From Kalmusia sp. IMI 367209 (Eukaryota > Ascomycota > Dothideomycetes > Pleosporales > Didymosphaeriaceae), in contig JAPEUQ010000001.1 in the NCBI GenBank assembly GCA_027946365.1, forward strand, positions 1,550,001 through 1,614,000: 64,000 nucleotides of DNA. The letters are read 5' to 3'. Below are positions 1 through 64,000 of this stretch, piece after piece. The position numbers and the translations under genes are program-made. Position 1 is the first letter of the stretch. Each line of letters begins with the position of its first letter. A model generated the notes under the pieces. That model saw only the letters and a program-made list of their open reading frames with translations. It was not told the origin of the DNA and searched no databases.

Positions 1-701
1 ACCAATTCCAGTTTGTCGTTGCGTGGGTGCTTAGGGTTCTTCCATGCGCGCTTCTCTTCAGGTTCAATATCTGCTGCGCGCAGGTTTTCTACTGAGTCTG
101 GGCCTGTGTATGCGTCTTCCGGGTAGGCGAGATTGAAGCCCTTGAGGATATTGCGGTTGATGTAGATAGGGTCGTCTTCCGAGACGTTGGCGCGCGCCCG
201 CTTTTTCCGTAATCGCATTGTATTCGACGAGCTACTGGATTCGAATTTGGAGCCGCTTCCCTGCGTACTTGATGTGATGTATTCGGTACGGCGCAGGAAC
301 GAAGCGCCCGCGGCCGTGGCTGTTGATTTGCCCAAAGCATTAGGGGGCCGCATTAACGCTCGATCGGCAGCGTGTAGTGGTGATGCGTGAGGTAGCGCCT
401 GAATTGCTGCACCGTGTCAGTAAGTGTACACAGCGCAAAGGCAAAGCAACATACCGGATTCGTCGCCATCAAAAACTCCTGGAATACCCACAAGATCAAT
501 GGGCATGCCGAGCTCCGCGTCAGCTTCAATGTTGAGCGGCTGCTCTCTAGCCAGTCTTGAAGCGAAACCTGCTGAGGTATACTGTCCGCTCGAAAGGCCC
601 GTGTTGGGAATGTCGAGGAGCTTCGGCGGGCATGGCGGCGGCGGAAGGGCGTTGGAAAATCGTATACGTGCGATGTAATCTTGAAAATTTGATCTTGACA
701 T
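1..701 (-). CDS. PAF1: Paf1 complex subunit Paf1 (5' part, runs off the window)
   Basis: N-terminal part of Paf1, a subunit of the nuclear Paf1 elongation complex that travels with RNA polymerase II and supports histone H2B ubiquitylation and H3K4 methylation. Exon 1 is 455..701 and exon 2 is 1..406, continuing past position 1; the 48-nt intron (407..454) starts GTATGT and ends GCAG. The start at 701 opens MSRSNFQDYIARIRF, and the family signature follows (NALPPPPCPPKLLDIP, then LAREQPLNIEADAELGMP). Across the junction the reading is ESAIQALPHASPLH and later FLRRTEYI, as expected for Paf1. Exon 2 reads DPIYINRNILKGFNLAYPED, then WKNPKHPRN at the window edge. The C-terminal half lies outside the window. 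The product call is very secure; the intron is placed by frame and family match. Confidence 0.93.
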
Positions 702-1174
702 GGTGTTGCAGGCAAAAAAGGCGGTTGAAGGGTATAGGTCGCGATGAAGCGGTGCCGTCTGCTGGAAGAAAGTCAAGAAGCTGAGAGCTTGAGGCTAGTG
801 GTTGCGACGCGCCTTGCCGCCAAGACTTATGACTAAGCATGTTACACTTTTGTACGCCTATGCTCTCAAACGTGCGAATGGCTTTCACTTCGCGGGTCAT
901 GCAAGCATATGGTCTATAAATACTGATTGTTGTCAAGCGAGCGTAACATGTATTAGGTATCAATAGTATATAAAACTCTCGTCGTATCTACATCCATCTC
1001 CCACCCATTATTGAGAGCAGATTTTTGTGAGCTGCTAGCAGCCAGATGCCGTAACCTTTCTAATGCAACTCCGAGCGTATCCCAAACACGATAGCGCCTC
1101 CGCAAATCGGACAGCTGCTCAAGAAACGAAGCTACCACCAAACTTCGATTGATTGTCTTGCACTGCCGTAAGCC
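702..1174. other. Intergenic: PAF1 promoter and ERG25 3' flank
   Basis: About 470 bases between the ERG25 stop and the PAF1 start. There are TATA-like strings on the plus strand near 910 and 967, but no open frame follows them. I see no gene here. Confidence 0.6.
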
Positions 1175-2180
1175 TTACTGGGCCTTCTTCATAGAAGCCA
1201 GCTTCTTCTCCCGCCTCCTCTTCGACGCCTCGGGGCCAGCCTCGGTGTCTAGGCAGTAGTCCCACCATCTGAAGCTGCTCGAGTAGTTGCCGATGAAGCG
1301 CTCGTGGTGTACATCGTGGTGCTCAGCGCCAGCCCAGAAAGGAAGGAAGTGGTGCAGGCTCCAGGGGAACTCGTAGCCGCTGTGTGCATCGATGGCCTGG
1401 AACAGACGGAGCACGATCCAGAGATACATGGTCAAGATGTGCAAATCGCCCGTGATTGCGCACCAAAGGATAGGCGAGCCGACGGTACCAAGACCGAGGA
1501 CCATGACTTCAATGGGGGAGGCGTACTCCGCGGCGAGACCAAAGGGAGCGGAGTACTGGTGGTGGATCTTATGGATGTTCTTGTAGAGGAAGCCGTAGTG
1601 CATTGCGCGGTGTGTCCAGTAGTGCCAGGTATCCTCGAGCACGAAGAAAACAGCAATTTGGAGCGCCATCTTGTAGACACTCGGGAAAGGAACGGAGGTG
1701 CTCATGCCGAAGAACTGGCACATGGGGTGGAAGAACCAGATTTGTGGGAGCTCGACGGTGAAGTGCGAGAAAAGAACGAGGAGGGCGCACTGCCATTGTT
1801 CCCACGCGGTAGGGATTTTGTTCTGCAAGTCTTGTCAACGGATGTACTCATGGTCATTGTGGACGTACGCACCTGCTGAATCTTGTATCTCCTGAACCAC
1901 GGTATCATGTCGATTATTATCCAGGGAAGCGATCGCCCGAAGTAGACGGCCTCGTGCATGACGAAGGACATGATGCCGGTGGCGAGCACATCATTCTGCA
2001 TGTATGTGTACCACGCCAGCCACAAGCGCTCCGCGTAGTTGAGCGAGACGTTGTACTTTGAAATCTCTTCGAACGAACCCCAATAGGTATCCTGCGCCAT
2101 GGGCGACATGAGTGTGGTCGAGTTCCTGCTGACATTAGCGATGCGGTCCCGCGATAGGAGGTACATGGACCGACGTACAT
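1175..2180 (-). CDS. ERG25: C-4 methylsterol oxidase (ERG25)
   Basis: ER-membrane non-haem di-iron oxidase that removes the C-4 methyl groups of sterols in ergosterol synthesis. Model: exon 1 2179..2180, exon 2 1873..2125, exon 3 1175..1822, giving 300 residues, the usual length. The start codon is split: AT lies before a 53-nt GTACGT...CAG intron and G after it, giving MNSTT, the typical family N-terminus. No in-frame alternative gives that start. Histidine boxes are visible: HRAMH, HKIHH and, near the C-terminus, HHDVHH. Hydrophobic segments cover residues about 45-75 and 90-130 and the 190s. The last residues ([10 protein letters not shown]) form a lysine-rich ER-retention-type tail. The second intron (1823..1872) joins KIQQ to NKIPTAWEQ. 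Sterol genes are usually controlled by SREBP-type factors; I did not find a clear site. Confidence 0.93.
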
Positions 2181-2957
2181 TTTGCCGCTCTGTGTCAAAA
2201 CAGATAACGCAATCGCAAGACTCCAACGACAGCTGACAGCGGGAAGGGAAAGCCTGCAGGAACGGTGGAAGTCGAGCGCGACCGGGTGCAGTGCAGAAGA
2301 AAGAGAGCAGATGCACGAGGGCGGGTCCAGGTTAAAGATGTTGAAGGCGACGATCGAGCCACTTTCGCCTGCGCGTTCAGGGACATTTCCGTTCCGAAAT
2401 TTAGCGCGGCAGCGGCAGACGCTAGCATCTTTCACCCACGTCCCGCCCAATGAGCATGCACTGCTCGCGCGCCTCACCGCCTTCGCCTACGTGGGGAGAT
2501 TTTTTGTGTGTCGGCTCCTGGCCTCCCGGACGTGCACCTTAGGGGGGCATCAGCAAATGGTCGTCCTCGCTCACGTCACCGTGGGCTCATGCTGCGATCA
2601 CTGGAAAGATTTTTGCCGTTGACTCGGAAGTCGTACATGTCCCATCGCACCCACTCCTCGTGGCGGTGCGGTGGCAATAGTTGCGCGGCCCATTGCACGC
2701 TCAGTGCACTCTGATCGCCAGGAGAAAGTGGGCTCGGACTTGGTCTCGACTGACCGTCTTCAGTCATGACTAACCCTTCAGCGATCCTGTCACACTTGGA
2801 GGGGAATAAGATCAATCAACGTTATTGCTCTATGGCGGATATCCAGTGCTTAGTTAAGATATACATGGCATACACTAGCTCTCGTGCGTGTCCAGCATAC
2901 CTGTCCGAACTAGATGTTCCGTCCAATACCCACATTCACATTCGCTACCAGCCACTT
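2181..2957. other. Intergenic: ERG25 promoter and leader, ARP8 3' flank
   Basis: About 780 bases upstream of ERG25, which is on the minus strand, and downstream of ARP8. Open frames here lack family features and look like chance. No RNA gene seen. Confidence 0.5.
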
Positions 2958-5213
2958 CTACCAAGCAAACATGCACTTGTTGTTCAAGAGCCTGCTCCCC
3001 AGAATGTCGTACTCTGCCTTGCTGATCCAGCTATCGTTGCCCGCAGGGCTCAGTCTTCCAAACACGCTTCCACCCTTCCAAATCACCACCTGCGGATCGA
3101 AATCCCTCGGCGGAGGGCCAACCAGGATCTCCTTCCCATAGTAAGGTCTCTGTTCTCTGAGTCTAGTTTCGAGAAAGTCTCGGAGGCCGGGCGTTTTACT
3201 ACCGCCGCCAATAAGCATGACACCACCGAGAAAGTCTCGCAGTTTGCGTTCGTCGCCACGGGCGCCTTGTGTGACCGACTCAAGGATAGCTTGGTCCAGT
3301 GGTATGATTGGAAGCGTTCTCTCGCGCTCCTCGGCGACCTTAGTCTTCTCGAGAACCGGGTCCCGAAAGATGAGGGGTTGGTCACCATCGCCCATGGGTG
3401 TATCGCGGTCTGGGTTAGGTGTGCTGGTGCCTTCTGGTGCTGGAGAGCCAGCAACGGACGACCGAGGTGTCTCATTGTCATTCAGCCGATTGAGCGGATT
3501 TAATTGACCAGGGCGCTGTGGAGTAGATACTACAGCTGGCGTGCCATTGGGTTCCTGTGCTCCAGTAATTGATTTACCCGCTGCCGTTTCAATTACTGCA
3601 ATCTGGGCTTGAGAGATAGGGTCGTTCGGAGACCCATCGTACAGGTCGACTGAGCGCGGGATCACATTCCTACGGCCATCTAGCTTTCTCGAGTGATCGA
3701 AAATTGAAGGTTTGAACAAGCCCTAGGAAAATCAGTCGTGTGAGTGGAAAGTGTGGATGTTGATACTGACCATTGTAGAAAGCATGGTTTCGTCATACGT
3801 CTTGAAGGTGTATTTCCTTGTATCCTGACCTGAAGCTCGAAGATGGAAATCCCACGTCTTGACGGTTACGGAATCTTCGTCCATGGAGCAATATTTCTGC
3901 TTCAATTCTTCTGCGAGCAAGAAGTCGTACCTCCGCTTGAGGTTCATGTCCAAGTAGGGGAAATGACCATAGAGCATCATTTTGATGAATGTCTCCGTTA
4001 CGTCTGCACCGCCCATTTTCAGGTTGACACGCGACTCTTCAATGCACAGACCTTCGTCAACGCAACATATCGATGACTTCTGCGCCCCAATGTCCACGAC
4101 GCAAGCAATGCCGTATCCAGCGCCGAACGTAGCTGAAAGACTTTCTTGCTGTAAGGAGACCTTTCCGAGACCTAGGTCACGAATTAAGATGTCCAACATC
4201 ATGGTTACATAGATGCGCTCGTAGAGGTCCGGGATGATGAAGACACACTTGTAACTAGCGAGATCCTTCAGCTTGGTAATACCAAGCTGCGACGTTAAAG
4301 CATCTTCAATGATCTTCGAGAGGTCGTGATAGAGTTGATTCCGACCAGTGTAATCAACTTCATTGAAGGTTCCGTTTCGTATAGGCCAGAAAAGTTTATA
4401 GCGAGGATTCGATTGCTCCGGTATTCGCAGCGCTGCGTGCCCCGTGAAATATTCCGGTGCTTTGTTCGGGTCCGCCGGTATCTCTGTCCAGTCTATTCTG
4501 TCCATATCGTTGTGTTCGTTGATGATCTCTGGTGGGGTGCGACGATTGAAGTTGGTCACTAGATCCTTGGAATTTGGCAGCACTCGCCGCTTGTTTGATC
4601 GCATTCTGGTTCTGAGCTCTGAGGACATGGCCATGTACTGGTCTGCGAAATCCTCTCCAAACCACTTCTCGGGAAGCGCATCCGCAGGGACAGCACCTTC
4701 GAGCTTCAACCGCTTCGGACTAGGCTCCCCGTCGTTCTCTTCCGACTCATTCTCCTTCCACTTCCGTGCTATGACCATAGGTACCGATTTCGGCAACGCA
4801 TCTGAGCCAAGTCCAATTCTGAGATTCTGACTGCCAAGATGTAGCACAATGAGCTTAGAAGGATCGTCTCTAGAGTACGATAGCCCAGCTTCATCCGCCC
4901 CCTCTTCTGTAGCTTCTGTTGTAGAGACCCCTTTTGCCAGCGCACGATCTTTGTCCCGTGCTTCTCGAACCATGCGTGCACGCTCCTCTTCTTGTGGAAA
5001 TCGGACTGCAAGGTATTGTTCGTCCCGCTTGAGGAACTCGGTATAGTAGTTCTTTTGATTTATCATGCTCACCACAGGCCATGCCGTTTGCTCGAGGTTG
5101 TTGTCTGTCCGTGCGAGGCCTACGAGTAGCTGTCAGCGTCCGCTCAAAGGAATAATTCGAATGTGCATACCCTCCTCCCTAAGCTGGGCTCGTCCGGATT
5201 TCTTGCCAACCAT
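2958..5213 (-). CDS. ARP8: Actin-related protein Arp8 (INO80 complex)
   Basis: Nuclear actin-related protein of the INO80 chromatin-remodelling complex; with Arp4 and actin it forms the module that binds linker DNA and nucleosomes. Exons: 5171..5213, 3771..5119 and 2958..3722, encoding 718 residues. The start at 5213 (MVGKKSGRAQLREEG) is joined by a 51-nt intron to LARTDNNLEQTAWP; the second intron (3723..3770) joins ETMLSTM to GLFKPS. Actin-fold landmarks include LIVLHLGSQNLRIGLG near the N-terminus, the phosphate-loop region CVVDIGAQKSSICCVDEG, KMGGADVTETF, and GGVMLIGGGSKTPGL. The C-terminus SWISKAEYDILGSRLL matches Arp8. A charged, low-complexity insertion before GGVMLIGG (about residues 500-610) is rich in N, P and T. 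Family and membership are secure. Confidence 0.94.
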
Positions 5214-6120
5214 GATGAACGTTGTAGGACTTGAAGTCCTATCCTTGCCAAATAAAGATGTAGTTGACTTCTTTCTAGCCTCAGTGAGGACTCAGCTATG
5301 CAGCAATAGCTCAGAACGCCGGACGCGCCGAAGATGAGCAGTAAGATCCAGTGTCTGTAGGCCGAAAGCGCGTCTCAACGGAGCCAAAGTTGTTTATTAA
5401 GCTAGATGTATCCCTTCTTTAAGGCACTGCAACAGGTTTCAAGACGATTTCCTCGCGCAAAGTGTCTGTGGACGTGGCAATCGAATGCAACAGCGGCTTG
5501 AATGTTGTCGTACGGTGAGGCGTGCAACACCCGCTACTCCTTGCGGTGCAATGGCGCTCCAAATTGTGGTCAATAGCGCAGATCCAAGAAGAGCGCGCTG
5601 GCGTATCGAGATGGGTGGCAATCAGGCCTCTCGTAGATGCATCACAAGCTCGGGCTGCGTGGTGGTGAGTTCTTTGGATCGCGGAAGCGACGATCTTCGG
5701 TTCCGCCATGCTCATGGTTGGTTCAAGCGCCTGACCGGGGCCCCAAGCTCAACAATAGCATTACAACAAGTCAGTAAATGGCGGTGATAGATGCTCCAGC
5801 CTCCCCATGTTCAATGTGTAAGTGAGGAACAAAGTGAGAAAGATGTATGAGTAAAGGTGAATGGTGATGATAATTGCGGGGATTGGTGAATTCTGATTGG
5901 TCGATGTTCCAAGATCACGTGCCGTTCTTAACCAAGATCCAACGTATGACAAGTGCACGATTCTTAGCATACCGGTACTCAACAGATAATAAATAATTGT
6001 GTGTATATCTTTAAAGCTACATACGGCCGTATATAGAGTACTGAAAACGCGAAAAGGCTTCTCTGGCTGGCTAGATGCCGATCTGAAACAAACCCGATTG
6101 AGGAGTCCAGCCAATGCTGT
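5214..6120. other. Intergenic between ARP8 and the NCS1 permease
   Basis: About 900 bases. A 98-codon minus-strand open frame (5419..5715, starting MSMAEPKIVASAIQ) has a clean ATG but no recognisable domain, so I do not call it. The stretch from 5780 to 6110 is AT-rich and looks like a 3' flank. Confidence 0.4.
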
Positions 6121-8018
6121 TTAGACAACATCAGAAACTTCCTTTTCCATATTTACAACTCCACCCTTAGTCTCTCTGTCATCTCCTTCAATGACAGAAG
6201 GGCCTGTCTCCCCGATTTGCGGAGGGTACACTGCCTCTTCGATAATAGACTCAGTAGGCGTCGAGATGTAAGTGCAAATGACATAGTGCACCAACATTGA
6301 CACATGGAAGCCGAACAGCCATGCGAAGCTATACACCTTCCATGCACCCCCGACATTGAGACTAGGCTTAATGCTCTTCGCGAACCCTGGCAGGAGCGGT
6401 GTGAACCCAATGACGAATGACGCATACGCACGCCAGTTCCATCCGCCATTGTACCAGTATATTCCATTACTCACGTAGAGTTGATCGACATTAAGCTTAC
6501 GCTTCTTGATGAGGTAGTAATCGCAAACCATAGTACCAGCGAGCGGCCCCATCAAGCAAGAGTATCCGGATAAGAAGGCGAGAAGGCCGGTAGCATTTTT
6601 AATAATGTTCCAGGGAGTGGAAGCGATGCAAAAGACGCTGATGAAAACTGTGGCGCGGGAAATATTGATATACTTAGGCGCCATTCCTGTTACGTCATTT
6701 GAGAAGGGGTAAGTTCCTGCTGCGATCTGGTTGCCGATCGTTGCAAGGATGAAACTGGCCGAGACAAAGAATTTGGCTGCACGAGAATCAAATCGTGCGA
6801 TAACGGCAGGCATGTACCTACACAGAAAGTGTTAGAAAATAGGAAGAAGGTTGACAGTGCTGTACTCACCACTGAAAATCGTTCCACAAGTACGAATGAG
6901 CTGACGTCACAAAGATGGGTGTCAAGGCTCCTAAGGTACCGATGATAGGTAAGGCCAGGAATTGATGTCCACCACTAAGTCTGTTCTTCGAAAAACGCCC
7001 GAAATCAGGCATGTTTACAGCGAGTGAACTGAAAAGTCCAATGATGACATTCAGCCCAGTCAACGCGGAGTACGCAGTGTTCATATAAGTCGAAGTCAGC
7101 TTGTATTGCCCTGTCACAAGTTTACCACCTCTAGAAATATATTATTAGCAAGCATACATTTTCATGGGTATTCAGGCTTACCCTTTAGTCACGATGGAAG
7201 CCCATAGAAAAAGGGCTAGAAAGGTCGGTGGGACGACGACGCCTTTAACCCAGAACAAAACTCTGAGTTTAGATATCGGCATAAGCGCCAACCCGGTTTG
7301 GAGAAACCAGTACAGAAAGATGCAAAGTAGCTCAGCAGCTAATTCATATTAGCAAAAAAAACTTATTAAAATGGACTACAATAAATGGAACCGACTGACA
7401 GGTGACACCTGCACCTAGAGGTATATGGTTTGGAAAATGAATAAAGCTTGGCCAGATAGCCTCGAGACACCGCTGCAGAAAATTTCCTGCTTGAACCGTG
7501 AGAATAGCTGTCCACATGAGCGCGACAAAGGCTACTATTGTTAACAAGAAACGCCCACAGCAGTCCCATATATTACTTGCCTCTGATGCAAATGGCGGGG
7601 AAGGATCCGTACATGCCGAAGATACTTCTGATGATGACCGGGAAAGGCACGTTGTATGTAGCGCCCATCTTTCCAGTCAAGGTAATGACGACGCTGCAAA
7701 TAGCGAAACCAAAAAAGACGATCGGAATGGCCTCTCTCGCGGTGAATCCAAGCGACATTACGCTAGAGACTGTAGCTGCTAGAGGAGGAGCAAGCATATC
7801 AGAACACCAGTAGGCCCAGTAGTCAATACCGCCCCAGGTTCGCTCCTCCGGTGGAATGGGATCAAGATCTGCAGGATGTCACCACTCTTTAGACAATGTT
7901 ACGTCTTCATACGATGTTGGCACCTACCTTTATTCGACCATCGAGAGCCATATTTTCCACTTTCAAAGGGCACTCTGAGACGGAAGTGTGGAGCAAGCCT
8001 AGATCTGAGGAAAGACAT
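6121..8018 (-). CDS. NCS1-family permease (uracil/allantoin/uridine-type)
   Basis: Plasma-membrane nucleobase-cation-symport-1 transporter of about 12 membrane segments, 539 residues. Exons: 7928..8018, 7581..7868, 7409..7534, 7182..7338, 6870..7130, 6121..6817. All join in phase, and introns are 46-70 nt. The second intron (7535..7580) has a GC donor (GCAAGT). Family landmarks in order: WSNKDLDPIPPEERTWG before segment 1, WCSDMLAPPLAA, GATYNVPFPVIIRSIFGMYG (segment 3), AIWPSFIHFPNHIPLGA, NMPDFGRFSKN, FSNDVTGMAPKYINISR, and GYSCLMGPLAGTMVCDYYLIKKRK. The C-tail is acidic with several lysines. It is divergent from the isochorismatase-amidase fusion and shares its promoter, which suggests it imports that enzyme's substrate (inference). 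NCS1 members carry uracil, uridine, allantoin, purines or thiamine, so the exact cargo is unknown. Confidence 0.9.
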
Positions 8019-8863
8019 GATATTGAGGCGAAAAGTTCGTCGAGTGAGACGAAATCAGACAAGGCTTGTGAAGGCAATCCCGCGAAGTATTCATCTTGCA
8101 TATGCTCTTACATATACCCCCACAGATAGCCAGGCTAAGATGCCGCACACCTTAGTGATCAGATATCGAACGCCACCAAGATTCTCACATGCCTGTGGTA
8201 TGCATAGTATCGGTTTTCGACGTTCCAGTCAGCCATAGGGCTGCACCCAACTACTTTCCTGTGCGAGCGAGTGGGGTGTCTTTGAACGAGGGCCTATCAC
8301 GCCGTGATGGCGTCTACGATAATGCATCCTAGTTGCTTCTTCTTGCACATGCTCAAAGATGTACGATAAGGGCTTCTTTTATGCGCATCTCATTGTGTGG
8401 AAATTAGTAGCCCACTGAAGACTAAAGGTACTGTTCTACTTTGATTTCAGTCGCTTTGATTATTATCAGAACTTATGGAAAGTGTACAAAGTTGGACTGT
8501 AGAGCAGGCTGAGCTGTTTCTTATGAATCTTCGGAAGGGGTATGACAGGGTGTAGGTGAATGAAAGGCTCAGGCGGGGGTTGATGATAGCACTAATGCAC
8601 CCCGCGCCCCACCCTTCTTAATAGGCTGAACATCTCCTGCAGACGCCCATGGCGTGCGCCTATCATTCAGATAGGGCGAGTACATCACAGTGTTACTATC
8701 ATTTTTTCGCTCATCGTGTGCTAGAGTGTAGGCTTGCTTTCGGCTGAAACTCTTTCGTCCCATTCTCGTTCCTAAGCTTCCCTTCAAATACTGTTACTTC
8801 TGAATCAGTAATCCTCACCTAGGTAACCACTTTCGGACAACATTTTCGATATAGCTCTTCATA
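8019..8863. promoter_or_regulatory. Divergent promoter with nine GATA-factor motifs
   Basis: The 845 bases between the divergent starts of the NCS1 permease and the isochorismatase-amidase fusion. HGATAR motifs occur on the plus strand at 8124, 8317, 8364, 8584 and 8669, and on the minus strand at 8294, 8463, 8660 and 8696. With even base use about 2.5 would be expected. HGATAR is the binding site of the fungal nitrogen regulators AreA/NIT2 and of related GATA factors. Three motifs lie within 42 bases (8660-8701). I infer nitrogen-catabolite control of both genes. Confidence 0.6.
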
Positions 8864-11089
8864 ATGAATGCCTCCAAAGAAAGGATACTGGTCGCCAACG
8901 CAGAACCGTATTCGTTCTCTTTCCCTCTTCAACACACTGCCCTCATGATCATCGATATGCAGCGCGACTTCCTCCTCCAAAAGGGCTTTGGAGAGATTCA
9001 AGGAGGTGATTTAGAAGCAGTTCAAGCCGCAATCGCTCCTACGAGAAAGTTACTCGAAGCATGTAGAGGCGCGGGCATGACAATCGTGCACACACGTGAG
9101 GGACATGTTCCTGATCTGGCGGATTGCCCTTCGTCGAAGCTAGTGAGACAAGCCGCCGCCCCACACAACACCCAGCACAAGCTAGTAATCGGAGAGAAGG
9201 GTGAACTGGGTCGGTTACTTGTACGTGGCGAGCACGGCCATGACATCGTTGATGAGCTGAAACCTCTCCCTGGCGAAATAATCATCGATAAGCCTGGCAA
9301 AGGCTCCTTCTGGAACACAAATCTTCTGCATAAGCTTAAAGCGCGGGCAATCACACATCTTATTGTGGCTGGCGTCACGACGGAGTGCTGTTTTGCTACT
9401 ACGATTCGGGAGGCCAATGATAGAGGATTCGAATGCTGTAAGTCCTCTGAAGATCCTCGAAGCTTCTCATGAGGCTGCTAACTCAACCTAGGTGGCATAG
9501 AAGAGGCGACTAGCGGCTATAATGATGCATGCTTTAAAAGATGCACTCTTGACATGATCCATTGGTCTCAAGGTCTCTTCGGATTCATCGCCCACTTGCA
9601 GCCATTCTTAGACGTTCTTCAGCCTCTGGCTACCGAGACGGAACTATCAGAACCATTGGCAGTATTGAAAGGTCAACTCACCATTTCAGTCCTACAGAGA
9701 GCCTACAGAGATGGTTTGTCGCCGGTCACTGTCGTCGAGACAATCTATGACCGGATCGAAGCATACCAGCTAATTGATCCCGCTGTATGGATTCACATCG
9801 AGCCAAGAGGGGTCGTTTTACATGCGGCAAAGACTCTTATGGCCAGGTACCCAGACAGAAATGCCCTTCCGCCACTATTTGGTATTCCGTTCTCGGTAAA
9901 AGACAGTATCGATGTTACCGGTCTTCCGACTACAACCGCTTGCCCTCCTCTAGCTCATATGCCAGCGGTGTCCGCGGTAGTATACGAGAAAGTCGTCTCG
10001 GAAGGCGCTCTGTTCATCGGAAAAACGAACCTTGACCAGCTAGCCACAGGCCTCACGGGGTGCCGTAGTCCTTACGGTATTCCTCACTCTGTCTTCCACA
10101 AAGACTACATAAGCGGTGGCTCGAGCAGTGGAAGTGCGGTATCAGTCGGAGCAAATCTCGTGTCCTTCTCTCTCGCTACCGATACAGCAGGCTCAGGTCG
10201 TGTTCCTCCTGGGTACAACGGCGTTGTAGGGTATAAACCCACAAGAGGGACGCTATCATTTCGAGGTGTTACACCGGCATGTCTCTCCTTGGATTGTATA
10301 GCTCTAATCACACATACCGTCGCTGATTCACGCGCGCTGTGGCAACTCCTAGAGGCTTACGACCCGCTGGATCCGTACGCCAAACCGGCCATTGCATTTG
10401 AGCGCCACATCAACAGCATCGGCCCTCAATCCAAGGTATTCAGATTCGGCATACCACCTCCAGAAGCATTAACAATCTGCTCAGCGCCGGCCCGTCGAAT
10501 GTTTGACGAGGCGGTCACGAGGATGAGGACCATCGGCGGTGTCCTAACACCTATCGATTGGACGCCTTTCCAAAAAGCGGGTCGTTTACTGTACGACGGT
10601 ACTTTTGTCTCAGAGCGACTCGCATCACTGCCAGATGATTTCCTCGAGAAGAATCAATCAACACTTCATCCCGTCATCTTAGAGCTCATGAACGCAGTAG
10701 TTGCACGGCAGAGCACCGCCACACAAGCGTATCGCGATCTTCAGGCCAAGGTACTATACACGCGGCAAGTCGAGCAGGTATTCGCGTACTCGGCTTCTGG
10801 TGTTGATGTGGTTATTGTCCCTACGGCGCCCACGCATTGGACGATCGAAGAAGTGCTTGCAGACCCAATCAAGAAGAACAGCCATTTGGGTGAGTTTACG
10901 CACAGCGGCAATGTACTAGATTTGTGCGCTATTTCTGTGCCGGCTGGAACGTACCCCATTTCTGAGCTTAGTGGTAGTCATGAAGAAAGTGTGTTACCAT
11001 TTAGTGTGACCTTCCTGAGTAAGTCGAGGCTTGATGCGGAAATGTTGGAGCTAGCGAAGAGGTTTGAAGATAGTATGAAAGCGGAATGA
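8864..11089 (+). CDS. Fused isochorismatase (biuret hydrolase-like) and amidase (allophanate hydrolase-like)
   Basis: One 723-residue protein: exon 1 8864..9437, exon 2 9492..11089; the 54-nt intron (GTAAGT...CCTAG, branch CTAAC) joins ...GFEC to CGIEEATSGY in phase. Residues about 20-240 are an isochorismatase-like cysteine hydrolase closest by eye to bacterial biuret hydrolase: IIDMQRDF with Asp31, HTREGHVPDLADCP, IIIDKPGKGSFW with Lys143, GVTTECCFATTIREANDRG with Cys176 as likely nucleophile. Residues about 250-720 are an amidase-signature domain resembling AtzF/DUR1,2 allophanate hydrolase: DPAVWIH, FGIPFSVKDSID (Lys328), GKTNLDQLATGL, SGGSSSGSA (cis-Ser near 403), ATDTAGSGRVPPG (Ser426) and VGYKPTRG. 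Expected steps: biuret to allophanate plus ammonia, then hydrolysis of allophanate. The extra C-terminal domain of full-length allophanate hydrolases is absent. Substrate assignment is inference; a related ureido compound is possible. Confidence 0.85.
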
Positions 11090-11239
11090 CTTGAATTGAA
11101 AACCGATTCAACGTATTAGCGAGATGGTCGGTTACAGTCAGAGGACAAAATGTTAAGGACTGATCTACTTGCGTTCTATGGGATACCACGGTGACTCGGC
11201 GCACAAAGCATCTTCAAAAATTTATCTTACTACTGTAGA
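11090..11239. other. 3' flank of the fusion gene
   Basis: Short 3' flank shared with a decayed minus-strand reading frame. No separate feature seen. Confidence 0.3.
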
Positions 11240-11566
11240 TTAGTAGGCCTTGTTTAAGACAGGGCGTTGGTGTTCGTTCCCATGCACATCTCGGTCCCGT
11301 AGAACCAGCAACTCCATCTTATCCATCTCCTTGGCCCCAATGACTACACTCTCCGTGAAAGTCGCCATACTCTTATTTTCAACTCCCACGTGACTAAGAT
11401 GATCTGGTTGTCGTGACTGCAGCGCAAGCGTAACCAATTCGGCAGCTGAACCACACGCTGCGGGAGTATTTCCTATCGCCAGAATGTACACCATGTAGAC
11501 CAAAGCGACTAGGGTATATACGCTCAGTGTCACGAGAGAAAGAACCACGGTAGGAGAAGTGATCGG
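11240..11566 (-). pseudogene. C-terminal remnant of a membrane-protein gene
   Basis: An open frame of about 108 codons bounded upstream by an in-frame TGA (11567-11569) and lacking an ATG at its head. It begins with a hydrophobic stretch (VVLSLVTLSVYTLVALVYMVYILAI), followed by a polar tail reading AELVTLALQSRQPDHLSHVGVE and then LLVLRDRDV. The arrangement recalls the C-terminus of a common fungal family of uncharacterised multi-span proteins ending with a short soluble tail. No upstream exons with matching character are visible to about 13 kb. I read it as a truncated relic; a chance frame or a novel small protein using another start is possible. Confidence 0.3.
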
Positions 11567-14500
11567 TCAGCCGTATCCGTTCTGAACTACCCTCCATATG
11601 CGATCAAGCTGAACTTATGTTTCTACGGAGCCATCGCAGACGACTAAGTCTTCCTCGATTCAGTCTCGTGAATGTGCCAGATCTTTCTCGCACTCGCATT
11701 CCTCGAAGCCCCTAGGGAGTCTATCAACGAGTCTCTTCATGTCCACATTCAACTTTCAATATACAAGTCTGCACGTTCTCCAATTTGTTGAAATTACTGC
11801 TATGTGCAACTTCTGCTCTTCTTATACAATATCGATTCGAGATTGTTTACGCTACTATATCTGTTGTCAGTCTTCGAAGTATACTATGTCGATGCTCAGT
11901 TTAGTAATTTTGCCATGCCAGCACTCGAAGCAAAATTCATTGTAAAGGCTGGGTCCTCGCAGGAACATATAGCTAAACCATAAGAAGACGGAATACGTTC
12001 AAGAGCATTTGTGTTTCTTATTGGCATGTGCCCTGCCGAGGCATGTCACTTACACAGTAAGTAAAACAAAAAATAAGACATTTCGGATTCCTGCATGAAA
12101 CTGTTCGACTATTACATGCAGTGTCTTACCTTAGGTCATTTGAAACAAAAATAGATAAATGATTCCGTAATCTGGATTTCCATATTTTGAGTCGTTTCCA
12201 AATGACCATCTTCCATTCAATAAGCCTTCGCCCCTTTGTGGACACAAGTTGGTGTTTTGAGCTGCTGATAGTATCAATGTCATTTTTGGTGAATTCCGAT
12301 ATTTTCTTCTATCCGAGACCACAAGACTTGATCCGGTGAGAGGCTGCGACATAACGTATCCCACCTCCTTCGTGCTCGAATCAAGTTCCCCCCAGCTCCG
12401 AACCCAGGTGAGCTGAGATGCAAGCCACTGTGTTGCTGTGGTGCTGTAGGTGAAACCTTTCCTGCGGTGCTTACCTTCACATGCATCCACCTCCGCCCTC
12501 TACCGGCCGCGTATGTCACCTATTAATAATGCACCTACTACCACTTCTTGTACAGCGTACTAGTAACCCAGGATACACCATCAACGCAAAGATTGACAAC
12601 CAGCTCTTTCCTCACGGTGCACCACAGACCTCTTCAGCACACACACTCTCCGAGATTCTCAAACAGGAAATCGACTTACAAATCATATGATGCGCCTCCA
12701 TATGCGAGCCACGTCTCTGGAAGGATCGTACATACATATGTAAGACGGACGAAGTATGTTCCCTCGACCCCGCAGGATCCCACCTCTCAGGATACCCTCG
12801 CCCTCACGTCAGCGGAAAATTTCCACAATCCCTACCTCGCATACATGTCGAGGCCCGACGTGTCTCACTTGCAAAACGTCTTTTTGCTGGTCGCAAGGGG
12901 TGCTGTGCTGTGCTTATGCGCACGTGGGAAATCCTCGATGCAACGTTGCACAACGCGTATGCAGCGGGCGTTGTGGCTCCGTAGGTAAAGAGGGCACGTT
13001 AGCGAGGCAGCGGGCAGCGGGGGGATAGGTATCCTTGGATGTAGAGTTCCTTTCGAGGGATATGAATGTTCTATGATTGCTTGATCGAATTGGTGTATAT
13101 CTTGTTCTCCTGCATATGTTGTGGTGCTCCTGTTGGGTCCATTTGGAGAAGGGGAGTATATCGATAAGGAACAATTATCGGCACGAAGGTTTATTTCACT
13201 GAGTGTTGCATGAACTCAAAGGTGATTTTTGTTCCTTGTGGTTCGTAATGAGACTTCGTATTTATCAATGGGTTGCGGAAATCTGAGCGTAGAGCAAGCC
13301 GATACATATGCAAAGGAGGTGATATATGTTGGATGTTGCCAACGAAGAGTCGAAAAACGGAGAGACCCTCCTATAAAATGCCAAATACTAGCTCATTATT
13401 GCTGGTCATTATAGGATCGACATATGTAGGCTGCATGCCGGTGCCTTGGTTGCGAGTTTTTATACATGTGTTAAAAAGGGCTACAGACCTCTTCATGATA
13501 TAAGACGGTGTGCGGGTACTTATACTCATCTATCAAATGTTCCTAATCAACGGATTGAAGCCAGAGCAATCTAGCCTTAGCTAAGGTAACAGCTTCGTTG
13601 ACGGCGTGCCCCGATCAAAGCCCCAACGGTACGTGCGGGAACACCCATGGTGAAGCGAAGAAAGCAGAGCCACATCGCCCGCTTTAATTACCAAGGCTAC
13701 GGCCTGCAGCCCTGTTAGAAAAACTTGAAGCGAACCCGAAGCCTTGGTCGGTAGTGTACGAGCTTGCTGGGTATCATATTGCCGTACTATAGATGTCTGT
13801 GCGGTTTGGCGTGATGACATGTCACTGCGAACGGCTACGCCGTCAGCTAAACGTTACTGTTTGTAGACTACTTGTTGTATGATAAGGATGGCACATTCGA
13901 GGGGACATCCTCGATATTCAAAGGAAGATATAGGAACAGATGTAAACGCAATAGTACATTGGCCATCTTCCAAAAAGGCTCTCGTTTGTAACCAGTGACT
14001 GTTGGCAACATGACCTAGCATGTTGAAGAAGAACCCTCAAAGTGGTAATACCGACGACAGGTTAATTGCTTATTATTGAGTCTACGATCACTATATCGCT
14101 TTTGTGTTTTTCTCTTGTGCCTTCATCTAGCTCCTTGGTTCGATCAAGTTGGTGGGCAATTGCTGGAAGCCGTTGCAACATCACAAGGCTCAATTCCGCG
14201 CCTGGCTGGCGATAGAAGATATTGAGAGCCCGAGAACAAACATAATGATATGAAGACAGAACCACATCTATCCTTGAGAAGATTATCTGATCGCTCGTAG
14301 CTGAGGGGTGGCTATCACAACCTTTGATCTAATACAAGTGACATCGTCCCGCATGTCCACATGTATATGTTGGTGTTACCTATTAGACGCTTCGTTTACT
14401 AGACATGACAAATGGCCGCGTGGAGCCTTTCGTCACCTCGGACAGTGGCGTACTCGTTTTGACAATGATCGAGACACTTCGTACAATGCTCGCGTTCCGA

Positions 14501-17500
14501 CTCAATTAGCGTACCGGTCATCGATCCATGCTAGTCTATGCAAGGGTTTCGCCGACATTTCGGGGCAAGGGAATTTTCATGCAAGCGTAGCCTACAAATT
14601 CCAAAAACCCAAGAAATACCTAGCCGAGTGTAAGCGTGACGCGAAGGGCGGCAACGATACTGAGTTCGCGCTAAATCAGAGCGAATTTGAACCGTTCTGT
14701 CAGGGCATCCGCCGCCGGTCAAAACCTCGGTAAAAAGCTAATCATTCAAGCTTTTTGGACGAAGGTCGGACCTTGAGACGGACACTCGTGGACCTTGCGG
14801 GGCAGCAGGGCGGCCTTCGACCTTGCTTAGGAACAGCCTGGCTTCAGGTGGTCGAGATCTTACGAGATCTCGCGCTACACAGTGCCAAAACTTTGTTTCG
14901 ACGTCGTCACTTCCAAGCCATTCTTCGAAAAAGACTCGGAAAGGATCCTAGCAGATGCTGTGATGCGGCCCAACATGTCGACGCCGACGTGCGCGTCGCT
15001 ACCTAACTCGTGCGGCCAACAATGTCGTGGACAAGGAGAAATGCGCAACCCTGTCGCACAACTCCGCAGTAGCACAACGTCGTCAAAATGGTAGAAGAAC
15101 CGAGACTCTCCACTTACCAGCGTAGGCGACGCAGTTGATCCGATTGCGTTAGTGAAAGAGTGGAGACGTGATATGATCCTGGACCCGATGCCTTTCGGCG
15201 ATTCTACGGCCCTTCTGGGATTGGGTCAGGCGACCTGGCAGCCAGCCAGGCAAGCGAAACGAGCAAATAATCCCGCGGGTCTTGAAAAAGCGGTTGGTCT
15301 TGAGCATTAGTGTACCGACTTCGAATGTCTACTGATGCGAGTAATGCTTACTGCCTGGCCTCTTGTGGCATCGGATAATCGGAGAAGCACATCCACACAT
15401 TCTTCTCATGCCAGCATCCCTACCACATTATGTCATAGAGCTATTAATCGACATTAGAATTTCTTTTGAAATACGATTGCGACTGGGACCGATTTCCGAG
15501 GAGGTAGGAGCGACCGGAGCTAAGAGGCTGTTTGTGGCTCAGATGAGATCAGATAATCTGCACGAACGTGATAGCCAGGCGTCCGAAGAAAGAAAAAACG
15601 TGAGCGGAGCCACGTTGTATGCTTCGCCAGGACATATTCGGCTTTGGGCGCGAACAACACGCCCCCATGTTGTAGGCTGTCGCTCCTGAATCCTCCATTT
15701 CGCTTGACGGGACATGCCGCTCTGCGCGGCTGTGCTGGATTGTCACAATTTCAACGCTGCCCGCGGGATTTTGAGGCACCCTCGGCTCGAACTGCATGTG
15801 GCGGTCAAGGGCAGTTAAGACGCGCCCCATCACATATGATGTCCATACATGTATTGCCTCAGGCTTCTAGGCGGCTTCTAGTGGAGGAAAATTGCCAATC
15901 CTGCTGTCGAGGTTAAGATTTCATCCGGGATCGCAGATTCTCCAAGCTGTGCTGAGTTTGAAGGACCGCTCGTGCAGATTGTCGTCGTCAGCGGTCGGAT
16001 GCAATTGGAAGGTACGCCCCGCAGGAACCGACACACGCGTGATTTCCAAATGGGGTTCAAGGCTTGGAGATAGTTATCATCGGAATGGAGACTGCAGCCC
16101 CTCTGAATGCTTGGCCACTTAGCAGAGATACAGTAACGTTGTTCTCAGGGTCCATCGACATCGACATCGAAATCGACAGCCCGTACACGGCGTATCGCTT
16201 GACCTAGCACGGGATGCCAAACCTGGTTCTCCGGGCTTCTGGTTGAGTGTGGAGCATAAGCCATCTTACCGTATGTAAGCAAGGACACACTTGCCCTTCC
16301 CAGATCCGCAGGGTGTCAACCTGTATACGGTCGCCACGTGAGGTGTTTCGGTCAAATAAAGATCCTAATGAGACCGAAGCCACAAGACCCACTTGGTACT
16401 TGGGCCCAGGGGCTCCCCTGTAGGTGACACCGGCAGCCCAGAAGTGTTTGTCGCTCGTTCCTGGGTGAGGCCCGTGGAAAAGCTAGCTGTAAGAGCTTTA
16501 GCCAGATATCGTGGTCTATTAGCGAGGCTGTGGTCAGGCGAGCCTCTGAAGTTTTTGGTAGATCACCCAAAGCCGGGTCTTGGATTGATTTGTACGCGCA
16601 ACCGCTGGCATGCAGCACCAGCCCCTTGAATCACACAACGAGTCTGAGCGCGCTCCCTCGCGTATATGATGGAATCGGCACAATGGCCGTCATCAATCTG
16701 AGACGACGTCGTCCTGGATTGTCGCTTGCGCTTGTAGGTTGACAGAAGTGGTAGCTCAGTCGATGTACAGCATGATGCGACTTAGCAAGAGGTAGCAGTT
16801 GCGCTTGCGTATACGAGAGCTATTCAGGCTCTCCCGTCCCGTTCGACGGCGCAGCGCGTCATTTGTATAGCGTCTTGCTGCGCACCCTGGGCTCAGATCA
16901 AGTTTGCGCCAAACTTGCCCAATCAGACAGTAAAGTGATGGTCTAGTTGATGACGTTGTCATCAAGCAAAGGTTCAGGGAGGTTGGGTTAAGGTTTTTGC
17001 AAATCTATCCGCCTACACGCCGGACAGACTTAGGTTTAGGTTTGGGCCCATGGTGCGACCAAATGTAGAAAACGATTCGTATGTTTGAAGTCAGAGCTAT
17101 TGATCGCTGTCTGGTCGTACGACGGAAGGTGATCGGATGCCTGGTTCCGACGTATCGCACACATGGAACGACATAGTGACGCACCCAATTGAAATTTGAA
17201 ATTCTCCTCGCCGACATCCATGTCTCCAGAGACGTTTCGATGACCCATGGTTTTCGCGGGCAGCAATCAATCAACGCAGTTGGAAAACGTCCGTCGGGAT
17301 GGTCGGATGTGGGCTGCGGGCTGCAGCATGACCCAACAAATCAAATAAGGAGGGGAGTCAAGGGCGGATTCGATTCACGTCGATGAAGGGTGCAGGGAGG
17401 ACACGAGGACGCGCCCCGCTTTTGCGGTATCGAAACGCGATTCTGACTGCACCTTCTCGAGCCCAGTCAGAATGAAAGAGTAACAGTAGCACTGCAGTTG

Positions 17501-17590
17501 CGTCGGCGTGGCACCCCGAGGACTGGGGCCGTCGGCCGTTGGCGGTTGAGCGTGTCGAGCCCAGTGTTATGATATCACAGGAAGCATTAT
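11567..17590. other. Gene-poor stretch, no supported coding sequence
   Basis: About 6 kb in which no frame shows a known domain, sustained codon bias or sensible exon joining on either strand. The 11.6-14.1 kb part is AT-rich. From about 14.3 to 17.6 kb composition is more balanced and several frames of 60-140 codons occur, all with unconvincing residue make-up. A small perfect inverted repeat (8-base arms, 4-base spacer) lies at 14853-14872. No LTR ends, transposase, reverse transcriptase, tRNA or rRNA were recognised. Confidence 0.5.
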
Positions 17591-17840
17591 CACATATCGT
17601 CTGAAGGGGGAAAAAGCAAGGTGGGTCCGCGCGCTGCATGCGCGGAGGAGGCGGCACAATCACGTCGTCTGCGGCGCCGTGTCAGAGGACGACTCATCGG
17701 CGGCTGCATCGTGACATTGTCGGAGGCAGGCGGTGAGAGGTGTGCTGCGGCTGGCGACCTCAGGTCGCGGCGAACAACACCACGACGCGCGGATGGAAGG
17801 AAGGCAGTGGGCGAACGGACGTACGTGTTGGAGAAGATGC

Positions 17841-17887
17841 TGAAGGCTGCTGAAGGCTGCTGAAGGCTGCTGAAAGCTGCTGAAGGG
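17841..17887. repeat. Decamer tandem repeat
   Basis: Four full copies plus a partial copy of TGAAGGCTGC, head to tail; the fourth copy differs by one base. It lies in the GC-rich region upstream of CON7. Confidence 0.9.
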
Positions 17888-18292
17888 CGGTTGCGCTCGA
17901 CACGGACGAGCCTGAGAAGGCGACTGCTCGACCCGCTCCACATGCAAATTCTGGACGCGGTGGGTGGGCTCCGGCCACTCAGGCCGCGTTCGCATTCTCG
18001 CACCACGCACTGTTCACTGCCGCTTGCGTCTGTGTGCCGTTTCCAATATTGGCCCGCAGCTGCTCGTCGGGCCAGCTGCCTCCGGCCGAGTCTCGCCTGC
18101 GAGGCGCTGCGGAGTCGACAAGTTGGCGGCGGTTGGCGATGCTCAGAGGTGTTGTCGTTGCAGTGTCGTGGTGGAGGAAGGGAGTCGCGACTGCACGTAC
18201 GCCGCATCGTAGGGCGCTGGCTGCTAGGCCCGCGCCAACGTCCGTCCCCTTGGGAGATTCTAGCGGCGGGCTAATCTCAGCCTCGTCGTTGC

Positions 18293-18320
18293 CAGCAGCA
18301 GCAGCAGCAGCAAGCAGCAG
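18293..18320. repeat. CAG-type microsatellite
   Basis: About six uninterrupted CAG units, one CAA-like interruption (CAAG), then more CAG units. It sits upstream of CON7. Confidence 0.9.
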
Positions 18321-20029
18321 CGCGCTCTCACCACAGGCGAGGCGCTGACGCCGGCGGGCGAGGATCAGGCGCGTCGTGGCTGGGGGGGTGGTGCTGGGCC
18401 ATGGTGGTGACGGGGCCGCCGGGGGCGCTGGGCTGCTGGAGCGCGCAGTGAAGGTAAACAGCTGAGTCAGCAAGCCGAGGTTGCCGCGCGTGCTTTATCT
18501 GAAGGCGGGCCTGTCTAGCGGCCTCTCTTCCCTCGCCACCCTCACGCCTTCCCGACTTCGCGCTAGACTGCGTCGCGAATCTCAACCCCAAAGGCCCCAT
18601 CACCGCACCTCTGCCCTCAGCGCGTAGCGTAGCGCATCTTGCTAGCTGGCCCACGGAGCCTTTCTGCCCACGCAGCATCAGAAGCCCCCCCCGGTGCTAC
18701 ACACGTGCGACCCCCGCGAGGCTGCCCACCAACAGCTCGCGCGCATCCTCCGCCGCACTTTCACGCACCCTCGGCGCAGGCCCTGTCCCAGGCCTGGCAC
18801 CGAGACCCAGACACCCATCCCCCTCCCCTCTAGCCGCTAGCTTTGTCAGAGCCGTTGCTGTGTCAGAGCTGGCCACTGCCGCGGCCTCCTTCCGCCCACC
18901 AGCAAGCAACTTCTGCGAAGCCCAGTGGAGCCCGCACGGAAAAGCGGCTGCGCTCGGCACTCTCGGCGTAGTTGAGCTTTTGGGAAGCAAGAGACAGGGA
19001 GTCTAGCAGCCGCAGGTGGAGCGCGTGGAGCCCAGCATTCCCTCTCCCCCGACGACGGGCCGACTTGCTCCTCTCCTCGCTGCGAACAGCGACCCAGCGC
19101 GCAGCACCTCACCGAAAATCGCCGTCACCAAGCTTTGCGCGCTGCTAGCGTAGCCATCCACCTACTGCGCGCCCCGCCCAGGTGCACATCACCGGCAACG
19201 TAGCGCTCCACCAGTACCGCCCGGATTTTGTCTCAAACGCCAGGCCGTCCAAGTCTTAGACCTCGCACTAGCGTCCCCCAGGACCACCAGCCTTTCCCAT
19301 CAACACGGCTCGGCTCAACCGATCGCGTTCACCCCGGTCCATTACCTGGCCTGTCAGGCCTGCTTGCCAGCCCATTACTTCATCGTCCAGACTAAGTCAG
19401 CCTGGGCAAGCGGCGACCTTCCTTGACGGCCCATTGGTGCTACTTTATTCCCTGCGCACACGCCACTCGCCGAGGGAAGAGTCACTAGAACAGCTTCCGC
19501 TAGCTGCAGCCCCAAATTGCTCCCTTGCCCCCAGCCATTCCAGCGCTCTCCCACTACCGCTAGCACACTACTCGTGCTACGTCTCGTTGCACCTCTTGCT
19601 GGTCTGCGCAAGGCTCTCCGCGATTCAAAACTCTCAGCCACTAGCCAGTGCCGCCCCTGTCCGGTTGGCCTCCAGCTTGCGTCTTCTTTGCGTTATCTAG
19701 ACGGCGTGAATCTGCCGAACGCCTTGTCCCTCCACCTGGGCGCGCTGGAAAACAGACCGTCTGCACATCATCCGCGTTTAAGGTCCACGCTACCGCGTCC
19801 TCCTGCTTCTCCATTCTCCGGTTCTCTGGCTGTGCACCACCCTGGCCCCGTCCGTCCTCTGTCTCCGTCTTAGCTGCCTGTCTTGCTGTGTCCGCCGGCA
19901 AATCATCCGACGACGGTTGCCAAACCGTCTTATCTTGCGGCCTTTCCTCTTCCTCTACAGCGCGCAGCCAACCTAAGCTCCATAAGCTGAGGTGCAACTG
20001 AGGCTTCGAACGAGATCGCATTACAGTCT

Positions 20030-21556
20030 ATGGACGGAAGACAATCGGAATATCCGCAGACAGGTTTGAACTCGCCCTACCCAGCTTTTCCTGTATCGCC
20101 TTCTGAGGAATCCCACGCAGATCAAGCATCTGCTGCGCAATACCCTCAAGGACAGGACCCGCGAGCCTCAAACTTCTCATCTTCGGCCACTCCTTCCTCC
20201 GAGTACGCCATCAACCCCTCGTCAGCCCGATCAGGGTCGTTTCCGGAATACATTCAACGTCCGTACCAGCCAAGCGCTCAAGGGGCAGCAGCTGGCGGTA
20301 TGGCGCAACCACAAAGTCCGTCAATGCCTCTACAAGATGGCCAGAACAATGACCATCAAGCTCAACCACTCAAGTCTGACTCGGATGTACCTATAGATCC
20401 ATCAATTGCGGCAGCCACGAGCCCGACCTACCCTCAGCACCAGCAGTACTCGCCGTACACCCCGCACCACGACATGCAGCACTATCCGGGCCACCCCGCC
20501 ACGCCAATGTATGCGTCGCGACCAGAATGGGCTGGGCAACACCCTCAGCACCAGATGCAATATGGTTATCCCTCGAGTTCGGGGCCGCCTGCACCTGCAA
20601 TGGTTTCTCCTGTGCAGCGACCACCTACGGTAGGTAAATTATGGACGCGTTTTTTACGCGTCATCTTAGCACACTGGCGTGGGGAAGACGCGACAGATTG
20701 TTCTACGTAAATAAGAAAAGGACGAGTTGCTAATAATCTTGTACAGGGCGGCCACCCTCTATCTACGGTGTATTCGTTTGTGCCCATTCCAGGCGCGCAA
20801 CAACATAAGAGGCCGCGTCGACGATACGAAGAGATTGAGCGCATGTACAAATGTGGGTGGAATGGGTGTGAAAAGGCTTATGGCACTCTGAATCATTTAA
20901 ATGCGCATGTCACGATGCAATCGCACGGCGCAAAGAGAACACCTGAAGGTATGTTTAAATGCTCCATGTTTTAGTCCTGGTCTGCTCGAGATGCGCGCTA
21001 GGCTAGCATCTACGATCGGTGTTGGTGCTGCGCCTATTTTGAAGGTGTTCCGCTAGAACGGATAGCTTCAGACGCAGGAAGCTAGTGACTGACCACCCTT
21101 GCCTTGTCGGCTTGGCATCGCCTCTTAATATGCGTATTATAGGTTACTAACGTGGCCACCATAGAGTTCAAAGAAATTCGTAAGGAGTGGAAGGCGAAAA
21201 AGAAGGAGGAAGAAGCAGCGCGAAAGGCTGATGAAGAGCGTGCGCGTGCTGCTGACCAGAGTCGCGGTCACGATAATGGTGCCGAGGCACCTGTTTATGG
21301 TCAGATGCGACAAGCAGTTGGCGTACCCGGGCAACAGCCAGGTCATCCCCAACTTCCTCCCATCGGCTACCAACCTGCTGCGTCTGGCAACTCGTCTGGC
21401 CCGCAGTATGGCACGCAGAGCCCCGGGCTTGCAGAGGGCATGGCTCAGTATTCCACCCCCTCCAGTAATGCCTACAACAGCCCAAATAGTAACAGCAGCA
21501 GTTATCCGCAGTCGCCCTACGGTTCGAACCCGCAAATGTACCAGCAAGGCCATTAG
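20030..21556 (+). CDS. CON7: C2H2 zinc-finger transcription factor Con7
   Basis: Nuclear C2H2 transcription factor; in rice blast fungus Con7 is needed for conidial and infection-structure morphogenesis. Exons: 20030..20629, 20747..20948, 21165..21556, encoding 397 residues. Introns of 117 and 216 nt are longer than most in the window and have GCTAATA and TTACTAAC branch sites. Residues 1-200 are a low-complexity region rich in P, Q, S and Y. The conserved core follows: GGHPLSTVYSFVPIPGAQ, KRPRRRYEEIERMYKC, then a finger with CGWNGC...HLNAHVTMQSH (C-x4-C...H-x5-H), then RTPEEFKEIRKEWKAKKKEEE, a basic, helical segment. The tail is again P/Q/S/N-rich. The start is the first ATG of the frame that gives the usual family N-terminus (MDGRQSEYPQ). 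Identity is secure. Confidence 0.94.
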
Positions 21557-24500
21557 CTTGGAAACCACATCTGCGCCTCGAGCTCGGACCGACGTTTCAG
21601 CAGGGGATGTGAACTCGAACAACTTCCTACAATGATCGCTTCAAAAGTATCCATCCTCCTACCCGTTTACAAAGCTTACATCTTTTAACGAATTTTATTG
21701 GGAGGAACTCTGCATCACCTGTCAAGGAAGCATGGGACGGTGTAGCATCTTTGAGCTCTGTTTCGAGCTGCATTTTTCAATGGGCGGCTGTATGTTTGTT
21801 TTGGGGTGTTTTACGGCACGGCAGTGAACGACTTTTTCCCATCGAGATTCCCCTTGGCGGTACGACAGCTTCCCTTGATGGTGGTCGACATGATAAATTG
21901 AGAGGTGACCAAAAGATAGAATTATGTCTGGTGGGGTTGTTATGTGTTCTTGCAATGGCTTCTCCAGTCTCTGTGTTTTACGAGACCGAAAAACGTGGCT
22001 TGCACTTTCTCTTCTACCGGGGCCTAGACACCTGCATGCGGATATGGCGCTTTGAAACAATTGTATCCCCTTTCATTCCTTCGCAGATATTGGTACTGTG
22101 GAGCATCACCCGGTGAAGGGCGGTGAGCTCGTGGACGGTGGAGCGTATCTCGAAGACGGAAGGGGCCGAACATGAGTCACTTTGATTTCCTTTTTGCTTG
22201 CTTGCCTGCTTGCTCGCTCAACTACTGTAACACTAGCTACTGCCCTTGCAATGTTGACCTCATGTACACAGTACACACAGTATTTGAGCACTTTTTTTCG
22301 AGTTGCCTGATCGCAGAGACGAGGAATAGTGTGCACCCTGCAATGCGGGCAGAAGTGACCCCGTTACGAGGGCGCCGCGACGTGGAACGAACGACGGCGA
22401 ACGGCCTGGTTACCTCAAGCACCTCGTTTCCTTGCCGACCCACTTTGAGTGGCGCACAATATAGGTGGGTGCAGGAAAGGTAGGTGAGGGGGAGGGGGCC
22501 AGAGGGCGTTGTGCATTTTTGACCGATGACATGCTCGCGCGGATGGTGGCTCACGACAGGCAAATGATGATGATGCTGCAAGGCGGAACAGAGCGAGACG
22601 GGCAAGTGGGCCGCCAAACGTCAAGGTCCCTGAGCGGTCACGGATGCGCCCATGTGGTATCTGTGGAGAGGGGAGAGACGCGGGACGCTGCCTCTCGTCC
22701 GGTTCACAGGGTAAAATGTGGTCGGCGCAGGTCGGACATGGCGCGTATACAGAGAGGAGAGCAACGATCCAAGGACCCGTGGAGGGCCCCTTGCACGACT
22801 CGAGTCTCGTATCGATGGAAGGCATGGAAGAACTTGGCGATATGCCGTCCTCGAGCACCGAGGTGGACGTAGGATGGGCAAGCCCATGATGGATTGGCTG
22901 GCGCTCTGGCGCGGTGGCATGCGAGCGTCGTGTGCATTACCTCGCACACGCTGCTCTTACTGCTTTGTCTTTAGCCCGCGGGCCAATGACTGACTGCAGC
23001 ATCGGGACAACAGCCAGGTGGCACTCGTGAAGGGGGGAACGAACAGCGTTGAACGAGGGCAGGCAAGGGTGGGCGCAAAATGCTTTGTTGTCACGACCAA
23101 TGGGACGGCAGCTGAACACGGTTTGAATTTTTCGATGACGCATACGAGGGGACACGACGCTTCAGCTGCTGCTGCCGGAGCTACCGGGTGTGCATGCATG
23201 AAAGGATGTGGGACGAACGAGGAGGGTTTCCCTGTTACCCACGGGCGAAGAGTCTGCGCAACCGACCCAGGTCCTTGCGTCGACGACAAATTGGTCATGC
23301 GCCGAGCTGAGATTACTCTGATGCTCGCTTGCTTGCCTCTTTGAACAAAAACCAATTCTGCAAGACGTGGACTGCACAGGTTATCCGAGGCCGCATTGGG
23401 CGAGTACCAACATCATCATTGCCATCAGGGCCGAAAATGCCGGATGGCCAAAGCATTGGTAAGAGGATGGACTGGTCCAGCCACGGCCACACACACCACC
23501 CGCGCGTCGAGGCATAATGGATGTGTAAAATTCGTGCTTGACGTCGAGTTAAGATCTGGGAGGATGATGCGAGATCGCCTCTAGCGGCCCATCGTCCCAA
23601 ACATACATGGCCTCGATATCGGCCTTTGCTTCTTGCGTCCTAGGAGCCGGGCGTTGGATGACAGGCCAAAGTGCGCCCTGAATGACGGCGGCAGCTAACG
23701 TGCATGCGAGCCTAGACCGGCCAGGACGGCGTGGACAGGTGTGTTGCACAGCAGGAGGATGCGGCCCCGTGCAGAGCAGCCGAACGGCTTGGCTGTCGTC
23801 GAGTCCCGTCGGGAAGCCGAGCGAGGCTCGCGGGCCGCACGTTTCGCAAGGCTGGAAACAGGACCTCCTCCCCAAACGGCAGCAAAGCGCTTTTGTTCTA
23901 CCGTCGGAAGACGGGCAGGATCCACGCCGTTTGCAGGACATGAGGGGGCGCGCACATGGGAAGACAATGTCACGGCGATACAGCTGCTGCAACGATAACG
24001 CACCTCATCACCTGGAGGCACGTAGACGCCGAACGACTGGTCCGCACCCTGCTCACGTCGCACTCAACGTCCCCCCTTCTTCTCCAGGCGGTGCGACGCG
24101 CGCTACTCAGCAAACCGCCGAAGCCATGATCGACGGCGTTCCTCGCACCAGCAAGACACCGGGCAATCGCATGCGCCTCTCGTTACCAGTCTCGCGGTTC
24201 GGTGTAGTACAGGCGGACAATCAGGCAGCTCGTCCCGCCACGTTGGCCGAAGGAATGGTGTGCACGATGGGCTGCGAGCTGGCGGCGTGGTCCAACAGTC
24301 TAAGCCGGGACTGGATTGGGCATACGGGCAATGTCTTGCGCTAGCAGCCAGTCTGATACCGGAGCAAAGCCCTGGTCCGCATGCTACCGGCAGCCTGGAT
24401 AGTCGAGCAGCGGCCTCCTGGAGTGCAGAACGGCCTTGACGACGGAGCCTCATAGCGGACTTGGGCCGGCGAGGGGCCCTGCTGCAGCTTTCCGCCCGAG

Positions 24501-24770
24501 GTCGATTTAGGGTGCAACGTTTTTCCTGGCCGCCGTCAACGACCCGGCAGTAACAGGGGCGGGAGGCGCGGGTGGGAGCATGGGCTTACCGTGGTCTTGC
24601 TGTATGCGACAAGCTGGTTGATATGTTGATGTCGGCGTCTCCACTTCGGGAGCATCCCCAGGGGGGAAGTGTGGCTTCGGCACGTCACGTGCCCGCGCGG
24701 CAGCGGCCCGAAACACTTTTCTGATCTCGTCTATGTCACCTCCAACGAAGCATACCAGCCCGCGCCATCC
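21557..24770. other. Intergenic, no supported gene
   Basis: About 3.2 kb. 21.56-22.1 kb is probably the CON7 3' UTR. From 22.3 to 24.6 kb the sequence is GC-rich with long overlapping frames on both strands (for example 23682..24344 plus, 23549..23992 minus), but the translations are rich in R, G, P and C without any domain, as expected from composition. A GCTT/GCCT tetranucleotide-like run is at 22196-22219. The last 150 bases form the promoter of the PPR gene. Confidence 0.45.
22196..22219. repeat. Imperfect GCTT tetranucleotide repeat
   Basis: Six tandem units of GCTT with single-base changes to GCCT and GCTC, in the flank downstream of CON7. Confidence 0.8.
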
Positions 24771-26998
24771 ATGCTTCACTGTCGCGCCTGCCTTTCGCGA
24801 TGCACGCGGGCACTCGAATCGTCCACCCTGCAGACGCACCGCCTCCGTCGTGATGGCTCCTCCGCGCTTGTCGCCGCACAGCAGAGATTCGCAAGCAACT
24901 CGACGAGGGACGACCGCAATGCACAACAACCATTAGGTGTAAGGAAAGTGTCTAGGGCCAAGGAGCTGTCAGCACAGAGGAGAGAACCCTGGGAAAGGTC
25001 AAAGCGAGCCCAAGATTTGAAAGTGCGCGGAGATCGCGCGCTGCGACGCCCAGTGGACCGGGAGCAACTGGAGAAATCGGAGTCGGTTGGGGAGATATGG
25101 TTAGGAAAACGCGACCCCCGGATATCTCAAGCGGAATGGGATAGGCGAAGGAGGGAGCTGCAGTATCTTCACGATCCGCTGGAGGTCGCTGCGTTTGTGA
25201 AGCAAGAGCTGGCGAAGGGCAAGTCAAAAGAGATGCTGCAGTTGGTTCGGATGGCGAGCCACTCGATGCAAGTGGTCGTCAGCTGGAACCATGTCATCAA
25301 CGATTTGATGACCAAGGAGCGGGTGTCGGAGGCTCTGAAGGTGTACAACGAAGTCAGTTCGCAATACAAGCTTGGGTGGGATTCGGCACTGACGCCTTAC
25401 AGATGAAGAAACGCGCGCAGTTTCCCGACTCGTATACGTACACTATTGTTCTCCGAGGCCTAGCAGCAAATGCACACCATTCCGGCGCTGCGAGCAAAGC
25501 CGTCGCCATCTACCACTCGATGTCCGCGCCAAACTCTAGGGTCCAACCGTCGATTATACACACGAACGCAGTAGTAAATGTCTGCGCTCGAACATTAGAC
25601 ATGGACGCACTTTGGGGAATCGCTGCCAAGATTCCAGAGAGTGGTCCAGGTGCGGCGGATGCTACGACCTTCACGACTATTCTCAATGCGATCCGCCAAA
25701 GCTTGCTAGTCGATGCACCGCATGGGGAAAGCGAACAGGAACTTGCACATAGACGAGAACGCGGAGTTGTGGAAGGCAGGCGCATGTGGGAAGACATTGT
25801 GGGCAAATGGAGAAATGCAGACTTGATCATCGAGGAAGAGTTGGTTTGCGCTATGGGGAGACTGCTTCTCATCGGAAGCAGACCACGCGATTGGGACGAC
25901 GTGCTCTCCTTGGTCGAGCAGACGATGGACATCCCGCGCCTTGTACCTCGACTGGGAACGATAGCGCGCGAGGCTCTGCCACGGATACGAGCACCGAATA
26001 CACCACAAGAATTGAAGTTCGATGACGACCATCTGAGCCCAGATAAAGGCCCTACGCGTGGGGACGAGTTTCTTGCTCTCACTCGACAAGGAGAAAGGCG
26101 CCCTCTCACATACGCAAGTCCATCGAACGAAACATTATCGATGATCCAGGAAGCATGTCAGAAGATCGTAGCTCCCAAAGCCGCTACCGAATATTGGGAC
26201 ATGTTGACGGATCCAGTCACCTACGGCATCGTACCAGATAGCAATAACCTCCATCAGCGCTTGCGTCTTTTGCGCATCAATCGCGCGTCTGCGGCAGCAG
26301 TACAAATGCTGCAGGAAGACTTCGTTGCCAAGGGCTTGCGCCTTAAACCAGGAACGTTTAGGATAGCGATGAGCACTTGCGTTCGAGACAGAAATAACCA
26401 CAATTCCCTCAGGCACGCCAGCCAGCTCCTGCATCTCATGATGACGACTCTTCCGGACGCGGATCCAAAGACTACTACAAAGTACGCTGAACTTGCCCTC
26501 ACGTTCCCGCTTGCCAAAGGCGAGGACCTCGTTGAAGCGCTCACATTCCTTCAACCGGTAGTCAAAAGCCTCAGGATTCAGCTTGGCGTAGGTGCGGAGC
26601 GTACTCATGGGGGCAATGGCGTTGGTGCCGTCCCTCTGAAAGGAGTGCAGAGAGAGGATGCCATGGCTGCTATTCGCAAGGTTTATGCCGTTTACGACAG
26701 GCTTCTACTATCGAATTTGCTTCCAGAGGAGCAGAAGAGTCCTTTCAAGGCTGAACGGGCGAGAATGTCTGCGCTACTTCAGAGGCTCATATACAAGACG
26801 CCGACTAAAAGCTTGCCAATTACAGAAGAAGAAGTGGCCGAGGGCACGCCGGATGCTTTTGCGAAAGAGAGCGGTGGAACAGGAGAAGCCAGAGAGAGGG
26901 AGAGGCCGAGGAGGAGTTGGCGAGCAAGCAGGGCTTCGCCTCCTGATCGAAGGAAGCCCTGGTCTTCTCCTTCGAGGGAGAGCCAGGCTGCAACATGA
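24771..26998 (+). CDS. Pentatricopeptide-repeat-type mitochondrial protein
   Basis: Predicted mitochondrial RNA-binding or translation-associated protein of 725 residues. Exon 1 24771..25352, 50-nt intron (GTCAGT...TTACAG), exon 2 25403..26998. The N-terminus is a likely presequence: MLHCRACLSRC..., arginine-rich, ending near RFASNSTRDDR. Helical repeat units are visible across the exon junction (VVVSWNHVINDLMTKERVSEALKVYNE, then FPDSYTYTIVLRGL) and again in HTNAVVNVCARTLDMDALWGIA and ATTFTTILNAIR, the degenerate 35-residue spacing of PPR proteins. The C-terminal 60 residues are basic and disordered (RERERPRRSWRAS). I chose the first ATG giving the presequence; an upstream non-ATG extension is ignored. 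Class is likely; the specific mitochondrial transcript or ribosome partner is unknown. Confidence 0.8.
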
Positions 26999-27386
26999 TT
27001 GTAGCGTCTCATTTCTGGGGTAATATTGTTAAAAGGGCATGTGATGGCAAACTTTGGCGTTGATGAAAACTAGATGGACGATGGGAACGTCTTGTAATAT
27101 ATACCATGACTGTTGTATCATAGCATAGATTTGTAACTATATTTTTTTTGGAAGACTTCTTCAATGACTATGCGGCATCTATCTATGCACGACTGTGTGA
27201 GAAGGGTCACTTATAAAGAACACGTCGCAGAGCTTTGGTATCAGTGAAGGCAGACGAGTGAATTCACAGAACTGTTGGCCCGTGCGTGTATTTGATGCCA
27301 AGTCTCTCGCCCATGGCCACCATCTCTCTCTACATCACCACAAGCCCCACAATCCTCTCTACAAATCCACATCCGACTCGCTTACC
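26999..27386. other. Intergenic between the PPR gene and RTF2
   Basis: About 390 bases serving as terminator of the PPR gene and promoter of RTF2. An AT-rich run near 27130 fits a 3' end. Nothing else seen. Confidence 0.5.
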
Positions 27387-28379
27387 ATGGGTAACGACGG
27401 CGGCAGCATTCCCAAACGCCGCGAACTCGTCAAAGAAGCCGCCAAAGCCCCCACCGCATCCCAAATCAAAGAAGCGCAAGCCGAATCGCAAGACCACGCC
27501 TGGAACCACGACCCGCTCTCCTCCAAGCCGCTCGCCGCACCCGTCGTCTCAGATTCGGCGGGGACGCTCTACAATAAAGACTCCATACTAGAGTATCTGC
27601 TCGCGGAGGAGGGCAGCACGGAGAAGCTCGAGGGCGAGAAAGTGCTAGGCGGGCGCGTCAAGGGCCTGAAAGATGTGGTCGAGGTGAAATTCGAAGTCGA
27701 AGAGGACGAAGAGGGTGAGAGAAAGGGAGCAGGCAGGAGAGAGCGGTGGGTGTGTCCTGTCACAAGGGTGGAGATGGGGCCCGGGGCGAAGGCAGTCTAT
27801 GTGGTGCCGTGTGGGCATGCATTTGCGGGCAGTGTGGCGAGAGAGGTGCAGGAGAGGATCTGCGTGCAGGTATGCCGTCTTCGCACTCTGGTGGATACAG
27901 GGACGGCAAGCTAACGTGGAAAACAGTGCAACGAGGTGTACGCCGAGAACGACGTTATTCCTATTCTTCCGACTGCCCCGGCGGACATCGCACGCCTGAA
28001 TCTCCGCATGAAGACGCTGAAGGAGAAGGGCCTTACTCATGCGCTGAAGAAAGCGCCTGGGAGCAAGAAGCGCAAGAAGAACGCCGAGAGTACGACCAAC
28101 GGCGAGGCTTCCGAAGCGAAAGCCAGCACCTCGGAAGAAGACAAGAAAGCCTCTGCGAAATCAGAGAAGAAGGAGACAAGACCGGATAACGGCATCAAGA
28201 ATGCTAGCACGGCGTATCTGACGAAGAAAGTACTCGAGGAGCAGGAGGAGAGGAACAAGAGGAGGAAATTGGCAGAGAATGATAATGTGAAGAGTCTGTT
28301 TTCGAAGGGGAACCAGAAGGCGGATCTGGCAAATAGTAAGGATTACATGACGAGGGGATTCAGTATTGGGGGCAAGTAA
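27387..28379 (+). CDS. RTF2: Replication termination factor 2 (Rtf2)
   Basis: Nuclear Rtf2-family protein with an atypical RING (C2HC2-like) fold, linked in fission yeast to site-specific replication termination and to splicing. Exons 27387..27869 and 27927..28379 encode 311 residues; the 57-nt intron has a GCTAACG branch site. The start gives the family N-terminus MGNDGGSIPKRRELVKEA. Next come WNHDPLSSKPLAAPVVSD and GTLYNKDSILEYLL, an acidic insertion (about residues 105-120), then WVCPVTRVEMGPGAKAVYVVPCGHAF and, across the exon junction, ERICVQCNEVYAENDVIPI, which hold the zinc ligands. The C-terminal third is lysine-rich and disordered (KKRKKNAES...), ending YMTRGFSIGGK. Secure. Confidence 0.92.
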
Positions 28380-28788
28380 GGGTTCAGATAGCGCATGCGT
28401 ATGGCGTTCTGGTCGGCTTCTGGATAGGCATTGGGTGTCCTACGATGACTTGCATTTGGGTGGCGTTTAAGGAATAGTATTTATACTCGTTTTGTATGGT
28501 GTCGCTCACCGCTTGAGCGAGGATGTAAAGCTTCCTGATGTGCGAGACATGAACAGCACCGTCAATCATTATTGCATATGATGGACATGAATACAAGCAT
28601 ACGAATAACGATTTACTCAAGAAGTCTTCATACGCCCACGGATGCAAGTCTGGAAAGTCTATAGTGTGCAGTATGCAGCCTGGGAAGGTCAACACACATT
28701 ACGCGTCTTTGACATTTGCTGAGCTTAGTCTGAGAACTTCCATTAACTAATGTTACTATCCTACCCCTCCTCGTATGCATTTTCAACC
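28380..28788. other. Intergenic, no supported gene
   Basis: RTF2 3' flank. A minus-strand open frame (28384..28695) shows no domain and I do not call it. Confidence 0.4.
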
Positions 28789-28800
28789 ATATATAAATAG
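28789..28800 (+). promoter_or_regulatory. TATA-box-like element
   Basis: ATATATAAATAG, followed within 40 bases by a CT-rich stretch typical of fungal transcription starts, and then by an ATG at 28883. Confidence 0.35.
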
Positions 28801-28882
28801 CCCATGTAATTTCCTTTTATTCTCTTCTTCACACGCACTCTACCTACCCAGCTAGGCACTAAAAGAGTTATCACGAAAAGTC

Positions 28883-29038
28883 ATGTCGTGGAGCTCCAAA
28901 GTAGGGAAAACAACTGAGATGTTCTCGGTGCTCCCAAAATCCCCAACTTCCCGAGACATGTCCTGCTATCCTGTAAAAGCTCCGCTACTCTCCCCCCATG
29001 GACTTCTGGATGGATGGCTCTCCTGGAGCGATTACTAA
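28883..29038 (+). CDS. Putative small ORF, 51 residues
   Basis: A 51-codon frame (start MSWSSKVGKTTEMFSVLP, end LLDGWLSWSDY) placed about 85 bases after a TATA-like element and a CT-rich leader, with A at -4 and a good start context (GTCATGTCG). That promoter-like arrangement is the only support; there is no recognisable domain or signal peptide. It may be a real micropeptide gene, the first exon of a longer gene whose later exons I cannot see, or the head of a non-coding transcript. Confidence 0.25.
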   Translation: MSWSSKVGKTTEMFSVLPKSPTSRDMSCYPVKAPLLSPHGLLDGWLSWSDY

Positions 29039-30253
29039 AAGTTCAGACCTTCACCCCTACGGCTGTGTGAAGATGGATCTTGACGGAGTACACATGTCTC
29101 CTTCTCACGGCTTTGAGACTGTTCGTCTCTGTTTCGCTTTAGCATCGGGTTGGCACTGAAATTAGTACAGCCGCATGGGATGTCTTTGGGACACTGAAAA
29201 CAAAGACCAGAGTGCACGATGTTCTGGGTCGTCTACAAAAGCGTGAAATCACACGCGATGTGCTTGTCCCTTTCTTTTCGCCGCTTGATGTACTAAAATA
29301 GAGTAGGACAAGTATCTTGATGCACTCTACTGCGGCTCGGAGTCGAATACTAGGACTCCGTTGTGTCAGCTGTGGCAATCTAGTATAGTCCAAAACCGAA
29401 AGATAGGTCGTGAAAAAAGCCATGAGATAAGTGCTTGCTGCGCGTAGTCGACGATTTGTTCTCGTTTCATGTTACATGTGGCCGTTCATGTATGGGCTGA
29501 ATGGGAGTTTGATGATAGTCAAGGTTGGTGTTCGTGAAAACTTTTCCTTTCAAACACTGGGAAAGGACCACGTGAATCTAGAACAAAGCATCGTAATGGC
29601 GATAGATATTCACAGGTCTTAAATCGCTCAGACTATACCTTACCTGCCTTTCAGAGTGAATGTGGTGTTTCAATGCTGTTGAGTAGTGTTCCTCCCAGTT
29701 CCTGTAGATGGATGACGTGATTTAGGTGTTCAAGGTTTCGAGCGGCGGTTGATGAAGCATTCATGTCACGAAGTATTAGATCTCCATATAGATGGTGTTC
29801 GAATCCTAGTTTAAACATCTTTGTTAAATTAACACCTAGAGACTCTTTCTAGACGAGGTTAGCCTAAAATGTAAGGAATAATCTGTAGATTTTGACCTGG
29901 AGCTGTGCCCTAGCAAGCGATAAAACCACTATCACCATATGTATTGGCAAAGCCCGATGAGTCGTTGTAGTAGAAATACCACGATGGGGTGGTTGATTGG
30001 TCTAGTTAATCGCGTTCTAGGTGTACATCTGCAGGTCTTTTTAGCCGTCATGAGGTTCGCTAATATCCCAGTAGAATTGCATTGCCTTGCATAACCTTCA
30101 CCGTTGACTGTCATATCCGTGCAATAATCTCTGCGATGATCTTTACGAATGAGAGAGATTACGTGATGGGTCCTTATCTCCCTGCACTATGAGCTTCAAC
30201 TCAGGAGGAATTCAACTACTTGCCTCTCACGTAAACCTCACGTATCGCCCACG
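29039..30253. other. Intergenic, no supported gene
   Basis: About 1.2 kb, AT-rich, with no convincing frame or RNA gene. The final 100 bases are the promoter of the short-chain dehydrogenase. Confidence 0.45.
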
Positions 30254-31300
30254 ATGCCAGACTGGAACAATGTCCCAAGAGATTACCCTGTCACTGCTAT
30301 GCAGTTCACGCAAAATACGCACCTGGATATATACCCAGCGGTCGACCCTACGTTACCAGAAAACGATCTGAGCGGTAAGGTCGCCATAATCACTGGTGCT
30401 TCCCGCGGTATTGGTGCTCTGGTAAACCTCCCTATGATTATATTTTTGGGGACAACAGCGATATTAATGTATATAGGGCATGGTCCCATCTTTCGTGAAA
30501 TCCAAGGTCAAGGGAATAGTGCTGCTTGCTTCCAATGCTGAGAGGCTCGCTGATACTGAGCGTTCGATCAAAGCTACAAGCCCTAACATCGAAACGTTGA
30601 CGTGCGTTTTGGACATCTCTGACGCCAAAGGCGTTGAGAATGTTTTCGAAGCCATCAAAGCCAAATTCAGCCATGCGGACTTCTTGATCAATGCTGCGGG
30701 TGCTGCAAGTGGCGATGGCCCCAAGCTTCATGAGACAAATCCGGACGAATGGTGGCACAATTTTGTAGGAACCAAGCAGCTCCATACCACCGAATTGGAC
30801 CGTTATTGAACGTAATACTAATAGGTATACAGGAAGTCAACGGCAAGGGAACTTACCTCTTGATCCGTGCCTTCCTTCGCCAACTGCGAGCTTCAGATGC
30901 ACCAGCGGCCATCGTGAATGTGAGCTCGTGGCAGCCCTTCTTCGTCGCGCCTCAGATGAGTGGCTATTTCATGTCCAAACTCATAGTCGACAATCTAGCG
31001 ACGTATGTGGCTGCTGAGTATCCCAATGTTACGGCAGTGGCGCTCCACCCAGGTCTTGTCGCAACAGACATGCTACGCGAGCCCTTCGGCAGCCTTTTTG
31101 ATCATACCAGCGCAGAGGTCGTGGGCGGGACGACTGTTTGGCTGTGTCAGGAGAAGGCTAAGTTTCTCAGTGGGCGATGGATTTCAGCGAATTGGAATGT
31201 GGAGGATTTAGTCGCGAGGAAGGAGGAAATTGTCCAAGCTGATCTACTTAAGTTGACGCTGAGAGGGCGGTTTGGCACTGACAATGCCGCTTCATCTTGA
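30254..31300 (+). CDS. Short-chain dehydrogenase/reductase
   Basis: NAD(P)-dependent oxidoreductase of the classical SDR family, 307 residues, from exons 30254..30421, 30477..30764 and 30833..31300 (introns of 55 and 68 nt, the latter with a TACTAAT branch site). The Rossmann nucleotide loop is TGASRGIGAL (about residues 46-55). The usual NNAG motif reads INAAG here. The catalytic serine lies in VNVSSWQ and the catalytic pair in GYFMSK (Tyr-x3-Lys). After it come ALHPGLVATDM and a C-terminal substrate region. The N-terminus before the Rossmann fold (DYPVTAMQFTQNTHLDIYPAVDP) is typical of a fungal-specific SDR subgroup. No targeting signal is evident. Substrate unknown; neighbours give no pathway clue. 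Confidence 0.88.
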
Positions 31301-31923
31301 AGACATACGCAGCTGTCTCGATTGTGTCAATATGATGCTGTCGTGTCGCGCCTCTTCAGCCATGTTTTGGGTACGGTTGAGTGGTGACACCGTCCCCCCT
31401 GCTGACGTACAAAGTCGCTTCCACTCGTTTCTCAACAAACTGAAATGGCTTCACCCGTCTCAAGCATCTCCCAAACATCACGATTATCGCTACCGCCCGT
31501 GACCTAGCTGCTCCATAACGCATATATTCGCTGCTCGTGCCCTCGAAACAGCCTCAAAAGCCGATCCCTGCACGGGCCATCGATGACGCTGACGCCGTGA
31601 CCGGCTTTGTGGACCAGCCACCTTCCCCATAACTCCAGACGAACCAATCATAGCTCCAGATCGCCCATCGCTCGCAGTTCTCCGATCCACAGCTCGACCT
31701 CACATCACGCAGGTGCCCTGAGCTTCGTTCTTACATCTCTCTCTCACCCTCCGCACGCTTACTATCACCACACGCGCCTTGTCTCCATTATTTCGCGACT
31801 CCACACCAGCTTCACGCGACTCAATTGAGCTACTCCCCAGCCCTCGCGACCGCCAAGTCCGGTTTTGCGGAGATTGAACGTCATTCTAGCACTGCCGCCA
31901 TTTATCGAGTAACAAAGAGCGCA
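31301..31923. other. Intergenic: promoter and leader of the TUDOR gene
   Basis: About 620 bases. From 31690 the plus strand is CT-rich and leads into the start at 31924, consistent with promoter and 5' leader. No other gene seen. Confidence 0.5.
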
Positions 31924-32915
31924 ATGGCAGACACTCAGATTCAGGAAGGTGACAAAGGTATGTGTGTTTCCATCCCGTCCGCTCGTTGAGTGTCGCAACG
32001 GCTGTAGCTTGTGCTTCGTGCGCAATGCTCTAGCACTTTCGCGTCAGAGTGCGTGCGCAACAAGCGCGTATCTGCCACTCCCACGAATAAAGCTCCCCAC
32101 ATTCGCGGAAAATCGCGTGCTAACGCGCATGTCGCAGTCTCCTGGCAATGGTCTGGAGGACGACCTGGTGGTGAGGTTGCCGAGGTCAAATCGCAGGGTG
32201 AGATTGCCATCGAGTCCAAACGCGGGAACACCATCAAGAAGAACGCCGAGCCTGAAAACCCCGCCGTCCACATCGAAAGACCTGGCAATGATGTCGTCAA
32301 GCGTGCATCTGAGCTCGATGTCGAGGAGAAAGCTAGCGGCAATTCCGAGAAAGCCAACGGCGACTCTAAGGCAGAGGAGAAACAGCCAGAGCCCAAAGAT
32401 ACCAGCAAAGAAACTACGTCCAATGAGAAGCATGAAGAGAGAAGCCGGCTGAGCCGGAGTCGAAAGACGAGGACATGAAAGATGCTCCGCCAGCCGAGAA
32501 AAAGGACGCTGAGCCGGAGAAGCCAGCCGATAACGAAGAGCCAGAGAAACAAAACGGCGTCGCTGAAGCTGAGGCACCTGAGGTTGAGAAAAGTAAGGAC
32601 GAGTCGAAGGAGAAGGCTGGAGAAGAGAAACAGCCCAAGACGTCGGAGGCTGAGGAAAAGACCTCTGAAGCTCCCAAGACCGGCACAAAGCGGAAAGCTG
32701 AAGAGTCTCCAGCTGCCGAGACGAATGGTACCGAGCCAGAGAAAGAGGAGCCCGCCTCCAAGAAAGCCAAAGCGGACGAGGGGAAATCTGAGGGTAAGGC
32801 AAAGAAGCCAGGTCGTCCTAAGAAGGAAAACAAGGAGCCTGCAAAGAAGAGGGAGCCCAAGAAGGCCGCTACTTCTGATGGTCAGCCCAGGCGATCAGCC
32901 AGGAACAGGTCTTGA
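31924..32915 (+). CDS. Hva1-type TUDOR-domain protein with AT-hook-like tail, apparent frameshift
   Basis: Exon 1 31924..31957 (MADTQIQEGDK), 180-nt intron, exon 2 from 32138. Spliced, the N-terminus reads GDKVSWQWSGGRPGGEVAEV, then SKRGNTIKKNA, then NDVVKRASEL, which matches the small TUDOR domain of fungal Hva1 ('hypervirulence-associated') proteins. The rest is a highly charged K/E/P-rich region (EKPAEPESKDEDMKD..., EEKQPKTSEAEEK...) ending in KKPGRPKKENKEP, an AT-hook-like GRP core, and RRSARNRS. The frame breaks near 32436-32445 in a GA-rich run: the domain frame would stop at 32476, while the acidic tail is open one base over (a -1 shift) to the TGA at 32913. No intron of workable size and phase explains it. 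Bridged, the protein would be about 270 residues. Nuclear, nucleic-acid or chromatin associated role inferred. Confidence 0.7.
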
Positions 32916-33760
32916 GCAAAGGGCTTGAACTGATCACGATGTAGGTGCTAAGTAGCTTCAACGCTTCTATCGCGCCTATAGTCGTATGAGATAAAACATG
33001 CTTAGTAACGTTTCTTCTTTGGTTTTCCAGGTCTTATGTCGGGGGGATTAGTGCTCAAAAATCTAGGGGCATAACCGGTGGAAAAGGCGGCGTATAAGGA
33101 TGCATTTGTTGTGACGTGCCAATCTATTCTTTTGATCTTGGAAAGTTTTTTTGGCCTTTTCTTTGCTGTATACTAGCTGTCTGCGTTTCCTTGAAATCTT
33201 CGGAAAAGCTCTCACAGTTACAGATCGCGAATGAATAATAGTAAGAATGATGTGCGTTCGTGTCCTATCTGTGATGCTCCGTTAGCTTGTGTATGGTCAA
33301 GAACGTCTAAATGAGCGGAGAAGAGTGAATCTCAGTTTGGAAATGCTCATTCAAGGAGGCGAAGGCCTCTCCGATCCGTCTTGAAACTTGAAATTGGTTG
33401 ATTCATCATGTAACGGGTCTTGGGGGGAAAGCGCAGCCTCTTACCTATATTCTAAAACTACAGCGCCGCTCCGGCGCTCCATCTACATCGCGCAATCGCT
33501 TCCTAGTCTTTAATCTCAATCGTGGTATCTATACAGCACTTGCGCAAGTTTTGCGCGGTGAGGGTGCAGTCGTAGGTGGTAGAGTGAGGAAAGCACGAGG
33601 ACCGAAAGTTCTTTCCAAGCGAAAGGTCTTGGCGCAGACAGTCCAATCTCCCAGCGTCCTTCTCGACCTTCAGTTTCAGCACAATATTTATGCATCTTAA
33701 CAAGCAATTTCACGATTACTATCTAATTCATTACGCAGTTGCTCTGGATACTGGATACTT
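32916..33760. other. Intergenic between convergent genes
   Basis: About 845 bases between the convergent ends of the TUDOR gene and the MFS transporter. Only short, domain-less frames on both strands. Presumably two 3' UTRs. Confidence 0.5.
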
Positions 33761-35233
33761 CTATACCACTGCCCAGAGGACCCAGCGCCTTCCCAGACAA
33801 GCCCATCGGCTGAAAATGAAACTTATCAAACTTAAAGCAAGAATTATGCAAAAAAATCCAACCATAGCTTCAGGCCCAACAGTTTGTACGAGCTCTCCAC
33901 CGATTGGAATGCATACAAGCGTCGCCAGAGAAGCCACAAAGTACATCGACCCATAGTAGCGTCCAAATTCATCTGCGCGACATAATTGACCGACACAAGC
34001 GGGCGTGAGCGCCATCCAACTCCCTGTGCCAAACCCGAAGAGTGCCGCGAAAGCGTACAGAGCAGACATTGAAGTAGTACCAAGCGGAAGCCACAAAGCT
34101 AGCATGAAGACCAATGTGAATATGATCATTACCAGCAGCGTGTTGAACCGTCCAATCTTGTCCGCGAGATAGCCTGGCAAGATTCGTCCAAGGCATGAGA
34201 CACCATTGAGCACTGCAATGAGGTAAAAGCCTGTCTCTGGCGGGAAATTCGTGCTCACAGTTGCGTACGTGGGTAGTATGCCCAGGCCGCCGAACAAAAC
34301 TACCTCGAACCCGAAGACGCTGATGGTGAAGAGACTGAATCGTAGATCTCCAAATATCGACAAAGATATGATAGCTTTCTTCTTCGCTGCAGCCGTAGGA
34401 GGGAAGCGGGCCTTGAGCAGAATGTTGCTGAGTACAAGACAAGCCAGAAATACGAAGCCCAGGATGCGCAGAGACCATGCATAGCCGTATGCTGGGAACG
34501 TTGCTTTGAGTATCAGAGGAATTGATAATCCGCCAGCAGAGCTTCCTGCCATCGCAATACCCTGCGCAAGCGCTCTTCGGGCTTTGAACCAATGTGCAAC
34601 TGCAGCGAGCGCAGTGCAAGTAAGTGTAGCACCGGTCAATCCACCAAGGACCCCACAGCATAGTATCATCTGCCAAAACTCTTTGCATTCGGCAAGGAGG
34701 AAGATCATGACGATGTAGCCGGAGCTTCCAAACAGAGCGATCCACCGCGGACCGTATCGGTCAAAGAGAGGACCTACCCAAAGGCCCAGCCCCAGTGTCA
34801 GATACACAAACACCGAAGGTATCCAGCCGATATCACGAGCGGTGTAGTCTGCTAACTGATGCTGATGCCAGTAGTCTTGTAGTGTACCGATTGCGACCAT
34901 GAAGCCAAATGACGGTAGTAGCATCAACCAAGCTCCCAATACAACGAGCCATGCTCTCAGTCCACCTTCTGGAAAATCGTCTTCAGAGTCGGCTTCTACT
35001 GCGATTTCTTCGTCAATCCCACCTCCAATTTGCTCTGATCTCGGCGGCGTCTGTTCGCGTGCGGGAACTTCTGCGGTAGGGTGGCTCTTTTCAGTCTGAA
35101 GAGATGCTCGTCTTCTCGATAACCTGGAGATCGTCTTTTCAAGTATGTTCGGCTCATCGTTTGATAGTATTTCTGCCCTTCCTCCTGGAGGCATGTCCTG
35201 CAGCTGAACCGCTGGATTCGCCACTGCGTCCAT
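33761..35233 (-). CDS. MFS transporter, monocarboxylate/MCH type
   Basis: Single-exon 490-residue major facilitator of the fungal monocarboxylate-permease-like group (relatives include Mch proteins and riboflavin permease Mch5). Residues 1-90 are a polar cytoplasmic tail with acidic EEIAVEADSEDDFPEGG, the usual lead-in to segment 1 (GGLRAWLVVLGAWLMLLPSFG). Loop 2-3 carries GPLFDRYGPRWIALFGS. Other features are GLTGATLTCTALAAVAHWFKARRALAQGIAMAGSSAGG (segments 4-5) and GYLADKIGRFNTL between segments 8 and 9. Twelve hydrophobic segments can be counted. Start: the only ATG near the head of the frame (35231-35233). The substrate cannot be told from sequence. It ends convergent with the TUDOR gene. 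Confidence 0.88.
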   Translation of the reverse strand: MDAVANPAVQLQDMPPGGRAEILSNDEPNILEKTISRLSRRRASLQTEKSHPTAEVPAREQTPPRSEQIGGGIDEEIAVEADSEDDFPEGGLRAWLVVLGAWLMLLPSFGFMVAIGTLQDYWHQHQLADYTARDIGWIPSVFVYLTLGLGLWVGPLFDRYGPRWIALFGSSGYIVMIFLLAECKEFWQMILCCGVLGGLTGATLTCTALAAVAHWFKARRALAQGIAMAGSSAGGLSIPLILKATFPAYGYAWSLRILGFVFLACLVLSNILLKARFPPTAAAKKKAIISLSIFGDLRFSLFTISVFGFEVVLFGGLGILPTYATVSTNFPPETGFYLIAVLNGVSCLGRILPGYLADKIGRFNTLLVMIIFTLVFMLALWLPLGTTSMSALYAFAALFGFGTGSWMALTPACVGQLCRADEFGRYYGSMYFVASLATLVCIPIGGELVQTVGPEAMVGFFCIILALSLISFIFSRWACLGRRWVLWAVV

Positions 35234-36371
35234 CTTGTCTGCTTCTTTGCGATGACTTCAAAGCAAGAAGAAATGAAGATAATTTTTGATGATTTAGTGT
35301 TTTTCAATGCTGTTCAACTCAACGGAGCAGGTCGTCGCAATTACTTATTTCACATCTCATCAGTATGACTGTTCGACATCGTGGTTAAAAATGGGGTGCC
35401 GGCAATTGTGGAGCCCTAGAACACGTTGGACCCCGCATTCGGAGTTGTTGACTAACTGCGATAGGAGCGCAAATACGCCCTTTGCCTGACAGAAGGATTG
35501 GTCCTACAGTGAATAAGACTGATGATATCCTTTCAAGATCTCTTTACGCAAACTATCTTGAGATCGTAGCCCGTAAATCCTATGTGAGCTTTACGAAGTG
35601 CTAGCGTCTTCTCTGAACGAGAAGATTTTATTACTTAGCGGCGATGTGATTGGTCGCACGCCTTCGACTTGATGAATTCATCGACTTTAGGTTCGCTTGG
35701 CTTGCATCGTGTATGTCGCTTGTCAACGGTTAAACGAGGCGATCGGCATGACTGCCAGCGTTTTGGGCGTCTACCCGCTTCATCAGCAACAATTCCGACT
35801 CTGTAGCATTCTGAATGTAGTCCGACGTATGCTGTTGTCGAATCTCATCTCGTCCTTCTATAAATTGAACATATCGCAATTTTCATGTTGTCATACAGGT
35901 AGCTACAGCTCCTGATCTACATGTGTATAGAGTGTGTGACCATTCGAGATGTACCCCAAACGCAATCTATGCGAAAACAATGTTTGGATCTGACACAGGA
36001 TTTGATATCATAGAAGAGTCCCCAGCGTAGCCCTCGATTATGATTCACTTGATTGAATCAACCGCATTTGAAAGGATGCGTATATGTGGACGACGGTGTC
36101 GCATGAGATGACTCGTACATTGCAAACTGACCGCACATAGTTCTTGCTTACCATGATGAAAAGCTAACAAAGACATTTCTGTAGACGGATCGGCAGAATC
36201 AATTTGAAGTTCTCCGGAGATGCGTAGATTAAAGAATGGGCCAGCCAGAAAAGAACAATCCTCTAGCCGCGTATTAATAAGCGTCAGCCCTACGACCAGC
36301 ATTCTCAGCTTCAAGCGAACCTTGGAAACTCCAAGCTTTCTGTGTCCTTTGCGCCGTCATTTCTTGTAACA
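35234..36371. other. Divergent intergenic region, MFS transporter and Zn2Cys6 gene
   Basis: About 1.1 kb between divergent starts of the MFS transporter (minus) and the Zn2Cys6 regulator (plus), so it should hold both promoters. No coding frame of note. Confidence 0.5.
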
Positions 36372-38487
36372 ATGTCCACTTCGGGTATCCAGAAGCGCGG
36401 CTCTGCTGCTACGGTGCGGGTGCGTTGGACGGTAGCCTCTCAGCACTTGCTCATTCATACTAACTTCTTGTAGGCTTGTGACTCTTGTAGAAAGAGGAAG
36501 CGGCGATGTTTGTGGGATGAAGGTGCAACCAGCTGCACGCACTGCATCCAATTGAAAGAAAAATGCACTACTACCTATGTTCGAAAACCACGATCAAAAC
36601 CACAGAGAAGGTATGCGGAGACCATTGTGTGTGCTTTTACCACGTAATATCGTACTAAGCCGCCCTAAGAGAACGCGTTGAAGAATATGAACGCCGAATT
36701 CAAAATCTGGAGAATTTGCTCAAGGAGCGGAGCGATGCGCAACCACTTATTCAAGACCAGCCTCTACCGCCATTGCCCCCGAATGACCCAAAGTCGCTAT
36801 CGATGTGGATGGACAGCCTGCGTACGGAGGTTGATCATTTCCCGCTCGAGGCCTCTCCGAATCTGGATCCTAGGACTTATACAGGACCACATCAAATGAC
36901 CGGACCAGCTTTCACAAATTCGGGAGTAGGCAATTCTGTCGTCAGCACCGAGCCGTCCGATGAGTCTGTGCTACAATCTTTGGACGGTATTGAGCCCTCT
37001 GCAGACTTCGAAGAAGTCGCCGCGCTATTGCAGGATCCTTCGTTTCAGCCGCCAACCGAATTAGAGGATCTCAATATTAATGATTCCGTCATTGTGCCGA
37101 CAACTACATGTGATCAGAGTCTTCCCGAGCCGGAGCTTGGAGCTTCGTTGCTCGCAGAGTTTCTGGTCGACTTCAATACGGTGTTTGCGCTCTATCGACC
37201 AAATGAGATAGCTGAGCATATTCGCATATGCTACGAAGGGCGCTCTGATGGGTCAGCGCTGGCGTGGGCTAGTGCATATGTTGTATTGGGGATTGCTCAT
37301 CGAGCTCGTGGAATGAGTAACATTGGTACACCTATGGACAACGAGCTGGCCGACTACTACCTATGCAGGATTCTACCGACTGTTTCTGGACTACTGATTG
37401 CTCCGCCGACCTTAGGCCTTGTACAATGCCTGCTTGGGCTAGCCATGCTCATTCGAAGCTCATCTCATTCGCAGCCAAGCGGACTCTTCATCTCGACCGC
37501 CCTGCGAATAGCGCAATTCCTCGCATATGATAACGGAGATGCTCAGGATTCGTCATTAACTCAGGACCTCGAGCAGCAGCGTCGTGTCTTCTGGTGTGCT
37601 TTCATGCTAGACACAGTCGAATCTATCTTCTCGAACGCGCCAACCACCCATCGCAAGGAAGACATCAAAGCTCCATTTCCAGAAGAGGATCCGCCGGACT
37701 CCCTAGGCTCTGTGGCGGCAGCTGAAGGTGACTGGAAAGTCAACCTATTCGCTTTGCGCATCCGTCTTGCCCTCATCCAGTCCGAAGCCATCGATAGGGT
37801 CCTTTCCATAGGAGCACGAGCTACCAATCCAGGCCAAGCAGCTCAAGAGGTGCTAGAGCGCCTCGAGCGCTGGCGAGATAACGACCTCTTCCGACTCGAT
37901 CCAGGAGCAATGATGCAGCTCCTCTACCGCTCCGACCTTATGCACGTGCTCGCCGTAGAGGCATCGTATTTCGCGACGGTGTTTCGCATCCACGCTTTCC
38001 TCACCTTGGACAAGAATCCTCTTGTCAATCCCTTTTCGGCGGATGTGTTGGCGATATTAGCAGGGAAGAAAGAGCACGGAGCATATAAGGATGCAGAGCG
38101 CCTGCTCACGCACCTCACATTGATACCGCACGGTGACATCGGTGTTTGTTGGTAAGTTTTTTCTTACCCACATCCACGGTTCTCCCTTTTGACAGGATGT
38201 GTAGGATGATCAAACTTCCAGTCATTGCAGCTTTTACGACTGTCCTGTCGCATCATCTCCACACCCTTTCTGACACGCTTACCATTGATACCATGCGCGA
38301 ATATGCACGCATCTTGAACACTCTTCGCATCTTGGCCGAGAAGAGCCAGGATCTAGAGCTGCTGCGAGCACGCGATGTATGCATGGCAATGTTTTCGAGA
38401 GTCGAAACAGGGCGAAGGGTGAGTTGGTTAGAACAGCAGGTTGATGCAGGGACGATAGGGGGTCACGTTCCGCAGACTTCGACGTAG
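36372..38487 (+). CDS. Zn2Cys6 fungal transcription factor
   Basis: Gal4-type binuclear zinc-cluster regulator of 650 residues. Exons 36372..36413, 36474..36610, 36670..38151 and 38196..38487; introns are 60, 59 and 44 nt. The DNA-binding domain starts at the exon 2 boundary: ACDSCRKRKRRCLW...CTHCIQLKEKC, six cysteines with normal spacing, followed by a basic linker (YVRKPRSKPQRR) and a short coiled coil (RVEEYERRIQNLENLLKER). An acidic, proline-rich spacer covers about residues 75-200. The middle homology region (fungal_trans type) follows, with LLAEFLVDFNTVFALYRP and later QQRRVFWCAFMLDTVESIFS. It is divergent from the MFS transporter and upstream of the AKR gene, either of which could be a target (inference). 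The regulated pathway is not evident. Confidence 0.88.
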
Positions 38488-39083
38488 GGATGCAGCCTGT
38501 GTTTTGAACAAGGGATGCGGGCGCGAAACTGCCTGGGTACACTCAACTCAGAATGTCTAGAAACTCCATTCCGGATGTGGACGTCAAAGTTGGTGTTGAC
38601 CATGTTAATCTTATCAGATGCCGCCAAGCCCATTGCTGCCCACAACCAAGCGCAGATCATGTGCCTGCGGAGACCTAGTTTTGTTCACTGTGCCGATTAC
38701 GGCAGCTCGACAAATTTCACACCCGAACACCACTATGCGTTTTGCACTCTAGAAGTCATGGCGTCATTCACTAGCGCATCAGGGATTGCCATCGGCGCCT
38801 GCGACGCGACTGGAAACTAGGTGGGTAGTGCATCTAGAAGCCCGATCCAAAACGCACGTGGGAGACCCTGAAGCAGCCATGCATCCGACGGAATAATTGT
38901 TACGCTGCGCCCCCTGCAGCGAGCCTTCTTCTTCATAGAACAGTGAATACATACGGCGATCGCAAAAGAAAGGGCAACTCGCTTTCTGGTACACTGAACA
39001 GACTACCCCGCTATCCTTCCAGCAACGCTCTTCCTCCCCGCCAACAAAACCTCTATCGCCCCCCAAAAGATACCCAGCCGACT
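38488..39083. other. Intergenic between the Zn2Cys6 gene and the AKR gene
   Basis: About 600 bases, with only short frames. Holds the 3' end of the regulator and the AKR promoter. Confidence 0.5.
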
Positions 39084-40451
39084 ATGGCGTCCACACCGAC
39101 TGAACATGCGTCCACCACCTCGACCTTCCCCTCACAACAAAAGCCAATACCATATTCGAACGCCGACGGCAAGCGAACGCCCCTCTCGTCTATCCTCCCG
39201 CCCCTCATCTTCGGCACCGCAACTTTCAACCATCAGTTCAACAGCGACCCCTTCGCCCTCGACACCGTTGGCCTCGTAACCTCCGCTCTCACACACGGCA
39301 TTCGTGCTTTCGACACCTCGCCCTACTACGGCCCCTCCGAGCAACTACTTGGCGATGCGCTCGCTACACCCTTCGTCCGCGAGACGTTCCCCCGTTCCTC
39401 GTACATGATCCTCACAAAGGTGGGCCGCATAGTGGCCGACGAGTTCGACTACTCCGCACAATGGGTACGCCAGAGCGTCCAGCGCAGTCTGGAGCGACTA
39501 CACACAGACTATCTCGACGTGGTCTACTGTCACGACATCGAGTTCGTGTCGGCCGCCGAGGTCTTGGAGGCAGTGACTGAGCTACGCCGGCTCAGAGACG
39601 AAGGCAAGATACGATATGCCGGCATCTGCGGCTTTCCCATCGATGTGCTAGGCGACACGGCAGAAATGCTGCTGCGCGAGACGGGCGAACCGATAGACTG
39701 CGTGCAGTCCTACGGCCACTTCAACCTACAGAACCAGACCCTCGGCGGTCCGCGCGGCATCGAGCGCTTCCACAAGGCAGGCGTCGACGTGACGACCAAT
39801 GCGTCGTGTCTGGGAATGGGCCTGCTGCGTCGCGAGGGCGTGCCCATAGGTGGCCTCGGCGACTGGCACCCCGCGTCTCGCGAGCTGCGCGCTGCGGTGC
39901 GCAAGGCCTCCGACTTTTGCGACCGCCACGGCGAGAAGATCGAAGTCATTGCCATCCGCTTCGCGCTCGAGACGTGGATAGAAAAGGGTGCGCTGTGCGG
40001 CTCGCGGGGCGATCCCGCATCAGGACTCCCCTGGAAGCACGAGTCTAATTCTGAAGTGGGTGGCACGAAACTCGGCGTCAATGTCATCGGCGTGTCTCAG
40101 GCCTCGGAACTCGATAAGACGATGTTGGTCTGGCGGTCTATCCTCGACGGGATGGAGGGCGGCGAGCAGACAGCTGTTCAGGCAGGGCGATGGTATCGCG
40201 CGTGGGAGTGGTCGCAGAACAGGAAGAAGGCGGTGCAGATTTTGGCCGAGGGTGTGGAGGAGATCTTGGGTTCGTGGTTCGGGTTTTCGTGGGCGAGCCC
40301 AGACGAGGGATTTGTTAATAAAAGGAAGAAGGAAGAGAAGGGTGCGGTGAGCGATGTGGAACCATCGTCGTTGCTGACGCCCGCTGCGAGTCCGGAGAGC
40401 AAACCAATTGATGGTGGGGAGGGGCTCGAGAAAGGTATACCACTGAGATAG
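39084..40451 (+). CDS. Aldo/keto reductase, D-arabinose 1-dehydrogenase (Ara2-like)
   Basis: Intronless 455-residue aldo/keto reductase resembling yeast Ara2, the NAD-dependent D-arabinose dehydrogenase that makes the lactone precursor of D-erythroascorbic acid. Motifs: PPLIFGTATFNHQF at the first strand; AFDTSPYYGPSEQLLG with catalytic Asp and Tyr; YMILTKVGR with Lys; DVVYCHDIEFV with His; SVQRSLERLHTDYLD; and GVNVIGVSQASELD at the cofactor end. The ATG at 39084 (MASTPTEHAS) is chosen because the upstream extension has no ATG of its own. The C-terminal 60 residues are charged, low complexity and longer than in yeast Ara2. Cytosolic enzyme; family certain, sugar specificity inferred. Confidence 0.88.
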   Translation: MASTPTEHASTTSTFPSQQKPIPYSNADGKRTPLSSILPPLIFGTATFNHQFNSDPFALDTVGLVTSALTHGIRAFDTSPYYGPSEQLLGDALATPFVRETFPRSSYMILTKVGRIVADEFDYSAQWVRQSVQRSLERLHTDYLDVVYCHDIEFVSAAEVLEAVTELRRLRDEGKIRYAGICGFPIDVLGDTAEMLLRETGEPIDCVQSYGHFNLQNQTLGGPRGIERFHKAGVDVTTNASCLGMGLLRREGVPIGGLGDWHPASRELRAAVRKASDFCDRHGEKIEVIAIRFALETWIEKGALCGSRGDPASGLPWKHESNSEVGGTKLGVNVIGVSQASELDKTMLVWRSILDGMEGGEQTAVQAGRWYRAWEWSQNRKKAVQILAEGVEEILGSWFGFSWASPDEGFVNKRKKEEKGAVSDVEPSSLLTPAASPESKPIDGGEGLEKGIPLR

Positions 40452-40650
40452 GTGTGCCGGTGCGATTTGTATGTAAGTAGTTTGAGCGATTATATGGGTC
40501 AGATCTCACAAGGTAGGTCAAGGATTATTATAGATTTATGATTAGAGCACCAAGTGCCTAGCAAGCCTTATATAGAAGGCTAAGCATCCAACAGCTTCTT
40601 TCATTGCTCACAGCGCTGAAAGTTCCTCCAGACGAATGTCCAACCGATCA

Positions 40651-42381
40651 TTATGCGCCCAGCAATTCCACCCGGCACGGATAGCCATCCTTCGGATGCG
40701 CACCTCCCTTCTCAATCTGATATGCTCGATCACCGTCCACCATCATCGGCCCTGCATTGCCCAAGCCCACACGTCTCAAAACACCGTCGACCACGCCTCT
40801 GCTCTCCCTCTGATCCCACTCCTCATACGCGGGCGAAATCTTGAACCTCCTAACCGTCATAGCCAACGCAACCTTGACCTCCAACAGCGACAAGTTCTGC
40901 CCAATGCACGCGCGGGGCCCCTGCTCGAAAGCCCTGAACGCCCCAGCCGGCGGATACAGCTCGTGTCCCTCGCCCACAAGCCAGCGCTCGGGCACGAAGT
41001 CCTGGACGCGCGGCCACACGCGCGGGTTGTAGTGGATGGCGTGGTGCACGAGGGAGATGAGGCAGCCCGCGGTAGGGAACTGCAAGCCGTTTGGGGCCGT
41101 CAGTGTGACGGCCGGGGAGCCATCGCGGTACGCGCCTGCGGGTGGGTAGAGGCGCATCGTCTCCTTGATGACCGCTGCCGTGTAGGTGAGTTTGTTGAGG
41201 AGGGCGGGGGCCTCGCGGAGACGGGACGATGTGGTTGCGGGTGGGCCGATGATGAGGGCGTGCTCTTCTTGCATGCGGGCGAGGGCTGAGGGGTGCTTGT
41301 GCAGCATGTGGTAGGTGTATACCAGGACGCTTGTTGTCGTGTCGTGGCCGGCGAAGAGGAAGAGGCGGAGTTGGTAGGTGGCGTGCTTGAGGAAGGTTTT
41401 GTCTAGGTGTTGGGGCGTGGTGGAGGCGTCTTGCTTGTCGGCGAGGTACGAATCTAAGGCGAGAGTTGCGACGGATTTGGAGGCTTTCTTGCCCGTCGTC
41501 TTGTGTTCTTCGAACCGGTGCTCGAGTTCCGCCTCGATGAGACGGTCCATGACACTCCCGTAGTAGCGCAGCACGAATTTGCGGATGGGATGGTAACTGT
41601 TCAGTGGATTGCCGAAAGATGTCCAGGAGATCATGGTCCGGAGCGCGTCTGCCAATGGGTGCGGTGCGAGCTGGTAGTTGAGATCGATGTCCAGGGCAAC
41701 CTTCATGATGATGTCCATCGTCAGCCGCGTCCCGACTTCCTCAAAGCAAAACACATCACCCATCTTCTTCCCTAGCTGCTCGCAGAATACCTCGACTGAG
41801 TCTACAATGGCCGGCACCTGGTCAATCAAATACGCCGGTGCAAATCCCGGATTGAACAGCGCCCGCCAGTATTTCCACTCCTTTCCGTTCGCCGTCAGGA
41901 TGTTTGGGCCGCCCATCATCGGGTCGAACATAGTGCGGTACATTTCTGGCTTGGGGAGATTGAGCTTGTTGGTTACGTGGAAGGCGGCTTCGGGGTTGCA
42001 GATGCAGATGTTCGGTTTGAGGAACGGCCAGAGGTCCAGGTAGAACATCTCTGCATCAGGAAACTCTCGCACCATTTCGATAATGAGGACGTTGATGAAG
42101 GTATCTGAGGGGTACTTGGAGAGGTACTTTTGTAGGATGGGGAGGTGACCGAATGCCCATGACCACTCGGGCATTGGCTTCATACAGGGGTTTGTTAGAA
42201 TGCCTGAGTAGAGAGAGAAAGATGGCAGAGGTGGTACACTTACCAATCCGGCCTTTCGAAGCTGGTTCACATGAGATCGCACGCGATAGCCGGTATACAG
42301 TCCATAACCTATGAGTGTCGCTATTGCCGTGCAGACCACACTAACCCAGGGCGATAGTAGAGGCGAGTCGAGGGCAGCCAT
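40651..42381 (-). CDS. Cytochrome P450 (microsomal)
   Basis: Haem-thiolate monooxygenase of 554 residues. Exon 1 42244..42381, exon 2 40651..42177. The 66-nt intron (GTAAGT...GAAG, CTAAC branch) is a multiple of three and has no stop, so unspliced reading adds 22 residues; splicing gives the conserved QLRKAGLPMPEWSW join. An N-terminal membrane anchor spans residues about 12-30. I-helix FLFAGHDTTTS, K-helix KETMRLYPP, FVPERW, and haem loop FRAFEQGPRACIG are all intact. The family by eye is a fungal P450 group starting GLPMPEWSWxFGHL; I cannot assign a CYP number. It lies near other accessory genes (rhodopsin-fold protein, second P450, MFS). It is tail to tail with the AKR. The reaction is unknown. 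Confidence 0.9.
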   Translation of the reverse strand: MAALDSPLLSPWVSVVCTAIATLIGYGLYTGYRVRSHVNQLRKAGLVSVPPLPSFSLYSGILTNPCMKPMPEWSWAFGHLPILQKYLSKYPSDTFINVLIIEMVREFPDAEMFYLDLWPFLKPNICICNPEAAFHVTNKLNLPKPEMYRTMFDPMMGGPNILTANGKEWKYWRALFNPGFAPAYLIDQVPAIVDSVEVFCEQLGKKMGDVFCFEEVGTRLTMDIIMKVALDIDLNYQLAPHPLADALRTMISWTSFGNPLNSYHPIRKFVLRYYGSVMDRLIEAELEHRFEEHKTTGKKASKSVATLALDSYLADKQDASTTPQHLDKTFLKHATYQLRLFLFAGHDTTTSVLVYTYHMLHKHPSALARMQEEHALIIGPPATTSSRLREAPALLNKLTYTAAVIKETMRLYPPAGAYRDGSPAVTLTAPNGLQFPTAGCLISLVHHAIHYNPRVWPRVQDFVPERWLVGEGHELYPPAGAFRAFEQGPRACIGQNLSLLEVKVALAMTVRRFKISPAYEEWDQRESRGVVDGVLRRVGLGNAGPMMVDGDRAYQIEKGGAHPKDGYPCRVELLGA

Positions 42382-42758
42382 CCTAAGAGACTGAGTGAAA
42401 GCTGATACGTATCAATTCAATCCGTGTCCAGGATGTGGTATGAAAATTCGTGGTGAAGATTCAGAAGGCACTCTCCTTTCGTAGTGGGAGGTAGTTGAGG
42501 TGGGACAGGCTTCGCGGTTACACAACAGGCAACGTGCATCAGGCAGTGCGGCCAAGCGACATCGAGCACTTATTAACTGTGCCACAGAGGAATCAAAGCT
42601 AGGGGGCTGAAACATGCATGCCATTCAGCCGGGTTTGCTGCCTAGACCAATTCTATTTATCGGGTGCAAGTAGCATACATGCCCAAAATATAATATCGTT
42701 CCACCTCCTGCCCCACCGGGAGCCTCGTACCCGCACATACCCCGGCTACCTTTTGTGT
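42382..42758. other. Intergenic: P450 promoter, rhodopsin-fold gene 3' flank
   Basis: About 380 bases upstream of the first P450. No feature recognised. Confidence 0.5.
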
Positions 42759-44048
42759 TCAATGGTGAGTCCGCAAAGCCGCATGATAATCTACCTCAAG
42801 TGGATCCAGCTCAGACTCAGCAGTAGTAGACACCGCCTGAGATCGATTGTGCCTGCGAATGAAGGAGCGGATGCCCGTCATAGTGGCCGAGGGCAACGCT
42901 GGCAGCTCGACATGTTTATCGTTCTTCTGCAAGCTGATGTCCGATTCAGAGCCCCTCGCAGAACTTCGCTTCCGCGAGAGAAACGCAGGCAGCATCCTCG
43001 TGAAGAAGCTCGGCCGCTGCTCCAACGTGGCACGTTGATTAATGCTCTCCTGGTTCTCGCTGACGAACAGAGTTCGGAAAACCGTGATCGAAGCCATCAT
43101 TACTGCGATGCAGCCCTCTACTTCCTGCCAGAATACCCTCCAGAGCGTGTCGGGAATGCGCGAGCCTCTGTGGATGTATCCAGAGGCACGCGCGATCGCG
43201 CATGCAATCATGAAGATGCTCAGGCAAAGGAAAAAGCCTATGCTGAGCTTAGTTTTCTGCTTCATGCGTGACTTTCGGAGTAATAGCAAGGGGATGCTGA
43301 TAACTATGCCAGCGTTAGCGGAATTATTCAACTCTTGGAAAGGGGCTAACATACCCATCATATCAGTCACAACATCAGCGATCGATACTGCGATCGTGTA
43401 GGCCAGACTGAGATCGTACCAGTCGTTGAAAATGACATTGTGGTGCGCATTAAGGTACTTGTCAAAGACAAATCCTTCTGAGCAGTTGACTCCCAACGCG
43501 ATTGCAGTGAACCCTACACAGAACCAATACCATATTGTCATGCCTCTCAAGTGTCGAATGAGCGGCTTGAAGAAGGCAAAGAAGCAGAATTTGACCCCGA
43601 ACACCGTCACCCAGGTCAAGACGGCATACGAGTTGCGTTTCTTCGGCGTATCGTACAGTGCCTCTGCATATTTCTGGAACGGAACAGTCATGGCTAGCTC
43701 GGGTTTTTGTTGAGCTGCGTTCATAAGGAACCAGATGAAGCAGTAGACGTAAATCATAGCAGTCTGAGCGCACAAAGATGCTACCGCGAGACAGAGCAAG
43801 TAGTCATCGAGGTAGAGTTTTCGCCGGGTGACGACTCGAATTGAAATTCGTCCAATAAAGCAAGCAAGCGCGATAGCTACCAAGACTGCAATCGTCGGCT
43901 GGTTCAAGGTCAGAACAAATGCATATCGTATGACACTTTCACGTACCTTGAAAGCTTCTATATGGATCATAGAAATATGTGTCACAATATAATCAAACTC
44001 ATCGTCAGTCATAGGTATCAATTGACTGGAATCAGGGAGTGTAGCCAT
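42759..44048 (-). CDS. Fungal rhodopsin-fold (Pth11-like) integral membrane protein
   Basis: Seven-span membrane protein of the fungal 'rhodopsin domain' family, to which Pth11-like receptors belong, 412 residues. Exon 1 43355..44048, exon 2 42759..43303. The 51-nt intron (GTATGT...CATAG, GCTAAC branch) is again in frame without stop; splicing restores DVVTDMMVISIPLLLLRKSRMK, the conserved segment. The extracellular N-terminus is about 45 residues. Segments lie near 52-70, 83-107, 140-160, 170-190, 215-245, 255-275 and 290-315. The motif RRKLYLDDYLLCLAV after segment 1 is diagnostic. There is no CFEM domain at the N-terminus. The cytoplasmic tail of about 90 residues is Ser/Arg rich. Ligand unknown. 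Confidence 0.87.
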   Translation of the reverse strand: MATLPDSSQLIPMTDDEFDYIVTHISMIHIEAFKVRESVIRYAFVLTLNQPTIAVLVAIALACFIGRISIRVVTRRKLYLDDYLLCLAVASLCAQTAMIYVYCFIWFLMNAAQQKPELAMTVPFQKYAEALYDTPKKRNSYAVLTWVTVFGVKFCFFAFFKPLIRHLRGMTIWYWFCVGFTAIALGVNCSEGFVFDKYLNAHHNVIFNDWYDLSLAYTIAVSIADVVTDMMGMLAPFQELNNSANAGIVISIPLLLLRKSRMKQKTKLSIGFFLCLSIFMIACAIARASGYIHRGSRIPDTLWRVFWQEVEGCIAVMMASITVFRTLFVSENQESINQRATLEQRPSFFTRMLPAFLSRKRSSARGSESDISLQKNDKHVELPALPSATMTGIRSFIRRHNRSQAVSTTAESELDPLEVDYHAALRTHH

Positions 44049-44825
44049 GGTGTGCAGTCTGGCGATAGCCCGCGAGGCTCACATAAGAATTATGATGCTT
44101 ATCTTATAAGAAAAAAGGATGTGGGGTCTCCGCCACTACGAAGCTAGCAAGTGTAACATTTGAGATGTAAGACGGAATGAAGGACCGGCTCAAGCGAGAG
44201 CTGAAGGGTGATGGAGCCATAATGATGCTAGCTTGACGCCGATGTTCCACAACAGCAGGCCAAGATAGAAACGAATGCCCCTCACCTCACCGGACTCACC
44301 GACCACGTAATCGATTACCATAATATGGAATGCCAGCTGAAGTCTTCGGTCTTCAAGGCAAATAATTTGCTTGCAATGGGTTAGCGCGCGTGCAGTCAGC
44401 AAAAGAACCGCACGCAGCCTCGCCACACCTAGGTATTACGAGACGCACTCTACCGGTTTCCGCCCCCGCAAGACACATTCTCGGCCCCTCGTCTCCTTGA
44501 GGTTCTGCACGTATACGATAAGGTGGAGCCAGGTCTCGGTGCGTCCTTTGCGTCAGCGGGAAGGATCTTATGTTCCGCGTTGCTTTGGTCGTACCCGTGC
44601 CAGGGGTGCATGCGAACGCAGCCCCGAGACATACGAAACAGAACCCATAACTGAGAATCGAGGTGTTTGATTGTATATGAATGCTGGACATCTCGTTTCA
44701 GCGTTCCATTCTGGACTGAGCCAGCAGGGTCGTCTCTATCTACACGTACCGTGCAAGCTAACCATCGCAAAATACCTTCACAGGTTCTTTCTGCCAACTT
44801 CGCCTAGCCTCTGGGAATTTTCATC
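44049..44825. other. Intergenic: rhodopsin-fold gene promoter
   Basis: About 780 bases upstream of the rhodopsin-fold gene. Short frames only; none has family features. Confidence 0.4.
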
Positions 44826-44970
44826 ATGCTCCAGACTATTCTCTTCCCTAGGCTTCCTAGCGAGCTTCTACAAGCTGTTATAAGCCTCTTCGCATGCGTC
44901 GTTGTATACGAATGGATGAAGCCACGTATCAAGGCTCTCAAGGTGGCTTTGACCGTCATGAACGTTCCAG
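44826..44970 (+). pseudogene. Orphan membrane-anchor segment, possible P450 N-terminal relic
   Basis: An ATG-initiated stretch of 48 codons (MLQTILFPRLPSELLQ..., a hydrophobic span LLQAVISLFACVVVYEWM, then a basic patch and NVPG) followed by a GT donor (GTAAAT). This is how many fungal P450 genes begin, the anchor followed by the proline hinge. No continuing P450 exon with a C-helix, I-helix or haem loop is found before the next P450 at 46078, which has its own anchor. I read it as the first exon of a decayed P450 gene; a chance frame is the alternative. Confidence 0.3.
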
Positions 44971-46077
44971 GTAAATTTTGCATTCGCCTTCATGGGAAAG
45001 CTGTAAGATTGACCTTAGCCAAGTATCATACAGACACTAAATCCGACATCCGAAAGATTACGAAGTGGGCTCACAAGGCGTGTGTACTTTTATATGTAGA
45101 TCACGATGGAGAGAATGATCGAATTCCTCAGGAATATCAAAGGTCCTTAAATAGTAGAGCTTTTCAGACTGCGAATAGAAGGTCTTTTTGCTGTTCAGTG
45201 TTGTATAGACATCACATTCTCTACAGTCGAGTTGTGTTACCTCAACAAGAAATGATTGTTCACAATACGACCACTAGACCATTTAGTTCCCAATTAGGTA
45301 GCCACATAATTCAGAGAATTAGTGGAGCTTGTAGAAAGAGTTTGAGTGTCGAGCCGTGCCATCAATGAATGCCGTTGACTAGTCGGGGGCCGTGTCCTAT
45401 TTCCAAGCACACACCTCTATGCGAAGTCAGGGGTATTTGCCACGCGAACGGAAATATTTCAATCAGGGATACGTCTGTATGATGATGATACGAGGCAGAC
45501 TTCGCTAAGGGTTGTTGCTTCGCGGTGTAAGTGTGGGGGCTGACGGTATGCATGACGTTCGCGGGTACTGCGCCGTGATGCGAAAGCAAGGGGGACCATT
45601 TTCACATGTACAACAACCACATACACTTCAGAGTACATACAACTAATGCCATAGCCCCCAAGCCTCACCCGTCTGACACTTCGCTTCCAGAGCTGGAAGT
45701 ATCGCTCTCAGCCGTACACCCGCGTCGGGCACCTCGTGGGGCTAAAAACCATTTTGAAACAACGGCCATTTTTCACCTCGGGGTGCGGACCGTTACCCGT
45801 AAGGGTAGATTGCTCGAATATGGGAGAGGAGCGAATAGCTGGTCTTGGATTCCGATCACGTTTCTCACTGCAAAGAACGGTGTTCGCCTTTTTGACAGGC
45901 TAGAACAGGAGTGTAGGTTCCACGGGGGCTGTTCAAGTAAGATCCACGCGCAGCCTCGATAATACGATAAACTTCATATATATGTGGCTAGGTACTAGCT
46001 CGACAACGATCACTATCGTCGCCTCGTTAAACAAACTATCCAAGGACAATATCAACGTCTTCAGAGTTGCGAGTAGC
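44971..46077. other. Intergenic: second P450 promoter
   Basis: About 1.1 kb. Frames present are short and lack domains. It ends at the start of the second P450. Confidence 0.4.
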
Positions 46078-47884
46078 ATGGATCTAATTCTAAGCTCCCC
46101 GAGGCTGTTGCCCTTCTTTGCCCTTTCTTGCTTCGTTGTGACATTCAGAGTTATCCTTCTACTTCCGCTTCTCCTCCGGTGGAAGTTCCCACTAAGCGAA
46201 ATACCCGGGCCACGACTTGCAAGATGGTCGAGATTGTGGCTTGCGAAAGCTTACATGTCCAAGTCTACAGACCAACTTCTCACAACAGCGAACAAACAAT
46301 ATGGTACGTGATAACGTTCAACGAATGAATCGCGCTCAAGGTATCAGGCCCGATTACTCGCATTGGTCCAAAACAAGTCCTGCTCAGTGATCCAGAGGCG
46401 ATTAGAAAAGTCCTCAGGGTCGGAACAGACTTCAAGCGTGGCCCGTGGTTTGATACATTTCAGCTATCACCAGGCAACATGTCTATCGTCGCTGAACGAG
46501 ACCCGCAACGTCACAAAGTCATACGCCATGCTCTTAATCCATCTGTGAGTTGAGAGTTAAGGTGATACGTATTATTGTATCTTCTAATTACTCTGCAGAT
46601 GAGTGGTCAAGCTCTCTCAAAGATGGAGACGATAATCGACCGAAATGTGAAAGAATGGATTCAGTTCATAGAAGCGAAACACGCATCTCAGGGCCACACA
46701 TATCGCCCTTTCGATCTTTCAAAGAGCATCAAGTACCTGACCCTTGATGCGGTTGTGGAAGCATCCGTAGGAGCCAAATTCAGCTTCTTCAAATCTGACA
46801 GTGATCCCTTTGGGTTTCTCAACCAAATCGAGATTGGGATGATGGTCCAGCAATTCCTCTCAGTGTTCACTGAATTGAATGGGCTCAAGCATTGGCTCGC
46901 AAAAATACCTACCATCAGAAATAACATCTTTCCTCATCGGTCTCATAAGAAAGGCATAGGGAGATTCATGGCAGTAAGTGGCTACCGTTCTAGAAGGTGT
47001 ATTGACTAAGAAGGAGGCAGGCTTTGCATGATGCAATTGATGACAAGAGGTACGCACGCGGCAAGGAAGACGCACACGAATTTCGCATGGTGGACTCGTG
47101 GCTCTCACGAGGTGTAACGCAGGAAGATGCGGTCTATGAGCTAGTCGGTCTCATGTAAGTGCTCATTCTCTCTTGATAGCTTCGATCATCGTTAATTTTG
47201 ACACAGAGGGGCCGGTGTGATTCCCTCCGCGAATGCAGTCCTAGGCATAATCCTAGGCATCATTTCTCATCCCCCTGTTTACATGAAGCTACAGCGAGAA
47301 ATCGATGATCTAGTAGCCGAAGGAACTCAAATAAACTTTCCCATACAGGACTCAGTTGCGAGGCAAATGCCCTTCCTTCAGGCCTGCATTTTCGAAGGAA
47401 TCCGTAAGTTCGCGCCGATATTCTTCCTCCTGGATCGCGAGGTCCCGACAGAAGGGACATACCTAAATGGGTACTATCTGCCCAGTGGTACACTTGTATC
47501 GCTGAACATGGTTGCCGTCCAAAATGATAGTATCTATGGCGAAGACGCTGAGCACTATCGTCCCGAGCGCTGGATCACAACAGACCAAGACCATTTCAAG
47601 AAAATGCGCCGTACCGTTGACCTCATGTTCGGCGACGGAAGCACGAAGTGTCTCGGGATCCACTTTGCATACTTGGAGTTGAACAAGATCATTTTCGAGG
47701 TTTGTGCCCAGTTCCCTTACCAATAACAAGCTAATAATGCCTTTCGCAGCTCTTCCGTAATTTCGAGGTATCCGTTTCGGATTCTTCGAAACCGTGGAAC
47801 CGCGTGTATCATGGAATTTACAATATATCTGATTTCAATGTTTGTCTTGTAAAGCGGACGCCTTTCGCTAGAGAAAAACTTTGA
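46078..47884 (+). CDS. Cytochrome P450, pisatin-demethylase/benzoate-hydroxylase-like, altered I-helix
   Basis: Six-exon P450 of 519 residues: 46078..46303, 46348..46544, 46599..46973, 47021..47154, 47207..47699, 47750..47884; all junctions are in phase and introns are 44-54 nt. The N-terminal anchor is at residues about 10-35, then the hinge IPGPRLARWSRLW. Later landmarks: YGPITRIGPKQVLLSDPEAI, DFKRGPWFDTF, the K-helix EGIRKF (Glu-x2-Arg), YRPERW, and the haem loop FGDGSTKCLG with the axial Cys. The I-helix reads LIGAGVIPSANAV, so the acidic-Thr pair of the oxygen-activation motif (AGxDT) is absent. The start gives a normal anchor. It lies between the rhodopsin-fold protein and a DHA2 transporter. 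Reaction unknown; given the I-helix it may not be a standard monooxygenase. Confidence 0.88.
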
Positions 47885-48594
47885 ATGTATTATGCGCATA
47901 CCAACTAGATAGTGTATCTTATAGAGATCGTAGCCCAATTATTTCCATTCAATATGGATGCAACAAGTACTCTGAACGTAGCTTTCGTGTACTTTGAAAG
48001 TCACTAGAAACCTTGCTATTATTCAAAATTGTGAATAATAAAAATACCGAGATTTCGGGAGATACTTGGCTCATTCCGCTCGGGTAGTACAACTCTTGGT
48101 GCCACCTTTTTAGCCGCATGCGTCGTAACTCCCTGCGTCAAATCAGGCCACAGCCACACGCGGCAGCTCGATACAGTTCACTGTGTCTTTAACGTCAGCC
48201 TTGTTTTTCAGCCCCGGCGAGTCTGTCCCAGTCTTCTACCTCCGCGTGCAAAACAGCGATCACCCCATGTAAGCGCTAGGCACGGCCCGACAAACAGGAT
48301 GCAGCGGTGAATGCGCGTCGGGGGGATTGAAATATTAGAAACATACGTCAACTTATGCAGTCAGCCCTGCGTGCCGAAAGTAGGTTGCCTTCTTTCTTCG
48401 TTGTGGAACCTGTCAAGCAGGGGCGGCGCAGTGAACAAAATTCCCAAGCGACATTCAGCTCCTTTCAGCCGCCGCATTGATTGTGTGCCACACTTCCGGG
48501 AATCTGTGTCGTTCGAATCTAAGTCAGCAGTGCGCATTCCACATCATGCATCTCCAACGGTTAGCAAACGACTTCATTTCCCCAACTTCTACTC
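47885..48594. other. Intergenic: P450 3' flank and DHA2 transporter promoter
   Basis: About 710 bases between tandem genes. Nothing else recognised. Confidence 0.5.
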
Positions 48595-50238
48595 ATGTCT
48601 TTTGAAACTCCATCTTTTACAGTACCACTCTCAAGCGATATGGACCAAAACCAAGACGCTGAAACAGTCGTCAACAAGAAGAAACCATGGCAATTCTGGC
48701 TGACCCTCATCTCGCTATGTGCCATCACGTTTTTATGCTCGTTCGACGTCTCCACGATTGCAGTAGCCCTTCCTCGAATCACCAGCGAGCTCAATGCTGC
48801 TGACAAGTACATATGGATAGCCAACTCTTTTGTTCTCTCGCAAACGGTGATACAGCCGCCGTTAGCCCAGCTATGCAACATCTTTGGCCGACAAACGCCC
48901 ATGATACTCGCTATCGTGCTCTTCACCATCGGCGCTGGTGTTGCTGGAGGAGCACAATCCGCAGCTGGACTTATAGCTGGCCGTACGATCCAAGGCCTGG
49001 GTTCCGGAGCTATCTTGGTTTTGGTCGAGGTCATTGTATGCGATCTCGTACCTCTCAGGGAGCGGGGGACGTACACGGGAATCATCTTGTCCTTCACTGC
49101 AATCGGAACCCTTGCAGGACCTGTCGTTGCTGGAGCGCTTGCCGACTCTAATTGGCGGTGGATATTCTATCTCAATATACCTTTCGCGGGAGCCGTACTT
49201 GGGGTCTTGATATTTTGCCTGCGTCTGCACTACTCGAAATCACCATGGAGGACAGCGCTCACGCGAATCGACTGGGTAGGCAACTTTCTCTTCATCGGTT
49301 CCGTCTGCTCCGTGTTACTCGGCTTAATCGTAGGCGGAACCCAATATCCATGGTCCTCCTACCACGTTGTTGTACCCATTGTTCTCGGCACCATCGGATA
49401 CATCTGCTTCCACATCTGGGAATACTACTGCAAAGAACCCTCGGTGCCAGCCCACCTATTTCAGAACCGAACCTCCGTAGCTGGCTTCTACATGGTCTTC
49501 ATCTCCTCCATGCTCGTCCAATGGGTTAGCTTCGTCTGGCCCATCTACTTCCAAGGCGTGCGGAAAACAACACCCCTCAAGGCCGGTATCAACACACTTC
49601 CCTACCTCGCGTTCCTAGTCCCATCTGCATCCATCGCCGGCGTGCTGCTTTCCAAATTCGGGCGCTACCGGCCATTGCACGCCATTGGCTTTTGTCTAGC
49701 CCTCATCGGTCCCGGCCTCAACACCCTACTCACCTCCACCACCCCGACTGGCGTCTGGGTCCTCTTCCAGATGGTCGACGCCATCGGTCGCGCGTTCTTG
49801 TTCCCCACAGTGCTCCCCTCGATCCTGACGGCTTTGCCCGAAGCGGACGTCGCCACTGCTACGGGCATGTACTCCTTCCTCCGCAGTTTTGGCTTCGTGT
49901 GGGGATTCACGGTGCCGGGCATCATTCTCAACACGATTTTCGACGTCTCTAGCATCAGCGATGCAGCCGTGCGCGAGAACTTTGCCCACGGAAGAGCATA
50001 TCAAGCAGCGACGGGCGCTTACATCAAGTCGCTGCCTCCGAAGGTGCAGGGGGAAGTGGTGCACGCGTATCTTGAGGCGCTGAGGCCGATTTGGATAGCA
50101 GTGATTGCGTTTGGGGCGACGGGATTGCTCGCCGTCGCCGTGGAGAAACATATTCCCCTTAGAGTAGAGCTGCAAACAGAGTTTGGACTGAAGACAGAGA
50201 AAGACAAGAGTGAAACTAAAAAGGAGCTTCATGCTTAG
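48595..50238 (+). CDS. MFS drug:H+ antiporter, DHA2 (14-span) type
   Basis: Intronless 547-residue exporter-like facilitator. Segment 1 begins FWLTLISLCAITFLCSFDVSTIAVALPRI, the typical DHA2 opening (LDxTIVxxALP class, with D at the normal place). Motif A-like CNIFGRQTPMI sits between segments 2 and 3. Motif B-like AGRTIQGLGSGAILVLVEVIV follows, then motif C GILSFTAIGTLAGPVVAGAL. WRWIFYLNIPFAGAVLGVL is highly conserved in this family. Fourteen hydrophobic segments can be counted. The C-terminal tail is lysine/glutamate rich. It follows the second P450 on the same strand, so it may export a product of the P450s or protect against a toxic compound (inference). Substrate unknown. Confidence 0.9.
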   Translation: MSFETPSFTVPLSSDMDQNQDAETVVNKKKPWQFWLTLISLCAITFLCSFDVSTIAVALPRITSELNAADKYIWIANSFVLSQTVIQPPLAQLCNIFGRQTPMILAIVLFTIGAGVAGGAQSAAGLIAGRTIQGLGSGAILVLVEVIVCDLVPLRERGTYTGIILSFTAIGTLAGPVVAGALADSNWRWIFYLNIPFAGAVLGVLIFCLRLHYSKSPWRTALTRIDWVGNFLFIGSVCSVLLGLIVGGTQYPWSSYHVVVPIVLGTIGYICFHIWEYYCKEPSVPAHLFQNRTSVAGFYMVFISSMLVQWVSFVWPIYFQGVRKTTPLKAGINTLPYLAFLVPSASIAGVLLSKFGRYRPLHAIGFCLALIGPGLNTLLTSTTPTGVWVLFQMVDAIGRAFLFPTVLPSILTALPEADVATATGMYSFLRSFGFVWGFTVPGIILNTIFDVSSISDAAVRENFAHGRAYQAATGAYIKSLPPKVQGEVVHAYLEALRPIWIAVIAFGATGLLAVAVEKHIPLRVELQTEFGLKTEKDKSETKKELHA

Positions 50239-51092
50239 ATTCATGATATTGGAGCATTGCCGCATTGAACCGGTATTTAGAAGATAGTATTGGTTTCGCG
50301 GCCTCTTCAGTAGACGGATATTCACGCAATACATTCTGCTAAACGTCACCTATGGTCTTCTCATTCCTACTGCAGATTTCATTGGGTGATAGGCAATTGG
50401 ACACAGAACACACCCCCTTCAACATGGTCTGAGTCCGCATCTGCTTATGGACGGAAATTATTGCCTCTCTGGTAATGTAAAGTGGCAACAGACAGACAGC
50501 CAAGGATCGGCAATGCACAGCCTCTCTATACTTGTACGACATACATGTAGACCATTTTTCCTGTACCACATTGATGAGTATTACACGAGGCACACTCGAT
50601 ACAAAGCCTGCATACCGTATCGAGTTCCTTAAGTGTGGGGGCCAATACCAGTGAAGAGACTCGGTTGTTCAATCAGCCACGTACCACGAAGCTCAGCTGA
50701 TGGGGGGCCAAACCCCCCTGGTAGTGTCGATGAATTCGTAAACTCTTGCCGCCGGGGAGCTTCGGGGGCCATATTGCGAAGACTCATGTTTCACCCAGTA
50801 TGTACCGTGTATGCATCCAATACATGTGTCGTCTGTTAATGGTGTAATTCAGCTCAACAAGTAGCAGCCGGCTCGGATGCCTGTCCCTTCGCGGGCTATT
50901 TATATTCGGGCTCCAATGTCTAGATTGAGTGCAACCTAGGCAAAACCTAGATTATAGCTTTTACTTGACCTAAGTTAATAGCAGCACTTCATCAACTATT
51001 CGACTTCCTAATTTCCTCCCTGATATCGTCAGCAAGGCATTGCACACCCAAATCCACTACTGCAACAATCGCACTCTAGCCTAGCGCTCACA
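50239..51092. other. Intergenic between the DHA2 gene and the small-protein gene
   Basis: About 850 bases. Contains the G/C hairpin listed separately and, from 50970, a promoter-like stretch ahead of the next start. Confidence 0.5.
50702..50718. repeat. G6/C6 inverted repeat
   Basis: Six G, CCAAA spacer, six C: a short perfect hairpin of unknown role in the intergenic region. Confidence 0.7.
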
Positions 51093-51629
51093 ATGCCATC
51101 CTCCACCCCTTTCCGGCCGCCATCCACCCTCTCCTCAGGCACCTCATCACCACCTACCTTCCAAGCCCCGCCCGACGACCTGTTCTTCGGCGAATGGCAC
51201 ATGCAGCGGACTTCGAACTCGCACTGGAAAGACAAGAAGAACGTGCGCATGTCGTACACGCCCGCGCACTCGGACGCCTTCATCGCGCAGTCCAAGAAGA
51301 CGTCGGCCACGACGACAATTTCAGGCTCCAACATGCCCGTCGAGAACGAGACTGGCGTCTTTGCGTGGCAGATGAAGGGCCTTTTGCGATTCATTGGCGC
51401 CAAGTGGGAGATTCTGGCGTGGAAGGCGAGTGAGGATGGAAGACCCGCTTGGATGGTGACGTATGCGCATAAGACGATTTTTACGGCGGCGGCGGTCGAT
51501 GTGTCGTGTAAACCGAAAGGTGGGATCAGCGAGGTTGACATGAGGGAGATTGAGGGGCTGCTGGCGGGCGTGCAGGACGCGGGGTTCCAGAAGACAGTCA
51601 AGGAGATGTTTGATGTGGAGCAGGACTAA
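51093..51629 (+). CDS. Small conserved-looking protein, 178 residues
   Basis: Intronless frame with CT-rich promoter context. The N-terminal 25 residues are Ser/Thr/Pro rich and disordered. The rest reads like a compact beta-rich domain: DDLFFGEWHMQRTSNSHWKDKKNVRMSYTP, then an alternating stretch with many Ser/Thr, FAWQMKGLLRFIGAKWEILAW, PAWMVTYAHKTIFTAAAVDV, and a C-terminal helix (MREIEGLLAGVQDAGFQKTVKEMF). The opening FxGxW and the up-and-down strands recall lipocalin/FABP-like folds, which would suggest a small hydrophobic ligand, but this is weak inference. No signal peptide is seen. Codon use is like its neighbours. It lies convergent with betaine-aldehyde dehydrogenase, ends only 113 bases apart. 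Confidence 0.75.
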   Translation: MPSSTPFRPPSTLSSGTSSPPTFQAPPDDLFFGEWHMQRTSNSHWKDKKNVRMSYTPAHSDAFIAQSKKTSATTTISGSNMPVENETGVFAWQMKGLLRFIGAKWEILAWKASEDGRPAWMVTYAHKTIFTAAAVDVSCKPKGGISEVDMREIEGLLAGVQDAGFQKTVKEMFDVEQD

Positions 51630-51742
51630 GGGATGTAGGCCGTAAATTTGTTGATAGAGATTGTGGATCAATCGCATCATACACTGATAGATAGTCATAT
51701 ATACATACAATGTTGAACAGGGCACTTTGCGTTTTTTGTTCT

Positions 51743-53260
51743 TCATAGTTTCGCGAAAACAGTCGGCACTTCCCCGCCCATATCTACAAGTGTGCTCTTG
51801 TTCTTCACCCACGCCTCGAGTCCTTTCCTTCCGTTCTCGACCCCGACGCCGCTCATCTTCCACCCGCCTACACTCATCTCTGCTGGACTTTCGCCCCATG
51901 TGTTCACCCATGTGATGCCTGCCTCGAGCTGCCCAATGACCTGATGCGCGAGATTCAAGTCTTTGGTGAATACGCCAGCTGCGAGACCCAGCTTGGTGTT
52001 GTTTGCGCGCCTGACAAGCGAGGGGATGTCGCTGTCGGGGTAAGGGAGGAGAGACATGACAGGGCCAAAGATCTCTTCTTGTACGATGCGCATATCGTCG
52101 GTGCAGTCTGTGAAAACGGTCGGCGTGACCCAATACCCATTCTGGTAGTTTTTGTCCTTGTGAGATGCGAGCCAAGCAGGCTTCTCCAGCCCACCGCACA
52201 GCAGCTTCGCCTTGTCGACTTCGATGCCATGCTTGATATACGATAGCACCTTCTCGTAGTGTGGTTTGCTGACCAACGGGCCGAAATTCGTGTTGGGGTC
52301 AGATACATCGCCAGCGCGGATATGTTTCACTTTCTCTAGAAGCTTCTTCTCAAAGGCAGATTTGATAGACTGTGGGATGAACACGCGGGTGCCGTTGGTG
52401 CAGACTTGGCCTGTGGAGAAGAAGTTCGCCATCATTGCGCCGTCGACTGCCTGATCGATGTCTGCGTCCGGGAGGATGACACATGCTGATTTGCCGCCTA
52501 GCTCCATGGTCACGTACTTCATGCCACCTGCTGCACTGCCTGCCACTTTCTGTCCAGTCGATACTTGGCCAGTGAAGCTCACTTTGGCGATGCCGGGATG
52601 CGTCGTAAGATATGCGCCTACTTCTCCTCCTCCTTGCACGACGTTAAAGACACCCGGGGGCACACCAGCCTCGGCGTATATCTCTGCTAACAAGTTCGAG
52701 TGTAGCGGGGTGAATTCGGATGGCTTGTACACCATTGTGTTACCAGCTGCGAGGCAGGGCGCGGATTTCCAGAGAGCGATCTGGATGGGATAATTCCACG
52801 CGCCAATGCCCGCACATACACCCAGCGCGTTCTTGGTTGTATACACCCACGCATTTGGCCGCAGCTGGATCGTTTCGCCGTTCAACCCACCGCCCCCAAC
52901 CATGTTCGCGTAATACTCGAGCACATCGGCGCCGGTCACGACGTCCACTGTTGACGTCTCTGAGTATGGCTTGCCTGTATCGTGCGTCTCGACCTTGGCG
53001 AGCTCATCGTTCCGGGAGCGCAGGATCGCTGCAGCCTTTTGTAGTATGCGTGCGCGCTCGACATGTGGGGTTGCAGACCAGGCGGGAAAGGCCTTTTGGG
53101 CGGAAGAGATGGCGGAGTCGACGGCGCTCTGGGTAGTAGTGTGGATGTTTGCGAGGGGTTGTGCGGTGGCGGGATTGATAGTCTGGAAGGAGGAGTTGGA
53201 GGTCGCGGATTGGAGCTTGCCGTCGTAGTAGGCGAAGCGCGGGGGATAGGGAAGAGACAT
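51743..53260 (-). CDS. Betaine-aldehyde dehydrogenase
   Basis: Aldehyde dehydrogenase of the ALDH9/betaine-aldehyde type, 505 residues, no introns; oxidises betaine aldehyde to glycine betaine with NAD(P). The N-terminal Asn oxidised-substrate motif region is intact ([22 protein letters not shown]), as are [14 protein letters not shown] with catalytic Glu, [15 protein letters not shown] with catalytic Cys, and [13 protein letters not shown]. Start at 53260 ([14 protein letters not shown]), chosen over a 40-codon upstream extension that contains the repeat listed below. Divergent from choline oxidase across a 1.1-kb shared promoter, so the pair converts choline to glycine betaine, an osmoprotectant and nitrogen or carbon source. 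Identity by motif and by gene context together is strong. Confidence 0.9.
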
Positions 53261-54342
53261 GGCGGTTTGGTGTTGCGTCTCGTATCGTCTCGTCAATGGT
53301 ATGTATCTAGGTACGTATCCAGGTACGTATCCAGGCTCAAAGTTAAGCAGTCGCGATCGAGTGTGCGACTCTCTGGTCAAGCGAAGTCTGTGATGCTTAG
53401 GTCAATTGCTAGTCACGTTCAGCAACTCATCTGGTGGAAATTAGCCTCCAATGAGCCATGCGACCATGCGTCTTGCAGTAGCAATTCACGCTGCATCACT
53501 TACACCAATATCGAAGCTCAAGCGGCGGGGTAGCTCATTCCCAAGCCCGGAAGAGGATCTAGCAATCGGCCGACACGATAAGAATCTGAACGGTGTACAC
53601 GGGCGATACGGGGCGTCGCGTGATAATGGGCTCGACCTGATCGCTACGCATGGGCTTTTGAAGTTTTGCACTGGATCAAGCTACCCAGAAAGGTTGGCGC
53701 ACGCGGTGCGGTGACGATCGGCTTGCATCGGCCTCGCACGCCATCCCATCGCGGTTAGGGCCAACAGGGAAAACCCCAACTTTTGTGAATTTTCTGGTGG
53801 GGTCGGCCCGATCCTACCATCTCGCATCACATCATCGATATGCCCACTGGCGGCCCCCGAGCCGCGTCTACGACGAGGAATGCGGACGAAGACTCAGAGA
53901 AAAGACCTGGTGTAAAAGACCGAAGGACGCAATTGTCGCGGCCTTCTTTGTCTGCCCGTTTGCGTGGATTTGCTGAACGTTGAACGTCAAAATAGTCCAC
54001 CCGCTCCTCAGATACGAACACGTGCAGACGGCCTGGACCCACCGCCGTCAGATCGAACCATATCTTATCGGGGCAGCTGGTAGTCATTTTCTGCAGTAGC
54101 TCGTTGCAGCTTTCTCAGCTTCGACCTCGGAATCCTGTTCTGCTGTGGAGCTTGTCCGTCTGTGCTTCCGGTCAACGTTGACAGTTTTTTCTCCACCAGC
54201 CCTGCATTATCGCGTGTCGGATAGCTGACGCGCTAAGAGCTCTCGTTCGCGATCTGCCGAGCTATTTAGAACCTCCGCTCGACAATTTTTTAGCCCACGA
54301 CAGGTTTGAACTTGCTTTCTTTCCTTCTTCATTGTCAAAGCC
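53261..54342. promoter_or_regulatory. Shared divergent promoter, BADH and choline oxidase
   Basis: About 1.08 kb between the two starts. Four HGATAR motifs are visible (near 53574, 53629, 54063, 54208), close to the number expected by chance, so nitrogen control is not shown. It includes the BADH leader repeat. Confidence 0.5.
53303..53335. repeat. 12-base tandem repeat in the BADH leader
   Basis: Two full units GTATCTAGGTAC and GTATCCAGGTAC, then a partial third, just upstream of the BADH start. Confidence 0.8.
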
Positions 54343-56030
54343 ATGGCGCCAACCACCACCACCATCCCCTCCAATGCCGCTTGGGACTTCGTTATTGTCG
54401 GCGGCGGCACTGCGGGCTGTGTCATCGCCTCGCGCCTGTCCGAGTACCTGCCCGACAAGAAGGTCCTCTTGATCGAGGCTGGCCCCAGCGACTTCATGGA
54501 CGACCGCGTGCTGCTGCTCAAGGACTGGCTCAATCTGCTGGGCGGAGAGCTCGACTACGACTACGGCACCACCGAACAGCCCATGGGCAACTCGCACATC
54601 AGGCACTCGCGGGCGAAGGTCTTGGGTGGCTGCTCTTCTCACAATACCCTCATCTCTTTCCGGCCTTTCGAGTACGACTGCAGGAGGTGGGAGGCTCAGG
54701 GTTGCAAGGGCTGGAGCTTCAAGACTTTCATGCGCGTGCTGGACAACCTGCGCAACACCGTGCAGCCTGTGCACGAGAACCACCGAAACCAGCTGTGCCT
54801 GGACTGGATTGATTCTTGCTCCAAGGCCCTGGACATCCCGGTGATCCACGATTTCAATCACGAGATCAAGACAAAAGGCGGACTGAAGCCCAGCGTGGGA
54901 TTCTTCAATGTCTCATACAACCCTGATGACGGCCGACGCAGCAGCGCCTCAGTGGCATACATCCACCCTATCCTGCGCGAGGAGGAAAAGCGGGAGAATT
55001 TGACTGTTCTGACCAATGCCTGGGTCAGCAAGGTCAACGTCCAGGGCAGCAAGGTTCTCGGTGTCAACCTGACGCTCCAGAATGGCGAGCAGCGTGTACT
55101 TTCGCCCAAGTGCGAGACCATCCTCTGCGCCGGCGCAGTCGACACCCCTCGTCTCATGCTTCTCTCCGGCCTTGGTCCCAAGGACCAGCTCTCCTCCCTC
55201 GGCATTCCAGTGGTCAAGGACATCCCTGGCGTCGGTGAGAATCTGCTCGACCACCCCGAGAGCATCATCATCTGGGAATTGAACAAGCCCGTCCCCGCGA
55301 ACCAGACCACCATGGACTCCGATGCGGGCATCTTCCTCCGTCGCGAAGCCCCCAACGCAGCGGGCTCAGACGGCGACTGGGTAGACATCATGATGCACTG
55401 TTACCAAATTCCCTTCTGCCTGAACACCTCCCGGTAAGCTCTTATTCCCCCTCCCTCCCATCCAGCACCAAAAAAATCCTAACAACCCGCAGCCTTGGCT
55501 ACGACACCCCCATCGACGCCTTCTGCATGACACCCAACATCCCGCGCCCCCGCTCCCGCGGCCGCATCTACCTCACCTCTGCAGACCCCACCGTTAAGCC
55601 CGCCCTCGACTTCCGCTACTTCACCGACCCAGAAGGCTACGACGCCGCGACCATCGTCGCCGGCCTCAAAGCCGCCCGCCAAGTCGCCCAGCAGGCCCCC
55701 TTCAAGGACTGGCTCAAGCGCGAGGTCGCCCCCGGCCCCGCCGTCCAGACCGACGAGGAGCTCTCCGAGTACGGCCGCCGCGTCGCCCACACCGTCTACC
55801 ACCCCGCGGGCACCACCAAGATGGGCGACGTCGCAAAGGACGCCTACGCCGTCGTGGACCACGACTTGAAGGTCAGGGGCTTGCAGGGCGTGCGCATCGC
55901 CGACGCCGGCGTGTTCCCGGAGATGCCCACCATCAACCCCATGTTGACGGTGCTGGCTATCGGCGAGCGGGCCGCGGAGCTGATTGCTCAGGAGTGGGGG
56001 TGGAAGGGTCTCGAGAAGGAGAAGTTGTAA
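54343..56030 (+). CDS. Choline oxidase (GMC flavoprotein)
   Basis: FAD-dependent GMC oxidoreductase that oxidises choline to betaine aldehyde and then betaine. Exon 1 54343..55433, 59-nt intron (CTAAC branch), exon 2 55493..56030, giving 542 residues, as for fungal choline oxidases. Motifs: VIVGGGTAGCVIASRLSE (FAD dinucleotide fold, residues about 17-34), LLIEAGPSDFMDDRV, the GMC1 region around AKVLGGCSSHNTLISFR, the GMC2 signature AGAVDTPRLMLLSGLGP, and C-terminal YHPAGTTKMG with active-site His, followed by NPMLTVLAIGERAAELI holding the partner Asn. The second exon is strongly GC-rich at third positions. The substrate call rests on the GMC subgroup and on the divergent betaine-aldehyde dehydrogenase. 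Confidence 0.9.
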
Positions 56031-56758
56031 ATTATGATGTGCTTGGTGTGTGGACAAATGTGCTGGACTGCCTGATGTTCTGTGCCATGTATGTATGTAG
56101 CTCTATGTTTCGAACAATCTATGTGATGTGACCACGATATCGAGGCTTGAGGGATTTTTTTAGTGTGCGCTGTCGTGTGGGTGTTTTTCGCTGGTGTCAC
56201 GCGAATAAACGTTCTATTTTTTTTATCGATTTACGTTACTATTGAACCATCAATATTTTTTCTTTGCTAAACCAAAACCACTCTTAAGCCCTCGGCTAGT
56301 ATTTGGATTTTCGCAGTAAGGCGGAACTATCACAGGGGCGCGCAATGTATAGAATGCAGTTATTGGGTCTATATCAGCTATTATATAAACATGACTTTTA
56401 CTCGAAATAACGCCACCAGCTCCTGATGCAGTTCCATGCAACTCTTCCGCATCGGAAGGCCATCATAGTGAGGAAGCGAGCAGCGTATGCGCAGCTCGCG
56501 AACATTATAAAATGCCAGTCTAATATAGGCAGCCCTCATGCTCGGTTACCCCGCTTATTTCTTCTCCTGGGTATCAGCATACGTTGACAGTGAACCTCAT
56601 GTTCCACTGCTAGGGAAGAAAATAACACGATAGGAAAGTGGCCGCAAAACAAAAAAAGGTCTATGTCAGAACGCGGCTAGTTTGGGAAAGGATATGTCGC
56701 TGGATTCAGAGGAAAGCGAGCGACGGCGACGATGGAGGGACAGTGCGCGTGAGGTCGT
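56031..56758. other. Intergenic between choline oxidase and DBP2 3' end
   Basis: About 730 bases between convergent genes, partly AT-rich (56200-56420). No gene recognised. Confidence 0.5.
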
Positions 56759-59301
<2,543 letters not shown>

Positions 59302-59704
59302 TATAGTGTGTAGAAAGGAGTGAGTTGCGAAAGACCGCTACTTGTATTAGGTGAAAGAGAGCGACTGAGCGGGTGCCAGACGTGAAGAAAGGAGCAGCGC
59401 AATAGATGAGCTGCGAGAAAGGGAGCGCGGTGTGTGGGTTGACACCGTGAGTGAGATGAGTGTTTGAGGGTGGGAGATATTGGAAGGGACGGAGGCGAGG
59501 CAGAACATTTGAAAAAGTCAGTTGCAAACGCTAGACACGCTAGTCTCGATGCAGAGGAAGGGGCGATTTCTTATCTTATCGGTCACGTGAATGATGCGGC
59601 AACTCGGCACCTCAACCGTAGGTAATCGGAGCATTTGTTTCATCTCTATAACGTTCTAGATCGTCACTAATTCTGTCCCTAAGAAAATGCAGCACCTGTT
59701 TACT
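59302..59704. other. Intergenic: DBP2 promoter, THI20 3' flank
   Basis: About 400 bases. DBP2 promoter and leader plus THI20 3' end. Nothing else seen. Confidence 0.5.
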
Positions 59705-61831
59705 CTAGGATGCGACTTCGAGGCCCATATCCCAAAACCCTCTCTCCATCTATACTCGGTTAGCCCACCGTGCCGATGACATCTCAATATTCAAAACACT
59801 CACATTTGTCGCGTGTATAAAGATCTGTGCGAGTTCATCTATCCTTGAGACCGATTGCTTTGTTGCATATGTCTCGATAAGGTCTGGCACGTTAGCTCGC
59901 GATTGCCACGCCATCATACTTCACGTACCCCGTCCAACCTCCATCGCTTGGGCATAGTCGTCCGCCACGTATGTTTCGACCCACTTCCAGTACTTGCTTC
60001 CTTCTCGCACCGTTTTTGTGTCATTATATAATCGCTGGGCGATGATGCCGTATCCGATCAAGCAAGGTAGCAGAGCAATTTGGAGTGCAATCCAGTCTTC
60101 CGATTGTCCGATGTCTAGGACGTATCTCAAAGATGTCAGCAAGGTAGTATGAGATGATGAGTAGAGTTTTACCTTGTGTATGCGGTGCATGCTAGCAGGT
60201 TGTCAGTAAATCTCTATTAGATGTTTGTAATAGGGCTCACCTTGATCTTCTTCTTGTTGCTCGAGATCTTCGGGTGTCAGTCCGTAGTCTTTGCAGAAGT
60301 CAATGTGGAGTTTGATCTCCTCTTGTAGATGCAGGACTTGTTGTGCAGACTGTTATCGATCAGGAAAGTTCAGAACTCTATGATCGTACTTACACGGCCA
60401 ATGTCAGTCATTGACTTCGATTTATACGAAGCTAGTGCATTCGCTCTTGCAAAATGTATCTGCCAGGGATCAGCCACCTTTACTGCCCGAATTCACCTTT
60501 ACTCACCAAGAAAAGGTAGTCTTGAATTAAATAATGCTTGAAGTTCTCGACAGGTAACGTTCCATCGGCCATCCGCTGCACAAAATCATGGCTAGCGGGC
60601 AATATTTAGCGAATGTTACCTCCATGCGCGGTTCGAGCCACTCACTGTGTGTACCTTTCCCATGGCTCTTGAACGTCTTCGCGATCAAGCAGATAGTCGA
60701 TAAAACCTCCTCTACTTCATGTCAGCACCAGTTCTCGATCTACAACCCCGGGACTTACGGAGCAAACGGCAACGTGTATGTCGAATGGAAATGATTAATT
60801 GGACCGCTGCCACTTCCCATATTGACACTCGTCTTGATCCCTGCCTCAATGTAAAGATTCGCCTTTCTAACAGCGCCTTTCATGTCCATCCCCAAAGCGA
60901 GATTGCATGCAATCGCAGCTATGCTGTTAGTCAAAAATGCGCCTCAAAGTAATGTTCCGGACCTTACAAGCAAGTGAACACCCCGTCCCATGTGTATTCC
61001 GACTCTTCAAATACTTTGTCTCCATGACTGTTACATCATCATCATTTCCCAACAAGACGTTGAGTACAACATGTTTCTCTGCTTCATCTTTCGACACAAG
61101 CCTTCCTTTGGTCATGGGTAGATGCCCACCCTTGACAAGCACATATTTAGGTCCAAGCCCCTGAATCGTTTTCGCCAGGCTAATGATATCGTCAATGTTT
61201 TCAGGAGACTTGAAAGGCTTGTTGGCGATTTTGAGGAGAAGCTCTGCTTCTGGGAGATTTGGGGTTAGGAGAGTTGTGAGAGGAAGAAGTGACTCGATAA
61301 GGGTAGAAACAGCGTCGGTGGGGAGAAGAGCAGAGCCGCTTGTTGATACCATAACCTCGGAAGCGTCAGATCTACTTATTTCGTTGTTCGGATGGACTGA
61401 CCGGATCAACAACGGAAGTGTCCACGTTGTGCCTACGGAAGGCATCGGCAACGACCTGGATTGCATCTGTCGATGCGAGCATACCTAGAACAAAGTCAGC
61501 TTATCGACATCTACACATACAATTCAATCGTACTTGCCAGTTTTGACAACATCGACGCCGATGTCCTCAATACAGGCATCAATCTGCTTCTTCAAAAACG
61601 GCGGTGGCGTGTGGTGAATGTCTTGGACGCCCAGAGTATTCTGAGCCGTTAGTGCAGTTGTGGCTGTCATTGCATAGCAGCCATGCGCCGCAATGACCTT
61701 CTGGTCTGCTTCTAGGCCGCTGCCGTGTCCAGGTTAGCGAGCATCTTTCGGCTTGGTGGGTATTGCAAGGGTGCATACGCTCCGCCCGAGCTATCGGAGC
61801 CGGCAATAACTAGTATCCGTTTTGCAGACAT
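59705..61831 (-). CDS. THI20: THI20-type HMP(-P) kinase with TenA (thiaminase II) domain
   Basis: Bifunctional thiamine-pathway enzyme, 510 residues: N-terminal ThiD kinase (HMP and HMP-phosphate to HMP-pyrophosphate) and C-terminal TenA thiaminase II/salvage domain. Thirteen exons: 61779..61831, 61538..61719, 61402..61484, 60968..61355, 60759..60918, 60646..60711, 60507..60591, 60394..60459, 60241..60349, 60173..60191, 59929..60125, 59804..59883, 59705..59749. Introns are 44-59 nt; that at 61485..61537 has a GC donor. Kinase motifs: ILVIAGSDSSGGAGLEAD, QNTLGV, VVDPVMVSTSG, and NTHGTGCSLASAIACNLA. TenA motifs: FVQRMADGTLPVENFKHYL, HFARANALASY, ALLPCLIGYG with the likely catalytic Cys, and the C-terminal ERGFWDMGL. 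The domain order equals that of yeast Thi20/21. Very confident. Confidence 0.95.
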
Positions 61832-62181
61832 GCAGCAATGAGCAATGGAGGTATTACTGGGGACATGGTTTGGGGGTTCTGGAAATGTTCTTCATGCGCC
61901 CCGCTAGCGGGGATCTAGCGAGGCCAACGTCATCTCAATGCAGGTCTCATAAGCGGAGGAGGATAAGCCAAGAACACTTGATAGCGAACTTTGATTCAAA
62001 ATGTGAGAATACCATGTCTCTAGTTCAATTGTCTAAGCAAGTTGTAAAATTGGTGATTCCTTTGAACACATTCTCATCATCGAAGCATGATTACACATCA
62101 TACCAGTCAAGACGGCACCCCTTGCAACGGCTTCAACCCCGTAGCGGTATTTTGAAGCGAGTTTACCAAATCGAGAGTTGT
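61832..62181. other. Intergenic: THI20 promoter, F-box/LRR gene 3' flank
   Basis: 350 bases. I looked for a TPP-riboswitch-like core and did not see one. Confidence 0.5.
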
Positions 62182-64000
62182 TTAATCCGAGTCTCCCTCA
62201 AATGCCGAAATATATGGATCTGTACAATAATGATCAGCCTTGATCGAACGACGTCATATTACACGCAAAACGTACCTCTCCATGGTGTATACTCCAATAT
62301 GCCTCCCACCTTTTCTGTCAGCATCTCTTTAAGAAGACCAACTTCATCGTCTAGGAGGAGCGCTTCAGGATCAGCCATATCTATCATAATGCGAATCCCG
62401 TGGTTGCCCGGGCCTAGCCGCTGGATGAAATCGGCCAAGCCATTCATGGTAAATTTCGAGATACCCGCCAATACTATGCTTCGAAGATTGCGGAGGTTGC
62501 CAATAGGGTCCAGAAGGCCATCAGTGAGTTCCAGGCCGCTAACGTAGAGTTCTTCCAACTGGCTCAGACTGTTGACCATGCCGACAAGGTGCCCTTCTTG
62601 GAAAACTTCTTGTAAAAGCAGACGAAGGACCTGCATCTTCGTGAGTTGCTTAAGAGAGTCGACGATCGTGTCAACATCGTCTCGGAACATGCCGTCGGTA
62701 TCGCCACTAAGTGACAAGTACGTGAGAGAGTCCTTTTGATGCACGAGCGCCTGATGGAATTGACGGCTATCTTTCAAAACGTATGAATCGATCTCGAGTG
62801 ATCGTAGCCGGATCTTGTGTTCTAGGAGCAATGGTGTGACAATCGTAGAAGCAGAGAGCAGGTTTCCAAAATTAATACGGTGTAGTTTGTCGCAGCTTCG
62901 AAGCCAGTTGATTACTTCCAAGAAGACATCATTTTGTGTCTCCTCAAGAACAACAGTTCCGTGGACATCCTCGATCCGCACCTCTTCGAGGGCAGTGCAG
63001 CCAGCCAGTAACGACAGATGTGGAAGCGATTCATTCGAGACAAAAATCCTGCGAGAGAAGGTGTGATTAGCACATGTTCACGAAGCACTCATTACTTTAG
63101 CTTCACTCACCACAAATTCTTCAGCGACTGACTGTGAGCACTAAGTGAAAGAAATGACTCCGCAGCGGCGCCAACGTCATTGAGTATGTTCAGCTTTTCC
63201 AACGTGTTCGGTCGTAACGCTGACAAGAACTTAGCGAACTTATGGTCCCTATCTTCGCCGAGCCAGTGGAATATCATCAATGAATTAAAATTGGGACAGT
63301 GTTGGTGGATGCTAGCCGCCACAAGCTCATCCTCAAGAGCGCTACCATCCCACAGCTCGAGTTCTTGAAGGCGTGGGACTCTGGGTGCCCACTGGATTAG
63401 AGCCGTGGACGACAGTTGCCCGCTAATCGTCTCGAGCATGGGCGTGTGTTGAGTGACAACCTCTCCGATTGCGTTGACAATCAACTTGACGTTCAGTCGC
63501 TCGTACTCTTTTCCATTTGCTCGTTTAATCTTGTCAATCTTGTGGAAAGTTTTGAGGGGCCCCTTGAAGAACTGCTTTGATATCTTTCCCGTAAATTGCT
63601 CGTCCTCAAGCAGATTTTCGAGATCACGGAAATCAAGTGCTCTGATGTACCGGCAATAGGGGAATAAAGTCGCGTCCAAAGCCGAGGCGATGATCGATTT
63701 CCACAAGATGCTAAAAATTGGAGTTTTGTTAGAAGATTCACTCATGCACGGGAGGCATTGCAGATGTTCTCAGCGTACGTACGACCATTTCTGCACTATC
63801 AAGAGCCTCATGGATCGCTGAAATGCGAGGTCATCTTGATCGGCCCCACGGATAGGAGCCTTGTGATGAGCACTGCCAAGCATGTTAACGAACGTTGTCG
63901 AGGTGACACAGCATGGTCACGTACCGATAGAGATGGGTCAACGCGGGTACAGCAAGACTCCGGGAAACGCAGGCGCAGTTGAACAACGCGCCAAACTGCT
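62182..64000 (-). CDS. F-box/LRR-like fungal protein (3' part, runs off the window)
   Basis: Partial gene on the minus strand; the 5' end is beyond 64000. Visible exons: 63925..64000, 63783..63872, 63111..63710, 62276..63048, 62182..62219, joining in phase over introns of 52, 72, 62 and 56 nt. The first visible exon reads FNCACVSRSLAVPALTHLYR, typical for the end of an F-box-like helix run. Next is IVQKWSILWKSIIAS...YCRYIRALDFRDLENLLED, then leucine-rich units (LQELELWD, LEKLNILND, LRSLEIDSYVL, LRNLRSIVLAG). It stops with EGDSD-TAA at 62182. This family of F-box/LRR proteins is large in filamentous fungi, with diverse or unknown roles, mostly substrate adaptors of SCF ubiquitin ligases. The F-box itself would lie outside the window. 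Function unknown. Confidence 0.8.

What the first reader, a model, noticed from the sequence alone, without database searches (positions are those of the whole stretch)
8864..11089. Single-polypeptide biuret-hydrolase/allophanate-hydrolase fusion in a fungus
Seen: one continuous spliced frame with a complete isochorismatase-like domain (Asp31, Lys143, Cys176; HTREGHVPDLADCP and IDKPGKGSF) followed by a complete amidase-signature domain with the Lys-cisSer-Ser set and AtzF/DUR1,2-like motifs (GKTNLDQLATGL, ATDTAGSGRVP). Known: in bacteria, biuret hydrolase and allophanate hydrolase catalyse consecutive steps and are usually separate proteins. Inference: the fungus channels biuret, or a near relative, to ammonia and CO2 through one bifunctional enzyme. 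I do not know of a described fungal fusion of this type.
Basis: partly seen in the sequence, partly recalled or inferred. Interest (0 to 1): 0.8.

Follow-up and report, generated by a model that had tools for sequence, protein, structure and literature searches.

The report
Fused two-step ureide-degrading enzyme, fungal
Many filamentous fungi carry one protein that joins two enzymes which bacteria usually make separately, probably to take nitrogen from small urea-like compounds such as biuret; its first half is closer to bacterial triuret hydrolase than to biuret hydrolase and lacks two residues that set the substrate there.

Summary
8864-9437 + 9492-11089 encodes one 723-residue protein, identical to a Kalmusia sp. 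gene model. The intron has outside support. All 120 best relatives listed carry both domains, so this is a widespread fungal architecture. The C-terminal half is an allophanate hydrolase (AH) amidase domain with its catalytic residues kept, but without the usual AH C-terminal domain. The N-terminal half is not a canonical biuret hydrolase: it misses NCBI's BiuH cut-off (223 of 370 bits), groups with triuret hydrolase TrtA (98/97 support, though a BiuH grouping is not rejected, p 0.09), and in all 120 fusions lacks TrtA's linked Asn41 and Gln202. The genome has urease, no urea carboxylase, and no other close BiuH/TrtA-like match, so this domain is the only evident allophanate source. A divergent NCS1 permease shares a GATA-rich upstream region. 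In 80 bacterial loci retrieved the pair lies as neighbouring genes, in 75 followed by an unclassified membrane protein. Most likely a bifunctional ureide hydrolase giving ammonia and CO2 through allophanate; biuret is the leading, unproven substrate.

The parts
8864..9437 (+). Exon 1: start codon to the first base of codon 192; most of the isochorismatase-like domain
   Evidence: identical to P0001
9438..9491 (+). Phase-1 intron, 54 nt, GTAAGT donor, CTAAC branch-like site, AG acceptor, in-frame stop if retained
   Evidence: homology of 79 of 120 listed N-domain relatives ends at residue 192
9492..11089 (+). Exon 2: end of the isochorismatase-like domain, linker, allophanate-hydrolase amidase domain, stop
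8894..9619 (+). Isochorismatase-like (TrtA-branch) domain, residues 11-234 (intron included in the span); catalytic Asp31 8954-8956, Lys143 9290-9292, Cys176 9389-9391
9005..9007 (+). Gly48, at the place of TrtA Asn41 (Tyr in BiuH); Gly in 113 of 120 fusions, Asn in none
   Evidence: TrtA numbering from PMC7948467
9566..9571 (+). Ser217-Gln218, at and after the place of TrtA Gln202 / BiuH Gln215; Ser217 in 119 of 120 fusions (Asp in one), Gln218 in 107 of 120
   Evidence: PMC7948467
9674..11074 (+). Allophanate-hydrolase-type amidase domain, residues 253-719; Lys328 9899-9901, Ser402 10121-10123, Ser426 10193-10195, Tyr559 10592-10594, Arg567 10616-10618; no AH C-terminal domain
8019..8863 (.). 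Shared divergent upstream region; 9 HGATAR (GATA-factor-type) motifs against a mean of 2.16 per 844 bp in the window, four of them within 8584-8701
6121..8018 (-). Divergent NCS1 permease gene (six exons in my model, 526 aa; the second intron's borders are uncertain)
   Evidence: model; PF02133 234 bits; weak PDB match to hydantoin permease Mhp1, 41 bits

Best explanation
A bifunctional ureide hydrolase. Shown: one spliced gene, both active sites kept across fungi, AH-type amidase half, TrtA-branch cysteine-hydrolase half, no other allophanate source found in the genome. Inferred: the N-domain (Asp31-Lys143-Cys176) removes a terminal amide from a small ureide, most likely biuret, giving NH3 and allophanate; the fused amidase domain (Lys328-Ser402-Ser426, with Tyr559 and Arg567 for the carboxylate) hydrolyses allophanate before it decarboxylates to urea; what is left falls apart to NH3 and CO2 without the AH C-terminal domain. 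The neighbouring NCS1 permease would supply the ureide, both genes under nitrogen (GATA-factor) control. The N-domain descends from a triuret-hydrolase-like ancestor whose substrate pocket was changed (Asn41 and Gln202 lost), which plausibly shifted it towards biuret or a mix of biuret and triuret.
Against: No assay, RNA or growth data. BiuH cut-off missed (223.3 against 370). The substrate-binding Gln of both BiuH and TrtA is not at its aligned place; Gln218 next to it may or may not replace it (107 of 120; no coordinates to test). [quoted passage not shown] The bacterial proteins that lie beside AH have the full 14-position TrtA signature (78 of 83 rows; biased sample), which speaks for triuret, not biuret. 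In other Dothideomycetes urea carboxylase is present (PMC3073912 Table 2), so AH could be fed from there in those species.
Confidence: 0.55

Rival explanations
1. The N-domain is still a triuret hydrolase: it makes carboxybiuret from triuret, and either the fused amidase attacks carboxybiuret directly or biuret formed by decarboxylation is used elsewhere or excreted.
For: TrtA-clade placement 98/97; TrtA residues at F42, V171, E174, Y201; bacterial neighbours of AH carry the TrtA signature. Triuret can arise from uric acid oxidation and TrtA genes are reported from some fungi (PMC7948467, section 17).
Against: Asn41 and Gln202, where N41Y and Q202E left TrtA under 10% of its triuret activity (PMC7948467 passage), are replaced in all 120 fusions. 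No separate BiuH found in this genome to use the biuret. The amidase half is AH-like, not AtzE-like (455 against 135 bits).
Confidence: 0.22
2. The N-domain acts on another ureide (formylurea, guanylurea, ureidoacrylate, an N-substituted biuret), and the fusion serves a purine or pyrimidine breakdown route rather than biuret.
For: Unusual pocket residues G48 and S217; the neighbour is an NCS1 permease, Pfam's family for cytosine, purines, uracil, thiamine and allantoin; formylurea was TrtA's second-best substrate (PMC7948467 Table 2); biuH with a cytosine permease gene was noted in archaea (PMC12625717 passage).
Against: Of such substrates only a biuret-type compound would yield allophanate for the AH half. 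RutB model far below cut-off (98 of 378 bits).
Confidence: 0.2
3. The AH half mainly serves a urea carboxylase (a split version of yeast DUR1,2) and the N-domain is a side activity or a scaffold.
For: Strope et al. (PMC3073912, passages) report that many Dothideomycetes hold both an amidase and a urea carboxylase.
Against: No urea-carboxylase domain match in this genome; Mycosphaerella graminicola has the amidase without urea carboxylase in their Table 2, and the two genes were not near each other; the N-domain triad is kept in every row without a gap.
Confidence: 0.05
4. Gene-model artefact: two separate genes read as one.
For: Only that no RNA data are at hand.
Against: The domain border lies in one stop-free frame (9482-11089); the intron is inside the first domain; the architecture is repeated in the 120 relatives listed.
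Confidence: 0.02

Closest known systems
Triuret hydrolase TrtA of Herbaspirillum sp. BH-1 (PDB 6XIX, 6XJ4, 6XJE; PMC7948467)
   Same: 49% identity over 207 aligned residues; Asp-Lys-Cys triad; Phe35, Val157, Glu160, Tyr187 and the substrate contacts Glu72 and Lys132 kept.
   Different: Asn41 and Gln202 absent in all 120 fusions, mostly Gly and Ser; Leu at the Ile205 position (approximate column); joined to AH; eukaryotic.
Biuret hydrolase BiuH (NCBIfam NF050097; PDB 6AZO, 6XJM)
   Same: Same superfamily and triad, 44% and 47% identity; Ser at the TrtA Ala134 position as in 6AZO (86 of 120 fusions).
   Different: BiuH has Tyr, Tyr, Ile, Asp, Thr where the fungal domain has Phe, Gly, Val, Glu, Tyr; score 223 against a cut-off of 370.
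Allophanate hydrolase AtzF (4CP8), Granulibacter AH (4GYR, 4GYS), K. lactis AH (4ISS)
   Same: 39% and 42% identity in the fold alignments to 4CP8 and 4GYS; catalytic set and AH Tyr/Arg kept.
   Different: AH C-terminal domain missing; an isochorismatase-like domain at the N-terminus.
Fungal 'stand-alone amidase' of Strope et al. 2011 (PMC3073912)
   Same: Very likely the AH half of this family: they list one each in Stagonospora nodorum and Cochliobolus heterostrophus; the fusion is found in Parastagonospora nodorum (P0023) and Bipolaris maydis (P0071). That these names mean the same species is recalled.
   Different: In the passages read it is called stand-alone; 'isochorismatase' does not occur in the main text. 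Their accessions were not seen, so the identity is inferred.
Yeast urea amidolyase DUR1,2
   Same: Also joins AH to the enzyme that makes allophanate (PMC3073912 passage).

Membership tests
BiuH (biuret hydrolase) | Score over the NCBIfam NF050097 equivalog cut-off (370 bits) | tested here: not met
   223.3 bits whole protein, 227.2 domain alone
BiuH (biuret hydrolase) | Asp-Lys-Cys triad | tested here: met
   D31, K143, C176
BiuH (biuret hydrolase) | BiuH residues at positions that separate it from TrtA (Tyr, Tyr, Ile, Asp, Thr) and the binding Gln215 | tested here: not met
   F42, G48, V171, E174, Y201, S217
BiuH (biuret hydrolase) | Hydrolyses biuret | not testable with these tools
   needs protein
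TrtA (triuret hydrolase) | Groups with TrtA to the exclusion of BiuH | tested here: inconclusive
   TrtA clade with fungi 98/97, but fungi plus BiuH not rejected, AU p 0.091; nested in or sister to TrtA unresolved, p 0.394
TrtA (triuret hydrolase) | Asn41 and Gln202 | tested here: not met
   Gly/Ala/Ser/Asp and Ser/Asp in 120 of 120
TrtA (triuret hydrolase) | Phe35, Val157, Glu160, Tyr187 | tested here: met
   120, 119, 119, 119 of 120 (the others a gap, or Phe at Tyr187)
TrtA (triuret hydrolase) | Ala134 (conserved Ala in TrtA, Ser in BiuH per PMC7948467) | tested here: inconclusive
   Ser 86, Ala 28, Thr 5, gap 1 of 120; RhdBiuH has Ala; A134S is tolerated in TrtA
TrtA (triuret hydrolase) | Hydrolyses triuret | not testable with these tools
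   needs protein
Allophanate hydrolase (AtzF/AH) | Amidase-signature Lys-Ser-Ser set | tested here: met
   K328, S402, S426 in 120 of 120; role assigned by alignment to AtzF, whose residue numbering is recalled
Allophanate hydrolase (AtzF/AH) | AH-specific Tyr and Arg (Granulibacter Tyr299, Arg307, recalled) | tested here: met
   Y559 119 of 120, R567 120 of 120; mapped on the 4gyr alignment; the residues' role is recalled, no paper found
Allophanate hydrolase (AtzF/AH) | Score over NCBIfam cut-offs (TIGR02713 511, NF006043 487) | tested here: not met
   426 and 454.9 bits; the ends of the profiles are unmatched because the C-terminal domain is absent
Allophanate hydrolase (AtzF/AH) | AH C-terminal domain | tested here: not met
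   profiles matched only to 412 of 563 and 449 of 600; no other Pfam family at E up to 1 in the second exon
Urea amidolyase DUR1,2 | Urea carboxylase domains in the protein or genome | tested here: not met
   PF02626 and PF02682 no match in the genome, controls ring in 6 of 14
RutB (ureidoacrylate hydrolase) | Score over the TIGR03614 cut-off (378) | tested here: not met
   98 bits

The most novel reading that the evidence does not exclude
The fungal N-domain is a re-tooled triuret hydrolase that, by losing the Asn41-Gln202 pair, became a generalist for triuret and biuret. One polypeptide would then run the whole route triuret, (carboxy)biuret, allophanate, ammonia, for which bacteria are known to use TrtA, BiuH and AtzF (and sometimes TrtB), and the Dothideomycete 'stand-alone amidase' would have been half of this enzyme all along.
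Probability: 0.25. Interest if true: 0.75.

Novelty: new variant of a known kind. Interest (0 to 1): 0.5.

Why it matters
If right, a large group of fungi can mine nitrogen from biuret or triuret (fertiliser impurities and possible products of uric acid oxidation) with one protein, a route credited mainly to bacteria. It also gives a natural experiment on how substrate choice is set in the TrtA/BiuH family, since both members of the residue pair held responsible changed together, and it would change the reading of a fungal amidase described in 2011.

Tried and rejected
Canonical BiuH membership: rejected on cut-off and residues. Artefact or two genes: rejected. One-species oddity: rejected. 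Cyanuric acid as upstream source in this genome: no AtzD/TrzD match (control silent; the model rings in 3 of 16 genomes given, G000 again without a match), so biuret would have to come from outside or by another route. Bacterial fusion as direct ancestor: no row spans both domains among 274 genomes of the class of G005 (31 had a match at 1e-40; only the best candidates are scored); one 713-aa frame in reversed order among 80 loci (L097), possibly a frame error. Donor lineage: the N-domain tree puts fungi beside actinobacterial proteins (95/89), the amidase tree leaves their place open; two of its seven outgroup rows fell inside and are not trusted. NCS1 relatives in the 80 bacterial loci: none found with the window's permease. 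Structural matches of the N-domain are not among the rows shown because the amidase fills them; the N-domain was not folded alone. Structure of the bacterial membrane protein: pLDDT 51, unusable, no fold search made. Permease neighbour in other fungi: no fungal genome collection at hand, not tested. Biases: the bacterial loci are the best 80 of 225 by a search with the whole fusion and two TrtA-like peptide patterns, so adjacency and TrtA signature are over-represented; the N-domain tree used 18 of the 80 loci and 16 of the 120 fusions, plus rows fetched; one search used 40 of the 80 loci. Six-frame searches of the fungal genome match exon by exon and can under-score genes with introns.

Literature: ten searches showed no paper describing the fusion; only 30 of 14,548 papers were listed, and of all listed papers I opened five. 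Robinson 2018, Cameron 2011 and two others were looked up and are not held (the DOIs of 25, 27 and 28 were recalled, the PMC id of 26 came). From recall, the Robinson 2018 abstract reports biuret hydrolase homologues in some fungi, so the domain in fungi is not new in print.

Full report
Observation. The window is G000:C1:1550001-1614000 of a 42.8-Mb genome. Removing 9438-9491 joins 8864-9437 to 9492-11089 into a 2172-nt reading frame of 723 codons plus stop. The protein is identical to P0001, N0V90_000507 of Kalmusia sp. IMI 367209 (Dothideomycetes, Pleosporales). Pfam reports Isochorismatase at 25-205 and Amidase at 272-708. The intron is supported from outside: of the 120 relatives listed with the N-domain alone (of 7990), homology stops at residue 192 in 79 and at 194 in 11, i.e. 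at the donor site, because the intron's GT still completes the Cys192 codon. That most of these are unspliced calls on raw DNA is my inference.

Spread. Of 3571 relatives the best 120 were listed and all 120 show both Pfam domains (read by eye); so do the best 120 of 7262 found with a basidiomycete member, ten of them new. Named sources are Dothideomycetes, Eurotiomycetes such as Exophiala, Lecanoromycetes, Sordariomycetes, Geoglossum and Orbilia, and two Boletales, Hygrophoropsis and Leucogyrophana. Class names for genera other than Kalmusia, Hygrophoropsis and Orbilia are recalled.

N-terminal half. The closest solved chain is TrtA (207.6 bits), then RhdBiuH (183.6) and RlvBiuH (173.1), then RutB (85.5). 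The BiuH equivalog model scores 223.3 against a cut-off of 370. PMC7948467 (abstract, passages and sections 4, 14 and 17 read) discusses Asp24, Phe29, Phe35, Asn41, Glu72, Lys129, Lys132, Ala134, Val157, Glu160, Cys162, Tyr187, Gln202 and Ile205 of TrtA. Aligned to the first thirteen, the fungal protein has D31, F36, F42, G48, E79, K143, K146, S148, V171, E174, C176, Y201, S217. The two BiuHs have Tyr, Tyr, Ile, Asp, Thr at positions 35, 41, 157, 160 and 187. In 120 fusions position 48 is Gly in 113 (Ala 4, Ser 2, Asp 1) and 217 is Ser in 119 (Asp 1); Gln218 follows in 107; position 148 is Ser in 86, which is BiuH-like by the paper's consensus; the column nearest Ile205 is Leu in 120. Ten further fusions also have Gly48 and Ser217. 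In TrtA, Asn41 hydrogen-bonds Gln202, which contacts substrate from the other subunit. So both members of a linked pair have changed. A tree of 68 rows puts the 16 fungal rows in one clade (100/100) within the TrtA clade (98/97), next to actinobacterial proteins (95/89). Against this: a tree with fungi plus BiuH is not rejected (p 0.091), and whether fungi lie inside or beside TrtA is open (p 0.394).

Bacterial counterpart. A scan of bacterial and archaeal genomes gave 225 relatives, of which the best 80 were kept. All 80 have an AH-like frame and an isochorismatase-like frame on the same strand, AH first in 77 and second in three (L030, L036, L082); between the best matches lie 21-1185 nt, median about 114. 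L082's AH match is partial (82 bits). Three loci hold more than one strong isochorismatase-like gene (L036, L081, L082). The sample is biased by the query and patterns. Of 83 isochorismatase-like rows, 78 match TrtA at all 14 positions compared. In 75 of 80 loci a roughly 530-residue membrane protein follows 12-183 nt after the pair's matches, same strand; three of these were examined: 10-12 predicted helices, no Pfam match in three, no NCBIfam match in two, no PHROGs match in one. It is missing from L030, L036, L082, L086 and L091 (the last at a contig end). Of 40 such genomes given (of 80), 7 have a BiuH over the cut-off and 33 do not; assemblies may be incomplete. I saw no assay of this AH plus TrtA-like pair without BiuH in what I read.

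Own genome. Urease is present, both urea-carboxylase marker domains are without a match while controls ring, AtzD/TrzD is not found. With the BiuH model the fusion's first exon scores 209 bits and the next gene 64; with the fusion as query the next isochorismatase-like match scores 28.8 bits. If the AH half works, its allophanate must come from the N-domain, as far as these searches show. This is the main argument that the N-domain makes allophanate, i.e. cuts biuret or a derivative. [quoted passage not shown] that is inference.

Neighbourhood. A divergent gene at 8018-6121 encodes an NCS1 permease (PF02133, 234 bits; model). The region between has 9 HGATAR motifs, the highest count of any 844-bp stretch in the window (mean 2.16; 0.4% of stretches reach 9, those sampled all overlap this one), and the only four-in-120-bp cluster lies here. 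Over the whole window the motif is not enriched (165 against 153 expected). It was chosen because of fungal nitrogen regulators such as AreA (recalled), and a motif count is not evidence of binding.

Print. TrtA genes in some fungi are mentioned in PMC7948467 (section 17), without a fusion ('fusion' and 'fused' 0 times). Strope et al. (PMC3073912, passages only) describe a Dothideomycete stand-alone amidase that clusters apart from DUR1,2; it is very likely the AH half seen here. PMC12625717 (passages) reports triuret/biuret genes in nitrifiers and archaeal AtzF with a truncated C-terminus. PMC2409186 and PMC7700744 (passages) do not mention such a fusion in what I saw. Ten searches showed no report of the fusion, but key subscription papers are not held.

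Verdict. A real, conserved, two-domain enzyme; new as an architecture as far as I could search, built from known kinds.

Noticed in passing
L032:8544-10190, L046:8026-9627, L039:8155-9750 (75 of 80 bacterial loci): A conserved ~530-residue membrane protein, 10-12 predicted helices in the three examined, directly after the AH plus TrtA-like pair, without a Pfam (three tested), NCBIfam (two) or PHROGs (one) family; perhaps an undescribed ureide permease. The structure model was too poor to use.
   Followed up: partly
P0114 (Hygrophoropsis aurantiaca), P0241 (Leucogyrophana mollusca): The only basidiomycete fusions I recognised among the named rows listed; the nearest ascomycete relative is Geoglossum simile P0090 (67%) and P0114 groups with it in both trees (90/80 and 99/99): a possible ascomycete-to-Boletales transfer.
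   Followed up: partly
L003:973-3360 (G000:C28 near 1957979-1958755): Another long open frame in the same genome joins an isochorismatase domain to a 2OG-Fe(II) oxygenase domain; possibly two genes in one frame.
   Followed up: partly
L097:5902-8040: A single 713-residue frame with AH first and the TrtA-like domain second in a Mycobacterium MAG: a reversed-order fusion or a frame error.
   Followed up: no
L030 (record titled Cyanobacteria MAG): Isochorismatase-like and AH frames in the fungal order with about 130 nt between the frames and a different pocket signature (Trp and Phe at the 35 and 41 positions); the bin has five matches to the BiuH model in all.
   Followed up: no
P0120 (Neofusicoccum ribis): A diverged fusion with Ala48, Val79, Asp217, Gly218, outside the other 15 fungal rows in the N-domain tree; a different substrate is possible.
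   Followed up: no
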